The notes below the pieces were generated by a model that was given only the letters and a program-made list of their open reading frames with translations, searched no databases and was not told the origin of the DNA. From Hufsiella arboris (GTDB lineage: Bacteria; Bacteroidota; Bacteroidia; Sphingobacteriales; Sphingobacteriaceae): a DNA stretch of 64,000 bases. The position numbers and the translations under genes were made by a program. Positions 1 through 64,000 of the stretch are shown piece after piece; position 1 is the first letter of the stretch, and each line of letters starts with the position of its first letter. Where the stretch lies: contig NZ_WVHT01000005.1 of assembly GCF_009834875.1 (NCBI RefSeq), positions 186,001 to 250,000 on the forward strand, given 5' to 3'.

Positions 1-59
1 AATTAACGCTTTGGATAAATTATAGTATAATTACGCCGCTTAAATCGACCGCTTATTTA

Positions 60-1664
60 ATGATTAAAACATATACGCTGCTTTGTCTCTGTCTGCTGAT
101 CTTTGTTACAGTTAACGCTCAAACACCCAATCAATATTATCCCAATTCGTTTAAGTTTTATCAAAAGCTGGATAATACTTTATATAACTCCGGTACACGT
201 TTGCATACATCGATGCGTCCTTTCTTCATTGATGATAGTGTGCTTGCTCGGCCGGTTGACTCATTGCTTAACAACGGTGTCGATACATCCAGGAAAACAT
301 GGGTTTCACGTAAACTTTTTAATGAGCACCTTCTCCAGGTTAACAACGCGGATTATACAGTGTATGCTGATTTTCTGCCTGATTTTATGATCGGTAAAGA
401 TTTTACCGGTAAAAAAACAACATGGCTTAACACGAGGGGATTCCAGGCCGGCGGATCAATCGGTAAAAAGTTTTCATTCTACACCAGTGGATATGAGAAC
501 CAGGCAAGTGCGCCCGATTACTACCGAGATTACGCTTCGTCCATTGAAGTAGTTCCCGGGCAATCAAGATACCGCAAGCCTTATGAAGAAAATCTGGATT
601 GGTCGTATGTTACGGCACTTATATCGTATACGCCGATAAAATACCTCAACATAACAGTCGGGCAGGATAAAAACTTTATCGGCGACGGTTACCGCTCGAT
701 GATACTTTCGGATTTTGCTTCAAATTATCCATTTCTAAAGTTAACGGCAAAGCTTGGTAACGTACAATATACGGCAATGTGGGCAGCAATGCAGGATCCA
801 GGCGCACCACAGGTTTCTTATGACGCCGGTAACAGGCGAAAAGGTGGCGTATTCCATTACCTGGACTGGAATGTTTCTAAACGACTTTCTCTAGGCTTTT
901 TTGATGCCGTTGTTTGGGCGCAAACGGATAGCCTGGGAAATAAACGCGGCTTTGACTGGAGTTATGCCAACCCGATTATTTTTTTAAGGCCGCTTGAAGA
1001 TATGAGCGGATCGCCTGATAACGCGGCAATTGGTTTTACCGCAAAATATAAGGTGTTGAATAAAACTGCACTTTACGGCCAGTTCTTTTTAGATGAGTTC
1101 GTAGCGTCTGATTTCTTTAAAAAAGACGGCGATTTTAAAAATAAATGGGGGCTTCAGTTAGGATTGCGGGGTGCGGATCTTTTCAACGTTACAAACCTGA
1201 ATTACTTAGCTGAATTTAACACGGCAAAGCCATATACTTATTCTGAACGGAACAGAGTGCTGAATTATGCGCATTACAACGAGCCTCTGGCGCATCCTTA
1301 TGGTGCAAACTTCAGGGAGACAGTGGGCATACTTAGCTATTCATACAAAAGATTTGATGTTTCAGCACAATTTAATTATGCTAAATACGGACTTGATACA
1401 GACAGCCTTAACTATGGAAAAGACATTTTCAAGCCATATGGAACTGCAGTCAACAAAAAAGGTAATTTTATTGGCCAGGGTTTGACAACGAACTTTTACT
1501 ATGGCGATATACGAACATCATTTCTTATCAATCCGAAGTACAATTTGCGGTTTGAGCTAAGCTTTACTACACGGACGGAAAAGAATGCGATGGAAAATTC
1601 AAAAGCAAACTTCATTAGTTTCGGCCTGAGAAGTTCATTCCGGAACCTGTATCAGGATTTTTAG
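60..1664 (+). CDS. Outer-membrane beta-barrel protein, RemB/Wzi-like
   Basis: A 534-residue secreted protein. Residues 1-20 form a signal peptide ending VNAQ, and the mature part is rich in alternating aromatic and polar residues, as in outer-membrane beta strands, with aromatic residues near the C-terminus (ending NLYQDF). It lacks a TonB-dependent receptor plug. The architecture resembles the family annotated in Bacteroidota as gliding motility protein RemB, related to capsule-anchoring Wzi barrels; that assignment is from overall resemblance and is not secure. It precedes scpA by about 45 bases without an evident partner. The start is the ATG directly before the signal peptide. A generic porin-like protein is the alternative. 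Confidence 0.6.
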   Translation: MIKTYTLLCLCLLIFVTVNAQTPNQYYPNSFKFYQKLDNTLYNSGTRLHTSMRPFFIDDSVLARPVDSLLNNGVDTSRKTWVSRKLFNEHLLQVNNADYTVYADFLPDFMIGKDFTGKKTTWLNTRGFQAGGSIGKKFSFYTSGYENQASAPDYYRDYASSIEVVPGQSRYRKPYEENLDWSYVTALISYTPIKYLNITVGQDKNFIGDGYRSMILSDFASNYPFLKLTAKLGNVQYTAMWAAMQDPGAPQVSYDAGNRRKGGVFHYLDWNVSKRLSLGFFDAVVWAQTDSLGNKRGFDWSYANPIIFLRPLEDMSGSPDNAAIGFTAKYKVLNKTALYGQFFLDEFVASDFFKKDGDFKNKWGLQLGLRGADLFNVTNLNYLAEFNTAKPYTYSERNRVLNYAHYNEPLAHPYGANFRETVGILSYSYKRFDVSAQFNYAKYGLDTDSLNYGKDIFKPYGTAVNKKGNFIGQGLTTNFYYGDIRTSFLINPKYNLRFELSFTTRTEKNAMENSKANFISFGLRSSFRNLYQDF

Positions 1665-1694
1665 TTTTTATCAGCTGAAAAAGCTTTAAATTCA

Positions 1695-1702
1695 TATTTT
1701 TG
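1695..1702 (+). promoter_or_regulatory. Bacteroidota -7 promoter box for scpA
   Basis: TATTTTTG matches TAnnTTTG exactly and lies six bases before the GTG start of scpA. A TTG at 1700, which would otherwise extend the reading frame by three codons, lies inside this box and so is unlikely to be the start. No clear TTTG was found about 20 bases upstream. Confidence 0.55.
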
Positions 1703-1708
1703 CGGTCT

Positions 1709-2458
1709 GTGAATCAGCCGGATAATTTCGAAATAAAATTACCACAATTTGAAGGGCCCTTCGATCTTCTTCTCTTTTTCATCGAGCGCGATGAGCTGGA
1801 TATTCACGAAATTCATATTGCCCGCATTACTGATGATTTCCTCGCATATATACACCAGTTAAATGCCATGAACATTGAGCTGGCAAGCGAATTTATTTAT
1901 GTCGCTGCTACGCTTATGCGAATAAAAGCCAGGTTATTATTGCCAAGGCCCGAAACTGACGCAGAAGGTAACGAGCTTGATCCGCAAAAAGATCTCATTC
2001 AAAAGCTTATTGAATACAAAAAATTTAAGCAGGTGGCTGAAGAACTGCGCGTGTTTGAAGAAAGCCGATTTCAAAAGTCCCGGCGCGGGAATATACAGGA
2101 GGATCTCGCTCAAATCGCCTTAACAGCTGATCCTGGTGAAGAACTTGCTTCTTTCGACCTTTATAAACTAATGGTAGTTTATGAGCGGGTTTTTGCTAAA
2201 TATAAAAGTACGAGTGCGCAAGTTAAACACACCGTTGTTCAGTACCCATACAGTATTGAGCAGCAAAAGAAACAGATCGCCGAATTGCTCAGCATCAATC
2301 AAAAACTGGATTTCGCGTTTTTATCTAAAAAGTCGGAAAACAAGGTCCATTTTGTGTACAATTTTTTAGCTGTATTAGAAATGCTTCAGCAACAGCTAAT
2401 TCATATACAAACCGGCCTTGGATATAATAATTTTTGGATACAGCTAAGAACATCATAA
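1709..2458 (+). CDS. scpA: Segregation and condensation protein A (ScpA)
   Basis: ScpA is the kleisin that bridges the SMC heads in the bacterial condensin complex, acting in chromosome compaction and segregation. The protein is 249 residues. The N-terminal half carries the typical kleisin signature around FEGPFDLLLFFIERDELDI and an ARITDDFLAYI helix that contacts SMC; the middle is charged and helical; the C-terminus is a predicted winged helix. The GTG at 1709 was chosen because an in-frame TTG nine bases earlier lies inside the -7 promoter box. scpB and smc are not nearby. Confidence 0.92.
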   Translation: MNQPDNFEIKLPQFEGPFDLLLFFIERDELDIHEIHIARITDDFLAYIHQLNAMNIELASEFIYVAATLMRIKARLLLPRPETDAEGNELDPQKDLIQKLIEYKKFKQVAEELRVFEESRFQKSRRGNIQEDLAQIALTADPGEELASFDLYKLMVVYERVFAKYKSTSAQVKHTVVQYPYSIEQQKKQIAELLSINQKLDFAFLSKKSENKVHFVYNFLAVLEMLQQQLIHIQTGLGYNNFWIQLRTS

Positions 2459-2551
2459 TTAAACAAGAATAAAAAGGATCTCGCTCGTTCACTCAGCTAA
2501 ATCATTAGCCGGGATCAAATGACAGATTCGTTGAAAACAAATAAACAGCAA

Positions 2552-3823
2552 ATGAAAAAAGATAAACTGATCTTCAATCTTATCGAAGAAGAATTAGAAA
2601 GACAGGAAACCGGTATTGAACTGATTGCGTCTGAGAATTTTGTAAGTAAGCAGGTAATGGAAGCCGCGGGATCTGTTTTAACGAACAAATACGCGGAAGG
2701 CCTGCCCGGCAAACGTTACTATGGCGGTTGCGAAGTTGTCGACGAGATTGAAACTATAGCGATCGAACGCGCGAAGCAACTATTCAATGCAGAATGGGTT
2801 AACGTACAGCCACATTCAGGCGCACAGGCAAATGCCGCAGTTTTTTTAGCCTTACTACAGGCTGGCGACAAAATTCTGGGTTTTGATCTTTCACATGGCG
2901 GGCACCTTACTCACGGATCGCCGGTTAATTTTTCAGGAAGATTGTATCAGCCATTCTTTTACGGCGTTGACAGAGAAACCGGCCTTGTTGACTATGCAAA
3001 GCTGGAAGAAGTTGCGTTACGGGAAAAGCCTAAAGTGATTATTTGCGGAGCATCGGCTTATTCCAGGGATTGGGATTATGCTTTTATCCGCCGGGTTGCT
3101 GATCAGGTAGGCGCTTTGGTTGTGGCTGATATTTCACACCCCGCAGGTCTTATAGCTCGCGGACTTCTTACCGATCCGCTTCCTCATTGCCATGTGGTAA
3201 CAACCACTACTCATAAAACATTGCGCGGCCCGAGGGGTGGAATGATCATGATGGGGAAGGATTTTGAAAACCCATTTGGTTTAAAAACACCGAAAGGCGA
3301 GTTGAAGATGATGTCGTCCTTGTTAGACATGGGTGTGTTCCCTGGAACGCAAGGCGGGCCGCTCGAGCATATCATTGCGGCGAAAGCCGTTGCTTTTGGC
3401 GAGGCTTTGAGCGAATCATATATGAAGTACATCATCCAGGTTAAGAAAAATGCCGACGCGATGGCTCAGGCTTTCGTGGCTAAAGGCTACCAGATTATTT
3501 CGGGAGGAACGGACAATCACCTGATGCTGATCGATCTCCGCAACAAAAATATAACTGGTAAGGCAGCGGAAAACGCTTTAGAGGCAGCTGGAATCACTGC
3601 CAATAAAAACATGGTTCCTTACGATGATAAATCACCTTTTGTAACTTCCGGAATACGTTTCGGTACCGCGGCGATTACTACCAGAGGCCTTAAGGAAAAG
3701 CATATGGAAAAGATCGTTGACCTGATTGATGATGTTATCACAGACCCACAAAGCGAACCTCATATTAAAAAAATCCGTAAAAAGGTTCATGAAATGATGG
3801 AGAGTCATCCACTTTACAAATAA
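2552..3823 (+). CDS. glyA: Serine hydroxymethyltransferase
   Basis: This PLP enzyme interconverts serine and glycine while charging tetrahydrofolate with a one-carbon unit; it is cytoplasmic and fold-type I. Visible features are the N-terminal ELIASENF signature, the KRYYGG segment, and the PLP lysine in [14 protein letters not shown] (Lys222 from this start). It is 423 residues, the usual size. The start at 2552 (MKKDKLIF) matches the family N-terminus; an in-frame ATG at 2519 would add eleven polar residues and cannot be excluded. Its product glycine feeds the glycine cleavage system, whose GcvH is encoded about 30 kb further on. Confidence 0.96.
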
Positions 3824-3854
3824 AATTTACAAATTAGCTGTGAGCGTGTGACTA

Positions 3855-6611
3855 ATGCAAAACGAAATCAGCGAAAAAAAGCGATTACAAGTCCTGGAAG
3901 ATTACCAGGTCATGGATACCGGCACCGAAAAGGAGTTTGACGCCATCACGCGCCTGGCGTCATACATCTGCAGTACGCCGGTTGCTTTAATTACGCTGAT
4001 TGACAGTTACCGTCAATGGTTCAAATCGAAGTACGGAACGGAAAAAACCGAAACCTCCAGGGAAATTGCTTTTTGCAGGTACACGATCCTTGGAGATGAA
4101 GTTTTTGAAGTCGCCGATGCCTTTGAAGATGATCGTTTTGCAAATAATCCGCTTGTTACCGGCGATCCCAATATCCGGTTCTACGCCGGTGCGCCCCTAA
4201 TTTCACCTTCTGGTTATAAATTAGGATCGTTATGCGTAATTGACACCATTCCACGTAACCTGACGGCCCAGCAAAAGGACGCGCTGCAAACCTTAGCCGA
4301 TGAAGTTATCACCCGCCTGGAGGTTTCACGCAAAAATCGACTGTTAGAGGAATCATTGAACCGCTATGTGGAATTCAGCACGATGTTTAATACGTCGGGC
4401 GAGCTGCACTGTGTGTTGGATGACAGAACCAGAATCACGCTGATTAACCAAACCGCTATCGATATACTTGGATACACGGAATCCGAGGCGATTGGTAAAA
4501 GTATCTGGGATTTTTGTTTATCTGATGACTGCGAGCGAATCGTTCCTTTAGTTGAAGAAGGTTTACGTAATAATGTCAAAAATTTCGAAATCGAAACTCG
4601 TATCAGAACCAAGCAGGGAGAGATTAAGTGGATCAGCTGGACGGTTTCAGTTCAGAGCAGGAAGTGGTTTGTAAACGGACGTGATGTTACTGAACACAAG
4701 GAAATAGCCGCGCAAGCGGAAATGCTTTCGGCCGTGGCCAGTAAGATCGATAATGGCGTGATCATCAGTAAATACAACGAAGTCGTATGGGTCAATGCAG
4801 CATTCGAGAAAATCACCGGGTATAACATAGAGGAAATCAGGGGAAAAAAACTAGGTGACATTTTAAGAGGTGAGGAAACCGATATTGGAATAATCGAAAA
4901 AGCCCGCGAATATACCCGTAATAAAAAGTCGTTCGAGGTTGATATACTGGCATATCGGAAAGACGGAGCCCCGATCTGGCTGTCTGTTATGAATTCTATT
5001 ATTCTCGGCCCTGATGGTGAAATTGATAAGGAAGTAGAGATTATCACCGATATAACCGAAAGAAAGAGATCGGAAATCCGGTATCAAACCCTGTCAATGG
5101 CGGCGAGTAAAACATCCACCGGCGTTGTGATCAGAAGCGCCGACGGCGAACTAATGTGGATGAATAAAGCAGTGGAGTTAATCACCGGTTATTCATTGGA
5201 AGATGTACAGGGCAAACAGGTAGGCGATCTGTTAGTCGGGGAGAAAACTAACAAAGAGGTATTCGAGTCGGCGACAAAGGCTCTAAAGAACCATAAATCC
5301 TACACAATAGAACTGGAAATATACCGCAAAACTGGTGAACCTCTTTGGGTGAATCTGTCCAACGATCCGATTTTTGACGATACAGGGAAACTGGAACGTC
5401 ATATCAGCATCATCACAGATATTACTGAAAGAAAAGCCGTGGAAATGGAACTCATTAAAACACGTGAGGAAGCCATTGCGCTCAGTAAATCGAAGGAAAT
5501 GTATCTGTCTGTAATGAGCCACGAGATACGCACACCTATAAGTGCGGTTGTCGGTCTGACGAATATTCTCCTCGACGATAAACCAAAAGAATCACAGCTC
5601 GAAAATTTAAACATACTGAAGTTTTCGGCCGAAAATCTTTTACTTCTCTTAAATGACATCCTGGATTTTTCTAAAATCGAAAATGGAAAAATTGAGTTTC
5701 ATGAGTCGGAAGTAAATTTAAAGATGCTAACGGGTCATATCATAGATACTTTTCAATACAGCCTGAAAAATAAGAATGTTGTATTGAAAGCGGATATCGA
5801 TCCGGAATTGCCCGAATTTATTATTGCTGATCAAACCCGCATTTACCAGATAATCATTAACCTTATCGGGAATTCAGTAAAGTTCACCAATGAAGGCGAA
5901 ATTTCCCTTTCCGTCAAAGTGACTGAAATTGCTGAAAACGACATTGGCATATTATTCAAAATCCGAGACACAGGCATAGGTATTCAGGCTGAAAAGCTGG
6001 AACATATTTTCGAGGCTTATGCGCAGGCGGAGACCGACATTGCAACGAAATACGGTGGTACAGGGCTTGGGCTGCCGATTACAAAAAAACTTATTGAACT
6101 CTATGGATCTGAGATTTTTGTGAATAGCGAAGTTGGAAAGGGTTCTGAGTTTTCTTTTGAAATTAAGTTCAAAAGAAATAAGACATTAAAACCCGAGCTA
6201 AAGCATCCTAAAGAAGAAGATAAACGGCAAATGCAAGGTATCGTACTGGTAGTAGACGACAACGAAATTAACCGCTTACTTGCGAAGAAAATGCTCTCCA
6301 AATGGGGTTTGCAAACCGACTTCGCTGAGAATGGGAGAGAGGCCCTTGAAAAAATCGGTAGGCAAAGCTATGATATTGTGTTAATGGATATTCAAATGCC
6401 AGTACTCAACGGCATTGAAGCTGCCAGGCAGATCAGAACCCTGCCGGGGCAATATTTCTCAGAGCTTCCGATAGTTGCACTTACTGCATCAATAATGAAC
6501 GAACAAATAGAAGATATTAAGAAATCTGGCATGGATGACTATCTTCTAAAACCTTTCTCCGTAGATGCTTTATTTGAGAAAATAGACAAGTACCTGCATC
6601 TAAGTACCTAA
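3855..6611 (+). CDS. Hybrid sensor histidine kinase GAF-PAS-PAS-PAS-HisKA-HATPase-REC
   Basis: A 918-residue kinase with no signal peptide or membrane segment, so it should sense a cytoplasmic signal. Domains in order are GAF (about 20-160), three PAS repeats each followed by a PAC-like end (about 170-285, 288-405, 410-530), HisKA with phospho-accepting His556 in SHEIRTP, HATPase with the N-box around Asn673 and G-boxes DTGIGI and GGTGLGL, and a receiver domain (about 795-915) with the DD pair in VVDDNEINR and phospho-acceptor Asp845 in LMDIQMP. No response regulator or output gene is adjacent, so its partner is unknown. A strong terminator follows directly. The second and third PAS domains look like recent duplicates. 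Confidence 0.93.
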   Translation: MQNEISEKKRLQVLEDYQVMDTGTEKEFDAITRLASYICSTPVALITLIDSYRQWFKSKYGTEKTETSREIAFCRYTILGDEVFEVADAFEDDRFANNPLVTGDPNIRFYAGAPLISPSGYKLGSLCVIDTIPRNLTAQQKDALQTLADEVITRLEVSRKNRLLEESLNRYVEFSTMFNTSGELHCVLDDRTRITLINQTAIDILGYTESEAIGKSIWDFCLSDDCERIVPLVEEGLRNNVKNFEIETRIRTKQGEIKWISWTVSVQSRKWFVNGRDVTEHKEIAAQAEMLSAVASKIDNGVIISKYNEVVWVNAAFEKITGYNIEEIRGKKLGDILRGEETDIGIIEKAREYTRNKKSFEVDILAYRKDGAPIWLSVMNSIILGPDGEIDKEVEIITDITERKRSEIRYQTLSMAASKTSTGVVIRSADGELMWMNKAVELITGYSLEDVQGKQVGDLLVGEKTNKEVFESATKALKNHKSYTIELEIYRKTGEPLWVNLSNDPIFDDTGKLERHISIITDITERKAVEMELIKTREEAIALSKSKEMYLSVMSHEIRTPISAVVGLTNILLDDKPKESQLENLNILKFSAENLLLLLNDILDFSKIENGKIEFHESEVNLKMLTGHIIDTFQYSLKNKNVVLKADIDPELPEFIIADQTRIYQIIINLIGNSVKFTNEGEISLSVKVTEIAENDIGILFKIRDTGIGIQAEKLEHIFEAYAQAETDIATKYGGTGLGLPITKKLIELYGSEIFVNSEVGKGSEFSFEIKFKRNKTLKPELKHPKEEDKRQMQGIVLVVDDNEINRLLAKKMLSKWGLQTDFAENGREALEKIGRQSYDIVLMDIQMPVLNGIEAARQIRTLPGQYFSELPIVALTASIMNEQIEDIKKSGMDDYLLKPFSVDALFEKIDKYLHLST

Positions 6612-6614
6612 AAG

Positions 6615-6649
6615 AAAAAGCCGGTTGCTTGGGATGCTTCCGGCTTTTT
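6615..6649. terminator. Bidirectional hairpin terminator
   Basis: AAAAAGCCGG (6615-6624) pairs with CCGGCTTTTT (6640-6649) around a 15-base loop. It gives a T-run on either strand and so can serve the kinase gene upstream and the convergent comF gene downstream. Confidence 0.85.
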
Positions 6650-6705
6650 CTATCTAAATTAACGCTCTCAGATACTTATACTGAAAACGCTTTTTAATAG
6701 TTACG

Positions 6706-6726
6706 TTTTTTTTTTATTTTTTTTTT
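6706..6726. repeat. Twin T10 homopolymer tracts
   Basis: Two runs of ten T separated by a single A abut and slightly overlap the comF stop codon. They could be the termination tail for comF read on the minus strand only if the A-run matters; more likely this is a low-complexity, indel-prone spacer between convergent genes. Confidence 0.6.
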
Positions 6727-7423
6727 AATTAGCGTAGGCAATTCCGGCAATGCTGATTTTAACGCCTTTTATTTCGAAAAAAGCGGCGGCACAACCTTCT
6801 AAAGTCGCCCCGGTCGTAATAACATCATCCACTAACAGGACATGTTTATTTTCAAACTTTGCCTTATCCGGTACGTGAAAAGTTTCCTTCATGTTCTCAT
6901 AGCGCATAAAACGTGACTTTTTTGTTTGGGATTCCGTTGACCTGGTCCGGTGTAACCCTGTTGCATCCCAGAAAACACCTAGTTTTCCCGATAATCCTTC
7001 GGCAAAATAATCACTTTGATTATAACCCCTTTTCTTAAGTTTCGCAGGATGTAAAGGGACTGGGATAATTATGTCAGGTACATCGTAGCTGTCGTCATTC
7101 TTTAACAATGTGCCATAAATCTCTCCAAGTTTAAGCCCAACTTGTGGTTGATTGCTGTATTTAAGCTGATGCATTAAATTCTGGACTTTCGAGCCTTTGT
7201 GGAAGTATAGCAGCGCCATCGCTTTTTCAAACGGAAACCGGCCCCAAAGCTGTTGAGCTAACCTATTTGATTCGTCTTTGTGAAAGTTTGTATAAGGAAG
7301 ATGATAAAAGCAATCTGTGCAGATCGTTTGCTCGTTCTTGAACAAGTTTTTGTAACAGGCAGCACATAAGTCAGGATAAATTAACGACAAAAAATCCTGC
7401 AAGTAACTATAAAGCAAATTCAT
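6725..7423 (-). CDS. comF: ComF family phosphoribosyltransferase-like protein
   Basis: A 232-residue ComF-type protein, linked in other bacteria to uptake of transforming DNA and single-strand DNA handling. The N-terminus has a zinc-ribbon pattern, CAAC and CTDC, at about residues 19-39. The middle shows PVPLHPAKLKKRGYNQS, and the C-terminal half carries the type I phosphoribosyltransferase PRPP loop VLLVDDVITTGAT. It lies 39 bases downstream of rlmN on the same strand and is probably cotranscribed with it. Whether it supports competence in this organism cannot be told from the window. Confidence 0.9.
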   Translation of the reverse strand: MNLLYSYLQDFLSLIYPDLCAACYKNLFKNEQTICTDCFYHLPYTNFHKDESNRLAQQLWGRFPFEKAMALLYFHKGSKVQNLMHQLKYSNQPQVGLKLGEIYGTLLKNDDSYDVPDIIIPVPLHPAKLKKRGYNQSDYFAEGLSGKLGVFWDATGLHRTRSTESQTKKSRFMRYENMKETFHVPDKAKFENKHVLLVDDVITTGATLEGCAAAFFEIKGVKISIAGIAYAN

Positions 7424-7462
7424 TGAATGAATTTACACGATATCAGCTATAATTACAAATAC

Positions 7463-8533
7463 TTAGGAGATAGCAGCTTCGGCAGATTTTTCATTAGTGG
7501 CCAGCTGGCCGCAGGCCGCATCGATGTCCTTTCCGCGGCTGCGCCTGATATTTGTAGTTACTCCATGACGGCGCAGGTAGTCGGCAAATTTTTCAACCTT
7601 GTCTTCTTCTGCATTGGTGAATGCTGCAAACGAAATCGGGTTATACTCGATAATATTAACTTTACAAGGCAGGTGCTTGCAGAATTTTGCCAGCTCGGCA
7701 GCATCAGCCAGTTCATCATTAAATCCGTCGAAAATGATATACTCATACGTAACCGGATTTTTAGTTTTGGCAAAGTAATATTTCAGCGCTTCGGCTAAAG
7801 ATTTTAATGAGTTTTGCTCATTAATCGGCATAATTTCGTTTCGTTTTTTGTCGTTAGCAGCATGCAGGGAAAGAGCCAGATTGAATTTGACCTTATCGTC
7901 GCCAAGTTTCTTAATCATCTTAGCAATACCTGCGGTAGAAACGGTAATCCGTTTGTACGACATATTTAACCCGTCTTCTGCAGTGATTCGTTCGATTGAC
8001 TTAAGCACGTTGGCATAGTTAAGTAACGGTTCGCCCATGCCCATGTAAACGATGTTGCTTAAGGGAATTCCATAGTTCTGGCGGGCTTGCTGATCAATTA
8101 AAACCACCTGGTCATATATTTCTGCAGCGTCCAGGTTTCTCTTCCTGTCCATGTAACCGGTAGCGCAAAATTTACATGTCAGGCTGCAGCCAACCTGTGA
8201 GCTAACGCATGCCGTCATACGTTCAGGCGTTGGAATCAGTACGCCTTCGATCAGGTTATTATCGTAAAGGCGGAACGAATTCTTAATCGTTTTGTCGTTG
8301 CTGAATTGTGAATTACTTATGTCAACAGCGTTGATGATGAACTGTTCGGCCAGTTTTTCACGGAGATTTTTTGAAAGATTGTTCATCTCATCAAAACTTC
8401 GGGCTGATTTTTTCCACAACCACTCCCAAATCTGCTTCGCCCGAAAACCTTGCTCACCAATCTCAATTAGGCGTTTTTGAATCTCATCAAAACTCAAATT
8501 TCTAATATCTAGCCGCTTAACCTGTAAATCCAC
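7463..8533 (-). CDS. rlmN: Dual-specificity RNA methyltransferase RlmN
   Basis: A radical SAM enzyme that methylates C2 of adenosine 2503 in 23S rRNA and A37 in some tRNAs. The 356-residue protein shows the [4Fe-4S] motif CSLTCKFC, the GMGEPLLNY segment that helps bind SAM, and the two extra cysteines of the mechanism: one in ACVSSQVGC before the cluster and one in AACGQLA near the C-terminus. The start codon is GTG at 8533, placed four bases after a perfect -7 promoter box, so the message is probably leaderless. comF follows as the second gene of the transcript. Confidence 0.96.
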   Translation of the reverse strand: MDLQVKRLDIRNLSFDEIQKRLIEIGEQGFRAKQIWEWLWKKSARSFDEMNNLSKNLREKLAEQFIINAVDISNSQFSNDKTIKNSFRLYDNNLIEGVLIPTPERMTACVSSQVGCSLTCKFCATGYMDRKRNLDAAEIYDQVVLIDQQARQNYGIPLSNIVYMGMGEPLLNYANVLKSIERITAEDGLNMSYKRITVSTAGIAKMIKKLGDDKVKFNLALSLHAANDKKRNEIMPINEQNSLKSLAEALKYYFAKTKNPVTYEYIIFDGFNDELADAAELAKFCKHLPCKVNIIEYNPISFAAFTNAEEDKVEKFADYLRRHGVTTNIRRSRGKDIDAACGQLATNEKSAEAAIS

Positions 8534-8537
8534 GCCA

Positions 8538-8545
8538 CAAATTTA
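8538..8545 (-). promoter_or_regulatory. -7 promoter box for rlmN–comF
   Basis: Read on the minus strand, TAAATTTG (8545 to 8538) matches TAnnTTTG. Four bases (TGGC) separate it from the GTG start. No upstream TTTG at the usual distance was seen. Confidence 0.65.
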
Positions 8546-8644
8546 CCGAAATCCTTCACAGTATGCTGAAATCATAGCGTCATTTTTATGTTTAATGTGA
8601 AAATATTTTAACTTGCAATGTTATTAACGCTCACTCACTTTATT

Positions 8645-9826
8645 ATGGCTAAATATTACTCAGCCGATTACATTATGCCTGTTTCCGGCCCCCCTATTAA
8701 AAATGGGGTTGTCGCAGTAAACGATGACGGGATAGTCATCGATGTACTTGAAAAGGCAGATCATGTTAAACCCGGTTTAATTGTAAAGGAACATGGAATC
8801 ATCGTTCCGGGGTTGGTAAATTCTCACTGCCACCTGGAACTATCGCATCTCAGGGGACGATTTGCGGAAAAACAAGGCTTAGTTCCATTTTTGAAAGAAG
8901 TAATTTCTTCCCGTGGAAAGGATGACGACGGTTTGGTGCTTGAACACATGCAACGAGCCGATGAAGAAATGTACAATAATGGCATTGTTGTCGTTGGTGA
9001 CGTTTCTAATCGTACCATCTCAAAATCAGTTAAAGAGAAAAGTAAAATTCATTACCACACGTACGTGGAAAGTATTGGTTTTGATCCGGCTAAAGCCAAA
9101 GAGGTTTTTCAACATGCTGTTGAAATGGTCGATGAACTGAAGCCGCTTCGTTCGTCCATTGTGCCTCACGCTCCTTATTCGGTGAGTAAGGAACTCCTGC
9201 GCTACATAACTCATTTTTGCAGTAGCAACGGAAATCCTTTTTGTATCCACAACCAGGAAACGGATGAAGAGAACCAGTTCTACAGATACAAGACAGGCGC
9301 TTTCCTTGATTTTTACAAAGATATGGGGCTTGAATTAAACTTTTTTAAATCACAAGCCCGAAACTCCCTGCAAACATTGTTAAGATATTTTCCTGACAAC
9401 AAAAATGTTATGCTCGTTCATAACACCTACACCAGTCTCAAGGACATTTATTTTATACAACGAATGAGCAGGAATATTAACTGGTGTTTTTGTCCAAAAG
9501 CCAATTTGTTTATTGAAGGCCGTCTGCCAAAACTTGATTTATTCCTGATGAATGGCATTGGCGAAACGGTTCAGATTGGTACCGACAGCCTGGCATCGAA
9601 TGACGAACTAAACATTTTATCCGAATTGAAAGTTCTTCACCAGCATTTCCCGACGATAAATTTCAGCGATTCAATAAAATGGGTAACGTTAAATGGAGCC
9701 CGTTTTTTAAAAGTTGATCATCGTTTTGGTAGTATTGAAAAAGGAAAGCAGCCAGGGTTGAATTTGATTTCGCATGTCAACGGATTAAATCTTACAGAAC
9801 ATTCGACCATTAAAAGGCTGATTTAA
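8645..9826 (+). CDS. Amidohydrolase family metal-dependent deaminase
   Basis: A 393-residue member of the amidohydrolase superfamily, in the subgroup of S-adenosylhomocysteine, 8-oxoguanine and aminofutalosine deaminases. The metal-binding HxH is at His61/His63 (NSHCHLELSH); further conserved sites are PHAPYSVS, the CIHNQET histidine, and the aspartate in IGTDSLASND. Substrate cannot be decided from sequence alone and no pathway partner is adjacent. The start at 8645 (MAKYYSADYI) fits the family; an in-frame ATG at 8618 would add nine residues. Confidence 0.85.
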   Translation: MAKYYSADYIMPVSGPPIKNGVVAVNDDGIVIDVLEKADHVKPGLIVKEHGIIVPGLVNSHCHLELSHLRGRFAEKQGLVPFLKEVISSRGKDDDGLVLEHMQRADEEMYNNGIVVVGDVSNRTISKSVKEKSKIHYHTYVESIGFDPAKAKEVFQHAVEMVDELKPLRSSIVPHAPYSVSKELLRYITHFCSSNGNPFCIHNQETDEENQFYRYKTGAFLDFYKDMGLELNFFKSQARNSLQTLLRYFPDNKNVMLVHNTYTSLKDIYFIQRMSRNINWCFCPKANLFIEGRLPKLDLFLMNGIGETVQIGTDSLASNDELNILSELKVLHQHFPTINFSDSIKWVTLNGARFLKVDHRFGSIEKGKQPGLNLISHVNGLNLTEHSTIKRLI

Positions 9827-9857
9827 GAAAAAGCGCGTGGCGTTATTACTAAACAAG

Positions 9858-9865
9858 TAATTTTG
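9858..9865 (+). promoter_or_regulatory. -7 promoter box for the acylphosphatase gene
   Basis: TAATTTTG fits TAnnTTTG and is separated from the ATG by only CGCC, which predicts a leaderless message. Confidence 0.65.
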
Positions 9866-9869
9866 CGCC

Positions 9870-10154
9870 ATGAAGCATTGCAATATAAGAATCACCGGGA
9901 AGGTACAAGGTGTTTTTTTCAGGGCGTCAACAAAAGCTGTTGCAGACCAGCTCAGCGTAAAAGGGTTTGTGAGAAATGAAAAAGACGGCTCGGTTTATAT
10001 CGAAGCAGAAGGCGATGATTTTTCGATTGAATCGTTTTTAGACTGGTGTAAAGAAGGTCCGCAAAAAGCAGAGGTTGAAAATGTTGAAGTAACAGCGGGC
10101 GAACTAAAAAACTATCGTAATTTTGAAGTGGTTAAAAAGAACATGCTTTGGTAA
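9870..10154 (+). CDS. acyP: Acylphosphatase
   Basis: A small cytoplasmic enzyme that hydrolyses carboxyl-phosphate bonds such as acetyl phosphate and 1,3-bisphosphoglycerate. The 94 residues cover the whole family. The phosphate-binding loop GKVQGVFFRAST carries the catalytic arginine, and GFVRNEKDGSV carries the catalytic asparagine. It stands as a single-gene unit, with a promoter box four bases before its ATG and a terminator whose stem begins inside its last codons. Confidence 0.95.
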   Translation: MKHCNIRITGKVQGVFFRASTKAVADQLSVKGFVRNEKDGSVYIEAEGDDFSIESFLDWCKEGPQKAEVENVEVTAGELKNYRNFEVVKKNMLW

Positions 10155-10176
10155 ACACGGAAGTATGTTCTTTTTT
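10137..10176 (+). terminator. Terminator overlapping the end of the acylphosphatase gene
   Basis: AAGAACATGCTT (10137-10148) pairs over 12 positions, one of them G-T, with AAGTATGTTCTT (10161-10172), followed by a T-run. The upstream arm lies in the last coding triplets. Confidence 0.75.
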
Positions 10177-10198
10177 GTTTCTTAAATAAATCAGGAAA

Positions 10199-11683
10199 TT
10201 GTCTGCTATAAAAAAATTTGCCGGGCAAACGGCGATTTACGGGATCACTACCATATTTTCCCGTATCCTTTATTTCTTCCTTACTCCGGTTTACACCAAT
10301 GTTTACAAGCCCGCAGTTTATGGCGTTTTTACTGTGCTCTACAGTTATGCATCTATAATAAACCCGATACTGGCATTCGGCATGGAAACCACTTTTTTCC
10401 GGTTTCTCAATAAGCAGGACGTTGACAAAAAGAAAGTTTATAATAATGCTTTCCTGATAGTGGCCGGACTGGCTCTGATTTTCCTCGCATTTGCCTGGCT
10501 GTTTGTTGACGACATCGCATTGTGGTTAAAAAAAGACAACCAAACCCTGGCATCAGATTACGCCACGTACGTTAAGTTGTTCATTTACTTGCTGGTTGCT
10601 GACGCAATTTGCGTAATTCCGTTTGCGAAATTACGGGCGGACGGAAGGCCAATTAAATACGGCCTTATAAAAATTGTGAATATATTAAGCTGCATTGGCT
10701 TAAACCTGTTTTTTATTTATGTAGTTCCGTATATCATTAATAATCATTACGCTGGTGCGGCATTGTTTGAAAGCTGGTACCGCCCGGGCTGGGTTGGTTA
10801 TGTTTTTATCTCCAATCTTGCCGCAAGTGTTATAACACTGGCTTTTCTGATCCCTGAAATAGCCGGATTGCAGGTCAAATTCGATCGTTCGTTATTTTAC
10901 CAAATGTTTCATTACAGCTGGCCGGTTCTTATTGCTAATCTCTCTTTCATAATAAATGAAAACCTGGATAAGTTACTTTTGGATAACTTACTACCTGCGG
11001 GGATAAGTAGCCACGACACGGGTATTTACGGTGCTTGTGCTAAGATTGCAGTCTTCCTAAATATATTCATTCAGGCGTTTCGCTTAGGTGCAGAACCATT
11101 TTTCTTCAGTCACGCTAAAAACAAAAACTCGGGAGAAACCTATGCCAGGATCATGAATTATTTCGTGATCACCGTTTGCCTGATCTTTATTGCGATAACA
11201 GCAAATATCAATATTCTGAAACATTTCGTTGGCCCGTCTTACTGGGAAGGATTGAAGGTGGTGCCGGTTTTGCTTTTCGGTTACGTGAGCCTTGGAATTT
11301 ATATGAATCTGTCAATCTGGTATAAATTGTCGGATCAAACCAAGTATGGGCTTTATATTTCCGGAGTTGGCGCCATTGTTACGATTGTCTTCAACCTGCT
11401 CTTTATACCTAAATTTAGTTATATGGCGGCCGCTTGGGTGTCTTTGTCGGCTTATGCAAGTATGATGGTTCTGTCGTACATTCTGGGACAAAAAAATTAT
11501 CCGATTCCGTATAACCTGCAAAAGAATCTTGCCTATATTGTCGCCTCGATAGTAGTGGTTTACCTATGTTTTGTGACATTTAACCGCAGTCTTGTTTTGG
11601 GAAATCTGCTTCTTGTCCTAAGTTCCGCTGGTGCGTTATACATCGAGCGAAAGGAATTGAAAGCCATTTTATTAAAGAAATAA
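10199..11683 (+). CDS. Oligosaccharide flippase family membrane protein (Wzx-like)
   Basis: A 494-residue, highly hydrophobic protein with about fourteen predicted membrane helices, matching the MATE/MOP-type polysaccharide transporters that flip lipid-linked sugars across the inner membrane. The N-terminus KKFAGQTAIYGI and the TPVYTNVYKPAVYG segment are typical of the Bacteroidota subfamily. The start is a TTG at 10199; no ATG is available before the conserved N-terminus. dut follows after 12 bases, so the two are probably cotranscribed, along with the genes after them. There are no glycosyltransferases nearby, so its substrate is unknown. Confidence 0.88.
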   Translation: MSAIKKFAGQTAIYGITTIFSRILYFFLTPVYTNVYKPAVYGVFTVLYSYASIINPILAFGMETTFFRFLNKQDVDKKKVYNNAFLIVAGLALIFLAFAWLFVDDIALWLKKDNQTLASDYATYVKLFIYLLVADAICVIPFAKLRADGRPIKYGLIKIVNILSCIGLNLFFIYVVPYIINNHYAGAALFESWYRPGWVGYVFISNLAASVITLAFLIPEIAGLQVKFDRSLFYQMFHYSWPVLIANLSFIINENLDKLLLDNLLPAGISSHDTGIYGACAKIAVFLNIFIQAFRLGAEPFFFSHAKNKNSGETYARIMNYFVITVCLIFIAITANINILKHFVGPSYWEGLKVVPVLLFGYVSLGIYMNLSIWYKLSDQTKYGLYISGVGAIVTIVFNLLFIPKFSYMAAAWVSLSAYASMMVLSYILGQKNYPIPYNLQKNLAYIVASIVVVYLCFVTFNRSLVLGNLLLVLSSAGALYIERKELKAILLKK

Positions 11684-11695
11684 TTTAATTTTTAT

Positions 11696-12130
11696 ATGAA
11701 CGTTCGTGTTATAAACAGATCAGAGAATAAATTGCCGGCTTATGAAACGGAAGCCTCAGCTGGCATGGATCTGCGGGCTAATTTGCCGGAAGGTGCAGTG
11801 ACATTGAAACCACTGCAACGCGCTTTAATTCCAACGGGATTGTTTATTGAACTTCCGGATGGCTATGAAGCACAGATCCGCCCAAGAAGCGGATTGGCAT
11901 TTAAGCATGGTGTTACAATATTAAATTCACCCGGAACCATTGACGCTGACTACCGAGGTGAACTTAAAATTTTACTGGTAAATCTTTCTGATGCTGATTT
12001 TGTTGTAAAGCACGGCGAACGGGTAGCCCAGATGATTGTAGCAAAACACGAATGTGTTGTTTGGAATGAAGTAGAAGTGATCAATGAAACTGTTCGTGGG
12101 GCCGGCGGATACGGCCATACGGGCGTTTAA
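11696..12130 (+). CDS. dut: dUTP diphosphatase
   Basis: Hydrolyses dUTP to dUMP and pyrophosphate, keeping uracil out of DNA and supplying the thymidylate precursor. The 144-residue protein has the trimeric dUTPase motifs in order: [27 protein letters not shown] (catalytic aspartate), the glutamine of GERVAQMIV, and the C-terminal glycine-rich [10 protein letters not shown]. The ATG start is close behind the flippase gene. The following TPR gene starts eight bases after its stop. Confidence 0.97.
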
Positions 12131-12137
12131 AAAACCG

Positions 12138-13859
12138 ATGAAAAAATTATCCTCAATTTTACTTATTCTGTCTGCAGCAAGTGCATCTGTGGCGCAACAG
12201 CATAAAGCTGTAATCGTAGCGGGAAAAGTTTTAAGCACTGAGGATAGTTTGCTGGTTAAAGAGCTTTACTACTCTGGTTTACGCGAAAAAACAATTCAGA
12301 ACTATCAGCTTTCATCCGATTATTTCAGCAGAGTTATACAGCTCGACCCAGCTAATGACGCTGCTTTGTATGAACTGGCATCAATCAATCATGCCAAAAA
12401 GAATGACAAAGAAGCGGAAGAACTTGCGAGAAAAGCGGTAACTGTTGAGCCGGAAAATGAATGGTATTGGCTGTTGTTAGCCGACATCTATAAAAGAACT
12501 TCGAATATGCGGGATCTGGTCCCTGTATTTGATGAGCTGATAGCAATTTCTCCCGAGAAGGAAGACTATTATTTTGATAAAGCAAACGCTCTTCTACTGC
12601 AAAATGAGACGGAAAAGGCAGAGCAGGTTTATACTCTTGTAGAGAAAAAATTTGGGGTAAGCGATGATCTAACTTCTGCCAGGCAACGTATCTACCAAAA
12701 GCAGGGAAATTCTGAAAAGGCTGCAGTAGAGCTTGAAAATCTTATAAAAAACAATCCTTCTGAAGTCAAAAATTACATCGAGCTGAGTCAAATATATTCC
12801 ACAAATGGCAATCTGTCAAAAGCCAGGCAGATTTTAGAAGAGGCAAAAAAAATCGATCCTTCTAATGTCTATGTCAGGCTTTCGCTTGCTGATGTTTATC
12901 GGGCAGAAAAGAAAAATGAAGATGCTTTCATTGAGCTAAAAAGTGCGTTTTCCAATCAGAATCTAGATATCGACAATAAGGTTCGGATCGTACTTTCTTT
13001 TTTTCCTGACTTTAAGAATCCGGCAGCGCGTGCTCAGGCAGAAGAGCTGTCCTACCTGATTACGGAATCAAATCCCGGCGATCCAAAGGGATTTTCAGTT
13101 TACGGTGATGTGCTTTTCCAGGAAAATAAATTGAAGGAAGCGGCCGAAGCTTACCGGAAATCACTAAAGTTAAACAATCAGACCTACATGATCTGGGAGC
13201 AATTGCTCAGAATTGATTTAGGTTTGGGCGACGGAGCTGCTGCGATAAAGGATGGCGAAGAAGCATTAACTTATTTTCCGAACCAGGCGCCATTATATCT
13301 ATACACAGGGATTGGCTATGCTCAGAAAGGAAACCATGCCAGGGCGGTTACCTATTTAAAAAATGCTTCTTCAATCGGTTCGGAGGACAAACAAGTGCAG
13401 GCCCAAACATGGGCCAGCCTGGGCGATTCATATAACGCATTGAAACAGTTTCAGGAATCGGACGCTGCCTATGAGAAGGCACTTCAGATTGATCCGGATA
13501 ATACCTACACGCTGAACAATTACGCCTATTATTTATCGTTAAGGAATGAGAATCTTGATAAAGCGGCGCAAATGTCGCTCAAAACAAACCAGATCGATCA
13601 AAATAATGCCTCCTTTGAGGATACATACGCCTGGATACTATTTAAGCAAAAGAAATTTACCGATGCCCGCAAATGGATGGAAAAGGCGCTAAGTGATGAT
13701 CAGTCTAAAAGCTCGACCCAGGTTGAGCATTATGGCGATATACTTTATCAGCTCGGTGAAAAAGATCAGGCGTTGAAACAGTGGATAAAAGCGAAAGAAT
13801 ATGGCGGAAGCTCTCAAAAACTACAACAGAAAATTGATACGAAAACATTTATTGAATAA
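12138..13859 (+). CDS. Secreted TPR-repeat protein
   Basis: A 573-residue protein with a signal peptide (MKKLSSILLILSAASASVAQ) followed by tandem TPR units spanning nearly the whole mature part; repeats such as ALYELASINHAKKNDKEAEE and YTLNNYAYYLSLRNENLDKA have the expected spacing. TPR arrays bind proteins, so this is probably a periplasmic scaffold. The ATG at 12138 was preferred to an upstream ATG at 12084 inside dut, because only the inner one opens with a signal peptide. The gene order dut, TPR, DUF4292, LytM is one I recognise from related genomes and suggests an envelope-related job. Confidence 0.85.
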   Translation: MKKLSSILLILSAASASVAQQHKAVIVAGKVLSTEDSLLVKELYYSGLREKTIQNYQLSSDYFSRVIQLDPANDAALYELASINHAKKNDKEAEELARKAVTVEPENEWYWLLLADIYKRTSNMRDLVPVFDELIAISPEKEDYYFDKANALLLQNETEKAEQVYTLVEKKFGVSDDLTSARQRIYQKQGNSEKAAVELENLIKNNPSEVKNYIELSQIYSTNGNLSKARQILEEAKKIDPSNVYVRLSLADVYRAEKKNEDAFIELKSAFSNQNLDIDNKVRIVLSFFPDFKNPAARAQAEELSYLITESNPGDPKGFSVYGDVLFQENKLKEAAEAYRKSLKLNNQTYMIWEQLLRIDLGLGDGAAAIKDGEEALTYFPNQAPLYLYTGIGYAQKGNHARAVTYLKNASSIGSEDKQVQAQTWASLGDSYNALKQFQESDAAYEKALQIDPDNTYTLNNYAYYLSLRNENLDKAAQMSLKTNQIDQNNASFEDTYAWILFKQKKFTDARKWMEKALSDDQSKSSTQVEHYGDILYQLGEKDQALKQWIKAKEYGGSSQKLQQKIDTKTFIE

Positions 13860-14616
13860 CTTATTTCTTGTGATGCTCGTAATTGTCTTTTTTGCATGCA
13901 AAACAAAAAAGGCACTGGTCGACAATGCACCTGCGAAATCAACAACTAACTCCTCTAAAGCGGCAACGCTTAGCAGCATTGAACGTTCGCAAGCCAATTT
14001 CAGCACGCTAAACATCCGGTCAAAAGCCGATCTCGGCATCGATAACAAAAGCTACGATGTCAGTATGAATATCCGGATCAAGAAAGATCAGATGATCTGG
14101 GTATCGATAACAGCCATCGCAGGGATCGAGGTTGCTCGGGCGTTGATAACTCCTGATAGTTTAAAAATTCTTAACCGCTTACAGGGTATATATACACATC
14201 AGCCCTTTAGTTACGTTCATCAGTTTGCAAACCGGCAGATAACTTTTAAATCGGTGCAGGCGCTTCTTGTTGGAAACTGCATCCCGGAGTTGTTAAATGA
14301 GAATTCTGACCTGAGCCAGGACAGTGCCGGAGTTAAACTGAACGGTGTATTGAAACAGCTTGCTTACGAAGTGATTTTTAATCCAAGCCTGAATGTTACA
14401 AAGACATCCTTGCGGGATGATCCCGCCGGACAGAACCTTGCAGCAAATTACAGCGCCATTGAACCCGAAAATCGAATTGTTATTCCTCACCGATTGAAAA
14501 TAAACTCTGCAGCAGGAGGTAAAAGGTTTAATGTTGAACTCAATTACACTAAAGTGGATGTAGATCAGGAGATCGACTTTCCTTTTTTTGTATCAAAAAA
14601 ATATCAGGAAAATTAA
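13834..14616 (+). CDS. DUF4292 lipoprotein
   Basis: An approximately 260-residue lipoprotein of the DUF4292 family, function unestablished; the fold is thought to resemble outer-membrane lipoprotein carriers. The N-terminal hydrophobic run LFLVMLVIVFFAC ends in the lipidated cysteine. No ATG gives a clean signal peptide: TTG at 13834 (positively charged n-region) and TTG at 13852 both do, while ATG at 13801 leaves a 33-residue leader. All three overlap the end of the TPR gene, which points to translational coupling. The end is certain, the start is not. Confidence 0.8.
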   Translation: MIRKHLLNNLFLVMLVIVFFACKTKKALVDNAPAKSTTNSSKAATLSSIERSQANFSTLNIRSKADLGIDNKSYDVSMNIRIKKDQMIWVSITAIAGIEVARALITPDSLKILNRLQGIYTHQPFSYVHQFANRQITFKSVQALLVGNCIPELLNENSDLSQDSAGVKLNGVLKQLAYEVIFNPSLNVTKTSLRDDPAGQNLAANYSAIEPENRIVIPHRLKINSAAGGKRFNVELNYTKVDVDQEIDFPFFVSKKYQEN

Positions 14617-14658
14617 TCTGACAGCTTTGATACTTCTTTTAAGCATGTATCATTTTAT

Positions 14659-14666
14659 TAGATTTG
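14659..14666 (+). promoter_or_regulatory. -7 promoter box for the EnvC-like gene
   Basis: TAGATTTG fits TAnnTTTG and is followed by CCGC and then the ATG, a four-base gap that predicts a leaderless message independent of the upstream operon. Confidence 0.6.
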
Positions 14667-14670
14667 CCGC

Positions 14671-15942
14671 ATGAGGTTTGTTAGGCTGTTCATTTTCGTT
14701 TTCATTTTTCTTTCAGGTGGCAAGTTATTCGCTCAGAGCAGTTCCGAACTGAAACGGCAGAAAGAAGCGCTGACCCGTGAAATCGAGATGCTTAACAGTA
14801 GTTTAAAGCAGACCAGCAGCAGCAAGCGCCTGTCCTTAAAACAAATAAATGTACTGGAAGCCCAAATCAGGTTGCGCGAGCAAAAGATCGGAACTATAAA
14901 TTCCGAGATAAGGCTGTTGAATAACCAGATATCTGATAATACGAGCACCGTACATTCGCTGCAAAGCCAGCTTGAAAAGCTGAAAAAGGAATATGCGGGA
15001 ATGGTACTTTTCGCGTTTCGAAATCAAAGTGCCTACAGCAAGTTAATGTTCATATTCGCTGCCCAGGATTTTAACCAGGCATATAAGCGTTTGAAATATT
15101 TGCAGCAATTTGGCGATTACCGCAGAAAGCAGGCGCAGTATATCCTCGGAACACAAAAGGACCTGAATATAAAAATAGTTGAGCTCGACCAGAATAAGCG
15201 GCAGAAGAGCAACCTGCTTAGCGAGGAAGAAAAAGAGAAAACGACATTAGGCGGCGAAAAGAATAATAAAGCCAAAGAACTCGGTAAACTTGCCAAGGAA
15301 GAAAAACAGCTCAAACGAGAAATATCCAAAAAGCAGCAACAGGCAGCGCGATTAAACAGCGCTATCCGGGCGGCGATTAACCGGGAGATATTAGCCGCAA
15401 AACGAAAAGCTGAACAAGAGGCAAGAGAGGCTGCGGCGCGAGCGAAGGCTGAAAACCCTTCGGCTCCGGCCCCGGCACCTAAAACGGTATCAAATACGTC
15501 AAGTGTTCTGGCCGCTACGCCGGAAGCTCTAAAATTATCTTCAGATTTTTTAAGTAACCGCGGCAGATTGCCCTGGCCTGTATCGAACGGTGTAATCGTT
15601 GAAGGTTTTGGCCCGCATCGCCAGGGTGTAAATGTGATGATCAATAATGATGGAATTGATATAAAAACAGCTGAAGGAGCCAGTGTAAGAGCAGTTTTCT
15701 CTGGAGATGTGACCCGTGTTATGGATGTAGGAGGATCATATGCTGTTCTAATCAGACATGGTGAATATTTTACGGTTTACTCTAATCTGAAATCGGTAAA
15801 TGTATCAAACGGGCAAAAAGTTAGTGTTAAACAAGCGATAGGGTCGGTTATAACCGATTCAAGCGATGGAACGACTCTGCTGCATTTCGAAGTTCGGAAG
15901 GGTGCTGACCCGATGAATCCATCAAGCTGGCTGGCGAATTAA
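14671..15942 (+). CDS. EnvC-like murein hydrolase activator with degenerate LytM domain
   Basis: A 423-residue exported protein: signal peptide to about residue 21 (GKLFAQ), a long coiled coil (about 22-250) with leucine and charge periodicity, an alanine/proline-rich linker, and a C-terminal LytM/M23 domain (about 300-420). The domain lacks most catalytic residues: the first zinc-binding His is Asn326, the YxHL histidine is Asn372 and the first His of HxH is Leu403; only Asp330 and His405 remain. Coiled coil plus dead LytM is the EnvC design, in which the protein activates cell-wall amidases during daughter-cell separation. It is therefore unlikely to be a peptidase itself, although the family is usually annotated that way. 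Confidence 0.88.
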   Translation: MRFVRLFIFVFIFLSGGKLFAQSSSELKRQKEALTREIEMLNSSLKQTSSSKRLSLKQINVLEAQIRLREQKIGTINSEIRLLNNQISDNTSTVHSLQSQLEKLKKEYAGMVLFAFRNQSAYSKLMFIFAAQDFNQAYKRLKYLQQFGDYRRKQAQYILGTQKDLNIKIVELDQNKRQKSNLLSEEEKEKTTLGGEKNNKAKELGKLAKEEKQLKREISKKQQQAARLNSAIRAAINREILAAKRKAEQEAREAAARAKAENPSAPAPAPKTVSNTSSVLAATPEALKLSSDFLSNRGRLPWPVSNGVIVEGFGPHRQGVNVMINNDGIDIKTAEGASVRAVFSGDVTRVMDVGGSYAVLIRHGEYFTVYSNLKSVNVSNGQKVSVKQAIGSVITDSSDGTTLLHFEVRKGADPMNPSSWLAN

Positions 15943-16057
15943 AACGAATAGTAACAATAAACTTTTCACCGGGGAAACCGTCTGACTTTAACGCACGTAG
16001 ATAGTTGTAATAGATTCGTTGCAAAAAAAACAAGGAAACTCTCAATATAAAAATGTC

Positions 16058-16065
16058 TATATTTG
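16058..16065 (+). promoter_or_regulatory. -7 promoter box for the tatA pair
   Basis: TATATTTG fits TAnnTTTG. The ATG of the first tatA lies 24 bases further on, so this message has a short leader. An in-frame TTG at 16063 falls inside the box and is not a credible start. Confidence 0.55.
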
Positions 16066-16089
16066 TCACCTGTAATTAATTGTAAAACA

Positions 16090-16356
16090 ATGTATACGTC
16101 CAGTTTATTATTCCTGAACATAGGAACTCCGGAACTGATGATCATCCTTCTGGTGGTGTTGCTATTGTTCGGTGGGCAGAAGCTTCCAGAGCTTGCCCGT
16201 GGTTTGGGAAAAGGAATTCGTGAGTTTAAAGATGCTTCTGAAGGAGTAAAGCGGGAAATCCATCGGAATATAAATTCCGTAAGTGATGATTTGGATGTAG
16301 ATTCAGATCAGAAGAAAACTGATACTCCAATTAATGATCATATATCGTCTAATTAA
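16090..16356 (+). CDS. tatA: Twin-arginine translocase subunit TatA (first copy)
   Basis: An 88-residue TatA/TatE-type protein, the pore-forming part of the system that exports folded proteins. It has the short N-terminal helix with GTPEL, the membrane segment MIILLVVLLLFG, the FGGQKLPELARGLGKGI hinge plus amphipathic helix, and a charged acidic tail. The ATG at 16090 was chosen over a TTG at 16063 that lies in the promoter. A second tatA follows after 12 bases. TatC is not in the window. Confidence 0.93.
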   Translation: MYTSSLLFLNIGTPELMIILLVVLLLFGGQKLPELARGLGKGIREFKDASEGVKREIHRNINSVSDDLDVDSDQKKTDTPINDHISSN

Positions 16357-16368
16357 AAAAATATTGCC

Positions 16369-16536
16369 ATGCTAGGAACACCCGAAATTATTATCATTCT
16401 TGTTGTTGTTCTGCTTTTATTCGGAGGCAGAAAAATTCCTGAACTTATGCGCGGTTTGGGCCGTGGGGTAAAGGAATTTAAAGATGCAAAAGATACCCCT
16501 TCAGGATACAGTGAAGAAGAAAGAAAAAACAGCTAA
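16369..16536 (+). CDS. tatA: Twin-arginine translocase subunit TatA, minimal second copy
   Basis: A 55-residue gene short enough to be missed by length cut-offs. It begins [20 protein letters not shown] and continues [20 protein letters not shown], so the membrane helix, the FGG hinge and the amphipathic helix are intact, but the tail is only about 15 residues. Its closeness to the first copy suggests tandem duplication with loss or gain of the tail. A strong terminator follows. Whether the two have split TatA and TatB roles is unknown; neither shows a TatB signature that I can recognise. Confidence 0.9.
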
Positions 16537-16555
16537 CGGCTGAATGTCGAAATTT

Positions 16556-16587
16556 AAAAACCTCGCACAAAATGCGGGGTTTTTTTG
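16556..16587 (+). terminator. Strong hairpin terminator after the tatA pair
   Basis: CCTCGCA (16561-16567) pairs with TGCGGGG (16573-16579), one pair being T-G, around a five-base loop; an A-run precedes it and a T-run of seven follows. Confidence 0.9.
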
Positions 16588-16687
16588 TTTTATGAATATT
16601 TGAATATGCATTTTGTTAAATCTTTGAAACAAAATGCCGCCTTTCTTTGATATATTTTTTTAAATTGCTTAATCAAGTTGAAAATTA

Positions 16688-18136
16688 ATGGAAACTGTTT
16701 CTTATTTCGGTTCTTACTTAGCGGATAATAAGGTTTGGGATGAAATGTACGACCAGAATAGCGAAATACGAGAGCAGTATAAACGTGTTTATAACTATTT
16801 GTCTAGCGAATCGGTTGAAGATTTGAATAAAAAAGAAGAACTGGCCAAAAAATTATTCATGAGCCAGGGTATAACTTTTACCGTTTATAACAGCGGCGAA
16901 GGAATTGAAAAGATTTTCCCGTTTGATATTATCCCACGAATTATTACAAGCAGCGAATGGACTTTTATTGAAGGCGGCATTAAGCAACGTTTAAAGGCGC
17001 TCAACTTATTCCTAAAAGACGTCTACGGCAACCAGTTTATCATTAAAGACGGAATCGTTCCCATAGATATGATCTATTCATGCCCTCATTTTATCAGGGA
17101 GATGAGTATGGTTCAGGTTCCGCATGATATTTACGTACACATTGCCGGTATCGACTTAATCCGCGACAGCGACGGAACCTTTTATGTGCTTGAGGATAAT
17201 CTCCGGACGCCGTCAGGTGTGAGTTATATGCTCGAAAATCGTGAGATTACCAAACGCCTCTTTCCTGATCTTTTGCCGCAATGTAAGGTCCGTGGAGTGA
17301 TGGACTATCCAAATATCTTGCACAAAAATTTGTTATCGCTTTCACCAAGAGCTGTATCAAACCCAACGGTTGTGCTTCTTTCGCCGGGAATGTATAACTC
17401 TGCTTATTTTGAGCATACTACGCTGGCCCGCCTTATGGGGGTAGAATTGGTAGAGGGACGTGACCTGGTTGTGCAGAATCATCATGTTTATATGAGGACA
17501 ACCCGCGGTTTAAAACAAGTTGATGTGATTTATCGCCGCGTAGATGACGAATACCTGGATCCGCTGGTCTTTAACCCATCCAGCATGCTTGGCGTGGCGG
17601 GCATCATGAGCGCCTATCGTAAAGGAAATGTTTCAATCATTAACGCCATCGGAAACGGCGTTGCCGATGATAAAGCAGTGTATGCTTACGTTCCTGAAAT
17701 GATAAGATACTACCTGAACGAAGAGCCGATTTTAAAAAATGTTCCTACTTACCAACTTCGCAATCCGGAAGAAAAGGAATATGTTTTTGAGAATATTAAT
17801 ACAATGGTGATCAAAAAAACTAATGAAAGCGGCGGCTATGGGATGCTGATGGGATTTGCGTCCTCCGAGGAGGAAATCGATAATTATAAAAAAGAAATCC
17901 TGAAAGATACCCGCCAGTTTATAGCCCAGCCCACCATTAATCTTTCTGCTGCACCTTGTTACCTCCAGGGGAAATTAAGCCCGCGAAGGGTCGACTTACG
18001 CCCATACGCTTTATGCGGACCTGGCGGTATTGAAATTGTTCCCGGCGGATTGACCCGTGTTGCTCTACGCGAAGGATCTCTTGTTGTAAATAGCTCGCAG
18101 GGAGGTGGGAGCAAGGATACCTGGGTGCTTGCCTGA
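16688..18136 (+). CDS. Circularly permuted type 2 ATP-grasp protein
   Basis: A 482-residue member of the circularly permuted ATP-grasp (DUF404/DUF407) family, predicted to form an amide or peptide bond through an acyl-phosphate intermediate. Visible family signatures are VLEDNLRTPSGVSYMLENR, the INAIGNGVADDK segment, the KKTNESGGYGML ATP-binding loop, and LRPYALCG near the end. It has no signal peptide. It is the first gene of a tight three-gene unit with an alpha-E protein and a transglutaminase-like protein, an arrangement found across many bacteria and proposed to make or process an unidentified peptide-like product. Confidence 0.92.
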   Translation: METVSYFGSYLADNKVWDEMYDQNSEIREQYKRVYNYLSSESVEDLNKKEELAKKLFMSQGITFTVYNSGEGIEKIFPFDIIPRIITSSEWTFIEGGIKQRLKALNLFLKDVYGNQFIIKDGIVPIDMIYSCPHFIREMSMVQVPHDIYVHIAGIDLIRDSDGTFYVLEDNLRTPSGVSYMLENREITKRLFPDLLPQCKVRGVMDYPNILHKNLLSLSPRAVSNPTVVLLSPGMYNSAYFEHTTLARLMGVELVEGRDLVVQNHHVYMRTTRGLKQVDVIYRRVDDEYLDPLVFNPSSMLGVAGIMSAYRKGNVSIINAIGNGVADDKAVYAYVPEMIRYYLNEEPILKNVPTYQLRNPEEKEYVFENINTMVIKKTNESGGYGMLMGFASSEEEIDNYKKEILKDTRQFIAQPTINLSAAPCYLQGKLSPRRVDLRPYALCGPGGIEIVPGGLTRVALREGSLVVNSSQGGGSKDTWVLA

Positions 18137-18165
18137 TCAATTATTTATTAAACGAAATACAAAGT

Positions 18166-19095
18166 ATGTTAAGCAGAGTTGCCGATAGTTTATACTGGCT
18201 GAGCAGGTACGTAGAAAGAAGTGACGGGATTTTGAGAATGCTGAAAATAAATTATGCCACTTCGCAGGATTCAATATCAGAATTCAGCTGGGAACCAGTG
18301 ATAAATATTTTTGCACCCAGTAATGAAAATGCTCCGGATATAAAGAACAGCCGGGAAGTTTTGCAATACATGATCACTGACAAGGAGAATCATTACTCTG
18401 TGCTAAACATCATTACCCGTGCACGTGAAAATGCCAGGAGTGTTCAGGATCACATTACAAAAGATTTGTGGCAATCGCTTAACGAATATTATCTGATTGT
18501 TAGAGACTCAGCTGTAAAAAAATCGCTGCAAAAGGACGATCCGGTGTCGGCGCTTGATTTGTTAATTAAACAAGTGATGCTTTTTTATGGCACAGCAGAG
18601 ATAAGCATGGCAAGAGGAGAGGGCCGCAGTTTTATGAGCATCGGCAAGTATCTCGAACGAAGCATCCAGTCGGTTGATATTCTCGATATTAAGTTTGGCA
18701 CGGCCAGCAGCAACCCTGATTTATTAAGTGATACCAGTTACTGGAAAAACCTGTTGCTTTCAATCGGTGGATACGAATTATATCTTAAATGCTATCGGCA
18801 GGGCTTTGAGGCAGAAAACGTTTTGGAGCAGGTGGTGTTAAATGTCGACTTTCCCAGATCGGTGCTTTATGCGATTAATCAGCTTAAACGATATTTTGAG
18901 CGTTTACGCAGCGATAGCAACATGGAAAGTTACCTCGAACTGCTTTTTACCATTGGTAAACTGCAAAGCCGTATTCAGTACAGTTCGGTGCAAACCATAC
19001 GCGAAGAGGGTTTGCATGCATTTTTGACGGACACACGACAGGAGCTTTTTAAAATAGGAAACGCCTTAAACAAGCATTATTTTGCATATACCTAG
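18166..19095 (+). CDS. Alpha-E domain-containing protein
   Basis: A 309-residue all-helical protein opening MLSRVADSLYWLSRYVERSDGI, the signature of the alpha-E family, with later family motifs at GEGRSFMSIGKYLERS. Its molecular function is not established; it occurs next to circularly permuted ATP-grasp and transglutaminase genes, sometimes fused to the former, which implies a physical complex. It sits 29 bases after the ATP-grasp gene and 10 before the transglutaminase gene. Confidence 0.92.
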   Translation: MLSRVADSLYWLSRYVERSDGILRMLKINYATSQDSISEFSWEPVINIFAPSNENAPDIKNSREVLQYMITDKENHYSVLNIITRARENARSVQDHITKDLWQSLNEYYLIVRDSAVKKSLQKDDPVSALDLLIKQVMLFYGTAEISMARGEGRSFMSIGKYLERSIQSVDILDIKFGTASSNPDLLSDTSYWKNLLLSIGGYELYLKCYRQGFEAENVLEQVVLNVDFPRSVLYAINQLKRYFERLRSDSNMESYLELLFTIGKLQSRIQYSSVQTIREEGLHAFLTDTRQELFKIGNALNKHYFAYT

Positions 19096-19105
19096 AACTC
19101 AAATT

Positions 19106-20071
19106 ATGCCAAGATTCAACATACAACACATTACAACCTATCATTATCAGGGGTTGGTTCGTGATAGTGCGAATCAGATAATTCTTTATCCGTTAAAAGA
19201 CAAATATCAGGAAGTTCTTAATCACGAAATAACTATAAGCGGCGATCCGTTGGTAGATGTTCATAAAGACTATTATGGTAATGAAGTAGGAAATTTCACC
19301 TACAGCAAACCGCATAGTGAGCTTATAATTAACTCGGTGTTAAGCATAACGACCAGCTCTAAACCTTTACCGGTTGATGATATGTTTGCCGAGATGCAAT
19401 GGCAGGAACTCGCCAGATTGCAGTACCAGGTTCCTTATATTGATTATCTGAAACAGGAGTATTTTGATGGATTGACAGAGCTGCAGGAAATAGTCCAAAA
19501 CGAGCGGCATAGTAATGTTACTCCCTACCAATGCGCACTGGATTGCTGCAAGTATGTTTACGAAAATTTCAGTTACATTCAAGGCGTAACCAGCGTCGAA
19601 AGCACTTTGGATGAAGTATGGCAGCTTAAAGCCGGCGTTTGCCAGGATTTCGCACATATATTATTAGTTATGCTGCGTTTAATGAATATTCCGGCGCGGT
19701 ATGTAAGTGGATACGTTTGTCCCAATCGAAACGGGATGCGTGGTGAAGGTGCAACTCATGCCTGGGCCGAAGTCTTTATTCCAAATTATGGGTGGCTTGG
19801 ACTGGATCCTACAAACAATTGTATTGCAAATGAAACCCACGTCCGACTGGCTGTAGGCCGGAGTTTTTCCGATTGTTCGCCGGTTAAAGGTGTTTATAAA
19901 GGCCCGATTGACCATGTATTAAAGGTTGCCGTTTCCGTAGGCTATGAAGATGGTACCACCAACAACGCTCCATTAGAAGAAGTGATAGAGGCCAAGCCAG
20001 CATCATCATTTTCCCGAAACAGCTATATGCGGCATATGGAATTGATTCAACAACAACAGCAGCAACAGTAA
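19106..20071 (+). CDS. Transglutaminase-like cysteine peptidase family protein
   Basis: A 321-residue protein with the bacterial transglutaminase N-terminal domain (about 1-85) and a catalytic core: Cys in KAGVCQDFAH, His in GATHAWAEVF and Asp in LGLDPTNN, so the triad is complete. Members act as peptidases or amide-forming enzymes. The start at 19106 (MPRFNIQHITTYHY) is the family N-terminus; an upstream ATG would overlap the alpha-E gene. The C-terminus ends in seven glutamines encoded by a CAA/CAG tract. It completes the ATP-grasp / alpha-E unit and would be suited to remove or edit what the ATP-grasp enzyme joins. Confidence 0.92.
   Translation: MPRFNIQHITTYHYQGLVRDSANQIILYPLKDKYQEVLNHEITISGDPLVDVHKDYYGNEVGNFTYSKPHSELIINSVLSITTSSKPLPVDDMFAEMQWQELARLQYQVPYIDYLKQEYFDGLTELQEIVQNERHSNVTPYQCALDCCKYVYENFSYIQGVTSVESTLDEVWQLKAGVCQDFAHILLVMLRLMNIPARYVSGYVCPNRNGMRGEGATHAWAEVFIPNYGWLGLDPTNNCIANETHVRLAVGRSFSDCSPVKGVYKGPIDHVLKVAVSVGYEDGTTNNAPLEEVIEAKPASSFSRNSYMRHMELIQQQQQQQ
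20048..20068 (+). repeat. CAA/CAG tract coding for seven glutamines
   Basis: Seven consecutive glutamine codons end the transglutaminase gene just before TAA. A trinucleotide tract of this kind can change length by slippage; a change in multiples of three would keep the stop. Confidence 0.8.
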
Positions 20072-20148
20072 TAAGCCGTACAAAGAGTCGTCAGAAGTTT
20101 CATAGTTCGATCATTTTCTTACTTTTACAACCCGTTAAAATTGATTAG

Positions 20149-21588
20149 GTGAAACGATATACGACACTTTCGGAAATCAGGCAAGATATTGATGCTGGCG
20201 AGCTGGAGCTAACGAGTCTTGTTGAACATTACCTGCAACGAATTGAAGAAGAGAAACATCTGAATGCCTTTGTAGAAGTCTTTGGTGAAGAGGCAAGGCA
20301 GGAAGCTGCCAGGATAACGGAAAAAATAGCAGCAGGATCTGCCGGAAGGCTTGCCGGAATGGTAATCGGCATTAAAGACATAATTTGTTATAAATCGCAC
20401 GGAGTATCAGTCGGTTCAAAGATATTAGAAAACTATAAGTCAATATTTTCGTCAACGGTTGTGGAGCGCCTGCTCGCTGAAGATGCCATTATCATCGGGA
20501 GATTGAATTGCGATGAGTTTGCAATGGGCGGGTCCAACGAAAATTCATTTTATGGCCCGGTAAAGAACTATGTTGATAACACAAAAGTTGCCGGTGGTTC
20601 TTCGGGAGGATCAGCTGTAGCAGTACAAGCAGGCCTTTGCCTTGCCGCCCTGGGTACGGACACAGGAGGTTCCGTCCGCCAGCCGGCCGCGTTTTGTGGA
20701 GTTGTTGGTGTAAAACCGACCTACGGGCGAGTGTCTAGACATGGCATTGTAGCTTATGCATCCTCCTTCGACCAGGTTGGTCCGCTGGCAAACTCTGTGG
20801 AAGATGCTGCATTGATCCTGGAAATTATTGCTGGCCCGGATGAATACGACAGCACCGTTTCTCTTAAGCCGGTTCCAAGCTATTCGGGCAATCTTAAAAG
20901 TTCCGGTAAAAAGAAGATCGCTATCCTTAGCGAGGTTCTTGAAGCGGAGGGTTTGGATCCTGAGATTAAACAACTGACAGAAAATACCATTGCAAGGTTA
21001 AAGGGCGACGGGCATACCGTTGAAGCGGTTTCTTTTCCATACCTTGAATACGTTGTGCCAACATATTATATTCTCACAACGGCAGAGGCATCCTCAAATC
21101 TGGCAAGATACGACGGTGTGCACTACGGATATCGCAGTCCAAACGCAACGGATCTCGAATCGACTTACAAAAAATCCCGTACAGAAGGATTCGGAGCTGA
21201 AGTAAAGCGAAGAATCATGATTGGTACCTTTGTGTTAAGCGCAGGATATTATGATTCATTTTATGGGAAAGCACAAAAGGTTCGTCAGTTGATTCGTGCA
21301 AAGACCGACGAAATTCTTAGCAAATACGATTTCATACTCATGCCAACAACTCCGACTCCGGCATTTGGTATCGGCGAAAAGATGAGTGATCCTGTAGTAA
21401 TGTATCTTGCTGATATTTTTACGGTGCAGGCTTCGTTGGCGGGTATTCCAGCTGTTTCGCTGCCGTTAGGCAATAATTCGAATAATTTGCCGTTAGGTAT
21501 TCAATTCCTTGGAAAACGGTTTGGAGAGGGGGATCTGCTAGCGTTTTCTAAATATATAATGGAATCAACACACAGGCCGACTGTGTAG
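20149..21588 (+). CDS. gatA: Asp-tRNA(Asn)/Glu-tRNA(Gln) amidotransferase subunit A
   Basis: Subunit A of GatCAB, which amidates misacylated Glu-tRNA(Gln) or Asp-tRNA(Asn); GatA releases ammonia from glutamine. The 479-residue protein carries the amidase Ser-cisSer-Lys triad at Lys76 (GIKD), Ser151 (AGGSSGGS) and Ser175 (DTGGSVRQPA), with spacing identical to characterised GatA proteins. The start is GTG at 20149. gatB and gatC are not in the window, so the complex is encoded at separate loci. Confidence 0.95.
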   Translation: MKRYTTLSEIRQDIDAGELELTSLVEHYLQRIEEEKHLNAFVEVFGEEARQEAARITEKIAAGSAGRLAGMVIGIKDIICYKSHGVSVGSKILENYKSIFSSTVVERLLAEDAIIIGRLNCDEFAMGGSNENSFYGPVKNYVDNTKVAGGSSGGSAVAVQAGLCLAALGTDTGGSVRQPAAFCGVVGVKPTYGRVSRHGIVAYASSFDQVGPLANSVEDAALILEIIAGPDEYDSTVSLKPVPSYSGNLKSSGKKKIAILSEVLEAEGLDPEIKQLTENTIARLKGDGHTVEAVSFPYLEYVVPTYYILTTAEASSNLARYDGVHYGYRSPNATDLESTYKKSRTEGFGAEVKRRIMIGTFVLSAGYYDSFYGKAQKVRQLIRAKTDEILSKYDFILMPTTPTPAFGIGEKMSDPVVMYLADIFTVQASLAGIPAVSLPLGNNSNNLPLGIQFLGKRFGEGDLLAFSKYIMESTHRPTV

Positions 21589-21602
21589 TTTACGCTTTCA
21601 GT

Positions 21603-22970
21603 ATGATAAGAAAATTACTGGTACTAACCATTTGTATACTTTTTTATAGTACATCAAAAGCTTCAACTAATTATTTAACCGATACTAATAAGGTTTCGGT
21701 TAAACCTCGTTTACACTTTGCTGATTCATTATTTATCATTCCTGCAGATAATCAACCGCCATCAGTTTATCAAAACGTTGAATACAAGCAACGACTGGAT
21801 TCGTTAAGAAAAATCGTGCCGCTTGAGTATAATGAATACGTTCAGAATTATATTGATATCTATCTTTCAAAACGCAGGGGGGATTTTGCCAGGATGATTG
21901 GATTGTCTAAGTATTACTTTCCTATCTACGAAAAGGCGCTTAAAGAACAGAACATTCCTGAAGAACTCAAATATATTTCTATTATTGAATCGGCCCTCGA
22001 TCCTAATGCCGTTTCGCGATCGGGCGCTACGGGTTTGTGGCAGTTTATGTTTACAACTGCGAAAGGTTACGGACTTACCATCGATAATTATGTTGATGAA
22101 CGTAAAGATCCATTTACCTCAAGCCGGGCCGCAGCAACCTATTTTAAAGATGCCTTTAACCAGCTTGGAGACTGGTTGTTAGCTGTAGCATCTTATAATT
22201 GCGGAATGGGGGCTGTTTCAAGAGCCGTAGCCAGAGCAGGCGGCCAGGCAAATTTCTGGGCTATCAAAGATTATCTGCCTCAGCAAACCAGGAACTATGT
22301 GCCGGCTTTTATTGCAACGGTTTATTTAATGAACTATTACGCGAAGCATGACATTTTACCAGCGGCGCTTGATTTTCCCGTTAACACAGATATTGTTCCG
22401 GTAAATAGAACGATTTCTTTGGCTGGTATAGCTAAATCGATGAACGTTGATGCAAAGGCACTAAGTGTTTTGAACGCCAGTTATAAGAAAGGAATTGTCA
22501 ACGGGTCGGAAACTACTCCGCGGCAGGTTGTTGTGCCTCATTTAAGCCCGACCTCGGCGCAGGAATTACTGACCTTTCTGAATACAGAAGCTGAGCCTGC
22601 TGAAGAACCAACGATTCTGTTGGCTGCATCGCCGGGGCTGGCGCCTGAAATTTATAAGGTTAAGCCAAACGAAAGCCTCGAAAGCATAGCCAATGCATTT
22701 AAAATCGAAGTTCAGGATATCAAGGTTTGGAACAACTTGAGAACTACCCGAATTGTTCCCGGACAAAAGTTGCGTCTTTCATCATCGGCGCCTGAAATAC
22801 AGGTGAAGTCTCTCAAAACTTATATTTCCTACAAAGTAAAGCCTGGCGATACACTTTCAACAATAGCCGATAAGTTTGAAGGAAGTTCCGTCTCTGAAAT
22901 CAAGAGTCAGAATAATTTAAAAAGTACAGCGCTGCAGCCCGGTATGATCTTAAAAATAAATAAAGGATAA
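21603..22970 (+). CDS. Lytic transglycosylase with two LysM domains (MltD-like)
   Basis: A 455-residue exported enzyme that cleaves peptidoglycan between N-acetylmuramic acid and N-acetylglucosamine. After a signal peptide (to about residue 20) comes an SLT domain (about 95-230) with catalytic glutamate in ISIIESALDPNA and the motifs SRSGATGLWQFM and ASYNCGMGAVSRA. Two LysM peptidoglycan-binding repeats end the protein, YKVKPNESLESIAN and YKVKPGDTLSTIAD. It begins 14 bases after gatA. The order SLT then LysM is that of MltD. Confidence 0.93.
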   Translation: MIRKLLVLTICILFYSTSKASTNYLTDTNKVSVKPRLHFADSLFIIPADNQPPSVYQNVEYKQRLDSLRKIVPLEYNEYVQNYIDIYLSKRRGDFARMIGLSKYYFPIYEKALKEQNIPEELKYISIIESALDPNAVSRSGATGLWQFMFTTAKGYGLTIDNYVDERKDPFTSSRAAATYFKDAFNQLGDWLLAVASYNCGMGAVSRAVARAGGQANFWAIKDYLPQQTRNYVPAFIATVYLMNYYAKHDILPAALDFPVNTDIVPVNRTISLAGIAKSMNVDAKALSVLNASYKKGIVNGSETTPRQVVVPHLSPTSAQELLTFLNTEAEPAEEPTILLAASPGLAPEIYKVKPNESLESIANAFKIEVQDIKVWNNLRTTRIVPGQKLRLSSSAPEIQVKSLKTYISYKVKPGDTLSTIADKFEGSSVSEIKSQNNLKSTALQPGMILKINKG

Positions 22971-23056
22971 CTGCTTGTTCTAAAGCGTATTGTTTTAAAT
23001 TTTCCGGACATAGCTAATTGAATGCGATTTACATAAGGGCATGCCGAAAAGAATCG

Positions 23057-23064
23057 TAATTTTG
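23057..23064 (+). promoter_or_regulatory. -7 promoter box for maeB–ruvA
   Basis: TAATTTTG fits TAnnTTTG; the ATG of the malic enzyme gene lies 26 bases downstream. Confidence 0.55.
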
Positions 23065-23090
23065 CCGGCACTCACCAACAAATATTTTTA

Positions 23091-25397
23091 ATGAGTAAAA
23101 CAAACCGTAAGCAGGACGCGCTGGATTATCATTCACAGGGCCGTCCGGGAAAGATTCAGGTACTACCAACTAAACCAACAAATTCACAAAGAGACCTTTC
23201 ATTGGCTTATTCGCCAGGCGTAGCAGAGCCCTGCCTTCGTATCGCCGACAACGTGGAAGACGTTTATAAATATACAGCCAAAGGCAACCTCGTAGCCGTA
23301 ATCAGTAATGGTTCGGCAGTGTTAGGATTAGGCGATATCGGGCCGGAAGCGGGCAAGCCGGTTATGGAAGGAAAAGGCCTCTTATTTAAGATTTTCGCAG
23401 ATATTGACGTTTTTGATCTTGAACTTGATACAAAAAATGTCGATGAGTTCGTAAATATTGTAAAGGCGTTGCAGCCGACTTTTGGCGGCGTTAACTTGGA
23501 AGATATTAAAGCACCGGAATGTTTCGAAATTGAGCGGCGCTTGAAGGAAGAAATGAATATTCCAGTCATGCATGATGATCAGCATGGTACCGCAATCATT
23601 TCGGCGGCGGCTTTAATCAATGCATGCGAATTACAGAAAAAGAAGCTTGACAAAGTAAAGATCGTGGTAAGCGGAGCCGGTGCTGCTGCAATTTCCTGTT
23701 CACGGCTATATGTAAGCCTTGGAGCCACAAAGGAAAATATCGTAATGATCGATCGTTCCGGCGTAATTCGTTCCGACCGTGAAAATCTGGATTCTCTGAA
23801 ATCTGAGTTTGCTACAAAACGCAATCTGAACACATTGGATGAAGCTATAAAGGATGCGGATGTGTTTATCGGACTTTCATCGGCTAACGTACTAAGTGCT
23901 GATGCACTGAAAACTATGGCTAAAAATCCGATCGTTTTCGCGATGGCCAATCCGGATCCTGAGATCGCTTACGAGCTTGCAATACAAAACCGTAAAGATA
24001 TCATCATGGCAACCGGGCGTTCGGATTATCCGAACCAGGTAAATAATGTACTTGGCTTCCCGTATATATTTCGCGGGGCGCTTGACGTAAGAGCCACCAC
24101 AATTAACGAAGAGATGAAAATCGCGGCCGTTAAAGCGATCGCCGAACTTGCTAAAAAGCCGGTTCCGGAAGCTGTTAACCTTGCCTATAATAGCACAAAT
24201 CTGAAATTCGGAAAAGATTACATCATTCCGAAGCCAATAGATTTACGTTTAATTACAACCGTTTCACCGGCCGTTGCAAAAGCAGCAATCGATTCGGGCG
24301 TTGCTAAAAAGATTATTACAGATTGGGATGCTTACAAAGACGAGTTGCACAAACGCCTTGGAACTGAGGATGCATTATTACGCGCTATCACGAATAAAGC
24401 CAAATCGGCGCCTAAAAAAGTAGTGTTTGCCGAAGCTGACAATTATAAAATATTGAAAGCTGCACAAATAGTCAAAGATGATGGCATTGCGATTCCAATT
24501 CTATTGGGTAATAAAGCAACTATCAAACAGATCATCCATGAAAACGCACTCGATCTCGACGGCGTTGAAATTATAGATCCTTTTGAGGAAACGGTGCGTC
24601 AGAAAAAGTATTCGGAATTCCTTTATAAAAAGCGTCAGCGCCGCGGCATCAGTTTATTCCAGGCGCAAAAATTAATGCGCGACAGGAATTATTTTGGCGC
24701 CTGTATGGTTGAGTTTGGCGAAGCCGATACGCTTATTTCAGGTTTGACCAAGGATTATGCGGCCACTGTAAGGCCGGCGTTGCAAATTATCGGAACAGCA
24801 CCGAGCGTTAACCGTGTTGCCGGTATGTATATGATGCTGACAAGAAAAGGCCCTATCTTTTTTGGCGATACAACCATCAATGAAAACCCGACTGTTGAAG
24901 AGCTGGTAGATATCACTGCTTTAATACATGATACCGTTAAGCAATTCAATATCACACCGCGGATAGCCATGCTTAGTTATTCAAATTTCGGCTCAACAGA
25001 AGGTGAAGTTCCGTTGAAAGTGCGTGCGGCGGTTAAGATATTACATGAGAAATATCCGGACATTATAGTTGACGGGGAAATGCAGGGCAACTTTGCTATT
25101 AATCCGGCGCTTTTAAAGGATAATTTCCCGTTCAGTACCTTGGTTGGGCAACCTGCTAATACGCTTGTGTTCCCAAATCTGGAATCGGGTAATATTGCTT
25201 ATAAATTACTACAGGAGTTGGGCGAAGCGGAAGCTGTTGGACCAATTTTACTAGGTTTGAATAAGCCGGTTCATGTTTTGCAACTTGGCAGTTCGGTTCG
25301 TGAAATTGTAAATATGGTAACTATCGCCGTTGTAGACGTGCAGTCAAAAGAAGCTGAAAAAAATATCCGGAAACGTGGATTATTTAAAAAGAACTAA
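23091..25397 (+). CDS. maeB: NADP-dependent malic enzyme, MaeB type with phosphotransacetylase domain
   Basis: A 768-residue enzyme that oxidatively decarboxylates malate to pyruvate, supplying NADPH. The N-terminal half has the malic domain ([19 protein letters not shown] metal-binding region) and an NAD(P)-binding fold ([11 protein letters not shown]). From about residue 430 the protein continues into a phosphotransacetylase-like domain ([14 protein letters not shown]), which in MaeB proteins is regulatory and senses acetyl-CoA rather than being catalytic. Its stop codon TAA overlaps the ruvA ATG by one base. Confidence 0.95.
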
Positions 25398-25981
25398 TGT
25401 ACGAATACCTGAACGGCAAGCTGATTTTTAAGTGTCCGACTTACGTAGTAATTGACGTAAACGGTGTTGGTTATCATGTTAATATATCATTAAATACTTA
25501 CTCAGCCATTGGCGATCAGGAGCTATGCAAATTATTTGTGTGGCAACATGTAAAAGAAGATGCGCTTACCCTTTACGGATTTTCCGACGAGGGTGAGCGC
25601 CGCTTGTTTCTGCACCTGATTAATGTTTCGGGCATTGGGCCCAACACGGCAAGAATGATGCTTTCTTCTATAACACCCAAGGAAATACAAATGGCCATTG
25701 TTAAAGGCGATGTGCCGCTTATTCAACGGATCAAGGGGATTGGGCCGAAGTCGGCTCAGCGAATTATCCTGGAATTACAAGATAAACTGAAAAAAGAAGG
25801 TCCTGATACACTGACCATGATGCCTCAGCATGATACAGCCCGCGAAGAAGCTCTTTCTGCATTAGTGATGCTGGGCTTTGCTAAGAACGCAGCAGATAAA
25901 GGCTTGGATCAGGTAATGAAGGGAAGCGAAGAAAATTTATCTGTTGAGCAGTTGATAAAATTTGCTCTTAAAATCTTATAA
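25397..25981 (+). CDS. ruvA: Holliday junction branch migration protein RuvA
   Basis: RuvA binds four-way DNA junctions as a tetramer and loads the RuvB motor. The 194 residues give the OB-fold domain I ([22 protein letters not shown]), tandem helix-hairpin-helix motifs in domain II (NVSGIGPNTARMML and IKGIGPKSAQRII), and a C-terminal domain III that contacts RuvB (EEALSALVMLGF). It starts within the stop codon of maeB, which indicates translational coupling. Its position directly before sprA is conserved among Bacteroidota; ruvB and ruvC are not in the window. Confidence 0.97.
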   Translation: MYEYLNGKLIFKCPTYVVIDVNGVGYHVNISLNTYSAIGDQELCKLFVWQHVKEDALTLYGFSDEGERRLFLHLINVSGIGPNTARMMLSSITPKEIQMAIVKGDVPLIQRIKGIGPKSAQRIILELQDKLKKEGPDTLTMMPQHDTAREEALSALVMLGFAKNAADKGLDQVMKGSEENLSVEQLIKFALKIL

Positions 25982-26007
25982 TTACCTAGATATTTTTACA
26001 AGGGGTT

Positions 26008-29000
26008 TTGAAAAACGGGTTAACTTCAAGCTTTTTTAAAGTTTTTGGGTTTTTGATGTTGTTGTGGGCAAAAAGTGCTCTTGCGCAAAATACTCCTTTG
26101 TCTGCCGAGGATAGCCTAAAACTCAGATACCCGTTTAAAGATACTCAGCAGCTTGACCTAAATCCCAAACCTGGTTTCTTTCTTCCAAATCCATCAAATA
26201 TTCAACGTACGGTTGAATTCGATCCGATAACCAAGCAATATATAATCCGGGAAAAAATTGGCGATCATCTTTATCGTCCACCTCAATACCTGACAATCGG
26301 CGAGTACCAGAAATACGAAAGCGAGCTGATGAAGCGCGATTATTGGCGCCAGTTATCCGATTTGCCGGTGGCAGAGGCACGTGAACCGGGTTTCATTCCG
26401 CCGATAATAATCAATAACAAGGCATTTGAAAAGATATTCGGCGGTTCAACCATTGATATCAGGCCACAGGGCTCGGCGGAGCTGACCTTATCCGGACGGA
26501 TTAATAAAAATGAGAATCCGTTGTTTAACGAACGGCAGCGAACGCAGGCTAATTTCGATTTCGACCAGCGGATTCAGATGAACGTGGTCGGGCAGATCGG
26601 CGAGAAACTGCGGCTCAGTACGAACTACAATACAGAAGCACAGTTTGATTTTGAAAATCAGATTAAACTCGATTACACCGGTAAACCCGATGAAATAATA
26701 CAAAAAATTGAGGCGGGAAATGTAAGCCTTCCTTTGAGCTCAACACTGATTACAGGCAGCCAGTCACTGTTCGGACTAAAAACCCAGTTGAAGTTCGGCC
26801 GGATGAATGTGACGAGTATTTTCTCTCAGCAGAAATCTCAAAGCAAGGAGATCGTAATAACAAACGGTTCCCAGCAAAATGAATTCCGCCTGCTTGCGGA
26901 CAATTATGAGACCAACAAGCACTATTTTCTATCACAATATTTTAGAAATAATTACAATAAAGCACTGGCGAATATTCCGGTAATAACTTCGAATATAAAC
27001 ATTACAAAAATCGAAGTTTGGATTACCAACCGAAGCAGCAGTACCGTCGATTCGAGGGATATCCTTGCTTTTCTCGACCTGGGTGAAAACCGGCCTTATA
27101 ACACGACACTCGTACAGGGTGGTCCGGGTTTTACCGGATATCCTGCCGGATTCCAGGGTCCGGGATTTCCGCAACAATCAAATAACCTGTTGCAAAATTT
27201 GCCAGCCGACGCCCGTTTTACCAACTCAAATTCTATCAACGCTTACTTTCAGCCATATGGCGCGACAGACAATTATGCAAAATTGACTTATGCGAGAAAG
27301 CTGACTGAAAGGGAATTTGTGCTGAATCCAAAACTGGGATACATCTCGCTCAATGCCGCTTTAAACGCCGATGAAGTTTTGGCCGTCGCTTACCGTTACA
27401 CGGTTAATGGCCAGGAATTCCAGGTAGGTGAATTTTCTACTGATATTACCGTTGATCCATCTAACCCAAAGGTGATGTTTGTTAAGCTTCTGAAAAATGA
27501 AACGCTGAAAACCAATCTGCCAACCTGGGATCTGATGATGAAGAATATCTATTCCTTGGGAGCTTACCAGGTTAGCCGTAACAATTTTAATTTAAGCATC
27601 ACGCGCCTTGATGAGAATACAGGAGTAGAAAGGCCAGCAATAACTGAGGGCGCCAATACTACCGGAAAGTTATGGCTTCAGCTTGCAAATCTTGACAACC
27701 TGAATCAGCAACAGGACAGGCAGCCTGACGGATATTTTGACTTTCTCGACGGAATAACCATCGATGCGCAAAACGGGCGGATCACCTTTCCATTGCTCGA
27801 ACCTTTCGGGTCAGACCTGGCGGCAAAATTTAATCCGGCAGAGCAAGCGCTGATTGACAAATACACCTATCAGGCCTTATACGATTCGACTAAGATCATA
27901 GCACAGCAACTCTTCCAAAATAAAAACAGATACATTATAAAGGGAACTTACCAGTCTGAAGTGAGTTCTGAATTTCAATTAAATGCGATCAACGTACCTC
28001 CAGGTTCCGTGCAGGTTTTCGCGGGAACGCTGCCTTTACAGGAAGGTGCAGATTTTACGGTTGATTACAACATTGGCCGTGTCCGGATATTAAACCAGGC
28101 ACTTTTAAACTCCGGACAGCAGATACGTATCAAACTGGAAAACAGCGAGCTTTTTGGACTGCAACAACGCTCTTTATTTGGAACACGCCTCGATTACCAT
28201 CTGAGCAATAAATTGAATCTCGGAGGTACGATCATGAATCTTACCGAAAAGCCGCTTACTCAAAAAATTAATATCGGCGAGGAGCCAATCTCCAATACAA
28301 TCTGGGGCATGGACGTTAATTACAGTTCGCCTTCAAGGTGGCTTACCAGGATGATCGACAAGTTGCCGTTTCTGGACACGAAAGAACCATCGAGCGTAAC
28401 ATTTAACGGAGAATTCGCCAATCTTATTCCTGGACATCCAAGAGCACTTAATTTTGCAGGGACTACAGGCGGTATCAGCTACCTGGATGATTTTGAAGCG
28501 AGTCGGTCAATCATCGATATTAAAAGCCCGATAAACTGGCAAATTTCCGGAACTCCGCAAATGTTTCCAGAATCGCAGTTAAGCAATGATCTGGCATACG
28601 GGTACAATCGTGCCCGACTGGCATTTTATACTATTGATCCATTGTTTTACAACCGGAGCAGTTCTTTAAATCCGGATAATATTAAAAATAACCGTAATGA
28701 ACAATCCAATCATTACGTAAGAGAAATTTTGGAGCAGGAAGTATTTCCGTTTAAACAATCGGCAACCGGCCAGCCGCTAACGCTGCCAACGCTCGACCTG
28801 GCTTTTTATCCAATGGTTCGTGGTCCTTACAACTTCACAACAACCGGGGTCAACCAGGACGGAACTTTGAATAACCCAAGAAACCGCTGGGGCGGGATAT
28901 TCAAAAAGCTCGAATCAACGGATTTTGAATCATTGAATATCGAGTTCGTTGAAATGTGGATGATGGATCCTTTCATTTATAAACCGAATTCAGCAGGTGG

Positions 29001-32000
29001 AGATCTTTATTTTAATCTTGGAAGCACATCTGAAGATATTTTAAAGGACGGAAGAAAGTCGCTGGAAAATGGTTTGTCTCCGGATGGATCAACAGACGGC
29101 ACTGATTTGACTAATTGGGGCCGCGTGCCAAAACTTCAGCCAGTTATCCAGGCTTTCGATAATAACCCATCGGCCCGCCAGTTCCAGGATATTGGTCTGG
29201 ATGGCCTGGGAGATTCTGAAGAGCAGCAAATATACGCCACCTTCCTTTCACAGGTTCGTGGACAATTGAGCCCACAGGCTGCGGACGAGCTGGGCGGTGA
29301 CCCATCTTCCGATGATTATCAATATTACCGGGGCGGTGCTTTGGACGACATCAACGCCGGTATCTTAAAGCGTTATGAACGGTATAACGGTACAGAAGGA
29401 AATAGTAAAACAACTGAACAGTCATTACAGGCAACTGGAATAGAAAATACCGCGGCTACAGCGCTTCCTGATGGAGAGGATATCAACCGGGACAACAACA
29501 GCTCATTAACAGACGAGTATTTTCAATATAAAATGACGTTAAAGCCGAATATGAATGTGGGTGATATGAATGGCTTTATTACCGACAAAGTAATCTCGGA
29601 CGTTAAACTTGCTAACGGAACCACACAACGTGTAACCTGGTACCAAATTCGGGTTCCGATCAATCAGTATGATCAAAAGGTGGGTAACATACAGGATTTT
29701 AAATCAATCCGTTTTATCCGGATGTTCATGACCAATTTTGCCGATACGGCAATTTTAAGAATGGGCCGCCTGCAACTGGTTAGGGGCGACTGGCGTACTT
29801 ATAATTCAGAACGTTCGCCGGCAAAGGTGATAGCGGATCCGGCGCTGGGCAACAGTCCCGGACTTGATAATTCAACGCTGGACGTAGGTACAGTTAATAT
29901 CGAAGAGAATGGCCGCCGTTCACCAATTCCATACGTTGTTCCTCCTGGTATAGAGCGCGAACGTGACTATAGTAACTATCGCGGTGACACGCGGCAGAAT
30001 GAGCAATCATTATCATTAAATGTTAATGCTCTACGGGATGGTTACGGCCGGGCGACATTCCGCACAACATACAATGACTTCAGGTCATATAAACGCATCC
30101 AGATGTTCATCCACGCGGAAGGCGGTCAATTGAGAGATAACGATGTTTCCGCCTTTATTCGCATAGGAGCGGACAACCAGGATAATTACTACGAGTATGA
30201 TATCCCGATGAAAGTTACGCTTCCCGGAACCAGTGATCCGAATGCCATCTGGCCGGATGCGAATAAACTGGATGTCGAGCTTTCTAAATTTCAGGCTGCT
30301 AAAACGGCACGTAACAACGCAACACTTAACGGTGTCCCCTGGCCGATTAATGAGCCTTATAAATATACTGATGGTGCCAACACGATCATCATCAAAGGGC
30401 AGCCCGATTTGAGCAAGGCGCGTGTCTATATGCTTGGAGTTATGAACCCGCTGAAGGGCGGATCAGGAAGCGATGACGGACTTGATAAATCTGCAATTTT
30501 ATGGTTTAATGAGCTTCGTCTTACCGACTTTGATGAACGGGGCGGATGGGCGGCTACTGCGAGACTTAACGCGCGCCTGGCAGATTTTGCCGATGTTACG
30601 GTATCGGGTAGTTTAAATACAATTGGTTTTGGATCGATCGATAAACGGGTTAGCGAACGTTATCGTAGCGATGATCATTTCTTCGACGTATCGTCCGGGC
30701 TGGAGCTTGGTAAATTTTTCCCTAACCGTGCAGGGATTAAAATTCCGGTGTTCATCAATCTTTCATCGCAGATCGGCACTCCGCAGTATGATCCCAGAAC
30801 GCCCGACATTGAATTGAAACAGTCACTGCGTTCTTTGTCCGGATCGCAAGCCGATTCGGTGAGATTTATTACGCAGGATTTCACGTCGAGGCGAAGTTTC
30901 AACTTCACCAACGTGCGGAAAATAAAGACCGATCCAAACGCAAAAAATCATATCTGGGACATCGAGAACTGGAGCGCGACTTACGCCTTTAACCAGTACC
31001 GGCATCACGATTATATCAATGAGCTCGGCCTGCAGAAAACGTATATGGCAGCTTTAGCCTATAATTTTACGACGACGCCTAAAGTGTATACGCCGTTCGC
31101 CAATAAAATTAAATCAAATACACTGGCGTTGTTCCGCGATTTTAATTTCAGTTTATTACCGTCTGTGCTGAATTTCAGAATCGATGTCAACAGGCTTTAT
31201 TCTGAAAATACCTTACGGGACAATAATGATCCCAACAATACCATACCCATCACAACTACTTATAATAAAAACTTCGTTATGAGCAGGTTGTATGGCATCA
31301 GCTGGAATCTGACCAAATCGCTTCAGCTTGATTTCAACGCAACCAACTATTCAGTTATTGATGAACCGGCTGGCCGGGTAAACGGACTGGTACGCGATAC
31401 GATATGGCAGAACCTTAAGAAGCTCGGCCGTACGACAAATTACAACCATACGATAAATTTTAATTATAATGTTCCGTTAAATAAGATTCCCGGCCTTGAT
31501 TGGATGACGCTTGTAGCTCGTTATGGAGCCAACTTTAACTGGAATTCAGAGCCTTTGCTTACGTTGAAAGATCCAAATATTGACTACGGTAATACCATTC
31601 AAAACGCACGGACAATTCAGCTCAACCCAAACCTTAATCTTAACGCGTTATATAATAAATTTAACTTTGTACGGAAGCTGAATGATCCGAACCAAAAGCC
31701 CGGTTTTGCAGGAGTTATGGTTGGATTGCTAACCAGCTTAAAAAATATTAGTGGCGCCTATACCAAAACACAAGGCACATTTTTACCGGGTTATTTACCT
31801 CAAACCAACATTCTTGGCTATGACTTTGATGCAAATGCTCCGGGTTGGGGATTTTTGTTTGGCAGCCAGGCCGACCTGAGAAACCGCGCCGTTTCAAATG
31901 GCTGGATCACTACCGATACGCTGCAAAATCAGTTTTATATTACTACCTACAAAGAGGATATTAATTTCCGGGGAACGCTTGAACCTATACGGGATTTGCG

Positions 32001-33060
32001 AATTGAACTGACGGCTTTACGTACCAGGACATTTAATTATTCCACTAATTTCAGGTTTGATAACGTAACCAACGAATTTCAGAATTTAAGCCCGGTTACA
32101 ACCGGTGATTTCAGTATCTCTTATTTCTCGTTGCGCACAGCATTTAGCAAAATAAATCCAGATGGCAGCTCAAATCTGTTTAAGCAGTTTGAGAATAACC
32201 GGGCGTTAATTTCCCGAAGATTGGGTGAAACAAATCCAAACTCAAACGGAGTTAACAATGGTTATGCGGATGGTTACGGTGCAAACTCACAGGACGTAGT
32301 TACTGAAGCATTTATGGCGGCGTACACCGGGAAAGATGCAAATACTATTAATATGAACAGGTTCCCGAAAGTTCCGATTCCGAACTGGCGGTTAACTTAT
32401 AACGGCCTTACGCGTAACGATTTCTTCAACCGCTTATTTGCTTCTATCGATATTACACATGGTTATCGTTCAACTTATAGCGTTAGCAGTTTTAATACCC
32501 TGATTCGTTACGAGGAGACTAATGGAGCCGTAAGTTCCAGGGATGTAAACAATAATTTTCTTCCTTATTACCAGTTTGCGCAGGTTACCTTGTTTGAACA
32601 ATTTGTTCCATTGTTTGGGGTTGATGTCAGAATGAAAAACAATCTGACTGCCAATTTTGAATACCGTAAATCGAGGGCGATGAGCTTAAGCCTTTCAAAC
32701 AGCCAGCTTGCCCAGCAAAATGAAACCAATATTGTGTTCGGAATGGGATACCGCACCAACAATTTTCGATTCCCTTTTGGATTGTTTGGCGGTACAAAGC
32801 TTAAGAACGATCTGAACTTCAAGCTGGATTTTTCATTGAACGATTTGAAAACGCTCATATATCGGGCTGATGTTGATGATGCGGAGGTATCTTCAGGAGC
32901 TAAAAATATCTCTTACCGTCCGTCTATCGATTATGTGATCAACCAACGATTCAACATCAGGTTGTATTATGATGGAACGATAACACGGCCTTATACCTCA
33001 CAAACATTTAATACGTCATTTAGCAATTTCGGAGTGAGTATGCGTTTCGTCCTGCAATAG
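26008..33060 (+). CDS. sprA: SprA/Sov, outer-membrane translocon of the type IX secretion system
   Basis: A 2350-residue outer-membrane protein, the largest in the window. In Bacteroidota SprA (Sov) is a giant single-chain barrel through which type IX secretion substrates leave the cell; it is needed for gliding in gliding species. Visible are a signal peptide ending SALAQ, the N-terminal PFFLPNPSNI-like proline-rich entry, a repeated barrel-strand pattern, RLSTNYNTEAQFDFENQIKL, and a final aromatic strand (SMRFVLQ). The start is a TTG at 26008; no ATG precedes the signal peptide. The neighbours ruvA upstream and gcvH–vanZ downstream are the usual ones, save for one inserted SDR gene. Its substrates, with C-terminal sorting domains, are not in the window. 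Confidence 0.95.
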   Translation: MKNGLTSSFFKVFGFLMLLWAKSALAQNTPLSAEDSLKLRYPFKDTQQLDLNPKPGFFLPNPSNIQRTVEFDPITKQYIIREKIGDHLYRPPQYLTIGEYQKYESELMKRDYWRQLSDLPVAEAREPGFIPPIIINNKAFEKIFGGSTIDIRPQGSAELTLSGRINKNENPLFNERQRTQANFDFDQRIQMNVVGQIGEKLRLSTNYNTEAQFDFENQIKLDYTGKPDEIIQKIEAGNVSLPLSSTLITGSQSLFGLKTQLKFGRMNVTSIFSQQKSQSKEIVITNGSQQNEFRLLADNYETNKHYFLSQYFRNNYNKALANIPVITSNINITKIEVWITNRSSSTVDSRDILAFLDLGENRPYNTTLVQGGPGFTGYPAGFQGPGFPQQSNNLLQNLPADARFTNSNSINAYFQPYGATDNYAKLTYARKLTEREFVLNPKLGYISLNAALNADEVLAVAYRYTVNGQEFQVGEFSTDITVDPSNPKVMFVKLLKNETLKTNLPTWDLMMKNIYSLGAYQVSRNNFNLSITRLDENTGVERPAITEGANTTGKLWLQLANLDNLNQQQDRQPDGYFDFLDGITIDAQNGRITFPLLEPFGSDLAAKFNPAEQALIDKYTYQALYDSTKIIAQQLFQNKNRYIIKGTYQSEVSSEFQLNAINVPPGSVQVFAGTLPLQEGADFTVDYNIGRVRILNQALLNSGQQIRIKLENSELFGLQQRSLFGTRLDYHLSNKLNLGGTIMNLTEKPLTQKINIGEEPISNTIWGMDVNYSSPSRWLTRMIDKLPFLDTKEPSSVTFNGEFANLIPGHPRALNFAGTTGGISYLDDFEASRSIIDIKSPINWQISGTPQMFPESQLSNDLAYGYNRARLAFYTIDPLFYNRSSSLNPDNIKNNRNEQSNHYVREILEQEVFPFKQSATGQPLTLPTLDLAFYPMVRGPYNFTTTGVNQDGTLNNPRNRWGGIFKKLESTDFESLNIEFVEMWMMDPFIYKPNSAGGDLYFNLGSTSEDILKDGRKSLENGLSPDGSTDGTDLTNWGRVPKLQPVIQAFDNNPSARQFQDIGLDGLGDSEEQQIYATFLSQVRGQLSPQAADELGGDPSSDDYQYYRGGALDDINAGILKRYERYNGTEGNSKTTEQSLQATGIENTAATALPDGEDINRDNNSSLTDEYFQYKMTLKPNMNVGDMNGFITDKVISDVKLANGTTQRVTWYQIRVPINQYDQKVGNIQDFKSIRFIRMFMTNFADTAILRMGRLQLVRGDWRTYNSERSPAKVIADPALGNSPGLDNSTLDVGTVNIEENGRRSPIPYVVPPGIERERDYSNYRGDTRQNEQSLSLNVNALRDGYGRATFRTTYNDFRSYKRIQMFIHAEGGQLRDNDVSAFIRIGADNQDNYYEYDIPMKVTLPGTSDPNAIWPDANKLDVELSKFQAAKTARNNATLNGVPWPINEPYKYTDGANTIIIKGQPDLSKARVYMLGVMNPLKGGSGSDDGLDKSAILWFNELRLTDFDERGGWAATARLNARLADFADVTVSGSLNTIGFGSIDKRVSERYRSDDHFFDVSSGLELGKFFPNRAGIKIPVFINLSSQIGTPQYDPRTPDIELKQSLRSLSGSQADSVRFITQDFTSRRSFNFTNVRKIKTDPNAKNHIWDIENWSATYAFNQYRHHDYINELGLQKTYMAALAYNFTTTPKVYTPFANKIKSNTLALFRDFNFSLLPSVLNFRIDVNRLYSENTLRDNNDPNNTIPITTTYNKNFVMSRLYGISWNLTKSLQLDFNATNYSVIDEPAGRVNGLVRDTIWQNLKKLGRTTNYNHTINFNYNVPLNKIPGLDWMTLVARYGANFNWNSEPLLTLKDPNIDYGNTIQNARTIQLNPNLNLNALYNKFNFVRKLNDPNQKPGFAGVMVGLLTSLKNISGAYTKTQGTFLPGYLPQTNILGYDFDANAPGWGFLFGSQADLRNRAVSNGWITTDTLQNQFYITTYKEDINFRGTLEPIRDLRIELTALRTRTFNYSTNFRFDNVTNEFQNLSPVTTGDFSISYFSLRTAFSKINPDGSSNLFKQFENNRALISRRLGETNPNSNGVNNGYADGYGANSQDVVTEAFMAAYTGKDANTINMNRFPKVPIPNWRLTYNGLTRNDFFNRLFASIDITHGYRSTYSVSSFNTLIRYEETNGAVSSRDVNNNFLPYYQFAQVTLFEQFVPLFGVDVRMKNNLTANFEYRKSRAMSLSLSNSQLAQQNETNIVFGMGYRTNNFRFPFGLFGGTKLKNDLNFKLDFSLNDLKTLIYRADVDDAEVSSGAKNISYRPSIDYVINQRFNIRLYYDGTITRPYTSQTFNTSFSNFGVSMRFVLQ

Positions 33061-33143
33061 CACGCTAAGTCAGTAAAAGGTAAACATCGGGTCTCCGGCG
33101 GGTTGCAATGGAGCTTATCGTTACCTTTACAAAAACATCGTAC

Positions 33144-33860
33144 ATGGAATCATTGAAGGATAAAAATGCCTTGGTAACAGGCGCCGGAAAAGGTATTGGC
33201 CGGGCAATTGCAATCGCGCTGGCAAAAGAAGGGGCGAATGTGATTTTACTTGCGCGCAGCGTAAAAGATCTGCAAGCCGTAGCTGACGAAGTTGAAAATG
33301 AAGGAGTAAAGGCGGTTATCGTTACAGCGGACGTTTCTGATATCGGCTCTGTTAACAAAGCGATAAAAAGTTCAATCGAAGTGCTTGGTCCGATTGATAT
33401 CCTTATAAACAATGCCGGAACTGCGACCTTCGGGAAATTTCTGGAATTAGATCCTGTTGAATGGGAACGTATCATCCGAGTGAACCTTTTAGGTGTTTAT
33501 TATACAACCCGGGCGGTGCTTCCTTCAATGATAGAACGAAAAACCGGCGACATTGTAAACATTTCATCCACTGCGGGCCAGCGCGGCGCTGCAGTTACAA
33601 GTGCTTATAGCGCTTCGAAATTTGGTTTGCTGGGTTTAAGCGAATCACTTATGCAAGAGGTGCGTAAACACAATATTCGTGTAACTGCGCTAACTCCTAG
33701 TACGGTTGCAACGGATTTGGCTATTGAAGCTAATTTAACAGACGGCAACCCTGAAAAAGTAATGCAGCCGGAAGATTTCGCCGAACTCGTTATAGCTCAG
33801 CTGAAACTTAACCGGCGAGTTTTTGTTAAGGAAGCCGGGATATGGTCAACCAATCCTTAA
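33144..33860 (+). CDS. Short-chain dehydrogenase, FabG-like
   Basis: A 238-residue classical SDR: cofactor loop [10 protein letters not shown], the NNAG strand, catalytic serine in NISSTAGQ, and the YSASK tyrosine/lysine pair. Length and motif spacing fit 3-oxoacyl-ACP reductase-like enzymes, yet substrate cannot be assigned. The ATG at 33144 ([13 protein letters not shown]) is the family N-terminus; an earlier ATG at 33108 would add twelve unconserved residues. It interrupts the sprA–gcvH pair that is adjacent in many relatives. Confidence 0.92.
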
Positions 33861-33912
33861 TATTTTGATAGTACCTTAATTTAAAGTTCCTTGTCAATTA
33901 AGCAAAATCCGC

Positions 33913-33920
33913 TATTTTTG
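33913..33920 (+). promoter_or_regulatory. -7 promoter box for gcvH–vanZ
   Basis: TATTTTTG fits TAnnTTTG, with a TTG at 33892-33894 about 18 bases upstream as a possible -33 element. The gcvH ATG lies 16 bases downstream. Confidence 0.6.
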
Positions 33921-33936
33921 ACTCAAAATTTAAATC

Positions 33937-34317
33937 ATGAATTTCCCATCGGAATTAAAATACACAAAAGATCACGAGTGGATCAGGATTGAAGGCAACG
34001 AAGCCATTGTTGGAATTACAGAATTTGCACAAGGTGAGTTAGGTGATATTGTATACATCGATATCAATTCGGTAGGCAGCGAAGTAGCTGAAGGTGATGT
34101 ATTTGGAACCGTTGAAGCGGTAAAAACAGTTTCTGATCTTTTCATGCCCATTACAGGCACCGTGCTTGAGGTGAATGAAAAACTTGATGCAAGTCCGGAA
34201 CTGGTAAATACTGATCCTTATGGAGATGGATGGATGGTAAAGATCGGAATTAAGGATCCGGCGCAGTTAGAAACACTGTTATCTGCAGATGCTTATAAAT
34301 CTCAGGTAGGAGCCTAA
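33937..34317 (+). CDS. gcvH: Glycine cleavage system H protein
   Basis: The lipoyl-bearing shuttle of the glycine cleavage complex, carrying the aminomethyl arm between the P, T and L proteins. At 126 residues it is full length, with lipoylated Lys63 in [10 protein letters not shown] and the family N-terminus [10 protein letters not shown]. GcvP and GcvT are elsewhere. It lies two bases before vanZ, so the two are cotranscribed. Its proximity to sprA is a conserved neighbourhood without a known functional reason. Confidence 0.97.
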
Positions 34318-34319
34318 AA

Positions 34320-34718
34320 ATGACAAACTCAGTAAGAAATCAATATCTAGCCCTTTTTTGGGCTATTTTTATTTTAGTAATGTGCGACATTCCGCTTCAG
34401 GGGGAGCATACACCTCCTTTTGTCGGATTCGATAAACTAACTCATACCGGGTTCTTTTTTGTGTTAACGGTGCTGCTGTTTTACGGAAAGATCCGTCAGC
34501 AGAGGAATTATGAATATCGTATTATAACTATCCTGAAAATAATAGGTATAACAGCGGCGCTTGGTGGCGGTATCGAGCTGCTTCAGTGGAAAGTCTTTAC
34601 TTACCGGGACGGCGACTGGTGGGACTTTTTCTGTGACATGGTTGGTGTTGGAATGGGTATTTTTAGTTATATTATGCTTCACAGAATCAGACTTCATGAA
34701 AAAAAGATTTTCAATTAA
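34320..34718 (+). CDS. VanZ family membrane protein
   Basis: A 132-residue protein with four predicted membrane helices and the VanZ-family pattern FDKLTHTGFFFVLTVLL and GGGIELLQ. The family is named for a glycopeptide-resistance accessory protein, but function in Bacteroidota is unknown and resistance should not be inferred. It starts two bases after gcvH, and a small lipoprotein gene begins within its last 23 bases. Confidence 0.9.
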   Translation: MTNSVRNQYLALFWAIFILVMCDIPLQGEHTPPFVGFDKLTHTGFFFVLTVLLFYGKIRQQRNYEYRIITILKIIGITAALGGGIELLQWKVFTYRDGDWWDFFCDMVGVGMGIFSYIMLHRIRLHEKKIFN

Positions 34719-34827
34719 GGCCTTCATATTTTCGATGGCGCTTATGTCCTTATGTTCCTGCGGAATCTTTCAAAAGAAATGCAACTGTCCACATTTTAGT
34801 GATCGTAAACTGACAGGTCACATGTAA
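34696..34827 (+). CDS. Small cysteine-rich lipoprotein (43 residues)
   Basis: This short frame overlaps the end of vanZ by 23 bases and opens MKKRFSIKAFIFSMALMSLC, a classic signal with two positive charges and a hydrophobic core followed by SC. Lipidation would be at Cys20 or Cys22; with Cys22 the mature form is only 22 residues and keeps Cys29 and Cys31 in a CNC pair. Coding status rests on the signal peptide and the coupling overlap; I know no function. A related tiny lipoprotein after vanZ in other Bacteroidota would confirm it. Confidence 0.6.
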   Translation: MKKRFSIKAFIFSMALMSLCSCGIFQKKCNCPHFSDRKLTGHM

Positions 34828-34911
34828 ATCCCTAAGCAGGATGATCCATATTTCTTGCGATTTTTCATAGTGGTTTTGTTACGTAAAACCGACACTTGGG
34901 GTATTGCTCTA

Positions 34912-34943
34912 TTTGGATTTAATTTAAATAAGGCTTACTTTTG
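34912..34943 (+). promoter_or_regulatory. Promoter of feoAB (TTTG-N20-TACTTTTG)
   Basis: TTTG at 34912-34915 and TACTTTTG at 34936-34943 are separated by 20 bases, close to the Bacteroidota -33/-7 consensus. The feoA ATG lies 21 bases downstream. No Fur box could be assigned; a GGTTTTG/TAAAACC inverted repeat at 34872-34890 lies just upstream and could be an operator. Confidence 0.6.
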
Positions 34944-34964
34944 AAGCCGATCAGAAGTCGAGAT

Positions 34965-35183
34965 ATGAAGCTTTCACAACTTATACCAGGCCAGTCCGGA
35001 ATTATCAAAGAGTTTACCGATTTAGAGATGTCCGTTAAGTTAATGGAGATGGGTTGTTTGCCGGGCGAAAAAATCATTGTTGAACGTTTTGCACCCTTAG
35101 GCGATCCAATCGCTATAACGGTTTCCGGCTATCAGCTAAGCTTACGTAAGCAGGAAGCTTCAACAATAATTTTGCATAGTTAA
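34965..35183 (+). CDS. feoA: Ferrous iron transport protein A
   Basis: A 72-residue SH3-like cytoplasmic protein that accompanies FeoB and is thought to modulate it. The pattern KLSQLIPGQSGIIKEF, LMEMGCLPGEKI and AITVSGYQLSLRKQEA is the whole FeoA fold. The ATG at 34965 is preferred to a TTG at 34941, which lies inside the -7 promoter box. feoB follows nine bases after the stop. Confidence 0.92.
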   Translation: MKLSQLIPGQSGIIKEFTDLEMSVKLMEMGCLPGEKIIVERFAPLGDPIAITVSGYQLSLRKQEASTIILHS

Positions 35184-35191
35184 CGATATAA

Positions 35192-37306
35192 GTGGCAGGT
35201 GAACTGAAAGTTGCTCTTGTTGGAAATCCCAACACAGGAAAATCTACATTATTTAATGCACTTACGGGCCTCAATCAGCGGGTTGGAAATTTTCCGGGAG
35301 TTACTGTTGACAAAAAAGTTGGTGCCTGCAAGCTGCCGGACGGACGTACCGCTCAAATAATTGATTTACCGGGAACGTATAGCCTTTATCCGAAAAGCAA
35401 AGATGAGTCTATTGTTTTTGAAGTGCTTGCGGACCGGAATAATACAGCCCATCCCGATATCGTTGTAATTCTTGCTGATGCATCAAATCTAAAGCGGAAC
35501 CTCTTATTATACACACAGGTAGCCGATTTAAAAGTTCCTGTCGTTATTGCTTTGAATATGATGGATCTGGCCCGCAAGGCCGGGACTGAAATCGATATCG
35601 ACGCTTTATCTGCGAAACTAGGTATTCAGATAATTCCAATCGCTGCCCGTCAGCATGAAAACATTGACAAGCTAAAGGAAGCAATAGCTTTCACATCTTC
35701 AATTCCTTTGCAGCTGGACACCATTGAAGTGGAAAGCCTTGCGCCGGGCTTGATTAGTAAAATTAAAAATGAGCTGCTTGTAGACAAGCCATATACGGCA
35801 TTGCAAATGGCCCATCAGCATGAAAACCTGCATTTTTTAACGTCGCAACAAAGCGACCGTATAGAAGAGCTTGAACAGGAGTTTTCATTCCATTCTCAAA
35901 AAGCTCAGGCCGCCGAAACTATTGCACGCTTTAACTTTATCAATGATGTGCTATTCGATACTGTTAAGCATCGTGACGGGGCCTTTGAAGAAACGTTGAG
36001 CAATCGGATTGACAAAGTGCTCACTCATAAGGTATGGGGCTTCATAATTTTCTTCGGAATACTTTTTTTGATCTTTCAATCAATATTCGCCTGGTCGGAG
36101 TACCCGATGAGCTTGATTGAGGAGCTTTTCATCTGGTTGGGAAGTACAGCACACTCATTAATGCCTCCGGGGGTTTTTACAGATCTGGTTGTCGACGGAA
36201 TACTGGCCGGCTTAAGCGGCGTTTTAGTATTTATTCCACAGATCGCGATTCTTTTCGCTTTTATAGCAATACTTGAAGATACCGGTTATATGTCCCGCGT
36301 TACATTTATGATGGATAAGATCATGCGTAAAGTCGGCTTAAGCGGCAAATCGGTTGTTCCTCTAATCGGCGGCCTGGCCTGCGCGGTACCATCTATCATG
36401 AGTACGCGGAATATTGAAAACTGGAAGGACCGGCTAATAACCATCATGGTTACGCCGTTGGTTAGCTGTTCTGCACGTTTGCCAATTTACACGCTTCTGA
36501 TCTCACTCATCGTGCCGGATAAGAAGGTATTTGGCGTTATTAATATGGCCGGGCTGGTACTTATGGCTATGTATATTTTAAGCATAGTAAGTGCTATAGT
36601 TGTGGCATGGGTGATGAAGCTGATAATCAAATCACGCGAACGCGGTTACTTTATTATGGAACTGCCGGTTTATCGCTTGCCAAGGTGGAGCAATATCGGG
36701 TTAACGGTGGTCGAAAAAGTTAAAGCCTTTGTTTTCCAGGCCGGAAAAGTAATTATCGCAATATCTATTATTCTTTGGGTGCTGGCGTCGTATGGTCCCG
36801 CTGCGAAGATGGATGCGGTAGAAGCAAAATACAACTCTCCTGAAGTCAAAGCTCAGTACAGCGGCGCAGAACTGGATCGGATGAAATCGTCGGATAAGCT
36901 TGAGAACTCTTATGCCGGCGTATTGGGAAAAGCCATTGAACCTGCAATAAAACCATTAGGATACGATTGGAAAATAGGGATCGCCCTGATCACATCTTTT
37001 GCCGCCCGTGAGGTTTTTGTTGGAACGATGGCAACAATTTACAGTGTTGATGCTGATGATTCACACGTTGAATCAGTTCGGGAGAAGATGAAGAATGCCC
37101 GCAATCCCGAAACGGGGGCGCTGGTATTTACCGTGGCGTCCGCTTTTTCCTTAATGGTGTTCTATGCTTTTGCGATGCAATGTATGAGCACTCTTGCGGT
37201 CGTATATCGCGAGACAAAAAGCTGGAAATGGCCTATCATTCAATTTGTTTATATGGGAGTCCTGGCTTACGTGGCAAGTTTGATCGTCTATCAATTGCTT
37301 AAATAA
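35192..37306 (+). CDS. feoB: Ferrous iron transport protein B
   Basis: The inner-membrane Fe(II) transporter with an N-terminal GTPase. The 704-residue protein has G1 GNPNTGKST, G3 DLPG, G4 NMMD and the switch region NFPGVTVDKK, followed by a GDI-like helical region and, from about residue 280, the two Gate-type membrane modules with CAVPSIM and CSARLPIY, whose cysteines are conserved in the family. The start is GTG at 35192. A TAATTTTG promoter-like box lies 17 bases upstream, in the end of feoA, so extra transcription of feoB is possible. Confidence 0.96.
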   Translation: MAGELKVALVGNPNTGKSTLFNALTGLNQRVGNFPGVTVDKKVGACKLPDGRTAQIIDLPGTYSLYPKSKDESIVFEVLADRNNTAHPDIVVILADASNLKRNLLLYTQVADLKVPVVIALNMMDLARKAGTEIDIDALSAKLGIQIIPIAARQHENIDKLKEAIAFTSSIPLQLDTIEVESLAPGLISKIKNELLVDKPYTALQMAHQHENLHFLTSQQSDRIEELEQEFSFHSQKAQAAETIARFNFINDVLFDTVKHRDGAFEETLSNRIDKVLTHKVWGFIIFFGILFLIFQSIFAWSEYPMSLIEELFIWLGSTAHSLMPPGVFTDLVVDGILAGLSGVLVFIPQIAILFAFIAILEDTGYMSRVTFMMDKIMRKVGLSGKSVVPLIGGLACAVPSIMSTRNIENWKDRLITIMVTPLVSCSARLPIYTLLISLIVPDKKVFGVINMAGLVLMAMYILSIVSAIVVAWVMKLIIKSRERGYFIMELPVYRLPRWSNIGLTVVEKVKAFVFQAGKVIIAISIILWVLASYGPAAKMDAVEAKYNSPEVKAQYSGAELDRMKSSDKLENSYAGVLGKAIEPAIKPLGYDWKIGIALITSFAAREVFVGTMATIYSVDADDSHVESVREKMKNARNPETGALVFTVASAFSLMVFYAFAMQCMSTLAVVYRETKSWKWPIIQFVYMGVLAYVASLIVYQLLK

Positions 37307-37325
37307 CCTCTGCATAGTATCTTTA
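37295..37325 (+). promoter_or_regulatory. Promoter-like TTG-N20-TATCTTTA before the mntA/hepT pair
   Basis: TTG at 37295-37297 is 20 bases from TATCTTTA (37318-37325), a one-base variant of TAnnTTTG. The ATG of the nucleotidyltransferase gene lies four bases after it, so a leaderless message is predicted. The upstream element overlaps the last codons of feoB. Confidence 0.5.
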
Positions 37326-37329
37326 TATT

Positions 37330-37632
37330 ATGACTTCTGAAGAGATAATCAATTATCTAAGCGCAAATAAAGACGTTTTAAAAAGTTATCATGTTAATAG
37401 AATTGGACTGTTTGGATCATACTCAAAAGGATTGCAAACGGCTCAAAGTGATATCGATTTGCTCGTTGAATATTTACCTGGTAAAAAATCTTTTGATGAA
37501 TTTTCAGCTTTAATTGATACCCTCGAAAATGAATTTGGGAAAAATGTTGAGTTAGTAACCAGAGAATCAACTACACCATCTTTTTATGAACAGATAAAGC
37601 ATGATCTAAAGTATGTCCAAATCAATTATTGA
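37330..37632 (+). CDS. mntA: MntA-type nucleotidyltransferase antitoxin
   Basis: A 100-residue minimal nucleotidyltransferase. The signature GSX10DXD is exact: Gly29-Ser30, ten residues, Asp41-Ile-Asp43; the third acidic residue is probably Glu74 (NVELVT). In characterised pairs MntA neutralises the HEPN partner by adding AMP groups to a tyrosine next to its RNase motif. The gene overlaps the next by 20 bases and looks AT-richer than feoB and sprT around it, consistent with recent acquisition. The order, antitoxin first, differs from the best-studied hepT–mntA pair. Confidence 0.9.
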   Translation: MTSEEIINYLSANKDVLKSYHVNRIGLFGSYSKGLQTAQSDIDLLVEYLPGKKSFDEFSALIDTLENEFGKNVELVTRESTTPSFYEQIKHDLKYVQINY

Positions 37633-37912
37633 ATTTTTAATTCATATTCAAACTGAAACAGGCTTTATACTTAAATCATCAGCTGATAAATCTTTCGACG
37701 ATCTATTAAACGATTCCATTTGGCAAAGAGCAGTAATTCGAAGCCTTGAAGTGATTGGCGAAACTGCAAAAAAAATAGATTCAGATTTTCGCTTGAAACA
37801 TTCAAAGGTCGAATGGATTGCGATGTCGAAAATGAGGGACAAACTCATTCATCACTATTTTGAATCCATCGCGCTGTTGATTTCTGATCTTAAAAATTCT
37901 GAGCATGGATAA
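37613..37912 (+). CDS. hepT: HepT-type HEPN RNase toxin (DUF86)
   Basis: A 99-residue helical HEPN protein. It has the complete RX4HXY active-site motif at Arg75–His80–Tyr82 (RDKLIHHY), where Arg and His would cleave RNA and the tyrosine is the AMP acceptor for MntA. It starts 20 bases inside mntA and ends 8 bases inside the SprT-like gene, so all three are probably translated from one message. The motif is intact, so I expect an active toxin; the RNA target is unknown. Confidence 0.9.
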   Translation: MSKSIIEFLIHIQTETGFILKSSADKSFDDLLNDSIWQRAVIRSLEVIGETAKKIDSDFRLKHSKVEWIAMSKMRDKLIHHYFESIALLISDLKNSEHG

Positions 37913-38516
37913 GATCTCAATCCTATCCAAATACATGCCTGCTGCTGCTGCCCCGTTGGTGGCCAAGTGGATCGACTATTTCAAGTGCGAGTTTAAAGTT
38001 TCACGTAACAGAAACAGCAAATTTGGCGATTATCGCCATCCTTTCGCCGGCAAAGGCCATCGCATTTCGGTAAATTATGATTTGAATCCTTATGCATTTC
38101 TTATTACAACGGTTCACGAATTCGCACACCTGCAAACATGGAATGAACATAAGAACCAGGTGAAACCACACGGAACCGAGTGGAAAGCTAATTTCAAACT
38201 AATGATGCGGCGTTTCTTTGACCTGAAGATATTTCCGTTTGACGTTGAACGTGCAATTATTCAATATCTAGAGAATCCAGCCGCGTCCAGTTGCAGCGAT
38301 TTAAATCTATTTCGCGTTTTAAAGAAATATGATCAAAAGGTATCCAATGCAATAACTGTAGAAAAGCTGGCAGCAAACACATTGTTCAGCACGAAAAATG
38401 GCAGGGTTTTTAAAAAATTGGGACTTGTAAGGAAACGTTATCAGTGCCTGGAAGTAAAAACCGGTCTGATGTATCTTTTTAATCCTCTTGCAGAAGTATA
38501 TCCGGTTAGTGCATAG
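37905..38516 (+). CDS. SprT-like zinc metalloprotease-fold protein
   Basis: A 203-residue protein with the SprT-like domain: ISVNYDLNPYAFLITTVHEFAHLQTW contains HEFAH, and a later HGTEWKA supplies the third metal ligand. Related SPRTN proteins digest DNA–protein crosslinks in eukaryotes; the bacterial members are not well characterised. The C-terminal 90 residues are basic, with a KNGRVFKKLGLVRKRYQCLE segment typical of the family. It overlaps hepT by eight bases and the convergent lipoprotein gene by eleven. Confidence 0.85.
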   Translation: MDKISILSKYMPAAAAPLVAKWIDYFKCEFKVSRNRNSKFGDYRHPFAGKGHRISVNYDLNPYAFLITTVHEFAHLQTWNEHKNQVKPHGTEWKANFKLMMRRFFDLKIFPFDVERAIIQYLENPAASSCSDLNLFRVLKKYDQKVSNAITVEKLAANTLFSTKNGRVFKKLGLVRKRYQCLEVKTGLMYLFNPLAEVYPVSA

Positions 38517-39255
38517 TCTCACCAGATACATAGATAGCCTCGCTGTCTTCAATCCTCCATTTCAGATTTAACTTTTTACCTTTCAAACTGTCCTGGTAAC
38601 GGGTTAAGGAATCAATAAACGGATCGCCGGTTTTTACCAGGAGCGGTGCTCTGTATGAGTTTATTTCCGACTTCGACAGAACGAGATAGCGCGCCTTCGG
38701 ATCGTCAGTTATCCCGTCGAAAACCAATTGAAACTTTCCCTTTTGCCCAATCGCGTCGCTCAGTTTTTGTAAATCTTCCGAATAGTTTTTGTTTGTAACT
38801 GATGTTTTGGTAAAGGCTGTTTGTGCAAGCGATGCAGAGTCATCCGCCGATTTACTTTCCGTATAAAACTTTACGTCATTCCGAAAATATTCATTAGTGG
38901 ATTGAATGGTCCCGATTTTAGCTTTCTGTTCCGTATAAAGCAATAAATGGCCATCCTTCAGATAGTATTTATGTTGATTAGAACCGTATTCGCCACTGGT
39001 GCCGTATTCACAGTAAAGAACAGGGATTCCATTATAACTGAATTGAACTGTATAAAAGGAGTAATCGCCCAGCGTGTAAACAAGGCTTACCTTTTTATCC
39101 ATGTTTGAAACAGATGCATTAATTGAGTCGGCATAATGACGAATATCGGTTTCCGTTACAGGTGTTGATGAGCCTACTTCAGCCTGCGGATGATTAGATT
39201 TAAAGTTATTGCATGATGCCAGCAAAATGCAAGACACAAAAAGGAATGCCTTCAT
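38506..39255 (-). CDS. Hypothetical lipoprotein
   Basis: A 249-residue protein with a lipoprotein signal (MKAFLFVSCILLASC, lipidated Cys15) and no domain I recognise. The mature part alternates short beta-strand-like stretches (VSLVYTLGDYSFYTVQFSYN) with polar loops, so a soluble beta-rich periplasmic domain is likely. It follows the E1 dehydrogenase gene at 17 bases and may be read through from it, without any evident functional link. An in-frame ATG at 39270 would add five residues. Confidence 0.7.
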   Translation of the reverse strand: MKAFLFVSCILLASCNNFKSNHPQAEVGSSTPVTETDIRHYADSINASVSNMDKKVSLVYTLGDYSFYTVQFSYNGIPVLYCEYGTSGEYGSNQHKYYLKDGHLLLYTEQKAKIGTIQSTNEYFRNDVKFYTESKSADDSASLAQTAFTKTSVTNKNYSEDLQKLSDAIGQKGKFQLVFDGITDDPKARYLVLSKSEINSYRAPLLVKTGDPFIDSLTRYQDSLKGKKLNLKWRIEDSEAIYVSGETMH

Positions 39256-39272
39256 AGTTGGGCATAACATGC

Positions 39273-41252
39273 TTAGTAGGCTAAAAGTTTTGTGATTGTT
39301 GAACCGAGGCGCGCTTTGGCGAGGAATTGGTCTTCCAATAATTTATTCATCGGTATCGGCGTGTCGAGGCTGGCACAACGCATAACCGGAGCGTCAAGAT
39401 ATTCAAAACAATGTTCTGCAATATAGGCGCTTAGTTCCGCTCCGAAACCACAGGTTAATGTGTCTTCGTGTAAAATTACTATCCGACCAGTTTTTTCTAC
39501 GGTAGTTTCCACCGCCTGTTTGTCCCAGGGCTGCAAGCTTCTCAAATCCAGAATGTCAATTGAATATTCTGGATGTTGCTCCTGGAATTCTATTGCCCAG
39601 TGAACGCCCAGGCCATACGTTATAATGCTGCATTGATCACCTTCATGCACCAAACGGGCTTTGCCTATTTCGGTATGGAAGTAATCTTCCGGACAATTCC
39701 CGGTTAACGACCGGTACAAATACTTATGCTCAAAATATAAAACGGGATTTGGATCGTCTATAGCAGCGAGCAGCAATCCTTTGGCATCATCCGGAAACGC
39801 AGGATAAACAACTTTTAAGCCAGGCGTTTTAGTAAACCAGGCTTCGTTGCTTTGAGAATGGAAAGGGCCAGCACCAGTGCCGGCGCCGGTGGGCATACGG
39901 ATTACGGTATCTGCTTTTTCACCCCAGCGATAATGTGTTTTTGCCAGGTTGTTGATAATCTGATTAAAACCGCAGCTGACAAAGTCGGCAAACTGCATTT
40001 CAACAACGGATTTATAACCGTTTATCGATAATCCAAGTGCTGCGCCTACGATTGCCGATTCGCAGATAGGCGTGTTTCGTATACGTTCCTTACCAAATTT
40101 AGCGACAAAGCCATCAGTAATTTTAAACGCGCCGCCATACTCAGCAATATCTTGTCCCATCAATATGAGATTGTCGTTGCGTTCCATGGCCAGGTTTAGC
40201 GCATCACTGATTGTATCAATATATCGCTTGGAATTTTCTTTACTGGGCCCGTTGTTTTTACTTGTATAAACAGAACTGGCATAAACGTCATTCAGCTCGC
40301 GTTGTATATCTGCCTGGATTTCCGTTTCTATGAACGCTGAACTAATCTCCTGTTCGACGATCGCTTTCTGCTCAGTTTTGATTTGTTGAATTTCGATATC
40401 TGAAAAGATCTGCGCTTTTAGCAGGAACTTTTCAAAATTTAATAAGGGATCCAGGGCCGACCACTGATCAAACAAATGAGGAGGAACGTATTTTACGCCT
40501 GAGGCTTCCTCGTGGCCCCGCATCCGGAATGTTTTGCATTCAACAAGTACGGGGCGTGGCTTTTGGCGAATACTTTGCGCAATTGTATCGATGGCATTAT
40601 AAACTTCGAGAATGTTATTTCCATCGATCAAAATGCCTTCCATGCCGTAGCCAACGGCACGATCGACTAAATTGGCACATCGATACTGTTCGCTTACAGG
40701 TGTGGAAAGGCCGTAGCCGTTATTTTCGACCAGGAAAATTACAGGGAGTTCCCAAACGGAAGCTAAGTTTAGTGCTTCATGAAAATCGCCTTCGCTGGTT
40801 GCACCTTCGCCGGTGTACACGAGCGTAACTTTATTTTCCTTTTTTAATTTATGAGCCAAAGCAATTCCATCAGCTACTGCAAGCTGAGGCCCGAGATGGG
40901 AAATCATTCCAATGATCTTATGTTCCTGTGAGCCAAAATGGAATGACCGGTCACGGCCTTTGGTAAATCCCGAGTCCTTTCCAACCCACTGTCCAGCTAG
41001 TCGTGACAACGGAATTCCCCTGGTTGTAAAAACACCGAGATTACGGTGCATCGGTAAAATATATTCGTCGTCTTCCAGGGCGAGTGTACTGCCTACAGCA
41101 ATAGCTTCCTGGCCAATACCTGAAAACCATTTACCTATTTTGCCTTGTCGGAGCAAGGTAAGCATACGCTCTTCAACAAGCCTTGGAAAAAGCAGTTTTT
41201 TATAAAAATGCCGGAGATCATGATCTTCGAGATTTTTACGGTTGAAAAACAT
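39273..41252 (-). CDS. Fused E1 alpha/beta component of a 2-oxoacid dehydrogenase
   Basis: A 659-residue thiamine-diphosphate enzyme combining E1-alpha (about 1-320) and E1-beta (about 335-659) in one chain. Alpha shows the TPP motif GEGATSEGDFHEA ending in VENNGYG; beta shows GQDIAEYGGAF, FADF and GAGTGAGPFHSQ. The closest type is the branched-chain 2-oxoacid dehydrogenase, in which it would decarboxylate valine, leucine and isoleucine keto acids and load the E2 lipoyl arm; pyruvate is an alternative. E2 and E3 are not nearby. It starts 10 bases after the Rrf2 gene. Confidence 0.9.
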   Translation of the reverse strand: MFFNRKNLEDHDLRHFYKKLLFPRLVEERMLTLLRQGKIGKWFSGIGQEAIAVGSTLALEDDEYILPMHRNLGVFTTRGIPLSRLAGQWVGKDSGFTKGRDRSFHFGSQEHKIIGMISHLGPQLAVADGIALAHKLKKENKVTLVYTGEGATSEGDFHEALNLASVWELPVIFLVENNGYGLSTPVSEQYRCANLVDRAVGYGMEGILIDGNNILEVYNAIDTIAQSIRQKPRPVLVECKTFRMRGHEEASGVKYVPPHLFDQWSALDPLLNFEKFLLKAQIFSDIEIQQIKTEQKAIVEQEISSAFIETEIQADIQRELNDVYASSVYTSKNNGPSKENSKRYIDTISDALNLAMERNDNLILMGQDIAEYGGAFKITDGFVAKFGKERIRNTPICESAIVGAALGLSINGYKSVVEMQFADFVSCGFNQIINNLAKTHYRWGEKADTVIRMPTGAGTGAGPFHSQSNEAWFTKTPGLKVVYPAFPDDAKGLLLAAIDDPNPVLYFEHKYLYRSLTGNCPEDYFHTEIGKARLVHEGDQCSIITYGLGVHWAIEFQEQHPEYSIDILDLRSLQPWDKQAVETTVEKTGRIVILHEDTLTCGFGAELSAYIAEHCFEYLDAPVMRCASLDTPIPMNKLLEDQFLAKARLGSTITKLLAY

Positions 41253-41262
41253 AGCTTAATGA

Positions 41263-41775
41263 TTACAAATCAACAATGTCCGACTTGCCGTTACTTTCCA
41301 GCGGCTGATTGTTTGTTGACACGGTTGGCACATCCTGGTTCTGTAAACGTGGAGCCAGTGTGTTTTCCCTGGCAACCATGTCAGCGATTGAGGTCTCACC
41401 AAGGATTTTAAGGGTTGCGTCGCGCACGTCCTTCATTACATCGCGAATGCCGCAGTATGTTTCAGTACATTCCTCACAACGTTCATAAAAGTTTAAGCTG
41501 ACACAAGGTAAGAGTGCGATTGGGCCATCTATTACACGGATAATAGACGACATTTTGATTTCGGAAGCCTGTTTTAACAAATAATAACCGCCGCCTGCAC
41601 CTTTTTTGCTGCCCAGATAGCCACTTCTTTTAAGTTCGAGCAGAATGGCTTCCAGGAATTTTTTAGGAAGTTGTTCTTTTTCCGCAATGTCAGAAATCAA
41701 CATCGGGTGTTTCTCTTCATTTCTGGCTAATGCAATGAGCGCTTTGAATGCGTATTTTGCTTTTTTCGTTAACAA
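41263..41775 (-). CDS. Rrf2 family transcriptional regulator with four-cysteine cluster
   Basis: A 170-residue winged-helix regulator with the family N-terminus KKAKYAFKALIALARNE and recognition segment LPKKFLEAILLELKRSGYL. The middle carries Cys91, Cys100, Cys103 and Cys108, so it may bind an iron–sulfur cluster and sense sulfur, redox or iron state; the spacing differs from IscR. The C-terminal 35 residues are polar and probably disordered. The start is TTG at 41775. Gene position downstream of the sulfite reductase and siroheme genes suggests it controls them, but that is inference. Confidence 0.88.
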   Translation of the reverse strand: MLTKKAKYAFKALIALARNEEKHPMLISDIAEKEQLPKKFLEAILLELKRSGYLGSKKGAGGGYYLLKQASEIKMSSIIRVIDGPIALLPCVSLNFYERCEECTETYCGIRDVMKDVRDATLKILGETSIADMVARENTLAPRLQNQDVPTVSTNNQPLESNGKSDIVDL

Positions 41776-41813
41776 CTGATTTGCAAATTTGGTTAAAATT
41801 AGAAAATAAACTT

Positions 41814-41821
41814 CAAATTTA
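41814..41821 (-). promoter_or_regulatory. -7 promoter box for the Rrf2–E1 unit
   Basis: On the minus strand TAAATTTG (41821 to 41814) fits TAnnTTTG and lies about 38 bases before the TTG start of the Rrf2 gene, within the 83-base gap after the siroheme gene. It would allow Rrf2–E1 transcription apart from the sulfite reductase unit. Confidence 0.5.
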
Positions 41822-41858
41822 GCTATTTAGAAATGTAAAGAAATGGCGGGAAAAGATA

Positions 41859-42467
41859 TCACCTTCCGGCGCTTTGATCCGGCGACAGATTTTTAGTTAG
41901 TTTATCAAGCTGCCTTACTTTTTCCGCAAAATCTCCTTTAAGGTTATCACGAATAGCTGAGATGTTTGAGAGCAATGAATCCATTTCATCCGGTAACGCG
42001 GCATTTAAAGTTTCTTTTAAACGCTTGGCTACGGTTGGCGATTTTCCGTTTGTGGAGATCGCGACTTTCAGGTTTCCTTTTTTCACAACCGACCCCAGGT
42101 AAAAATCACATTGCGCTGGCGTGTCTGCAACATTCGCCAGTACATTCCTTCCGGCACAGGCTTCTTTAATCTGCCGGCTGGCGTCGTGGTCGTTAACTGC
42201 GATTATTGCCAGATTAACGCCCTCTAAATCATTTTCGTAAAACGGCCGTTCTTCGTAAGGAATTTTATGATCGCTTAAAAAAGCTCTTGTCAGATTGAAG
42301 ATATCAATAGCTACCAGTTTCACACGGGCATTAGGACTGTTTTTAAAGATCGCTTCCAGCTTTTCGAGCGCCACATTTCCACCGCCTACCAGTAAAAGAT
42401 TAAGATTTTCCAGTTTCAAAAAAACCGGAAAAAGCGTGTTACCGTCCTCGATGTTATTCGCTTGCAT
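41859..42467 (-). CDS. Siroheme synthase N-domain: precorrin-2 dehydrogenase/ferrochelatase
   Basis: A 202-residue Met8p/CysG-N-type protein that oxidises precorrin-2 with NAD and inserts iron to give siroheme. It has the Rossmann GGGNVALEKLEAIF loop and the STNGKSPTVAKRLKE segment. The CysG methyltransferase domain is missing, so a separate uroporphyrinogen methyltransferase must exist elsewhere. It lies fifteen bases after the sulfite reductase gene, which needs siroheme: a clear functional pairing. The ATG at 42467 follows an in-frame GTG one codon earlier. Confidence 0.92.
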   Translation of the reverse strand: MQANNIEDGNTLFPVFLKLENLNLLLVGGGNVALEKLEAIFKNSPNARVKLVAIDIFNLTRAFLSDHKIPYEERPFYENDLEGVNLAIIAVNDHDASRQIKEACAGRNVLANVADTPAQCDFYLGSVVKKGNLKVAISTNGKSPTVAKRLKETLNAALPDEMDSLLSNISAIRDNLKGDFAEKVRQLDKLTKNLSPDQSAGR

Positions 42468-42482
42468 CACGCAATTTACATT

Positions 42483-44579
42483 TTAAACAGCCAGCTGTGC
42501 CTGGCGGAATTCCACCAGCTTTTCTTTGAATAAGGTGGATTGTTCCAGGTAATATTCGGCAAACTCGCGGGAAGGTTCCTGCTGATTGATTTGATAAACC
42601 AATTCAGTGAAACTCAACGGCAGAGATATTTTATCTTCGGCAACAAATATTTCTTCAAAGTCTTTTACAATGCCTGCCTGTGAATTTGTTTTTTGACCTT
42701 CGGAAACTAAAATCGCTTTTGCTGCCTGGATGAAGCCTGTATAAGCGTGATAAATCGAGTCTGCATAATCGCCTTTTTGAAACGACTCGCGCGATTCGGC
42801 AATTTTATCATCTGCTTCCAGAAACAATGTCGCAACAAGGTCAATCATTACGCCGGCACACTCGCCGATTCCGATCTCTGGCTTATAGGGTTCTGTTTGT
42901 CCCCAATCAATAAAATCATCATCGGTAATATTTTCTTGTTTGGCCAGCGGATTCAGCAAGTCGTAAAAGTAAATTTTGCCCTGCCTGTTATAGTATTGAT
43001 TAAACGTTTCGTCTTCCTGTGCCTGATTGGCAAAGTCTTCAAAAAGCACACGTAGCGCTTGTGGTCCGCGTTTGCTTGGGATTTTAATAACCTTGTCTGA
43101 TGCCACGCCTGTTCCGTTACCAGTTGGGCCGCCGCCAAGAAGTACCTGAAGTGCTGGTGCAACAAGTTTACCTATTTTCATGCTCGATCCGTGGAAACCA
43201 ATAGCAGCCATGGCGTGTTGTCCGCAGGCGTTGATACAACCGCTAATTTTAATCGTGATATCCTTGTTATAGATCAGGTCCGGATATTCATTTATTATTA
43301 TTTTTTCAAGTTCGCGAGTGATTCCGGTACTGTTTGAAATCCCCAGGTTACAGGTATCAGTGCCCGGGCAGGAAGTTATATCGACAACACTTTCAAATCC
43401 GGGATCGGCCAGTCCGAGTTCGTCAAGTTTCTGAAAAGTATAAGCAAGATTTTCTTCACGGACATATTTAAGTAGAATGCCTTGTGTATTTGTCAGGCGA
43501 ATATCGTCGGCTGCTACCTCGTTTACCAGCAAAGCCAGCCTGCGGGCAATCGGAGTTTTTATATCTCCGTTTGTTATTTTAATTCCAATTGCAAAAAAGC
43601 CGTCCTGTTTTTGAGCGGTTACGTTTGTTCTTCGCCATTGTTCAAATTTTCCAGGGTTTTTAATTTCTGCGACTAAACTCTTTTCTTCCGGCAATACAAC
43701 CTCTTCAGTCTCGCGTTGGATTTTATATGTTTTATTTTTCAGCGCCAGTCTTTCCTCGTCTGCAAGACGCAAAAATTCCTCTACACCAATATCCTGGATC
43801 AAATATTTTAATCGCGCCTTATTTCGCTTTGTTCGTTCACCGTAACGGTCAAAAATCCGTAACACGGACTCTGCGAAGGGAATAATCTGATCTTCGTGCA
43901 TAAAATCGGTAACGGGCAAAGCGATATGTGGCTGTGAACCCAGCCCACCACCGATAACAACCTTAAAGCCACGAATTTCTTCGCCATTTTCGAATTTTAC
44001 TTTAGGAATAAATCCAAGATCATGCATGAAAGTATATGCAGTATCGCTTTCGGATGAAGTAAACGCGATCTTAAACTTACGTCCCATATCCTGGCAAACA
44101 GGATTACGTAAAAAGTATTCGAAAAAACCTTGCGCGTAAGGACTCACATCAAAGGCTTCGGCCGGATCTATTCCGGCCATGGCAGATGCCGTAACATTTC
44201 GAACGGTATTTCCACAGGCTTCGCGAAGTGTAACATCATCCTGCTCGAGTTCTGACCAGAGCTGAGGCGTTCTGTCGAGGTTTACGAAGTGGATTTGAAT
44301 ATCCTGACGAGTTGTAATATGTAAATTTCCGGTAGCGTACTCATCTGATACATCAGAGATCCGGTTAAGCTGCTTGACAGTAACTTTGCCATAAGGGAGC
44401 TTAATCCGCACCATTTGTACGCCCTGTTGTCGTTGTCCGTAAACACCGCGGGCAAGTCTCAGGCTTCTGAACTTTTCGTCACTTATCTTTCCCTCGTGAA
44501 ATAAACGGATCTTTTTCTCAAGCTCAATGATATCCTTTTCAACAACCGGGTTTTCCAGCTCCGTTCTGAAACTTTGCAT
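42483..44579 (-). CDS. Assimilatory nitrite/sulfite reductase with HEPN-like C-terminal extension
   Basis: A 698-residue siroheme and [4Fe-4S] reductase that takes six electrons to sulfite (or nitrite). Tandem ferredoxin-like repeats (ITTRQDIQIHFV and ITSC-type) and the cluster cysteines in SCPGTDTCNLG and GCINACGQH are present. Beyond about residue 590 there is an additional helical region, with FQKGDYADSIYHAYTGF and IQAAKAILV, that looks like a HEPN helix bundle without the RNase motif; this makes the protein longer than most sulfite reductases. Siroheme synthase next door favours sulfite as substrate with a separate electron donor, probably ferredoxin. Confidence 0.9.
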   Translation of the reverse strand: MQSFRTELENPVVEKDIIELEKKIRLFHEGKISDEKFRSLRLARGVYGQRQQGVQMVRIKLPYGKVTVKQLNRISDVSDEYATGNLHITTRQDIQIHFVNLDRTPQLWSELEQDDVTLREACGNTVRNVTASAMAGIDPAEAFDVSPYAQGFFEYFLRNPVCQDMGRKFKIAFTSSESDTAYTFMHDLGFIPKVKFENGEEIRGFKVVIGGGLGSQPHIALPVTDFMHEDQIIPFAESVLRIFDRYGERTKRNKARLKYLIQDIGVEEFLRLADEERLALKNKTYKIQRETEEVVLPEEKSLVAEIKNPGKFEQWRRTNVTAQKQDGFFAIGIKITNGDIKTPIARRLALLVNEVAADDIRLTNTQGILLKYVREENLAYTFQKLDELGLADPGFESVVDITSCPGTDTCNLGISNSTGITRELEKIIINEYPDLIYNKDITIKISGCINACGQHAMAAIGFHGSSMKIGKLVAPALQVLLGGGPTGNGTGVASDKVIKIPSKRGPQALRVLFEDFANQAQEDETFNQYYNRQGKIYFYDLLNPLAKQENITDDDFIDWGQTEPYKPEIGIGECAGVMIDLVATLFLEADDKIAESRESFQKGDYADSIYHAYTGFIQAAKAILVSEGQKTNSQAGIVKDFEEIFVAEDKISLPLSFTELVYQINQQEPSREFAEYYLEQSTLFKEKLVEFRQAQLAV

Positions 44580-44789
44580 GCTCTATAGAATTAGTATTTT
44601 ATGCAATAATACGTAAAATCATTTTTGGGTTAAAACTATATTTACTTATGGCGGTCAGATTACAATCCGTATGATGTTAATAAGTTAACCGATTGTTTAA
44701 CATGAACTTGGCGTTAAGTGGGCGTTTTTGAGCGAAGTTTTTCAACAAAATGCTCGTATATTCGGTTTGCATTATAAATTAATAAAGAT
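44580..44789. other. Intergenic region between divergent sulfite reductase and oxygenase genes
   Basis: A 210-base AT-rich spacer must hold two divergent promoters. I see no exact TAnnTTTG box facing either gene; the nearest is TATTATTG on the minus strand (around 44600) before the reductase gene. No RNA element was recognised. Confidence 0.4.
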
Positions 44790-45749
44790 ATGTCTGTAAA
44801 TATTCCAAGGCTTGATTTGAACGATTACATTAACGGATCGGCCGAGCAAAAGAAAAAATTCTCTGATGACATTGGCAAGGCTTTCAACGAAACTGGTTTT
44901 GTCACGATTGCCAATCACGGCATGACACAGGAATTAATGGACAATTTATATAAGCAGGTTAAGCGATTTTTTGACCTTCCGGAAGATGTGAAGCATCATT
45001 ACGAAAAGCCCGAATTAGCCGGGCAACGTGGTTACACAAGTAAAGGACGCGAAAAGGCAAAAGATTCGAAAACGCCTGACCTGAAAGAATTCTGGCAGCG
45101 CGGGCAAACGGTAAAAGACAACGACCCGGTTAAAAATGAATATCCGGACAACGTAATAGTAGATGAAGTGTCTGAATTTAATGAGATAACTACTACTGTT
45201 TATGAAAAGCTTGAATATGCCGGTAAGTATTTATTGCGCGCAATTGCCGTTTATTTAGGCCTTGACGAAAACTATTTCGACGATAAAGTACATAACGGTA
45301 ATTCGATCTTACGTGCAATCCATTACTTCCCGATTGAAAATCCGGAATCGATCTCACCTGATGCTGTGAGAGCCGGCGCGCATGAAGATATTAACCTCAT
45401 TACTTTGCTTATCGGAGCAAGCGCTGACGGATTGGAAGTGCTTACGGCAGATGGACAATGGTTCCCGGTACAATCCAAAGGTGAGGATATAGTGGTAAAC
45501 GTAGGCGACATGCTCCAGCGTTTAACCAATAACAAGCTTAAGTCGACAACTCACAGGGTTGTCAATCCACCGCGTGAGTTAATGAAGACTTCGAGGTATT
45601 CGGTACCTTTCTTTTTGCATCCGAAATCGGGTATGGATCTAACGTCACTTGAATCGTGTATTGACGAAAGTCACCCAAAACTTTACCCGGATGTTACTGC
45701 CGGAGAATATCTTGACGAGCGTTTGCGTGAGATCGGCCTGAAAATGTAA
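44790..45749 (+). CDS. Isopenicillin N synthase-like 2-oxoglutarate/Fe(II) oxygenase
   Basis: A 319-residue protein with the DIOX_N domain (about 5-120, FNETGFVTIANHGM) and the catalytic jelly roll with the iron triad His in GAHEDINLITLL, Asp two residues later, and the His of STTHRVVNPP; the 2-oxoglutarate/substrate arginine follows in SRYSVPFF. It is a complete enzyme, but its substrate is unknown and no biosynthetic genes surround it. A terminator follows immediately. Confidence 0.9.
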   Translation: MSVNIPRLDLNDYINGSAEQKKKFSDDIGKAFNETGFVTIANHGMTQELMDNLYKQVKRFFDLPEDVKHHYEKPELAGQRGYTSKGREKAKDSKTPDLKEFWQRGQTVKDNDPVKNEYPDNVIVDEVSEFNEITTTVYEKLEYAGKYLLRAIAVYLGLDENYFDDKVHNGNSILRAIHYFPIENPESISPDAVRAGAHEDINLITLLIGASADGLEVLTADGQWFPVQSKGEDIVVNVGDMLQRLTNNKLKSTTHRVVNPPRELMKTSRYSVPFFLHPKSGMDLTSLESCIDESHPKLYPDVTAGEYLDERLREIGLKM

Positions 45750-45769
45750 TCAAGCAAATAAGAATATTT

Positions 45770-45800
45770 AAGCTCTGGTTCAAAAAGCCGGAGCTTTTTT
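45770..45800. terminator. Terminator after the oxygenase gene
   Basis: AAGCTCTGG (45770-45778) pairs with CCGGAGCTT (45788-45796) and a T-run follows. It ends at the stop codon of the convergent gene. Confidence 0.88.
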
Positions 45801-46281
45801 ACGCGTTCATTTCCTGTTGAATGGCTCTTTCGAGTTCCCCGGGATGCTGAGTGCCTATAATGTAAACCAGTCCATCACGATCTGTAATCCTTACGGCGTC
45901 ACGGCCGCCGGCATAGAAGCGTATTTTTCCTTTCTGGTGGAGATTGTAAACCGGGTTGTTGATAAAGAAATTACTGTATGGCCCACGCTCTACATGGACA
46001 ATGCTCTTTAAATCTATCTTGACAAGTTTAGTGGTCCACAGGCCATCGAGCATAATGCTTTTGTTATAAACAGTGGTGCGAAAGTGAAGCATAAACATCA
46101 TTATCACAGAGATGATGATAATGCCAAAACCTGCGATCAGGAAAAGTTCGCCGTTTCGGTCGCGTTCGGTGTTTATGTAGTAAGCAATGAAACAAAACAG
46201 CACCAAAACCAGCCGGATGCTTATACGCGGATAGTCGCGGCCGATGTATTGCTTTTCAGTGAATGCGGGCTTATTCTCCAT
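45799..46281 (-). CDS. Membrane protein with PH-like domain
   Basis: A 160-residue protein with two membrane helices near the N-terminus (about 20-37 and 46-66) and a soluble C-terminal part whose pattern (TTVYNKSIMLDGLWTTKLVK, ITDRDGLVYIIGT) suggests a bacterial PH-like barrel. I recognise no specific family. It overlaps the end of tilS by eleven bases and so is the second gene of that transcript. It is bounded by the terminator of the opposite gene. Confidence 0.7.
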   Translation of the reverse strand: MENKPAFTEKQYIGRDYPRISIRLVLVLFCFIAYYINTERDRNGELFLIAGFGIIIISVIMMFMLHFRTTVYNKSIMLDGLWTTKLVKIDLKSIVHVERGPYSNFFINNPVYNLHQKGKIRFYAGGRDAVRITDRDGLVYIIGTQHPGELERAIQQEMNA

Positions 46282-47614
46282 TTTTTTTCAATTCGAAGAT
46301 AACAACTTTTTTCGTCTCACCAGTTAACCGGTAACGGTTATCGCTTCGGTAGCCAGCTACCCAAAGAATATCGTTATTGCCATTAACCAATACCGGAATA
46401 AGATGTTTCTCATGAAGCGCAATCTTTTCTGAGATAAAGAAATCGCTCAACTTCTTGCTTCCCTTCATTCCGAATGGAACAAAGTGATCGCCCTGTTTCC
46501 AGGCCCGTAATTTTAATGGATATGCTAATTTATCGGCGTCAAAATATCCAAAACGGGCGTCTTTGTTAAGATTAACCTCATCAAAAGGTTTTTCCGATTG
46601 CTGAATTAAGACGTTATTCCAGTTTATTTGAGAGATATTTTTAGTCACGATCTGCTCAATTCCTGCGTCCTCTTTTATTTCGGTCAAATATAGAACGTTG
46701 CGATCTAGATACAAACGATGTGTAGATGATTCAAAAATTTTGCCCGGATGCGAATTAAAACAAGCTATAAGATCATCAAGTACGGCTTCAGTAAAATTAT
46801 ACGGCTTAAAAAGCTCAAATAACAATAGCGGCAAGGGATCAAGTTTTCGCAATTCGGAAACCGAAATTGTTGTTTTCTTATCCTCCCGTTCGAACAGAGA
46901 ATTCCTGAGCATTTTTACATGGTTATTTAAAAATCGCTCAGCAGCGCTGAAATGCCTGCTGTTTATTTCGAATGTTTTTTCGAGCTGAGGGTTCAGTTCT
47001 TTTAATACCGGCAAAACGAGGTGGCGGATCCTGTTTCTGGCATATTTCGTCGAAGCGTTTGAAACATCATCCCGGTACGTAATATTTTCAGATGTCATTA
47101 CATCATCGATGTCTTTCCTGGTAAGAAAAAGAAGCGGACGAATCAGCTTTTCTCGTTTAGGCAAAATACCGTGAAGTCCGCTGAGGCCAGTTCCACGGAC
47201 AAGATTTAGAAGAACGGTTTCGACCTGGTCGCCTCCATGATGTGCCGTTGAAATATAGTCGTAACCAAAATCTTTGCGAATCTCTTCGAACCAGTTGTAT
47301 CGCAGCTCGCGCGCCGCCATTTGAATCGAGATCTTGCTTTCGCTCGCTTTTAGCTGAGTGTCAAACCGGGTACTGTAGAATGGAACATCCATGGAAGCTG
47401 CCAACTCTTCACAAAATGTTTCATCGTCTTCAGAATCTTTGCCCCGCAGCTGGAAATTACAATGCGCGATTCCAAATTTATGGCCAGCTTCGTGGAATAA
47501 ATGAGCCATCAGAACAGAATCACGGCCGCCGCTAACAGCAAGTAAAATCCGCTGTGTGCTATTAAAAAGCTGGTTGTTATCAATGAAATCTTTAAAGGGT
47601 TTAAGTGCCAGCAT
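46271..47614 (-). CDS. tilS: tRNA(Ile)-lysidine synthase
   Basis: Converts cytidine 34 of the tRNA(Ile) with CAU anticodon to lysidine, which is essential for reading AUA. The 447-residue protein has the PP-loop LLAVSGGRDSVLMAHL, the TAHHGGDQVETVLLNLVRGTGLSG segment, TKYARNRIRH, and a C-terminal TilS domain (YPLKLRAWKQGDHFVPFG). An ATG at 47614 was chosen over a TTG one codon earlier because it is four bases from a perfect -7 box with TTTG 20 bases further up. It shares the spacer with the OstA-like gene. Confidence 0.95.
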   Translation of the reverse strand: MLALKPFKDFIDNNQLFNSTQRILLAVSGGRDSVLMAHLFHEAGHKFGIAHCNFQLRGKDSEDDETFCEELAASMDVPFYSTRFDTQLKASESKISIQMAARELRYNWFEEIRKDFGYDYISTAHHGGDQVETVLLNLVRGTGLSGLHGILPKREKLIRPLLFLTRKDIDDVMTSENITYRDDVSNASTKYARNRIRHLVLPVLKELNPQLEKTFEINSRHFSAAERFLNNHVKMLRNSLFEREDKKTTISVSELRKLDPLPLLLFELFKPYNFTEAVLDDLIACFNSHPGKIFESSTHRLYLDRNVLYLTEIKEDAGIEQIVTKNISQINWNNVLIQQSEKPFDEVNLNKDARFGYFDADKLAYPLKLRAWKQGDHFVPFGMKGSKKLSDFFISEKIALHEKHLIPVLVNGNNDILWVAGYRSDNRYRLTGETKKVVIFELKKNGE

Positions 47615-47618
47615 CAAT

Positions 47619-47650
47619 CAAAATTATTTAATTTAATATCCATCGCCAAA
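47619..47650 (-). promoter_or_regulatory. Promoter of tilS (TTTG-N20-TAATTTTG)
   Basis: On the minus strand TTTG (47650-47647), a 20-base spacer and TAATTTTG (47626-47619) match the Bacteroidota consensus; ATTG then leads to the ATG. This is the best complete promoter in the window. Confidence 0.75.
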
Positions 47651-47654
47651 AAAC

Positions 47655-47662
47655 TAATTTTA
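47655..47662 (+). promoter_or_regulatory. -7-like box for the OstA-like gene
   Basis: TAATTTTA, one base off TAnnTTTG, is followed by CAGC and the GTG start. It overlaps the region of the tilS -33 element and must compete with it. Confidence 0.45.
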
Positions 47663-47666
47663 CAGC

Positions 47667-49655
47667 GTGAAAAAAGCGGCTCTTCTATTCTTTTTTTTAG
47701 GTACTTTCTTACAATCTTATTCTCAGGAAATCAAACAGGTACATCTTGATCGTTCGGATGTATTGAAAGGAATTGGAAAAGGATTGATGCGTGTGATCAG
47801 GCCCGTTTTTTCGCAGGAAGGCACAACGCTTGGCGCGGACAGCGCCAATTTCAATCAGGATGCGAACACCTTTGATGCTTTTGGCCACGTGGTAATCACA
47901 CAGCCTGATGGGACTGTTATTTATTCAGATCTGCTTAATTACAATGGAAATACGCGAATCGCTATTCTGACAAATAACGTAAGGATGGTGGACAAGCAAG
48001 GAGCAACATTAACGACCAATCTGCTTACCTACAATATGTTTACCCGCATTGGAACCTATACGAACGGTGGTAAAATTGTAAATGGGACCGATATTCTGAC
48101 CAGCAAAAATGGCTATTACTTTGCTAATTCGCGAGATGCATATTTCAGGTACAACGTTGAAATAAATACAACCGATGCATTGGTAAAGGCCGATACCATG
48201 AAGTATAACAGCAACACCAAAATCGCAAACTTCTTCGGTCCAACACATATTTACAGTAAATCAGATACTGTCTACACCGAAAACGGCGATTATAACACTA
48301 TCACCAGGCAGGCAAATGGATATAAAAACAATTTGTACCAGCAGGGAACTAAGTTCCTGAAAGGCGACACCATTTTTTATGATGATATAAGCGGGTTTGG
48401 ACGTGCAAACAGAAATGTGGTATTTACCGATCTTGGCAAAGATCAGATTGCTATGTATGGACAACTGGGAACTTACCGGCGGGCGGATACAAGCGCGCTT
48501 ATTACAAAAAATCCTTATGTAATTATGGTTACCCGCGATTCGGCCAAAACTGATTCAATATGGCTTACCGCAGATACCTTATTTACGAAGGTTGTTCCGA
48601 AAAAGGACTTTAAGGCAGCCAATAGGGCGGTCTTTAAAAGTAATGAAGAGTTAGAGGACGCTGTGGAAGAAGGCGGACGGCAATCCAGCGAGGCCGGACC
48701 TGGCGACGATCAACCTTTGCCAAAGCGTCTTACGCAAGCCGAAACACCTAAAAAGGAAGAAGAAAGACCTACAAAAGAAAAGAGAAAAAATAGAAAAGGT
48801 AAAGAGCCGCAGAAATTTATAACCGGCGCTCAAATCGATTCCCTGGCACGGTCGGATAAGGATCCCTACCTGAGAGAAGATACGACAAAAAAAGAAGTCG
48901 AAGAAACTGCGAAAGAAAGCTCGCCGGCGATTGATGCAAAGCAGAAAGCAAGATTAGATAGCATAAAAAAAGACTCTGTATTACGCGCTTCAGACACTAC
49001 GAAAACACGGATAGTACTCGCTTACCACCATGTGAAGATCTTTAAATCAGATTTACAATCGAAATGCGATTCTACTTTTTACAGTTATGCTGATTCTATC
49101 ATCCGGAATTATATAAATCCGATCGTTTGGTCGCAGGGTTCGCAGATGACAGCTGATACTATTTTTATGCAGCTGAAAAATCAAAAGCTCGACAATATGG
49201 TGCTGCAGCATAAAGGGTTTATAGCAAGCATTGAAAAGGATTCTGTTAAGTACAACCAGGTAAAAGGAAAACTGCTGACCGGCTTTTTTAAAGAAAATAA
49301 ACTCAACACGATGTATGTGGATGGAAATGCCGAGAGTATTTACTATAGTCGCGACAGCAGCGGAATAACCGGAATGAGCAGAACAATCAGTAGCCGTATG
49401 CGGATAAAATTTCTCGATAACCAGCTGGAAGGAATTATGCTTATCAGGAAGCCGGAAGTAAATTATTACCCGATCGAGCAACTTGAAAAGGACAGAGAGT
49501 TTTTAGAAGGATTCGTCTGGCGGCCAAAAGAACGTCCGAAGTCGAAAGAAGAAATTATTCCGACCTTAAAAAAAACCAAGCCTCGGGTTGTGCCTAAAAA
49601 AATGCCGCCTAAAAAGACGACCAAACCTGTTGTAGCACGTACCGTGAAAAAATAG
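47667..49655 (+). CDS. OstA/LptA-like outer-membrane biogenesis protein
   Basis: A 662-residue secreted protein with a signal peptide (to about residue 19, LQSYSQ) and N-terminal OstA/LptA-type beta-jellyroll repeats: recurring segments such as GTTLGADSANFNQDANTFDAFG, VYTENGDYNTIT and GDTIFYDDISG carry the periodicity of LPS transport proteins. A lysine/glutamate-rich, probably disordered insert lies around residues 320-420, and a second repeat block follows. It probably takes part in LPS transport to the outer membrane. The start is GTG at 47667; the basic C-terminus ends RTVKK. Confidence 0.85.
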   Translation: MKKAALLFFFLGTFLQSYSQEIKQVHLDRSDVLKGIGKGLMRVIRPVFSQEGTTLGADSANFNQDANTFDAFGHVVITQPDGTVIYSDLLNYNGNTRIAILTNNVRMVDKQGATLTTNLLTYNMFTRIGTYTNGGKIVNGTDILTSKNGYYFANSRDAYFRYNVEINTTDALVKADTMKYNSNTKIANFFGPTHIYSKSDTVYTENGDYNTITRQANGYKNNLYQQGTKFLKGDTIFYDDISGFGRANRNVVFTDLGKDQIAMYGQLGTYRRADTSALITKNPYVIMVTRDSAKTDSIWLTADTLFTKVVPKKDFKAANRAVFKSNEELEDAVEEGGRQSSEAGPGDDQPLPKRLTQAETPKKEEERPTKEKRKNRKGKEPQKFITGAQIDSLARSDKDPYLREDTTKKEVEETAKESSPAIDAKQKARLDSIKKDSVLRASDTTKTRIVLAYHHVKIFKSDLQSKCDSTFYSYADSIIRNYINPIVWSQGSQMTADTIFMQLKNQKLDNMVLQHKGFIASIEKDSVKYNQVKGKLLTGFFKENKLNTMYVDGNAESIYYSRDSSGITGMSRTISSRMRIKFLDNQLEGIMLIRKPEVNYYPIEQLEKDREFLEGFVWRPKERPKSKEEIIPTLKKTKPRVVPKKMPPKKTTKPVVARTVKK

Positions 49656-49723
49656 ATTATGTTGGGCATGCAACCGAAAGCAATTACTAAGCGTGCCAAA
49701 TCCGGGCAGCGATTATAACATCG

Positions 49724-49765
49724 ATAAACAAGGAGGGGCTTATTTCTAAGCCCCTCTTTGTTTAT
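49724..49765. terminator. Very long bidirectional hairpin terminator
   Basis: A 19-base-pair stem with a single G-T pair and a TTTC loop (49743-49746) centred in the gap between convergent genes. Its right arm overlaps the stop codon of the CocE-type hydrolase gene. Confidence 0.93.
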
Positions 49766-51624
49766 TTTATCACCTCAACGTCGATATAACTGTCGTTATA
49801 AACGGTGTGCGTCGCCTTTATAAAGTCATCGGCGTTTGCTTTATAAATGTTTGGAACAAATTTCTGTGGATTACGGTCAATCAAAGGAAACCAGGTGCTC
49901 TGCACCTGGATCATAATGCGGTGCCCTTTTTTGAAGGTATGCAGTACGTCCTGCAGTCTGAAGTTTACGTCGGTTTTTTGTCCCGCTACGAAAGGTTCCG
50001 GGTTTTCAAAGCTATTTCGGAAACGGCCACGCATTGCCTCCGAGCGAACCATCTGCCAATAATTATTTAATGTGACATTTTTATTTGGCATGTATGGATT
50101 GTCTTTCTCATCGGCTGGATAAACGTCTATTAGCTTCACCACCCAATCAGCATCGGTGCCTGTTGTGCTTACTTTTAGTTTGGCGGTAATTTCACCTCCC
50201 AGTGTAATATCATCTGTCAATACTTCACTTTGAAATACTAATACATCCGGACGGCGCCCGGCAAAGCGCTGATCTTCGCTCATGTAATTAAACGGCGTAA
50301 AACCAATAGTGCTGGGGATATTTTCGGTATAAGGAACCGGCTTCAACGGATCACTTACGAATGAAACCGAAGCAGCAGTACCACCCTGATTATTCGTTAA
50401 CTTGCCATCAGCATTTAAAAAGAGCTTTTCATGAGCGGCGTTTTTAGCCGGCCAGGCAGCAAACTGTTTCCATTCTTTTATTCCGGTATCGAACATATAG
50501 GCTTCCGGCAACCCGGTTTTTCCGTCGCCTGCGCCTTTCAAAAAGTGATCAAAAAATTTAGCCTCAATATTGCGCTGATAGAAGGTTGCAACGCTGTCAC
50601 CAAAATAAATATCATTGTGCATGGTGTGGCCTGTTTCGCGCGACCAGCGGCCATGCCCAAACGGACCTTCTACAATGGTGTTGTAGGCGTTCGGATTTTT
50701 CTTTTCTATAGTTTTGTAAATATTCAACGGCCCGGAAAGGTCTTCCGCGTCAAACCAGCCGCCAACAGTCATAACCGCGGGCATTATTTTACCGTAATGC
50801 TTAAGCAAGCCACGTTTCTGCCAGAAATCGTCATAGTTTGGATGATTCACTGTTTCCTGCCAGTAAAAGTTATCAGCATAATATTTTTGAGCATTCTTCA
50901 ACGGCCCCAGGTCATACAAAAATTGATACCCATCTTTCGTCCCCGGATCAATCATTTTATACCACGCCCTGCTGGTTGTATCCTGCTTCTGAATTCCGAA
51001 TAATGGAAATGTGAAAAAGTATGATTCTATAAATGCTCCGTTATGATGAAAATCGTCGAAAAAGAAATCCGAAATGGGAGCTTGTGGCGACGATGCCTTT
51101 AACGCCGGGTGATTGCTTAATATACCGGCTGCCGTGTAAAAACCAGGATATGAAATACCCCATTGTCCGACACGGCCGTTATTACCCTTTATGTTTTTTA
51201 TAAGCCAGTCGATGGTGTCATAGGTATCAGAACCTTCATCAACGTCTTTCTTGCTTTTTTTATTGTCAATAACAGGAGTCATATTAGTCCATTGACCCTC
51301 ACTTTTCCAACGGCCGCGAACGTCCTGGTAAACGAAAATATAACCCTGCTTCATCATTGTTTCTGATGGCCCAAGGCTTGGCTTAAATGCCTCTGCGCCG
51401 TAAGGAGCAACACTGTAACAAGTTCGCTGCATCATGATAGGATATTTCCTGGACGTGGAAATATCTTTTGGAATGTAGATCGATGTAAACAGTTTAATGC
51501 CATCACGCATTGGGATATAAGTTTCAACCTTACGGTAATTGTCTTTAACATATTGAGCCGATGACTGCGCAAAGCCATGGCAAAGTGCGAAGACACACAT
51601 AAATAGTAGGAGAAATCTTTTCAT
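49762..51624 (-). CDS. CocE/NonD-type serine hydrolase (X-Pro dipeptidyl-peptidase S15 fold)
   Basis: A 620-residue exported alpha/beta hydrolase with signal peptide (CVFALCHGFAQ). The nucleophile serine is in GQWGISYPGFYT; GGWFDAED likely holds the catalytic Asp, and GPFGHGRW the catalytic His. The C-terminal third is the jelly-roll X-Pro-type domain with SEVLTDDITLGGEITAKL. Family members are esterases and acylases such as cocaine esterase, glutaryl acylase and alpha-amino acid ester hydrolases; substrate is not predictable here. It stands alone. Confidence 0.92.
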   Translation of the reverse strand: MKRFLLLFMCVFALCHGFAQSSAQYVKDNYRKVETYIPMRDGIKLFTSIYIPKDISTSRKYPIMMQRTCYSVAPYGAEAFKPSLGPSETMMKQGYIFVYQDVRGRWKSEGQWTNMTPVIDNKKSKKDVDEGSDTYDTIDWLIKNIKGNNGRVGQWGISYPGFYTAAGILSNHPALKASSPQAPISDFFFDDFHHNGAFIESYFFTFPLFGIQKQDTTSRAWYKMIDPGTKDGYQFLYDLGPLKNAQKYYADNFYWQETVNHPNYDDFWQKRGLLKHYGKIMPAVMTVGGWFDAEDLSGPLNIYKTIEKKNPNAYNTIVEGPFGHGRWSRETGHTMHNDIYFGDSVATFYQRNIEAKFFDHFLKGAGDGKTGLPEAYMFDTGIKEWKQFAAWPAKNAAHEKLFLNADGKLTNNQGGTAASVSFVSDPLKPVPYTENIPSTIGFTPFNYMSEDQRFAGRRPDVLVFQSEVLTDDITLGGEITAKLKVSTTGTDADWVVKLIDVYPADEKDNPYMPNKNVTLNNYWQMVRSEAMRGRFRNSFENPEPFVAGQKTDVNFRLQDVLHTFKKGHRIMIQVQSTWFPLIDRNPQKFVPNIYKANADDFIKATHTVYNDSYIDVEVIK

Positions 51625-51658
51625 GTTTTAATTTTGTCGCAATTTAAAATTTTAAGGC

Positions 51659-52546
51659 CTATCTGTGCTGCTCGTAATAGGTTTGTTTCACAGCCGAGTT
51701 CAGATATTTAAACTGGTCGCCAGTTAAATGATAAAACGACGCAGAAACAGCGTCGTCTAATTGCTGAAATGTGTGCATGCCACAAACAGCCGATGCAACT
51801 ACGGGATGGTTCAATATAAATCTTAAAGCAACATTAGCGGGAGATTGATTATTTACAGTCTTAATCGCAGCGGCTGCGTTTGCGACGATCTCACTGGTAA
51901 GATCAAGGTAAGCTTTCGATGGTTTATTTACCAGCAGGCCCTGGGCCAGGGCGCCGCGACTTAATACACTGATTTGATTTTCCTGAAGTAGCTCAAAGCA
52001 GCTTTCTTCCGGCCGGCGGTCAAGCAAACTATATTGCATCATCACGCTGACGATGTTTGAGCGGCTTACATACTCACGGATAACATTCGGCCTGATAGAA
52101 GATATACCATACTCCCGGATTTTGCCTTGTTGTTTCAGCAATTCAAACGCCTCAATGGTTTCATCAATGGGATCATCAAGCGTGCCGCCATGTAACTGAT
52201 AAAGGTCGATATAATCGGTTCGCAGCCGATTCAGGCTTTCGTCAGCAGCTTTTAAAATATATTCTCTGGTCGGATTCCAATCCCATCCACTTCCGTCGGG
52301 GCGCCATTGATTGCCAACTTTTGTCGCTATCAGAACTTTTTTTCTTCTGGATTGCAGAGCCTGGCCAACCAGTTTTTCATTTTCACCCTTATCATACAGA
52401 TCAGCGGTATCGAAGAGATTAATTCCCTGATCTGCGGCTTTGTTCAACAATATCTTTGCATCAGCCTGTCCCGGTTTGAGGGACATGCATCCGAAGCTGA
52501 TCTCGCTAACATGAAGACTTGATTTTCCGAGTTTGTTAAGTTTCAT
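51659..52546 (-). CDS. Aldo/keto reductase
   Basis: A 295-residue TIM-barrel oxidoreductase that uses NADPH. It shows the family's catalytic Asp/Tyr (DTADLYDKGENEK), Lys (LIATKVG) and His (YQLHGG) and the C-terminal cofactor site (NVALRFILNHPVV). Its substrate is unknown. It lies 34 bases upstream of the CocE-type gene on the same strand and could be cotranscribed with it. Confidence 0.93.
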   Translation of the reverse strand: MKLNKLGKSSLHVSEISFGCMSLKPGQADAKILLNKAADQGINLFDTADLYDKGENEKLVGQALQSRRKKVLIATKVGNQWRPDGSGWDWNPTREYILKAADESLNRLRTDYIDLYQLHGGTLDDPIDETIEAFELLKQQGKIREYGISSIRPNVIREYVSRSNIVSVMMQYSLLDRRPEESCFELLQENQISVLSRGALAQGLLVNKPSKAYLDLTSEIVANAAAAIKTVNNQSPANVALRFILNHPVVASAVCGMHTFQQLDDAVSASFYHLTGDQFKYLNSAVKQTYYEQHR

Positions 52547-52609
52547 ATTGACTTAAAAACAATTTAATAACGATACCGGCACTGAAGGATCAGGATCGAT
52601 TTGTTTTCA

Positions 52610-52638
52610 ATTTTATGTTAAGCCGTTTAGCATAAAAT
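52610..52638. other. AT-rich inverted repeat
   Basis: A twelve-base arm ending ATGTTAA (52610-52621) pairs with TTAGCAT onward (52627-52638) around a five-base loop, with one G-T pair. It could end rdgB transcription, but no T-run follows on the minus strand, so it is only a hairpin candidate. Confidence 0.4.
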
Positions 52639-52675
52639 AATGATTTTTTTGAAGGTACAAGCTGTTGTAAAGTAT

Positions 52676-53251
52676 TCAAGCCAGCGTTTTCAAATACTCT
52701 ACCATTTTCCTGATAGCAATTCCTCTGTGACTTATACGATTCTTTTCCTCTGCATTCATTTCGGCAAACGTTATATCATACCCATCCGGCTGAAAAATAG
52801 GGTCGTAGCCAAATCCGTCGTCGCCTGCCTTCTCATTCCGTATTGTTCCATGTACTGCTCCCTCGAACAAATGCTGTTTACCATCAAGCATCAGGCTAAT
52901 AACTGACCGGAAGTTCGCTTTCCGGTTTTCAGAGCCTTTTAATTTTTCAAGTACCAGCTGAAGATTAGTTTCGCTGTCGCGGGAGCCCGAATAGCGGGCC
53001 GAGTAAACGCCGGGCGCACCATTGAGTGCCTCAACTTCCAACCCCGAGTCATCGGCAAAGCAATTTATGTGATGCGCTTTGTAAATGTATTCCGTTTTTT
53101 GAATCGCATTTTCTTCAAATGTATTTCCCGTTTCAGGAATATCGTCCAGGCAATTAATATCTTTTAATGTCCGTAACTGGAACTTATCGCCGATCAAGGC
53201 CTGAACTTCGGCCAGCTTATGTTCATTGTTGGTGGCAAAAACAAGTATCAT
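52676..53251 (-). CDS. rdgB: Non-canonical purine NTP pyrophosphatase (RdgB/HAM1)
   Basis: Hydrolyses ITP, dITP and XTP to the monophosphates, keeping deaminated purines out of nucleic acids. The 191 residues show LVFATNNEHKLAEV, ETGNTFEENA, and FADDSGLEVEALNGAPGVYSARYSG. It follows the unknown 177-residue gene by ten bases and is its operon partner. Confidence 0.96.
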   Translation of the reverse strand: MILVFATNNEHKLAEVQALIGDKFQLRTLKDINCLDDIPETGNTFEENAIQKTEYIYKAHHINCFADDSGLEVEALNGAPGVYSARYSGSRDSETNLQLVLEKLKGSENRKANFRSVISLMLDGKQHLFEGAVHGTIRNEKAGDDGFGYDPIFQPDGYDITFAEMNAEEKNRISHRGIAIRKMVEYLKTLA

Positions 53252-53261
53252 TAGGTAGCTA

Positions 53262-53795
53262 TTATAGGTTTTTCATTACGTTCCAGAAAGTGCGCTTTTT
53301 ACTAATGTCAGAAAGCATTTCTTCCATTGAATAGCTGGCTAAAATTTTGACGTTTTCGTGAGTGTGCAATTCGTTTCCGCCGAAAGCCGGAAGTCCGATT
53401 TGTTGGGGTGGTATGCCGAACAGAACCAGCTTACTGCATGCAAAAAAAGACTTTAGGTCTTTAAACAAGGCCGTTGGATACTTAGCCAGGTTTACAATAG
53501 ACACGTCTTTAAGCTCCAGTTTTTTTGCACTTAATATCCCATTTAAAGCTTCCATTGCTTCTGCGCTGAAAAATTTATGGTTTTCATTGTTGCAGAGAAA
53601 TAATACAAACTTGTCATTCTCACCAAGGAAATCAAATGATGGCCTTTCTTCGGGAGTTGCCGCTATTGCTGTCGGAATTTCCTGGCCGATATTTGCCGTC
53701 GCAGTGGTTTCGAGAGCTTCGTCGTTTTTCAACGAATAAATATCCTCAGTCAAAAAAAATTTTAAAGCTGTAGGGTTTGTTGTGATTAGTGACAT
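53262..53795 (-). CDS. Conserved protein of unknown function, cotranscribed with rdgB
   Basis: A 177-residue soluble protein without signal or membrane segment and with no domain I recognise. The N-terminal part is predicted helical (TTNPTALKFFLTEDIYSLK); the C-terminal 110 residues look like an alpha/beta fold (DKFVLFLCNN, KLVLFGIPPQQIGLP). The start at 53795 is preferred because the frame upstream contains no homology-like sequence and a -7 box lies eight bases before it. rdgB follows after ten bases, which suggests a role in nucleotide or DNA metabolism, though only by position. Confidence 0.7.
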   Translation of the reverse strand: MSLITTNPTALKFFLTEDIYSLKNDEALETTATANIGQEIPTAIAATPEERPSFDFLGENDKFVLFLCNNENHKFFSAEAMEALNGILSAKKLELKDVSIVNLAKYPTALFKDLKSFFACSKLVLFGIPPQQIGLPAFGGNELHTHENVKILASYSMEEMLSDISKKRTFWNVMKNL

Positions 53796-53803
53796 TCTGC
53801 CTG

Positions 53804-53811
53804 CAAAGATA
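53804..53811 (-). promoter_or_regulatory. -7 promoter box for the unknown gene and rdgB
   Basis: On the minus strand TATCTTTG (53811 to 53804) fits TAnnTTTG and ends eight bases before the ATG. Confidence 0.6.
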
Positions 53812-53947
53812 GCTGATTGTGTTTTGTTAAAAATAGTTAAAAACGGTTGTAGGGGCTGATAAAAGTTTATTTTAGTAGCGCAAAATTTCAATGCTTTATT
53901 TCGATGTAAATATTTGCAGATTATCACGCAATTACTGATTTATCTGA

Positions 53948-53955
53948 TAATTTTG
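53948..53955 (+). promoter_or_regulatory. -7 promoter box for the SurA-like gene
   Basis: TAATTTTG fits TAnnTTTG. The ATG chosen for the SurA-like gene lies 62 bases downstream, giving a longer leader than its neighbours; no RNA element was recognised in it. Confidence 0.5.
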
Positions 53956-54017
53956 CGATTCGAAACAGCCGGATGTAATTGAGTGTAAGCCGGCAAGTAT
54001 ATCATGTAAGAAACAGA

Positions 54018-55370
54018 ATGAGAAAGACTTTAGGAATACTTTTACTAACCGTTATAACATCCACCAATCTTTTTGCACAAAAAACTTTAGATAAAATTGC
54101 CGCTGTAGTAGGTGGTGCTGTAATTCTTCAGTCGGATATTGAAAATCAGTATGCGCAGTACCAGGCTCAGGGCAATAAGCCAGACGAGTCTGTGAAGTGT
54201 TATTTTCTGCAGCAGCAGCTAACACAAAAGTTATTGTCGCAGCAGGCGGTAATCGATTCAATTACCGTTACTGATGAGCAGGTTGATGATGAAGTGAACC
54301 GCCGTATGCGTGTTTTTATTCAGCGGGCTGGCGGGCAAGAACGATTGGAGCAATTTTTAAATCGTTCTGTTCTCCAATATAAAGACGAGATCAGGCCTGA
54401 CGTTAAGGAACAGCTTGTTGCTAATAAAATGCAGGGCAAAATTACCGAGAAAGTTAGCATAACGCCACTGGAAGTGAAGCGTTATTACGAGCATATCCCG
54501 AAAGACAGTCTTCCTTATTTCAATACAGAAGTAGAGGTTGGTGAAATTGTTGTAAATCCGAAATTAACTAAAGCCGAGAAGGAAAGTTTTCATGACAAGG
54601 CTGAAGCTCTGCGCTTACGAATTAAAGGCGGCGAAGATTTCGCGACCCTTGCCAGGCTATACTCACAGGATCCGGGATCAGCAGGAGATGGTGGTGACCT
54701 GGGCTTTTTCGACCGTACCGTTATGGCGAAAGAATTCACGGCGATGGCATTTAAATTAAAACCGGGAGAGCTGTCGCAGGTGTTTGAGACAGAATTTGGT
54801 TTTCACATTTTGCAAGTAGTTGAACGGCGAGGAGAGCAGGTTCATGCCCGACATATCCTGATAAAGATTGATCCTCCGGCTTCAAGTCTTGCCAGGGCAA
54901 AAGCGCATATCGATAGTATCTACCAGGATGTGGTGGCTAAGAAAATCCCTTTTTCTGCCGCGGCATCTTTATACTCAGATGATAACGAGACGAAGTTTAA
55001 TGGCGGAATGATGCTTAATGCCGAAAACGTATCGGCGCGTACCACATATATCCCAACGGATAAACTTGATCCAAGTATTTTCCTTGCTGTTGATACCATG
55101 AAAGTTGGGAATTATTCCAAACCCGAGATATTTACAGCTCGTGACGGCAAACAAGGCTATCGTTTTGTGTATCTGAAATCGAAAACGGGGCCGCATAAAG
55201 CGAATCTGGACGAAGACTTTGCAAAGATAAAGGACGCCGCGTTTGAAGATAAAAATAATAAAACAGTAAGTGAGTGGTTTGAAAAGCGAAGGAAGTCTAC
55301 TTATATCCGGATTGATCCGGAATATCAAACTTGTCCTCAGCTAAAAATCTGGACTACGGCGCAAAACTAA
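54018..55370 (+). CDS. SurA-like periplasmic peptidyl-prolyl isomerase
   Basis: A 450-residue exported chaperone for outer-membrane proteins. It starts MRKTLGILLLTVITSTNLFAQ, a clear signal peptide; an upstream TTG would place this 13 residues inside. After an N-terminal SurA-like helical domain come two parvulin domains: the first about residues 165-265 (LGFFDRTVMAKEF, FGFHILQVVER), the second beginning VHARHILIKID, with FNGGMMLNAEN. The second lacks some usual active-site residues by eye. A terminator follows. Confidence 0.93.
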   Translation: MRKTLGILLLTVITSTNLFAQKTLDKIAAVVGGAVILQSDIENQYAQYQAQGNKPDESVKCYFLQQQLTQKLLSQQAVIDSITVTDEQVDDEVNRRMRVFIQRAGGQERLEQFLNRSVLQYKDEIRPDVKEQLVANKMQGKITEKVSITPLEVKRYYEHIPKDSLPYFNTEVEVGEIVVNPKLTKAEKESFHDKAEALRLRIKGGEDFATLARLYSQDPGSAGDGGDLGFFDRTVMAKEFTAMAFKLKPGELSQVFETEFGFHILQVVERRGEQVHARHILIKIDPPASSLARAKAHIDSIYQDVVAKKIPFSAAASLYSDDNETKFNGGMMLNAENVSARTTYIPTDKLDPSIFLAVDTMKVGNYSKPEIFTARDGKQGYRFVYLKSKTGPHKANLDEDFAKIKDAAFEDKNNKTVSEWFEKRRKSTYIRIDPEYQTCPQLKIWTTAQN

Positions 55371-55393
55371 TTTCAACAATGAATTATATGAAG

Positions 55394-55430
55394 GAGACTG
55401 TCAGAAAATATTTGGCAGTCTCTTTTTTTT
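55394..55430 (+). terminator. Terminator after the SurA-like gene
   Basis: GAGACTGTC (55394-55402) pairs with GGCAGTCTC (55414-55422), including one T-G pair, followed by a T8 run. Confidence 0.92.
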
Positions 55431-55495
55431 ATTAGATTTAGCAACATCTTACTAAAAAAACACGTTTTGCAATCTTAATAACCCGCTCAATTTAA

Positions 55496-56461
55496 ATGAA
55501 ACAATTCGGATCCGAAACTGAAGCAGTAGATGCACTTGCGGAATCATATAGGGAAATACGTCAGGAAATAGGAAAAATAATTATCGGGCAGGATGACGTT
55601 GTTAAATCGGTACTTATTTCGATTTTCAGCAATGGCCATTGCTTGCTGGTTGGCGTACCGGGACTTGCAAAAACATTGCTGGTACATACCATTGCGCAGG
55701 TTCTTGATCTAAGTTATAACCGCATACAATTTACTCCCGACCTGATGCCTTCGGATATTACCGGATCAGAAATTCTGGGAGAAGACCGCGCCTTTAAATT
55801 TATTCCCGGTCCGGTGTTTTCCAACATCATCCTCGCCGACGAGATTAACCGTACGCCGCCAAAAACTCAGGCTGCACTGCTTGAATCGATGCAGGAGAAA
55901 ATTGTAACAGTTGGCGGACAAACGCATCATCTTCCTCAACCGTTTTTCGTGCTTGCTACGCAAAACCCAATTGAACAGGAGGGAACATATCCACTTCCGG
56001 AAGCACAGCTTGACCGTTTCATGTTTAATGTCATGCTCACATATCCCTCTTTCCAGGAAGAATTGCAGGTAGTAAAAAATACGACCTCGAACAGGAATGT
56101 AGAACTAAAAAAGGTTTTAACAACCGACCAGATACGTTATTTTCAGCAATTGGTTCGTACAATACCGGTAACGGACAATGTACTGGAATATGCAGTTTCG
56201 CTTGCCGCAAAAACGCGCCCCGGAACATCTGAAGCAACCGATGACGTAAATAAGTTTCTAAGTTGGGGTGCCGGGCCAAGAGCATCGCAATTTTTAGTGC
56301 TTGGAGCCAAGTGTCATGCAGCAATAAACGGGAAGTATTCGCCGGATAAAGAGGATGTTCAGGCTGTCGCAGAACCAATTTTACGACACCGGATAGTTCG
56401 GAATTATAAAGCTGAGGCCGAAGGAATAAGCGTTGAAAATCTAATACGAAGATTGCTTTAA
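55496..56461 (+). CDS. MoxR family AAA ATPase
   Basis: A 321-residue AAA+ ATPase of the MoxR group, chaperone-like motors that act on von Willebrand A domain partners. Walker A GVPGLAKT, Walker B IILADEINR, sensor 1 (LATQNPIEQEGTYPLPEAQL), the sensor 2 region and a helical lid are all in place. In most Bacteroidota a MoxR gene is followed by DUF58 and BatA/BatB genes; here the next gene is a convergent, unrelated one, so this copy is an orphan. Confidence 0.94.
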   Translation: MKQFGSETEAVDALAESYREIRQEIGKIIIGQDDVVKSVLISIFSNGHCLLVGVPGLAKTLLVHTIAQVLDLSYNRIQFTPDLMPSDITGSEILGEDRAFKFIPGPVFSNIILADEINRTPPKTQAALLESMQEKIVTVGGQTHHLPQPFFVLATQNPIEQEGTYPLPEAQLDRFMFNVMLTYPSFQEELQVVKNTTSNRNVELKKVLTTDQIRYFQQLVRTIPVTDNVLEYAVSLAAKTRPGTSEATDDVNKFLSWGAGPRASQFLVLGAKCHAAINGKYSPDKEDVQAVAEPILRHRIVRNYKAEAEGISVENLIRRLL

Positions 56462-56772
56462 TCCTCCACAACAGGAATTTCGCTTAAAAATGCTGTCTTG
56501 TGTTCATCGGCATAAACTCCGTAAGCATCAACAAGCAAGCCCTTCTGGCCGCTGTTGCTTTCAATTGCGTAAAGGACGGCACTGTCATCGGGGTTCGTCA
56601 TTCCTTCAAAGCGGTAAACTCCGGTAATTTTGAGATCCGACGGATTCAAGGTTTGGCTAATACTGTTGCAATAAAGGCAGGAATCCTTAAAATCGAAATC
56701 ATCGGTATACCCCCGGCTTTGAAGATCAGACATAGCTTGTGACAAAGTATCGTAAGTAATTCCTGTATTCAT
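56458..56772 (-). CDS. Conserved small protein of unknown function
   Basis: A 104-residue acidic protein beginning NTGITYDTLSQAM, with a SRGYTDDFDF segment and a CLYC pair; I recognise it only as a small protein common in Bacteroidota, whose homologues sometimes carry uninformative transferred names. The C-terminal half (YAIESNSGQKGLLVDAYGVY) resembles a beta-hairpin domain. It overlaps moxR by four bases convergently and is divergent from the isoaspartyl peptidase gene. Confidence 0.65.
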   Translation of the reverse strand: MNTGITYDTLSQAMSDLQSRGYTDDFDFKDSCLYCNSISQTLNPSDLKITGVYRFEGMTNPDDSAVLYAIESNSGQKGLLVDAYGVYADEHKTAFLSEIPVVED

Positions 56773-56811
56773 TGTTGATGTATTTATTTTTTAAAGCTAA
56801 AATAACATAAA

Positions 56812-57837
56812 ATGAACCATAAACGCAGTATTCTGATGATTTGTTTTCTGATGCTGATCATCGGGAAAATAGTGGCGCAAAAAAAGGAAAATTATGTAAT
56901 GGTAATCCATGGAGGCGCTGGAACTATTCTGAAATCTTCCATGACGGCAGAAAAAGAGCTGGCCTATAAACAGGCACTTAGCTCCGCTTTACAAGCCGGA
57001 TATGATAAAATCAAATCGGGCAAACCAGCGCTGGATGCTGTTGAGGCAGCAATAAGGATCATGGAAGATTCGCCTCTTTTCAATGCCGGCAAAGGCGCGG
57101 TTTTTACTCATGATGGAAAGAACGAGCTTGATGCGGCAGTGATGGACGGAAAAACGCTTGCGGCCGGCTCTGTTGCCGGTGTCACCACTATTCGGAATCC
57201 CATATCCGCAGCACGTGCTGTTATGGAAAAGTCGGAGCATGTTATGATGGTTGGTGCCGGTGCTGAATCTTTCGCAAAGGAAGCTGGCCTTGAGATTGTC
57301 GATCCTAAATACTTTTGGACAAAGGAACGCTGGGATGGGTTGCAGAAAGCATTAAAAGAAGATTCGATTAAAGCCATGCAAAATAAAAAGGGGCAGCTGC
57401 TGGGTACAGAAAATCACGATAATAAATTTGGAACGGTTGGTGCTGTCGCATTGGATAATTCAGGAAATCTCGCCGCCGGAACATCTACGGGCGGGATGAC
57501 CGACAAAAAGTATGGCCGTGTCGGCGATGCACCTATTATCGGTGCAGGCACCTACGCTAATCAAACGGTTGGAATTTCATGTACAGGCTGGGGCGAATTT
57601 TTTATCCGTAATGTAGTCGCTCATGACGTTGCAGCGTTGATGGAATATAAAGGGCTTTCGCTGAAAGATGCAACAAACGAGCTGATATGGAAAAAGGTAC
57701 CTAAACTCGGAGGTGACGGAGGATTGATCGCTCTTGATAAAAATGGACATGTCGCAATGCCATTCAATACCGAAGGCATGTACAGGGGAACAGTCACAAA
57801 AGATGGAAAAATTGAAGTGTTTATCTACAAAGAATGA
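56812..57837 (+). CDS. Secreted isoaspartyl peptidase/L-asparaginase (Ntn-hydrolase)
   Basis: A 341-residue precursor of the plant-type asparaginase family, which cleaves isoaspartyl dipeptides and asparagine. After a signal peptide (residues 1-22, IGKIVAQ) comes the alpha chain starting VIHGGAGTIL. Autocleavage should occur before Thr208 in KFGTVGAVALD, freeing the catalytic threonine; GTSTGGMTDKKYGRVGDAP completes the site. The export signal is unusual for a family often found in the cytosol but is seen in Bacteroidota. Confidence 0.92.
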   Translation: MNHKRSILMICFLMLIIGKIVAQKKENYVMVIHGGAGTILKSSMTAEKELAYKQALSSALQAGYDKIKSGKPALDAVEAAIRIMEDSPLFNAGKGAVFTHDGKNELDAAVMDGKTLAAGSVAGVTTIRNPISAARAVMEKSEHVMMVGAGAESFAKEAGLEIVDPKYFWTKERWDGLQKALKEDSIKAMQNKKGQLLGTENHDNKFGTVGAVALDNSGNLAAGTSTGGMTDKKYGRVGDAPIIGAGTYANQTVGISCTGWGEFFIRNVVAHDVAALMEYKGLSLKDATNELIWKKVPKLGGDGGLIALDKNGHVAMPFNTEGMYRGTVTKDGKIEVFIYKE

Positions 57838-57849
57838 ATAAAGCCTGGT

Positions 57850-58716
57850 CTAGCTGGCGGGCATGAAAACTTCAAAAATTACATTCCATTCAAAACCTGG
57901 CTGCACTTCCCAGATACGGAGGTAATTGTATTTAATGATTTTTCCCGTTTTGATATTGGTTGTTGTAGCTGTGCCATAAGTATAGGCCAATTCGCCGCTA
58001 TATGCCCTATCAGCTTTCACCGGTTGCGTGTTTAGCCTGAAAGGCTGTTTTGCCCAAAATGCTTCGACTGCTTTTTTACCGATTATCGGTTCCTGACCTT
58101 CGAAAAGCAAGCGTGTTTCATCCGTTAAAAATTCGTTATGGGCTATTTTGTTATCAGCTTTCAAAATCGTCGCGTAAAGCTGATCGCTGCTTAACACGAT
58201 ATCTTCCCTCTGCTTTAACCTTGCGTCAGAATGCTGGTGAATAAACCGTTCACCGGTAGGGTTGACAAAAGTTAGTTGAGGCTCCTTTGTTGGTTTCCGG
58301 TGAGAAACTCCGCAATCAAGCGCCAGCTTCCAAACGCCTTTTTCGTTTCGTTTCCAAACAGAAAGGTAGTCGCTGTAATATGCCTTACTCGTGTCACTTT
58401 GTTTGTAAATCCCCCAACCGGATGTAAATCCCCAATCGTTACTTTTGGATATTTTAGCAAATACCGGCTCCCATTGAAGGATGGCCGAATCTGCAGGTTT
58501 GTCTTTGAAATACTCTTGTAATTTAACGGGGCCTGGCCTGAAAATAACGGATTCGTTATCCGAAACTGAAAGGAAGCCCTTTTTTATTCCTTTTTCTTTG
58601 ACGAGAGCAGCGAAATAGTTCTCCTGTGATACTAACTGGCTAACTTTATCGGTCGTCTGTGCCAACAATCCCGCCGATGGCAAAATTATCACAAGCAGTG
58701 AAAAAAATAATTTCAT
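57850..58716 (-). CDS. Exported protein with two NTF2/SnoaL-like domains
   Basis: A 288-residue protein with a signal peptide (MKLFFSLLVIILPSAGLLAQ) and two domains of the DUF4440/NTF2-like cone fold, each ending in a tryptophan-rich strand pair (LSVWKRNEKGVWKLAL and YLRIWEVQPGFEWNVI). Members bind small molecules or catalyse simple reactions; no function is assigned. The ATG at 58716 was preferred to a longer frame that runs into cysS. It lies 31 bases downstream of cysS and convergent to the asparaginase gene. Confidence 0.78.
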   Translation of the reverse strand: MKLFFSLLVIILPSAGLLAQTTDKVSQLVSQENYFAALVKEKGIKKGFLSVSDNESVIFRPGPVKLQEYFKDKPADSAILQWEPVFAKISKSNDWGFTSGWGIYKQSDTSKAYYSDYLSVWKRNEKGVWKLALDCGVSHRKPTKEPQLTFVNPTGERFIHQHSDARLKQREDIVLSSDQLYATILKADNKIAHNEFLTDETRLLFEGQEPIIGKKAVEAFWAKQPFRLNTQPVKADRAYSGELAYTYGTATTTNIKTGKIIKYNYLRIWEVQPGFEWNVIFEVFMPAS

Positions 58717-58747
58717 GAGAGTTTTAACGCTTCGTTGTGGCAAATGT

Positions 58748-60208
58748 TTACGCTTTGCTCCAGGTAGTTCCTTCTTTACCGTCTTTAAGCTGAATACCGA
58801 GCTCCTGCAAACCGTTACGAATCCGGTCTGAAGTTGCATAGTCCTTATTGTTTTTGGCATCCATACGCATTTTAATGATGAAGTCCATTAATTTTTCGAG
58901 ATCGTTGGTTTCATTCTGTTCGTCCTTAAGTCCAAGAACGTCGTAAACGAAATCTTTAATCAATAACTGAAGTTCGTCGAGATTTTGCTGGTCAATCTTC
59001 GATTTGCCGTCGTAAACACTATTGATTATCCTTACCACTTCAAATAATTCCGCGATAAGAACAGGGCTGTTAAAATCGTCGTTCATGGCACGAACGCATT
59101 TTTCCCTGATAGGAGCAATCGCTGCGTCTGTCGTTGTGGAGGGTTTAAGCTTGTCAAGTAATGCAATCGCATTCATTAACCGTTTAAATCCTTTGTCAGA
59201 CGCTTCGAGAGCGTCATTAGAAAAGTCAAGTGTGCTTCTGTAATGTGCCTGTAACATGAAAAATCTTACCGTCATCGGCGAATAACCGCGACTAAGCAAC
59301 GGATGATCCCCTGTAAAAAGCTCCTGAGGTAAAAAACCGTTTCCGGCAGATTTGGACATGCGCACGCCGTTAACTGTGAGCATGTTGGTATGCATCCAGA
59401 ATTTAGCGGGCTGAGTGTGGTTGCATGCCTGGGACTGCGCTATTTCATTGGTATGGTGCGTTGCCGCGAGATCCATTCCACCGCCATGAATATCGAAAGT
59501 TTCACCGAGATATTTGCTGCTCATTGCTGAACACTCGATGTGCCAGCCGGGAAAACCCCAACCCCATGGTGAAGGCCAGCGCATAATATGCTCGGGCTTT
59601 GCTTTTATCCAAAGTGCAAAGTCCAGGCGCCCTTTTTTTTCATCCTGTCCACCGAGGTCGCGTGTATTAGCCAGGAGGTCGTCAAGCTGCCTGTTGGTAA
59701 GAATCGTATAATTATATTGCTGGCAGTACTTTTCTACATCAAAATAAACGGAGCCATTGATCTCATAAGCATAACCATTGTCGATGATTTCTTTAACCAT
59801 TTCAATCTGTTCTGCAATATGGCCGGTCGCAGTAGGCTCAATGCTTGGCGGTAACGTATTAAAAAGACGCATCATATCATGAAACCCGATGGTATAGCGC
59901 TGCACGATTTCCATAGGTTCCAGCTGCTCAAGACGTGCCTTTTTTGAAAATTTATCATCTCCTTCATCACGGTCACCTTCCAAATGACCGGCATCGGTGA
60001 TATTACGGACATATCTTACTTTATAGCCGGCATGCAGCAGGTATCTGTAGATTAGATCAAATGACACAAATGTGCGGCAGTTACCCAGGTGGACATCACT
60101 GTAAACGGTAGGCCCACATACATACATTCCTACAAACGGCGGGTTGATAGGTAAAAAGTTTTCTTTTGTTCTGGTAAGTGTATTATATATAACCAGCTGA
60201 TTGTCCAT
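58748..60208 (-). CDS. cysS: Cysteinyl-tRNA synthetase
   Basis: Charges tRNA(Cys) with cysteine, a class I synthetase. The 486-residue protein shows the HIGH motif as HLGN in [19 protein letters not shown], the zinc-binding cysteine/histidine residues, the KMSKS motif as RMSKSAGN, and the GWHIECSAM segment. The ATG is four bases behind a TATGTTTG box, so its message is probably leaderless and separate from the EEP gene upstream. Confidence 0.97.
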
Positions 60209-60212
60209 GGTG

Positions 60213-60220
60213 CAAACATA
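60213..60220 (-). promoter_or_regulatory. -7 promoter box for cysS
   Basis: On the minus strand TATGTTTG (60220 to 60213) fits TAnnTTTG and is followed by CACC and ATG. Confidence 0.65.
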
Positions 60221-60234
60221 GTAATTTAGGCGGT

Positions 60235-61368
60235 TTATTTGGCACGTGGAAGCATCAGGAGGTCACTTCTGACGGCGTAATGATCGGAGAGCTTTTTTTT
60301 GATAACTTGATAACTTTCCACGTTGAGATCTTTACTGGCCAGGATAAAATCGATCTGAAAGTTCGGAAAATCGCCGTTATATGTAATGCCCGGCCCGCTG
60401 CCTTTTTTTTGAAAGGCGTTGTTCATGTCATCGGCGAGATAGTTTACCGCATAAGAATTTGGGGTGTCATTAAAGTCGCCGCAAAAAAGATAAGGTTCAT
60501 TCCAGCCTGAAGCGTGTTCTTTCAATACTTTAACCTGCATGCTTCGTTTGATAAAGGCTTGCTTAAGGCGGCTGCCGATACGCCTCGACGATTTCACGTT
60601 AGCTTTGATTTCTTTAACCTCATCAAGGTATTTGTAGTCCTCAGGCTGGAAATTGATCGACTGCAAATGCACGCTATAAAATCTTACCAGGCGGTTTTTA
60701 TACTTAATGTTTGCGTAAATCGCTTCATTTCCCTTGTATGTTTCAGGAAACGTTATGTGCCCACTGCCGGCTATCGGGTATTTTGAAAATATAGCCAGCC
60801 CGCTTTCTTCAAAGTCGTTTCCTGTACTTTTAAAAAAATAGAAATAGTCGGCGCCCATCGCTTCACGAACCAGTTTTTTAAATTGATATTTTCCTTTGGG
60901 ACGAGCGAAAAATTCCTGTATACATAAAACATCAGGCTTTTCTTCCTGGATGATTTGTAAAATCTGATCGCGTGTGGAAGTGTCGAGTTTTGAATCAAAT
61001 TTCTTAAAGAAGTGAACATTATAGGTCATTACCCTCAATGCATCGCTTTTTATCGAATTTTCGGCGGTTGATTTTCTAAATCCAATATTAGCAGTGAGTG
61101 AATTGTACCCTATTAAAATAGCCGCAAGAGGAATCAGCATATATAGTGGCTTCCTGAAAAGCCAAAAGAGAATTAAAAGAAGGTTAGCGGCTAAAAGTAA
61201 TGGGTAAGTTAATCCAAAAAAAGCTACCGGCCAGAACATCTGTGGATCGATATATTTCGCTATATAGGAAACAAGTATACAGGCAACGCTAACGCAGGTG
61301 ATCGTCAGCATCAGCTTATCGAAAAATTTAAGAGATGATTTTTTACGGCTCGTTCTTTTTGCTGGCAT
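60235..61368 (-). CDS. Membrane-anchored endonuclease/exonuclease/phosphatase (EEP) family protein
   Basis: A 377-residue protein with three hydrophobic helices (about 22-100) then an EEP domain with MTYNVHFF, DVLCIQEFF, SVHLQSINF, CGDFNDTP and SDHYAV, a complete set of metal and catalytic residues. The catalytic domain is probably exported. Family members cleave DNA, lipids or phosphates; its substrate is unknown. The ATG at 61368 overlaps the end of the second rhomboid gene by 26 bases, so it is the last gene of the mutL–rhomboid–rhomboid–EEP set. Confidence 0.88.
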   Translation of the reverse strand: MPAKRTSRKKSSLKFFDKLMLTITCVSVACILVSYIAKYIDPQMFWPVAFFGLTYPLLLAANLLLILFWLFRKPLYMLIPLAAILIGYNSLTANIGFRKSTAENSIKSDALRVMTYNVHFFKKFDSKLDTSTRDQILQIIQEEKPDVLCIQEFFARPKGKYQFKKLVREAMGADYFYFFKSTGNDFEESGLAIFSKYPIAGSGHITFPETYKGNEAIYANIKYKNRLVRFYSVHLQSINFQPEDYKYLDEVKEIKANVKSSRRIGSRLKQAFIKRSMQVKVLKEHASGWNEPYLFCGDFNDTPNSYAVNYLADDMNNAFQKKGSGPGITYNGDFPNFQIDFILASKDLNVESYQVIKKKLSDHYAVRSDLLMLPRAK

Positions 61369-62185
61369 TAAATAATTGCTCCTTCTCAAATTTTGTTAAA
61401 CTGTCATAGCCAGACCTGGATATTTTATCAAGGATGTTGTCTATCACGTCCTGGTCCGGAATGTTTCCCCTGCTTGCGCTTTTATTTTTTCGAACAACTT
61501 TCAATTTGCTTCTCTTAGCAAAAATCTTGCTCCAATCGTTGCCGCTCTGAAGCTGTTTGATGTAGATGAAACCAAATAAAGCGCCGCCTAGGTGTGCAAA
61601 GCTGCCGCCCGGATTGCTTAGTATGTCAATGAGGCTTAAAATGATATACCCGATCGCAAGATATTTTAAGCGAACCTCACCAAAGAAAAGCAGCATAATT
61701 GAGTAATTGGGCAGTAAAGTCGCCGTGGCAACAACAACTGCCATTACACTGGCGGATGCTCCTATCAGCGGTGCTGAGAATTGAACGTCATTTTTAAATG
61801 CCGGTAAAAAATTGAATGCGAGGATGAATAGTAAAACACCCGCTAGTCCTCCAGCGAGATAAACGAACACAAATTGCCGTTGCTTCAGGAAATCTATAAA
61901 AATTTTGCCAAGCCAGAACAACCAAAGCATATTGAAAAGAATATGCAAAAAATCAACATGAGTAAACATGTAGGTAAGAGGCGTCCAAAATTTTAGGGCC
62001 AGCGTTGGTAAGTAAGCAGGAGCTGCCAACTGCATTGTTAGCCATTGACTGATTTCCGTGTGCGTGCCGAAGATAAACTCGCCGACTGCAATAAGCTTAA
62101 TAATCAGGAAAACAAGCACATTAATGCCAATGAACAGGTTTAGCCTGTTTCCTGAATCCCAGATTTTATACCTGAAGCTGTTCAT
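61343..62185 (-). CDS. Rhomboid family intramembrane serine protease (second copy)
   Basis: A 280-residue membrane protease with six helices. The catalytic pair is the serine of LIGASASVMAV and the histidine of SFAHLGGALFGF; HILFN supplies the oxyanion residues. The C-terminal 70 residues are cytoplasmic and basic (KRSKLKVVRKNKSASR) with a short helical end, an extension missing in its neighbour. It begins 12 bases after the first rhomboid gene, so this is a tandem pair of diverged paralogues. Confidence 0.9.
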   Translation of the reverse strand: MNSFRYKIWDSGNRLNLFIGINVLVFLIIKLIAVGEFIFGTHTEISQWLTMQLAAPAYLPTLALKFWTPLTYMFTHVDFLHILFNMLWLFWLGKIFIDFLKQRQFVFVYLAGGLAGVLLFILAFNFLPAFKNDVQFSAPLIGASASVMAVVVATATLLPNYSIMLLFFGEVRLKYLAIGYIILSLIDILSNPGGSFAHLGGALFGFIYIKQLQSGNDWSKIFAKRSKLKVVRKNKSASRGNIPDQDVIDNILDKISRSGYDSLTKFEKEQLFNASKKNEP

Positions 62186-62197
62186 TTTACTGAATAA

Positions 62198-62896
62198 TTA
62201 ATTGAGGCGATGCAGCTTCCAAACCTTAATGATGATGAATCCGAAGAGAGCTCCGCCGAGGTGGGCAAAATGTGCTACCGAATCACCTGAGTATTGTGCT
62301 ACACCTAAATATAATTCCAATACAATATACAACGGAACTATGTATTTTGCTTTGACTGGAACCGGTATAAACATCAAAAAAAGTTCAGCATTTGGAAAAA
62401 GCATCCCAAATGCGATTAATATCCCGAATATAGCACCCGAAGCACCTACAACCGGCCCGTAATAAATCGCCTGAAGCGTTTCTATCTGTTGCGGCAAAAT
62501 TGATGCGGGCAGGCTTTCGGGAACACGAACTGAACCGACAATTTGAAAAACTTCAAATGCCTGGACCGCAAACTGCAATACAAGAGCACCAATACCGGTA
62601 ATAAAATAGAAGTTCAAAAAACGTTTGGGCCCAAGGACATATTCCAGGGTGGGGCCAAATGAGAAAAGGGCGAACATGTTAAAGAAGATATGTGCCCAGC
62701 CACCATGCATGAACATATAGGTGATTACCTGCCAGATTTTAAAATAAGGAGACGCTGGATAAAACGCTCCGAGCCATTGAAGTAATGGCAGATTTTTAAA
62801 AATTAATGTAGCGAGAAAAAAAATAATATTTATGATAATCAGATTTTTGGTAACGACCGGGATATTTGAAAAAGGAGATGATCTGAAAGCGCTCAT
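62198..62896 (-). CDS. Rhomboid family intramembrane serine protease (first copy)
   Basis: A 232-residue membrane protease of six predicted helices with the same set of residues: HIFFN, serine in VVGASGAIFGI and histidine in HFAHLGGALFGF. It looks catalytically intact and has only a short tail. It lies 15 bases after mutL and is transcribed with it; the order mutL, rhomboid, rhomboid, EEP recurs in this phylum. Confidence 0.92.
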   Translation of the reverse strand: MSAFRSSPFSNIPVVTKNLIIINIIFFLATLIFKNLPLLQWLGAFYPASPYFKIWQVITYMFMHGGWAHIFFNMFALFSFGPTLEYVLGPKRFLNFYFITGIGALVLQFAVQAFEVFQIVGSVRVPESLPASILPQQIETLQAIYYGPVVGASGAIFGILIAFGMLFPNAELFLMFIPVPVKAKYIVPLYIVLELYLGVAQYSGDSVAHFAHLGGALFGFIIIKVWKLHRLN

Positions 62897-62911
62897 ATAG
62901 TTTTTTGTGTG

Positions 62912-64000
62912 TTATTTTTCGAACTTTTGTAAAAGCTCTTCTAACGTAAAAGTAAGTATAATGGGTTTGCCCTGTAGCGAAATATTTGGCGAATCGCATG
63001 CAAAAAGTTCATCGATTAAAGAGTTTCGCTCCTCCTGGGATAATTGTGTTCCGGCCTTAATTGACGAATTTCTCGCCAGTGTCCGGGCAAGATTATCACG
63101 TTTGTCTAGTTTTAATGCAGACATATTGTTTTTAAAACCTTCCATTAAATGTTCCAATACTTCAGCTTCACTGATCGAGGAACTGATATCGGCAGGAATT
63201 CCTTCAACTACAAGAGTGTTTCGGCCAAATTCCCTTACCTGGAATCCAAGCGCCCTGATGTCGGGCAACAACTCTTTTACCAGTTCGAAATCTGATGGAC
63301 TTAGGGAAACTGTTTGCGGAAAAAGACTTTGCTGACTGGCGCCCTGACGGCTCTCAAGCTGTTGCAAAAAACGTTCATAAAGTATACGTTCGTGTGCAGC
63401 CTGCTGATCGATAAGCATAAATCCCGATTTAATCTGCGATATCAGGAAGCGGTTGTGCAGTTGAAAAATTTGCTTTTCTGCAGGTTTTTGGATGCTCTCA
63501 GAAATGTTTTCTTCGGGCATAGCCATTTGATGCTGTGTATAAGCAGGATTTTCAACTATCTCGTAAAGAGAGCCCCAGTTTTTACTCCTTTCCTTTTGTT
63601 CGAAATTTCTTAAAAAGGGTAGTTCCCGTTCGTTCTTTTCTTCTGTTTTGAAAGGATTGAAATTTGGGTTGAAACTAATTTGCGGTGGTACTATATCTTC
63701 GGGCGACTTCGGGGTTATCATATTGCTGAATCCTGTCTCCTGGTCAAAATCCAAAGAAGGTGTTATATTATACCGGCCTAATGATCGTTTTACGGCCGAG
63801 CGTATAATTGCATAAATCGACTTTTCATCCTGGTACTTAATTTCTGTTTTGGTTGGATGTACGTTAATATCGATTTTCGCCGGATCAATATCGATGAATA
63901 AAACATATAAAGGATAACTGTCATCAGGCAGCAATTCCTGGTATGCCGTTAAAACCGCGTGGTTGAGATAAGGGTCCTTGATAAAGCGGTTGTTAACAAA
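62912..64000 (-). CDS. mutL: DNA mismatch repair protein MutL, C-terminal part (truncated by window edge)
   Basis: The C-terminal 362 codons of MutL. The reading frame continues uninterrupted to the right edge, where FVNNRFIKDPYLNHAVLTAY is the end of the conserved ATPase domain and IDINVHPTKTEIKY is a MutL signature. After an acidic linker the C-terminal dimerisation domain holds DQQAAHERILYE, which matches the endonuclease pattern DQHA(X)2E(X)4E except that the histidine is Gln. The start codon lies outside this window. The two rhomboid genes follow. Confidence 0.95.
   Translation of the reverse strand, partial: FVNNRFIKDPYLNHAVLTAYQELLPDDSYPLYVLFIDIDPAKIDINVHPTKTEIKYQDEKSIYAIIRSAVKRSLGRYNITPSLDFDQETGFSNMITPKSPEDIVPPQISFNPNFNPFKTEEKNERELPFLRNFEQKERSKNWGSLYEIVENPAYTQHQMAMPEENISESIQKPAEKQIFQLHNRFLISQIKSGFMLIDQQAAHERILYERFLQQLESRQGASQQSLFPQTVSLSPSDFELVKELLPDIRALGFQVREFGRNTLVVEGIPADISSSISEAEVLEHLMEGFKNNMSALKLDKRDNLARTLARNSSIKAGTQLSQEERNSLIDELFACDSPNISLQGKPIILTFTLEELLQKFEK

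What the first reader, a model, noticed from the sequence alone, without database searches (positions are those of the whole stretch)
42483..44579. Sulfite reductase carrying a HEPN-like helical C-terminal extension
About the last 110 residues do not belong to the siroheme reductase fold. FQKGDYADSIYHAYTGF and IQAAKAILV have the look of HEPN helices, without the RX4-6H motif. A fused, non-catalytic HEPN domain on a metabolic enzyme would be a nucleotide-binding or dimerising regulatory module.
Basis: inference. Interest (0 to 1): 0.5.

Follow-up and report, generated by a model that had tools for sequence, protein, structure and literature searches.

The report
Sulfite reductase with HEPN and cysteine tail
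A Bacteroidota enzyme that supplies sulfide for building amino acids carries at its end an RNA-toxin-like HEPN domain without its cutting motif, fused directly behind an invariant cysteine tail that may take part in the enzyme's chemistry.

Summary
The 698-residue reductase (minus strand, 44579-42483) ends in a genuine HEPN domain: Pfam PF05168 above its curated cut-off, a sequence match to the solved HEPN protein AF0298, and a predicted fold for that region whose best matches are HEPN structures (Z 15-16). It lacks Rx4-6H. The extension is common: 52 of 395 phylum genomes have the enzyme full length. A 2013 HEPN census probably lists the fusion in one table row, as a fusion to 'ferredoxin domains'. 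The enzyme is most likely an assimilatory sulfite reductase: it sits beside siroheme and, in relatives, sulfate-assimilation genes, is the genome's only siroheme reductase found, and 51 of 52 such genomes lack a strong CysJ match. Less expected is an invariant Gly-Glu-Cys-Ala motif between core and HEPN (121 of 121 sequences complete there). In two HEPN-less relatives (Thermus oshimai; one genome of the phylum) the protein ends right there (…GECAV). None of 20 other siroheme reductases compared has it. HEPN therefore looks appended to an older C-terminal cysteine tail. I infer that HEPN holds or positions this tail; dimerisation, ligand sensing or donor docking are not excluded. Known kind, new variant.

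The parts
42945..44579 (-). siroheme/[4Fe-4S] sulfite reductase core, residues 1-545 (two NIR_SIR_ferr and two NIR_SIR half domains)
   Evidence: PF01077 E 4.6e-43 and PF03460 E 3.8e-33, two stretches each; model residues within 35-545 match SiR/NiR structures, Z up to 30.9
43350..43370 (-). first cluster-ligand pair C404/C410 (C-x5-C); ligand role from the known family motif
   Evidence: C in 122 of 122 compared sequences; coordinates
43224..43238 (-). second cluster-ligand pair C448/C452 (C-x3-C); ligand role from the known family motif
   Evidence: C in 122 of 122; coordinates
44214..44216 (-). invariant non-cluster cysteine C122 (REACG), aligned with the EACG cysteine of M. tuberculosis NirA
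   Evidence: 122 of 122; the same residue in the Thermus protein aligns with chain position 172 of 1zj8 by my count on the printed alignment
42855..42866 (-). GECA motif, residues 572-575, with C574; C-terminal end of two HEPN-less relatives, linker in this protein
   Evidence: GECA in 121 of 121 sequences complete at this end; C574 is one of two invariant non-cluster cysteines in 21 deep rows; coordinates
42486..42848 (-). HEPN domain, residues 578-698
   Evidence: PF05168 over cut-off at residues 585-676; 2hsb E 0.001; fold match to 2hsb Z 16.0 in the full model and 15.4 in the domain model
41859..42470 (-). siroheme synthase N-terminal type (precorrin-2 dehydrogenase/ferrochelatase), next gene in the same direction
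   Evidence: TIGR01470 118 bits, cut-off 62.3; its ORF family is present in 71 of 81 loci
41263..41775 (-). Rrf2-family regulator
   Evidence: PF02082 and TIGR00738 over cut-off; below the CymR and IscR equivalog cut-offs; its ORF family in 28 of 81 loci

Best explanation
Shown: a siroheme reductase of the sulfite/nitrite family with a HEPN domain that lacks the RNase motif, fused directly behind an invariant cysteine motif (GECA) which is the very C-terminus in two HEPN-less relatives. Strongly indicated by context: it is a CysJ-independent assimilatory sulfite reductase. Inferred: HEPN acts as a structural clamp, not an RNase. In the domain model the GECA cysteine lies at the start of HEPN helix 1, so HEPN would fix the otherwise free tail near the siroheme channel and may also pair two subunits. 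Inferred further: the cysteine tail takes part in sulfite reduction or product release, as a thiol lid, proton relay or sulfur acceptor. Electrons probably come from ferredoxin or a similar small donor.
For: HEPN identity. No Rx4-6H in the window protein; the alternative AF0298 histidine aligns with Q634 (Q in 85, H in 21 of 122). GECA in 121 of 121 complete sequences; in 21 deep rows, seven of which have cores 33-51% identical to each other, G572-A575 are the only invariant columns between 502 and 575. HEPN-less members end at GECAV: Thermus oshimai and genome G039. None of 20 other siroheme reductases compared contains GECA. Domain model: first helix from fragment residue 11, i.e. protein residue 571. 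Sulfate-assimilation context and two PAPS_reduct proteins side by side in the same genome. One NIR_SIR protein and no CysJ match in the genome.
Against: No distance between C574 and the siroheme was measured. In the full-length model residues 570-577 have pLDDT under 50 and helix 1 starts at 581, so the helix-start placement of C574 is not reproduced there. HEPN is not needed for the tail to be kept, since Thermus and G039 lack it. Of three of the deepest extensions scanned (P0003, L097, L098) none is recognised by Pfam, and P0005 and L100 score under the HEPN cut-off; L147 and L148 were not scanned. No ferredoxin gene is consistently next to the reductase.
Confidence: 0.45

Rival explanations
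1. The HEPN domain is an allosteric sensor or dimerisation module: it binds a nucleotide such as APS, PAPS or PAP and tunes sulfite reduction, with no direct link to the GECA cysteine.
For: The domain's name stands for nucleotide-binding (PMC3710099, passages), and the HEPN domain of sacsin is a fold match (Z 13.0 and 13.2). The pathway upstream uses adenine nucleotides; CysD-, CysN- and CysH-type genes are neighbours in 24, 30 and 23 of 81 loci. Family-specific invariant HEPN residues exist in the 47-row Bacteroidota alignment, e.g. D607, P669, F673 and R692.
Against: No ligand evidence of any kind. D607, P669 and R692 are not kept in the deepest HEPN-side rows.
Confidence: 0.25
2. HEPN is a docking platform for the electron donor (ferredoxin or flavodoxin), replacing the CysJ flavoprotein.
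For: 51 of 52 genomes with the full-length enzyme have no CysJ match of 300 bits or more, while the 18 genomes of the window's class with such a match all have a siroheme reductase that matches the query only weakly.
Against: Thermus and G039 have the same enzyme type without HEPN. No ferredoxin co-occurs at the locus in a motif scan of 81 loci, apart from isolated hits. [quoted passage not shown]
Confidence: 0.12
3. HEPN binds RNA and moonlights in translation or mRNA control.
For: HEPN domains without catalytic residues are proposed to be nucleic-acid binders (PMC3710099, passages read). Four of seven relatives found in a deep class carry R-x5-H near the canonical place.
Against: The window protein lacks the motif; nothing in the common neighbour families concerns RNA.
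Confidence: 0.05
4. The enzyme is really an assimilatory nitrite reductase, as public records annotate one relative.
For: A full-length relative is annotated 'nitrite reductase', another 'nitrite/sulfite reductase'; the nearest NCBIfam models are NirA and ferredoxin-nitrite reductase, both far under their cut-offs.
Against: Sulfate-assimilation neighbours in relatives, PAPS_reduct proteins in the same genome, no second NIR_SIR protein, and the HEPN-less Thermus relative lies in an operon with phosphoadenylyl-sulfate reductase and sulfate adenylyltransferase. I did not search the genome for nitrate reductase.
Confidence: 0.06

Closest known systems
HEPN-T family 'Cpin_6617' of Anantharaman et al. 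2013 (PMC3710099, Table 1; passages read)
   Same: HEPN lacking Rx4-6H, with fusions 'to a dyad of ferredoxin domains' (Bacteroidetes, Nitrospirae), which probably means the two ferredoxin-like half domains of SiR (my inference; accessions not checked).
   Different: The row does not call the partner a sulfite reductase; the words reductase, siroheme and sulfite do not occur at a word start in that paper's main text. No cysteine tail is mentioned in the passages read.
AF0298 / UPF0332 HEPN protein (PDB 2hsb)
   Same: Closest solved HEPN by sequence profile (E 0.001) and by fold (Z 15.4-16.0).
   Different: Stand-alone protein of 126 residues; has an alternative histidine (PMC3710099) that aligns with Gln634 of the window protein.
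M. tuberculosis NirA (PDB 1zj8)
   Same: Siroheme/[4Fe-4S] fold (Z 30.5); its EACG cysteine aligns with C122 (via the Thermus protein). Its Tyr69-Cys161 crosslink is recalled, not from a call.
   Different: No GECA seen; the alignment ends at chain residue 563 of 566. No HEPN.
Thermus oshimai nitrite/sulfite reductase WP_015065284.1
   Same: Same reductase subfamily with the GECA motif, in a sulfate-assimilation operon.
   Different: 574 aa; ends at GECAV; no HEPN.
DsrC carrier of dissimilatory sulfite reductase
   Same: A sulfur acceptor working next to siroheme: S0 is passed on as DsrC-SSH or DsrC trisulfide (PMC13188885 and PMC10229431, passages). That this uses conserved C-terminal cysteines on an arm is recalled.
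   Different: DsrC is a separate protein; homology was not tested. PMC13188885 states that no evidence so far involves DsrC in assimilatory reduction.
E. coli CysIJ
   Same: Assimilatory sulfite reduction by the same core fold (Z about 30).
   Different: CysI works with the flavoprotein CysJ; no HEPN. The four CysI-like rows checked near CysJ genes in the phylum or class (L161, L162, L170 and their kind) have no GECA; E. coli CysI itself was not aligned at its C-terminus.

Membership tests
HEPN domain (PF05168) | curated profile score | tested here: met
   24.7 bits, cut-off 22
HEPN domain (PF05168) | HEPN helical-bundle fold | tested here: met
   domain model pLDDT 90.4; top rows are HEPN chains, 2hsb Z 15.4, rmsd 2.9, 118 aligned
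HEPN ribonuclease | Rx4-6H motif | tested here: not met
   absent from residues 577-698. In relatives with an extension the string occurs in 28 of 120, 25 of these at offsets I judge non-canonical
HEPN ribonuclease, AF0298-type alternative site | alternative conserved histidine | tested here: not met
   aligned residue is Q634; H in 21 of 122 sequences
MNT/HEPN pair | adjacent or fused minimal nucleotidyltransferase | tested here: not met
   no nucleotidyltransferase adjoins or is fused to the reductase; the MNT-HepT pair at 37330-37912 is about 5 kb away with its own HEPN
siroheme sulfite/nitrite reductase | two NIR_SIR_ferr/NIR_SIR repeats and four cluster cysteines | tested here: met
siroheme sulfite/nitrite reductase | anion-binding Arg/Arg/Lys/Lys of the siroheme pocket (roles recalled from CysI) | tested here: met
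   R58, R127, K168, K170 in 122 of 122
assimilatory sulfite reductase | reduces sulfite in vivo | not testable with these tools
   context only
CysIJ-type sulfite reductase | CysJ flavoprotein partner | tested here: not met
   no TIGR01931 match in the window's genome; of 52 enzyme-bearing genomes 1 has a match of 300 bits or more (threshold mine, curated cut-off 668)
DsrC-like sulfur carrier (works like) | conserved cysteine in a flexible C-terminal arm | tested here: inconclusive
   C574 invariant, and C-terminal in two HEPN-less relatives; in the window protein it is internal, with pLDDT under 50 at 570-577 of the full model, which suggests but does not show flexibility
DsrC-like sulfur carrier (works like) | cysteine reaches the siroheme and forms a persulfide or trisulfide | not testable with these tools
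   no coordinates or chemistry available
DsrC family | sequence or fold homology to DsrC | not tested
   no comparison run

The most novel reading that the evidence does not exclude
The GECA cysteine is a built-in sulfur-carrier arm, an intramolecular counterpart of DsrC: the reductase leaves its product (S0 level) as a persulfide on C574, and in Bacteroidota the HEPN domain was recruited to hold that arm at the siroheme and to present the persulfide to acceptors. Assimilatory sulfite reduction in these organisms would then run through a protein-bound persulfide, not free sulfide.
Probability: 0.13. Interest if true: 0.75.

Novelty: new variant of a known kind. Interest (0 to 1): 0.45.

Why it matters
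A domain known mainly from RNA-cutting toxins has become a regular part of a core metabolic enzyme in many Bacteroidota. The invariant cysteine tail it is attached to gives a specific residue to test in a live question: a 2026 paper (PMC13188885; abstract, one results section and passages read) reports S0, not sulfide, as the direct product of four assimilatory reductases and says no evidence involves a DsrC-like carrier there. A one-residue mutant of this enzyme type would test whether a carrier is built in.

Tried and rejected
Rejected: that the extension is a frame artefact. In 52 phylum genomes the match runs through the extension in an open frame; the one short case (L130, genome G200) is cut by a contig end.

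Rejected as evidence for RNase activity: regex hits of Rx4-6H in 28 of 120 relatives with an extension. Of these, 15, 9 and 1 start 32, 67 and 120 residues after GECA, outside the place that I judge canonical from the 2hsb alignment; three related sequences have it at 91. In their class, of seven matches found, four (L142-L145) have R-x5-H there; L146 (whose match holds one in-frame stop), L147 and L148 do not.

Led nowhere: a scan for ferredoxin, flavodoxin and thioredoxin motifs in small ORFs of 81 loci (isolated hits only, mostly implausible frames; L030 and L075 look like real ferredoxins); clustering of ORFs of 60-150 aa (the families listed look like shadow ORFs); a DNA pattern for GECA in the genome (15 matches against 9 of the reversed control, no use). 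Paper searches in the held open-access library: HEPN domain with sulfite reductase (one unrelated fungal paper), HEPN with Bacteroidetes and nitrite reductase (none), HEPN with sulfate assimilation (none), UPF0332 with HEPN (none), assimilatory sulfite reductase with Bacteroidetes and three more terms (none), sulfite reductase with C-terminal cysteine (two papers, listing only, not on this). Cys161 with siroheme gave none, so the NirA crosslink stays recalled. CysJ over all 395 genomes is not itself a strong statistic (1 of 52 against 22 of 343); the point is only that it cannot be the usual partner. Weaker TIGR01931 matches (up to 211 bits, G249) occur in many of the 52 genomes and probably are other flavoproteins; only 4 of 395 genomes pass the curated cut-off.

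Full report
1. The gene. The ORF at 42483-44579 is on the minus strand and encodes 698 aa. Pfam finds two NIR_SIR_ferr and two NIR_SIR stretches and a HEPN domain, PF05168, at residues 585-676 with 24.7 bits against a cut-off of 22. No NCBIfam reductase model reaches its cut-off; the best is the NirA family, 241 of 523 bits. The window's genome has 4.80 Mb in 56 contigs and is 99.97% complete. The nearest row in the tree is a Pedobacter.

2. HEPN is real. Of 58 aligned sequences (window plus 57 relatives), 54 match PF05168 at E <= 0.1, and all 58 match both reductase families. A profile of 47 extensions hits the solved HEPN protein AF0298 (2hsb) at E 0.001 and two other HEPN proteins at 0.009-0.010. 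The full-length AlphaFold2 model (mean pLDDT 84.4, pTM 0.84) matches siroheme reductases within residues 35-545 (Z up to 30.9) and HEPN chains over about 578-696: 2hsb Z 16.0, rmsd 2.7, 117 aligned; 1wol 14.6; 1o3u 14.1; sacsin HEPN 13.0. The domain alone (residues 561-698, pLDDT 90.4, pTM 0.82) gives nearly the same leading rows, 2hsb Z 15.4, rmsd 2.9, 118 aligned; the first clearly unrelated row, a designed protein, has Z 9.3. VIA-align re-ranks Foldseek's hits and is not an independent search.

3. HEPN without its active site. The window domain has no Rx4-6H. The alternative histidine of AF0298-type HEPN aligns with Q634; over 122 distinct sequences (the window's own copy among them) that column is Q 85, H 21, Y 9, with E, D and gaps for the rest. 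So the domain is probably not an RNase. In a deep class of the phylum, where 7 of 146 genomes have a match, four of the seven proteins (L142-L145) have R-x5-H near the canonical place and three (L146-L148) do not; with shared ancestry this is a lead, not a result.

4. How common. In 395 genomes drawn from the phylum (window's genome included), 52 have the enzyme matched from within the first 15 residues to residue 682 or beyond; all are in the window's family or class. One more is cut by a contig end (G200), five more distant ones carry a C-terminal extension (G254, G219, G030, G074, G188), and one (G039) has the enzyme without HEPN. The extensions of G219, G074 and G188 are not recognised by Pfam and are called HEPN-like only from alignment A2. 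A scan of named genomes confirmed 205 related stretches, of which the best 80 were kept; 58 sequences went into A1 and 47 into A3, so A1 and A3 are selected sets.

5. Context. Among 81 loci (window included; some with short flanks), ORF families near the reductase occur in: siroheme synthase N 71, SUMT 52, CysN 30, Rrf2 28, CysD 24, CysH 23, a homoserine sulfhydrylase-like enzyme 20, OsmC 14. One representative each was checked: CysN, CysD, CysH and SUMT pass NCBIfam cut-offs, the sulfhydrylase and OsmC ones do not. The window has the siroheme synthase and Rrf2 genes downstream. The genome has PAPS_reduct domains in frames of 236 and 304 aa side by side on another contig, as expected for CysH and CysD (naming by size and order), and NIR_SIR only in this protein. 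Full-length relatives on Aureibacter and Persicobacter plasmids are annotated 'nitrite reductase' and 'nitrite/sulfite reductase' and sit beside cobA and siroheme synthase.

6. Not a CysIJ enzyme. CysJ (TIGR01931) matches of 300 bits or more (my threshold; 4 genomes pass the curated 668) occur in 23 of 395 genomes. I compared them with the 52 by typed lists: the overlap is one genome, G182, which also has a separate 594-aa reductase beside its CysJ. The 18 such genomes in the window's class all have a siroheme reductase with only a weak match to the query. G219, with a distant HEPN-like enzyme, also has CysJ. Weaker matches, up to 211 bits in G249, occur in many of the 52. So CysJ is not the usual donor; ferredoxin is inferred. 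The genome has Fer4 proteins, e.g. one of 118 aa.

7. The cysteine tail. GECA (residues 572-575) is present in 121 of 122 distinct sequences; the exception is the contig-cut one. The best HEPN columns, A620 and F641, reach 119 of 120. In 21 deliberately divergent members (seven sampled cores are 33-51% identical to each other) 69 columns are invariant; six are cysteines: four cluster ligands, C122 and C574. After P501 only G572, E573, C574 and A575 are invariant; because two of the 21 rows end at GECAV, no column beyond 575 could count. HEPN-less members end there: G039 ...GEGECAV, followed by a sulfurtransferase-like ORF and a CysH-like ORF (ORF names by eye); Thermus oshimai JL-2 WP_015065284.1 ...GRGECAV, in an operon with siroheme genes, phosphoadenylyl-sulfate reductase and sulfate adenylyltransferase. 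The C122 column in those is C 12, G 4, S 2, E 2, so C122 is not specific to this subfamily. Through the Thermus protein C122 aligns with the EACG cysteine of M. tuberculosis NirA, chain position 172 by my count; that this is the Cys161 crosslinked to Tyr69 next to siroheme is recalled.

8. History. A tree of cores cut before GECA (48 rows, 13 of them without GECA, IQ-TREE) puts all 35 GECA rows on one side and needs one change for HEPN, but the deep branches are weak (65/51 for the GECA split, 30/46 for HEPN) and long-branch warnings were given. Reading: tail first, HEPN added once behind it; loss in G039 is not excluded.

9. Mechanism. Shown: domain identity, missing RNase motif, invariant tail, context. 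Inferred: HEPN clamps or presents the tail. In the domain model the first helix begins at residue 571, making C574 a helix-start residue; in the full model residues 570-577 are below pLDDT 50 and the helix starts at 581. A 2026 study reports S0 as direct product of four assimilatory reductases and no evidence of DsrC there (PMC13188885; abstract, results section 6 and passages read); its representatives are CysIJ, MET5/MET10, Sir1 and a Ruegeria enzyme, and whether any is of this subfamily I did not test. That gives the novel case a place to be tested but is no evidence for it.

10. Known or new. The fusion is very probably the 'HEPN-T (Cpin_6617)' row in the 2013 HEPN census: no Rx4-6H, 'fusions to a dyad of ferredoxin domains', Bacteroidetes and Nitrospirae (PMC3710099, passages read); I could not check its accessions. 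Searches for papers naming a HEPN sulfite reductase found none that does (held open-access library only). I did not find the GECA tail described (same limit; two of the papers listed there were read in passages or sections, the others only as listing).

Counts were recomputed; it corrected the Rx4-6H denominator (120 relatives, not 121) and added the C122 counts.

Noticed in passing
37330-37912 (+): A separate MNT (PF01909) and HepT-like (PF01934) pair; the HepT keeps RDKLIHHYF (R-x4-H) but is only 99 aa and looks short at its C-terminus, overlapping the next gene.
   Followed up: partly
L142-L145 (class of G219): HEPN-like extensions of deep relatives keep R-x5-H at about the canonical place in four of seven proteins found there; these might still be RNases or relics.
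   Followed up: partly
L147, L148 (G410, G405): GECA reductases 41-42% identical to the Thermus one carry a very divergent extension after GECA, not scanned with Pfam.
   Followed up: no
L159 (Halomontanus rarus plasmid, 2957-5497): Haloarchaeal siroheme reductase in a protein annotated 'rhodanese-like domain-containing', followed by an F420 hydrogenase/dehydrogenase beta-subunit gene.
   Followed up: no
L096 (G039): HEPN-less GECA reductase followed by a sulfurtransferase-like ORF, a small ORF and a CysH-like ORF containing ECGLH near its end, another mobile-cysteine motif (role recalled).
   Followed up: no
44790-45749 (+): Divergently transcribed 2OG-Fe(II) oxygenase next to the reductase; its ORF family is near the reductase in 8 of 81 loci.
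   Followed up: no
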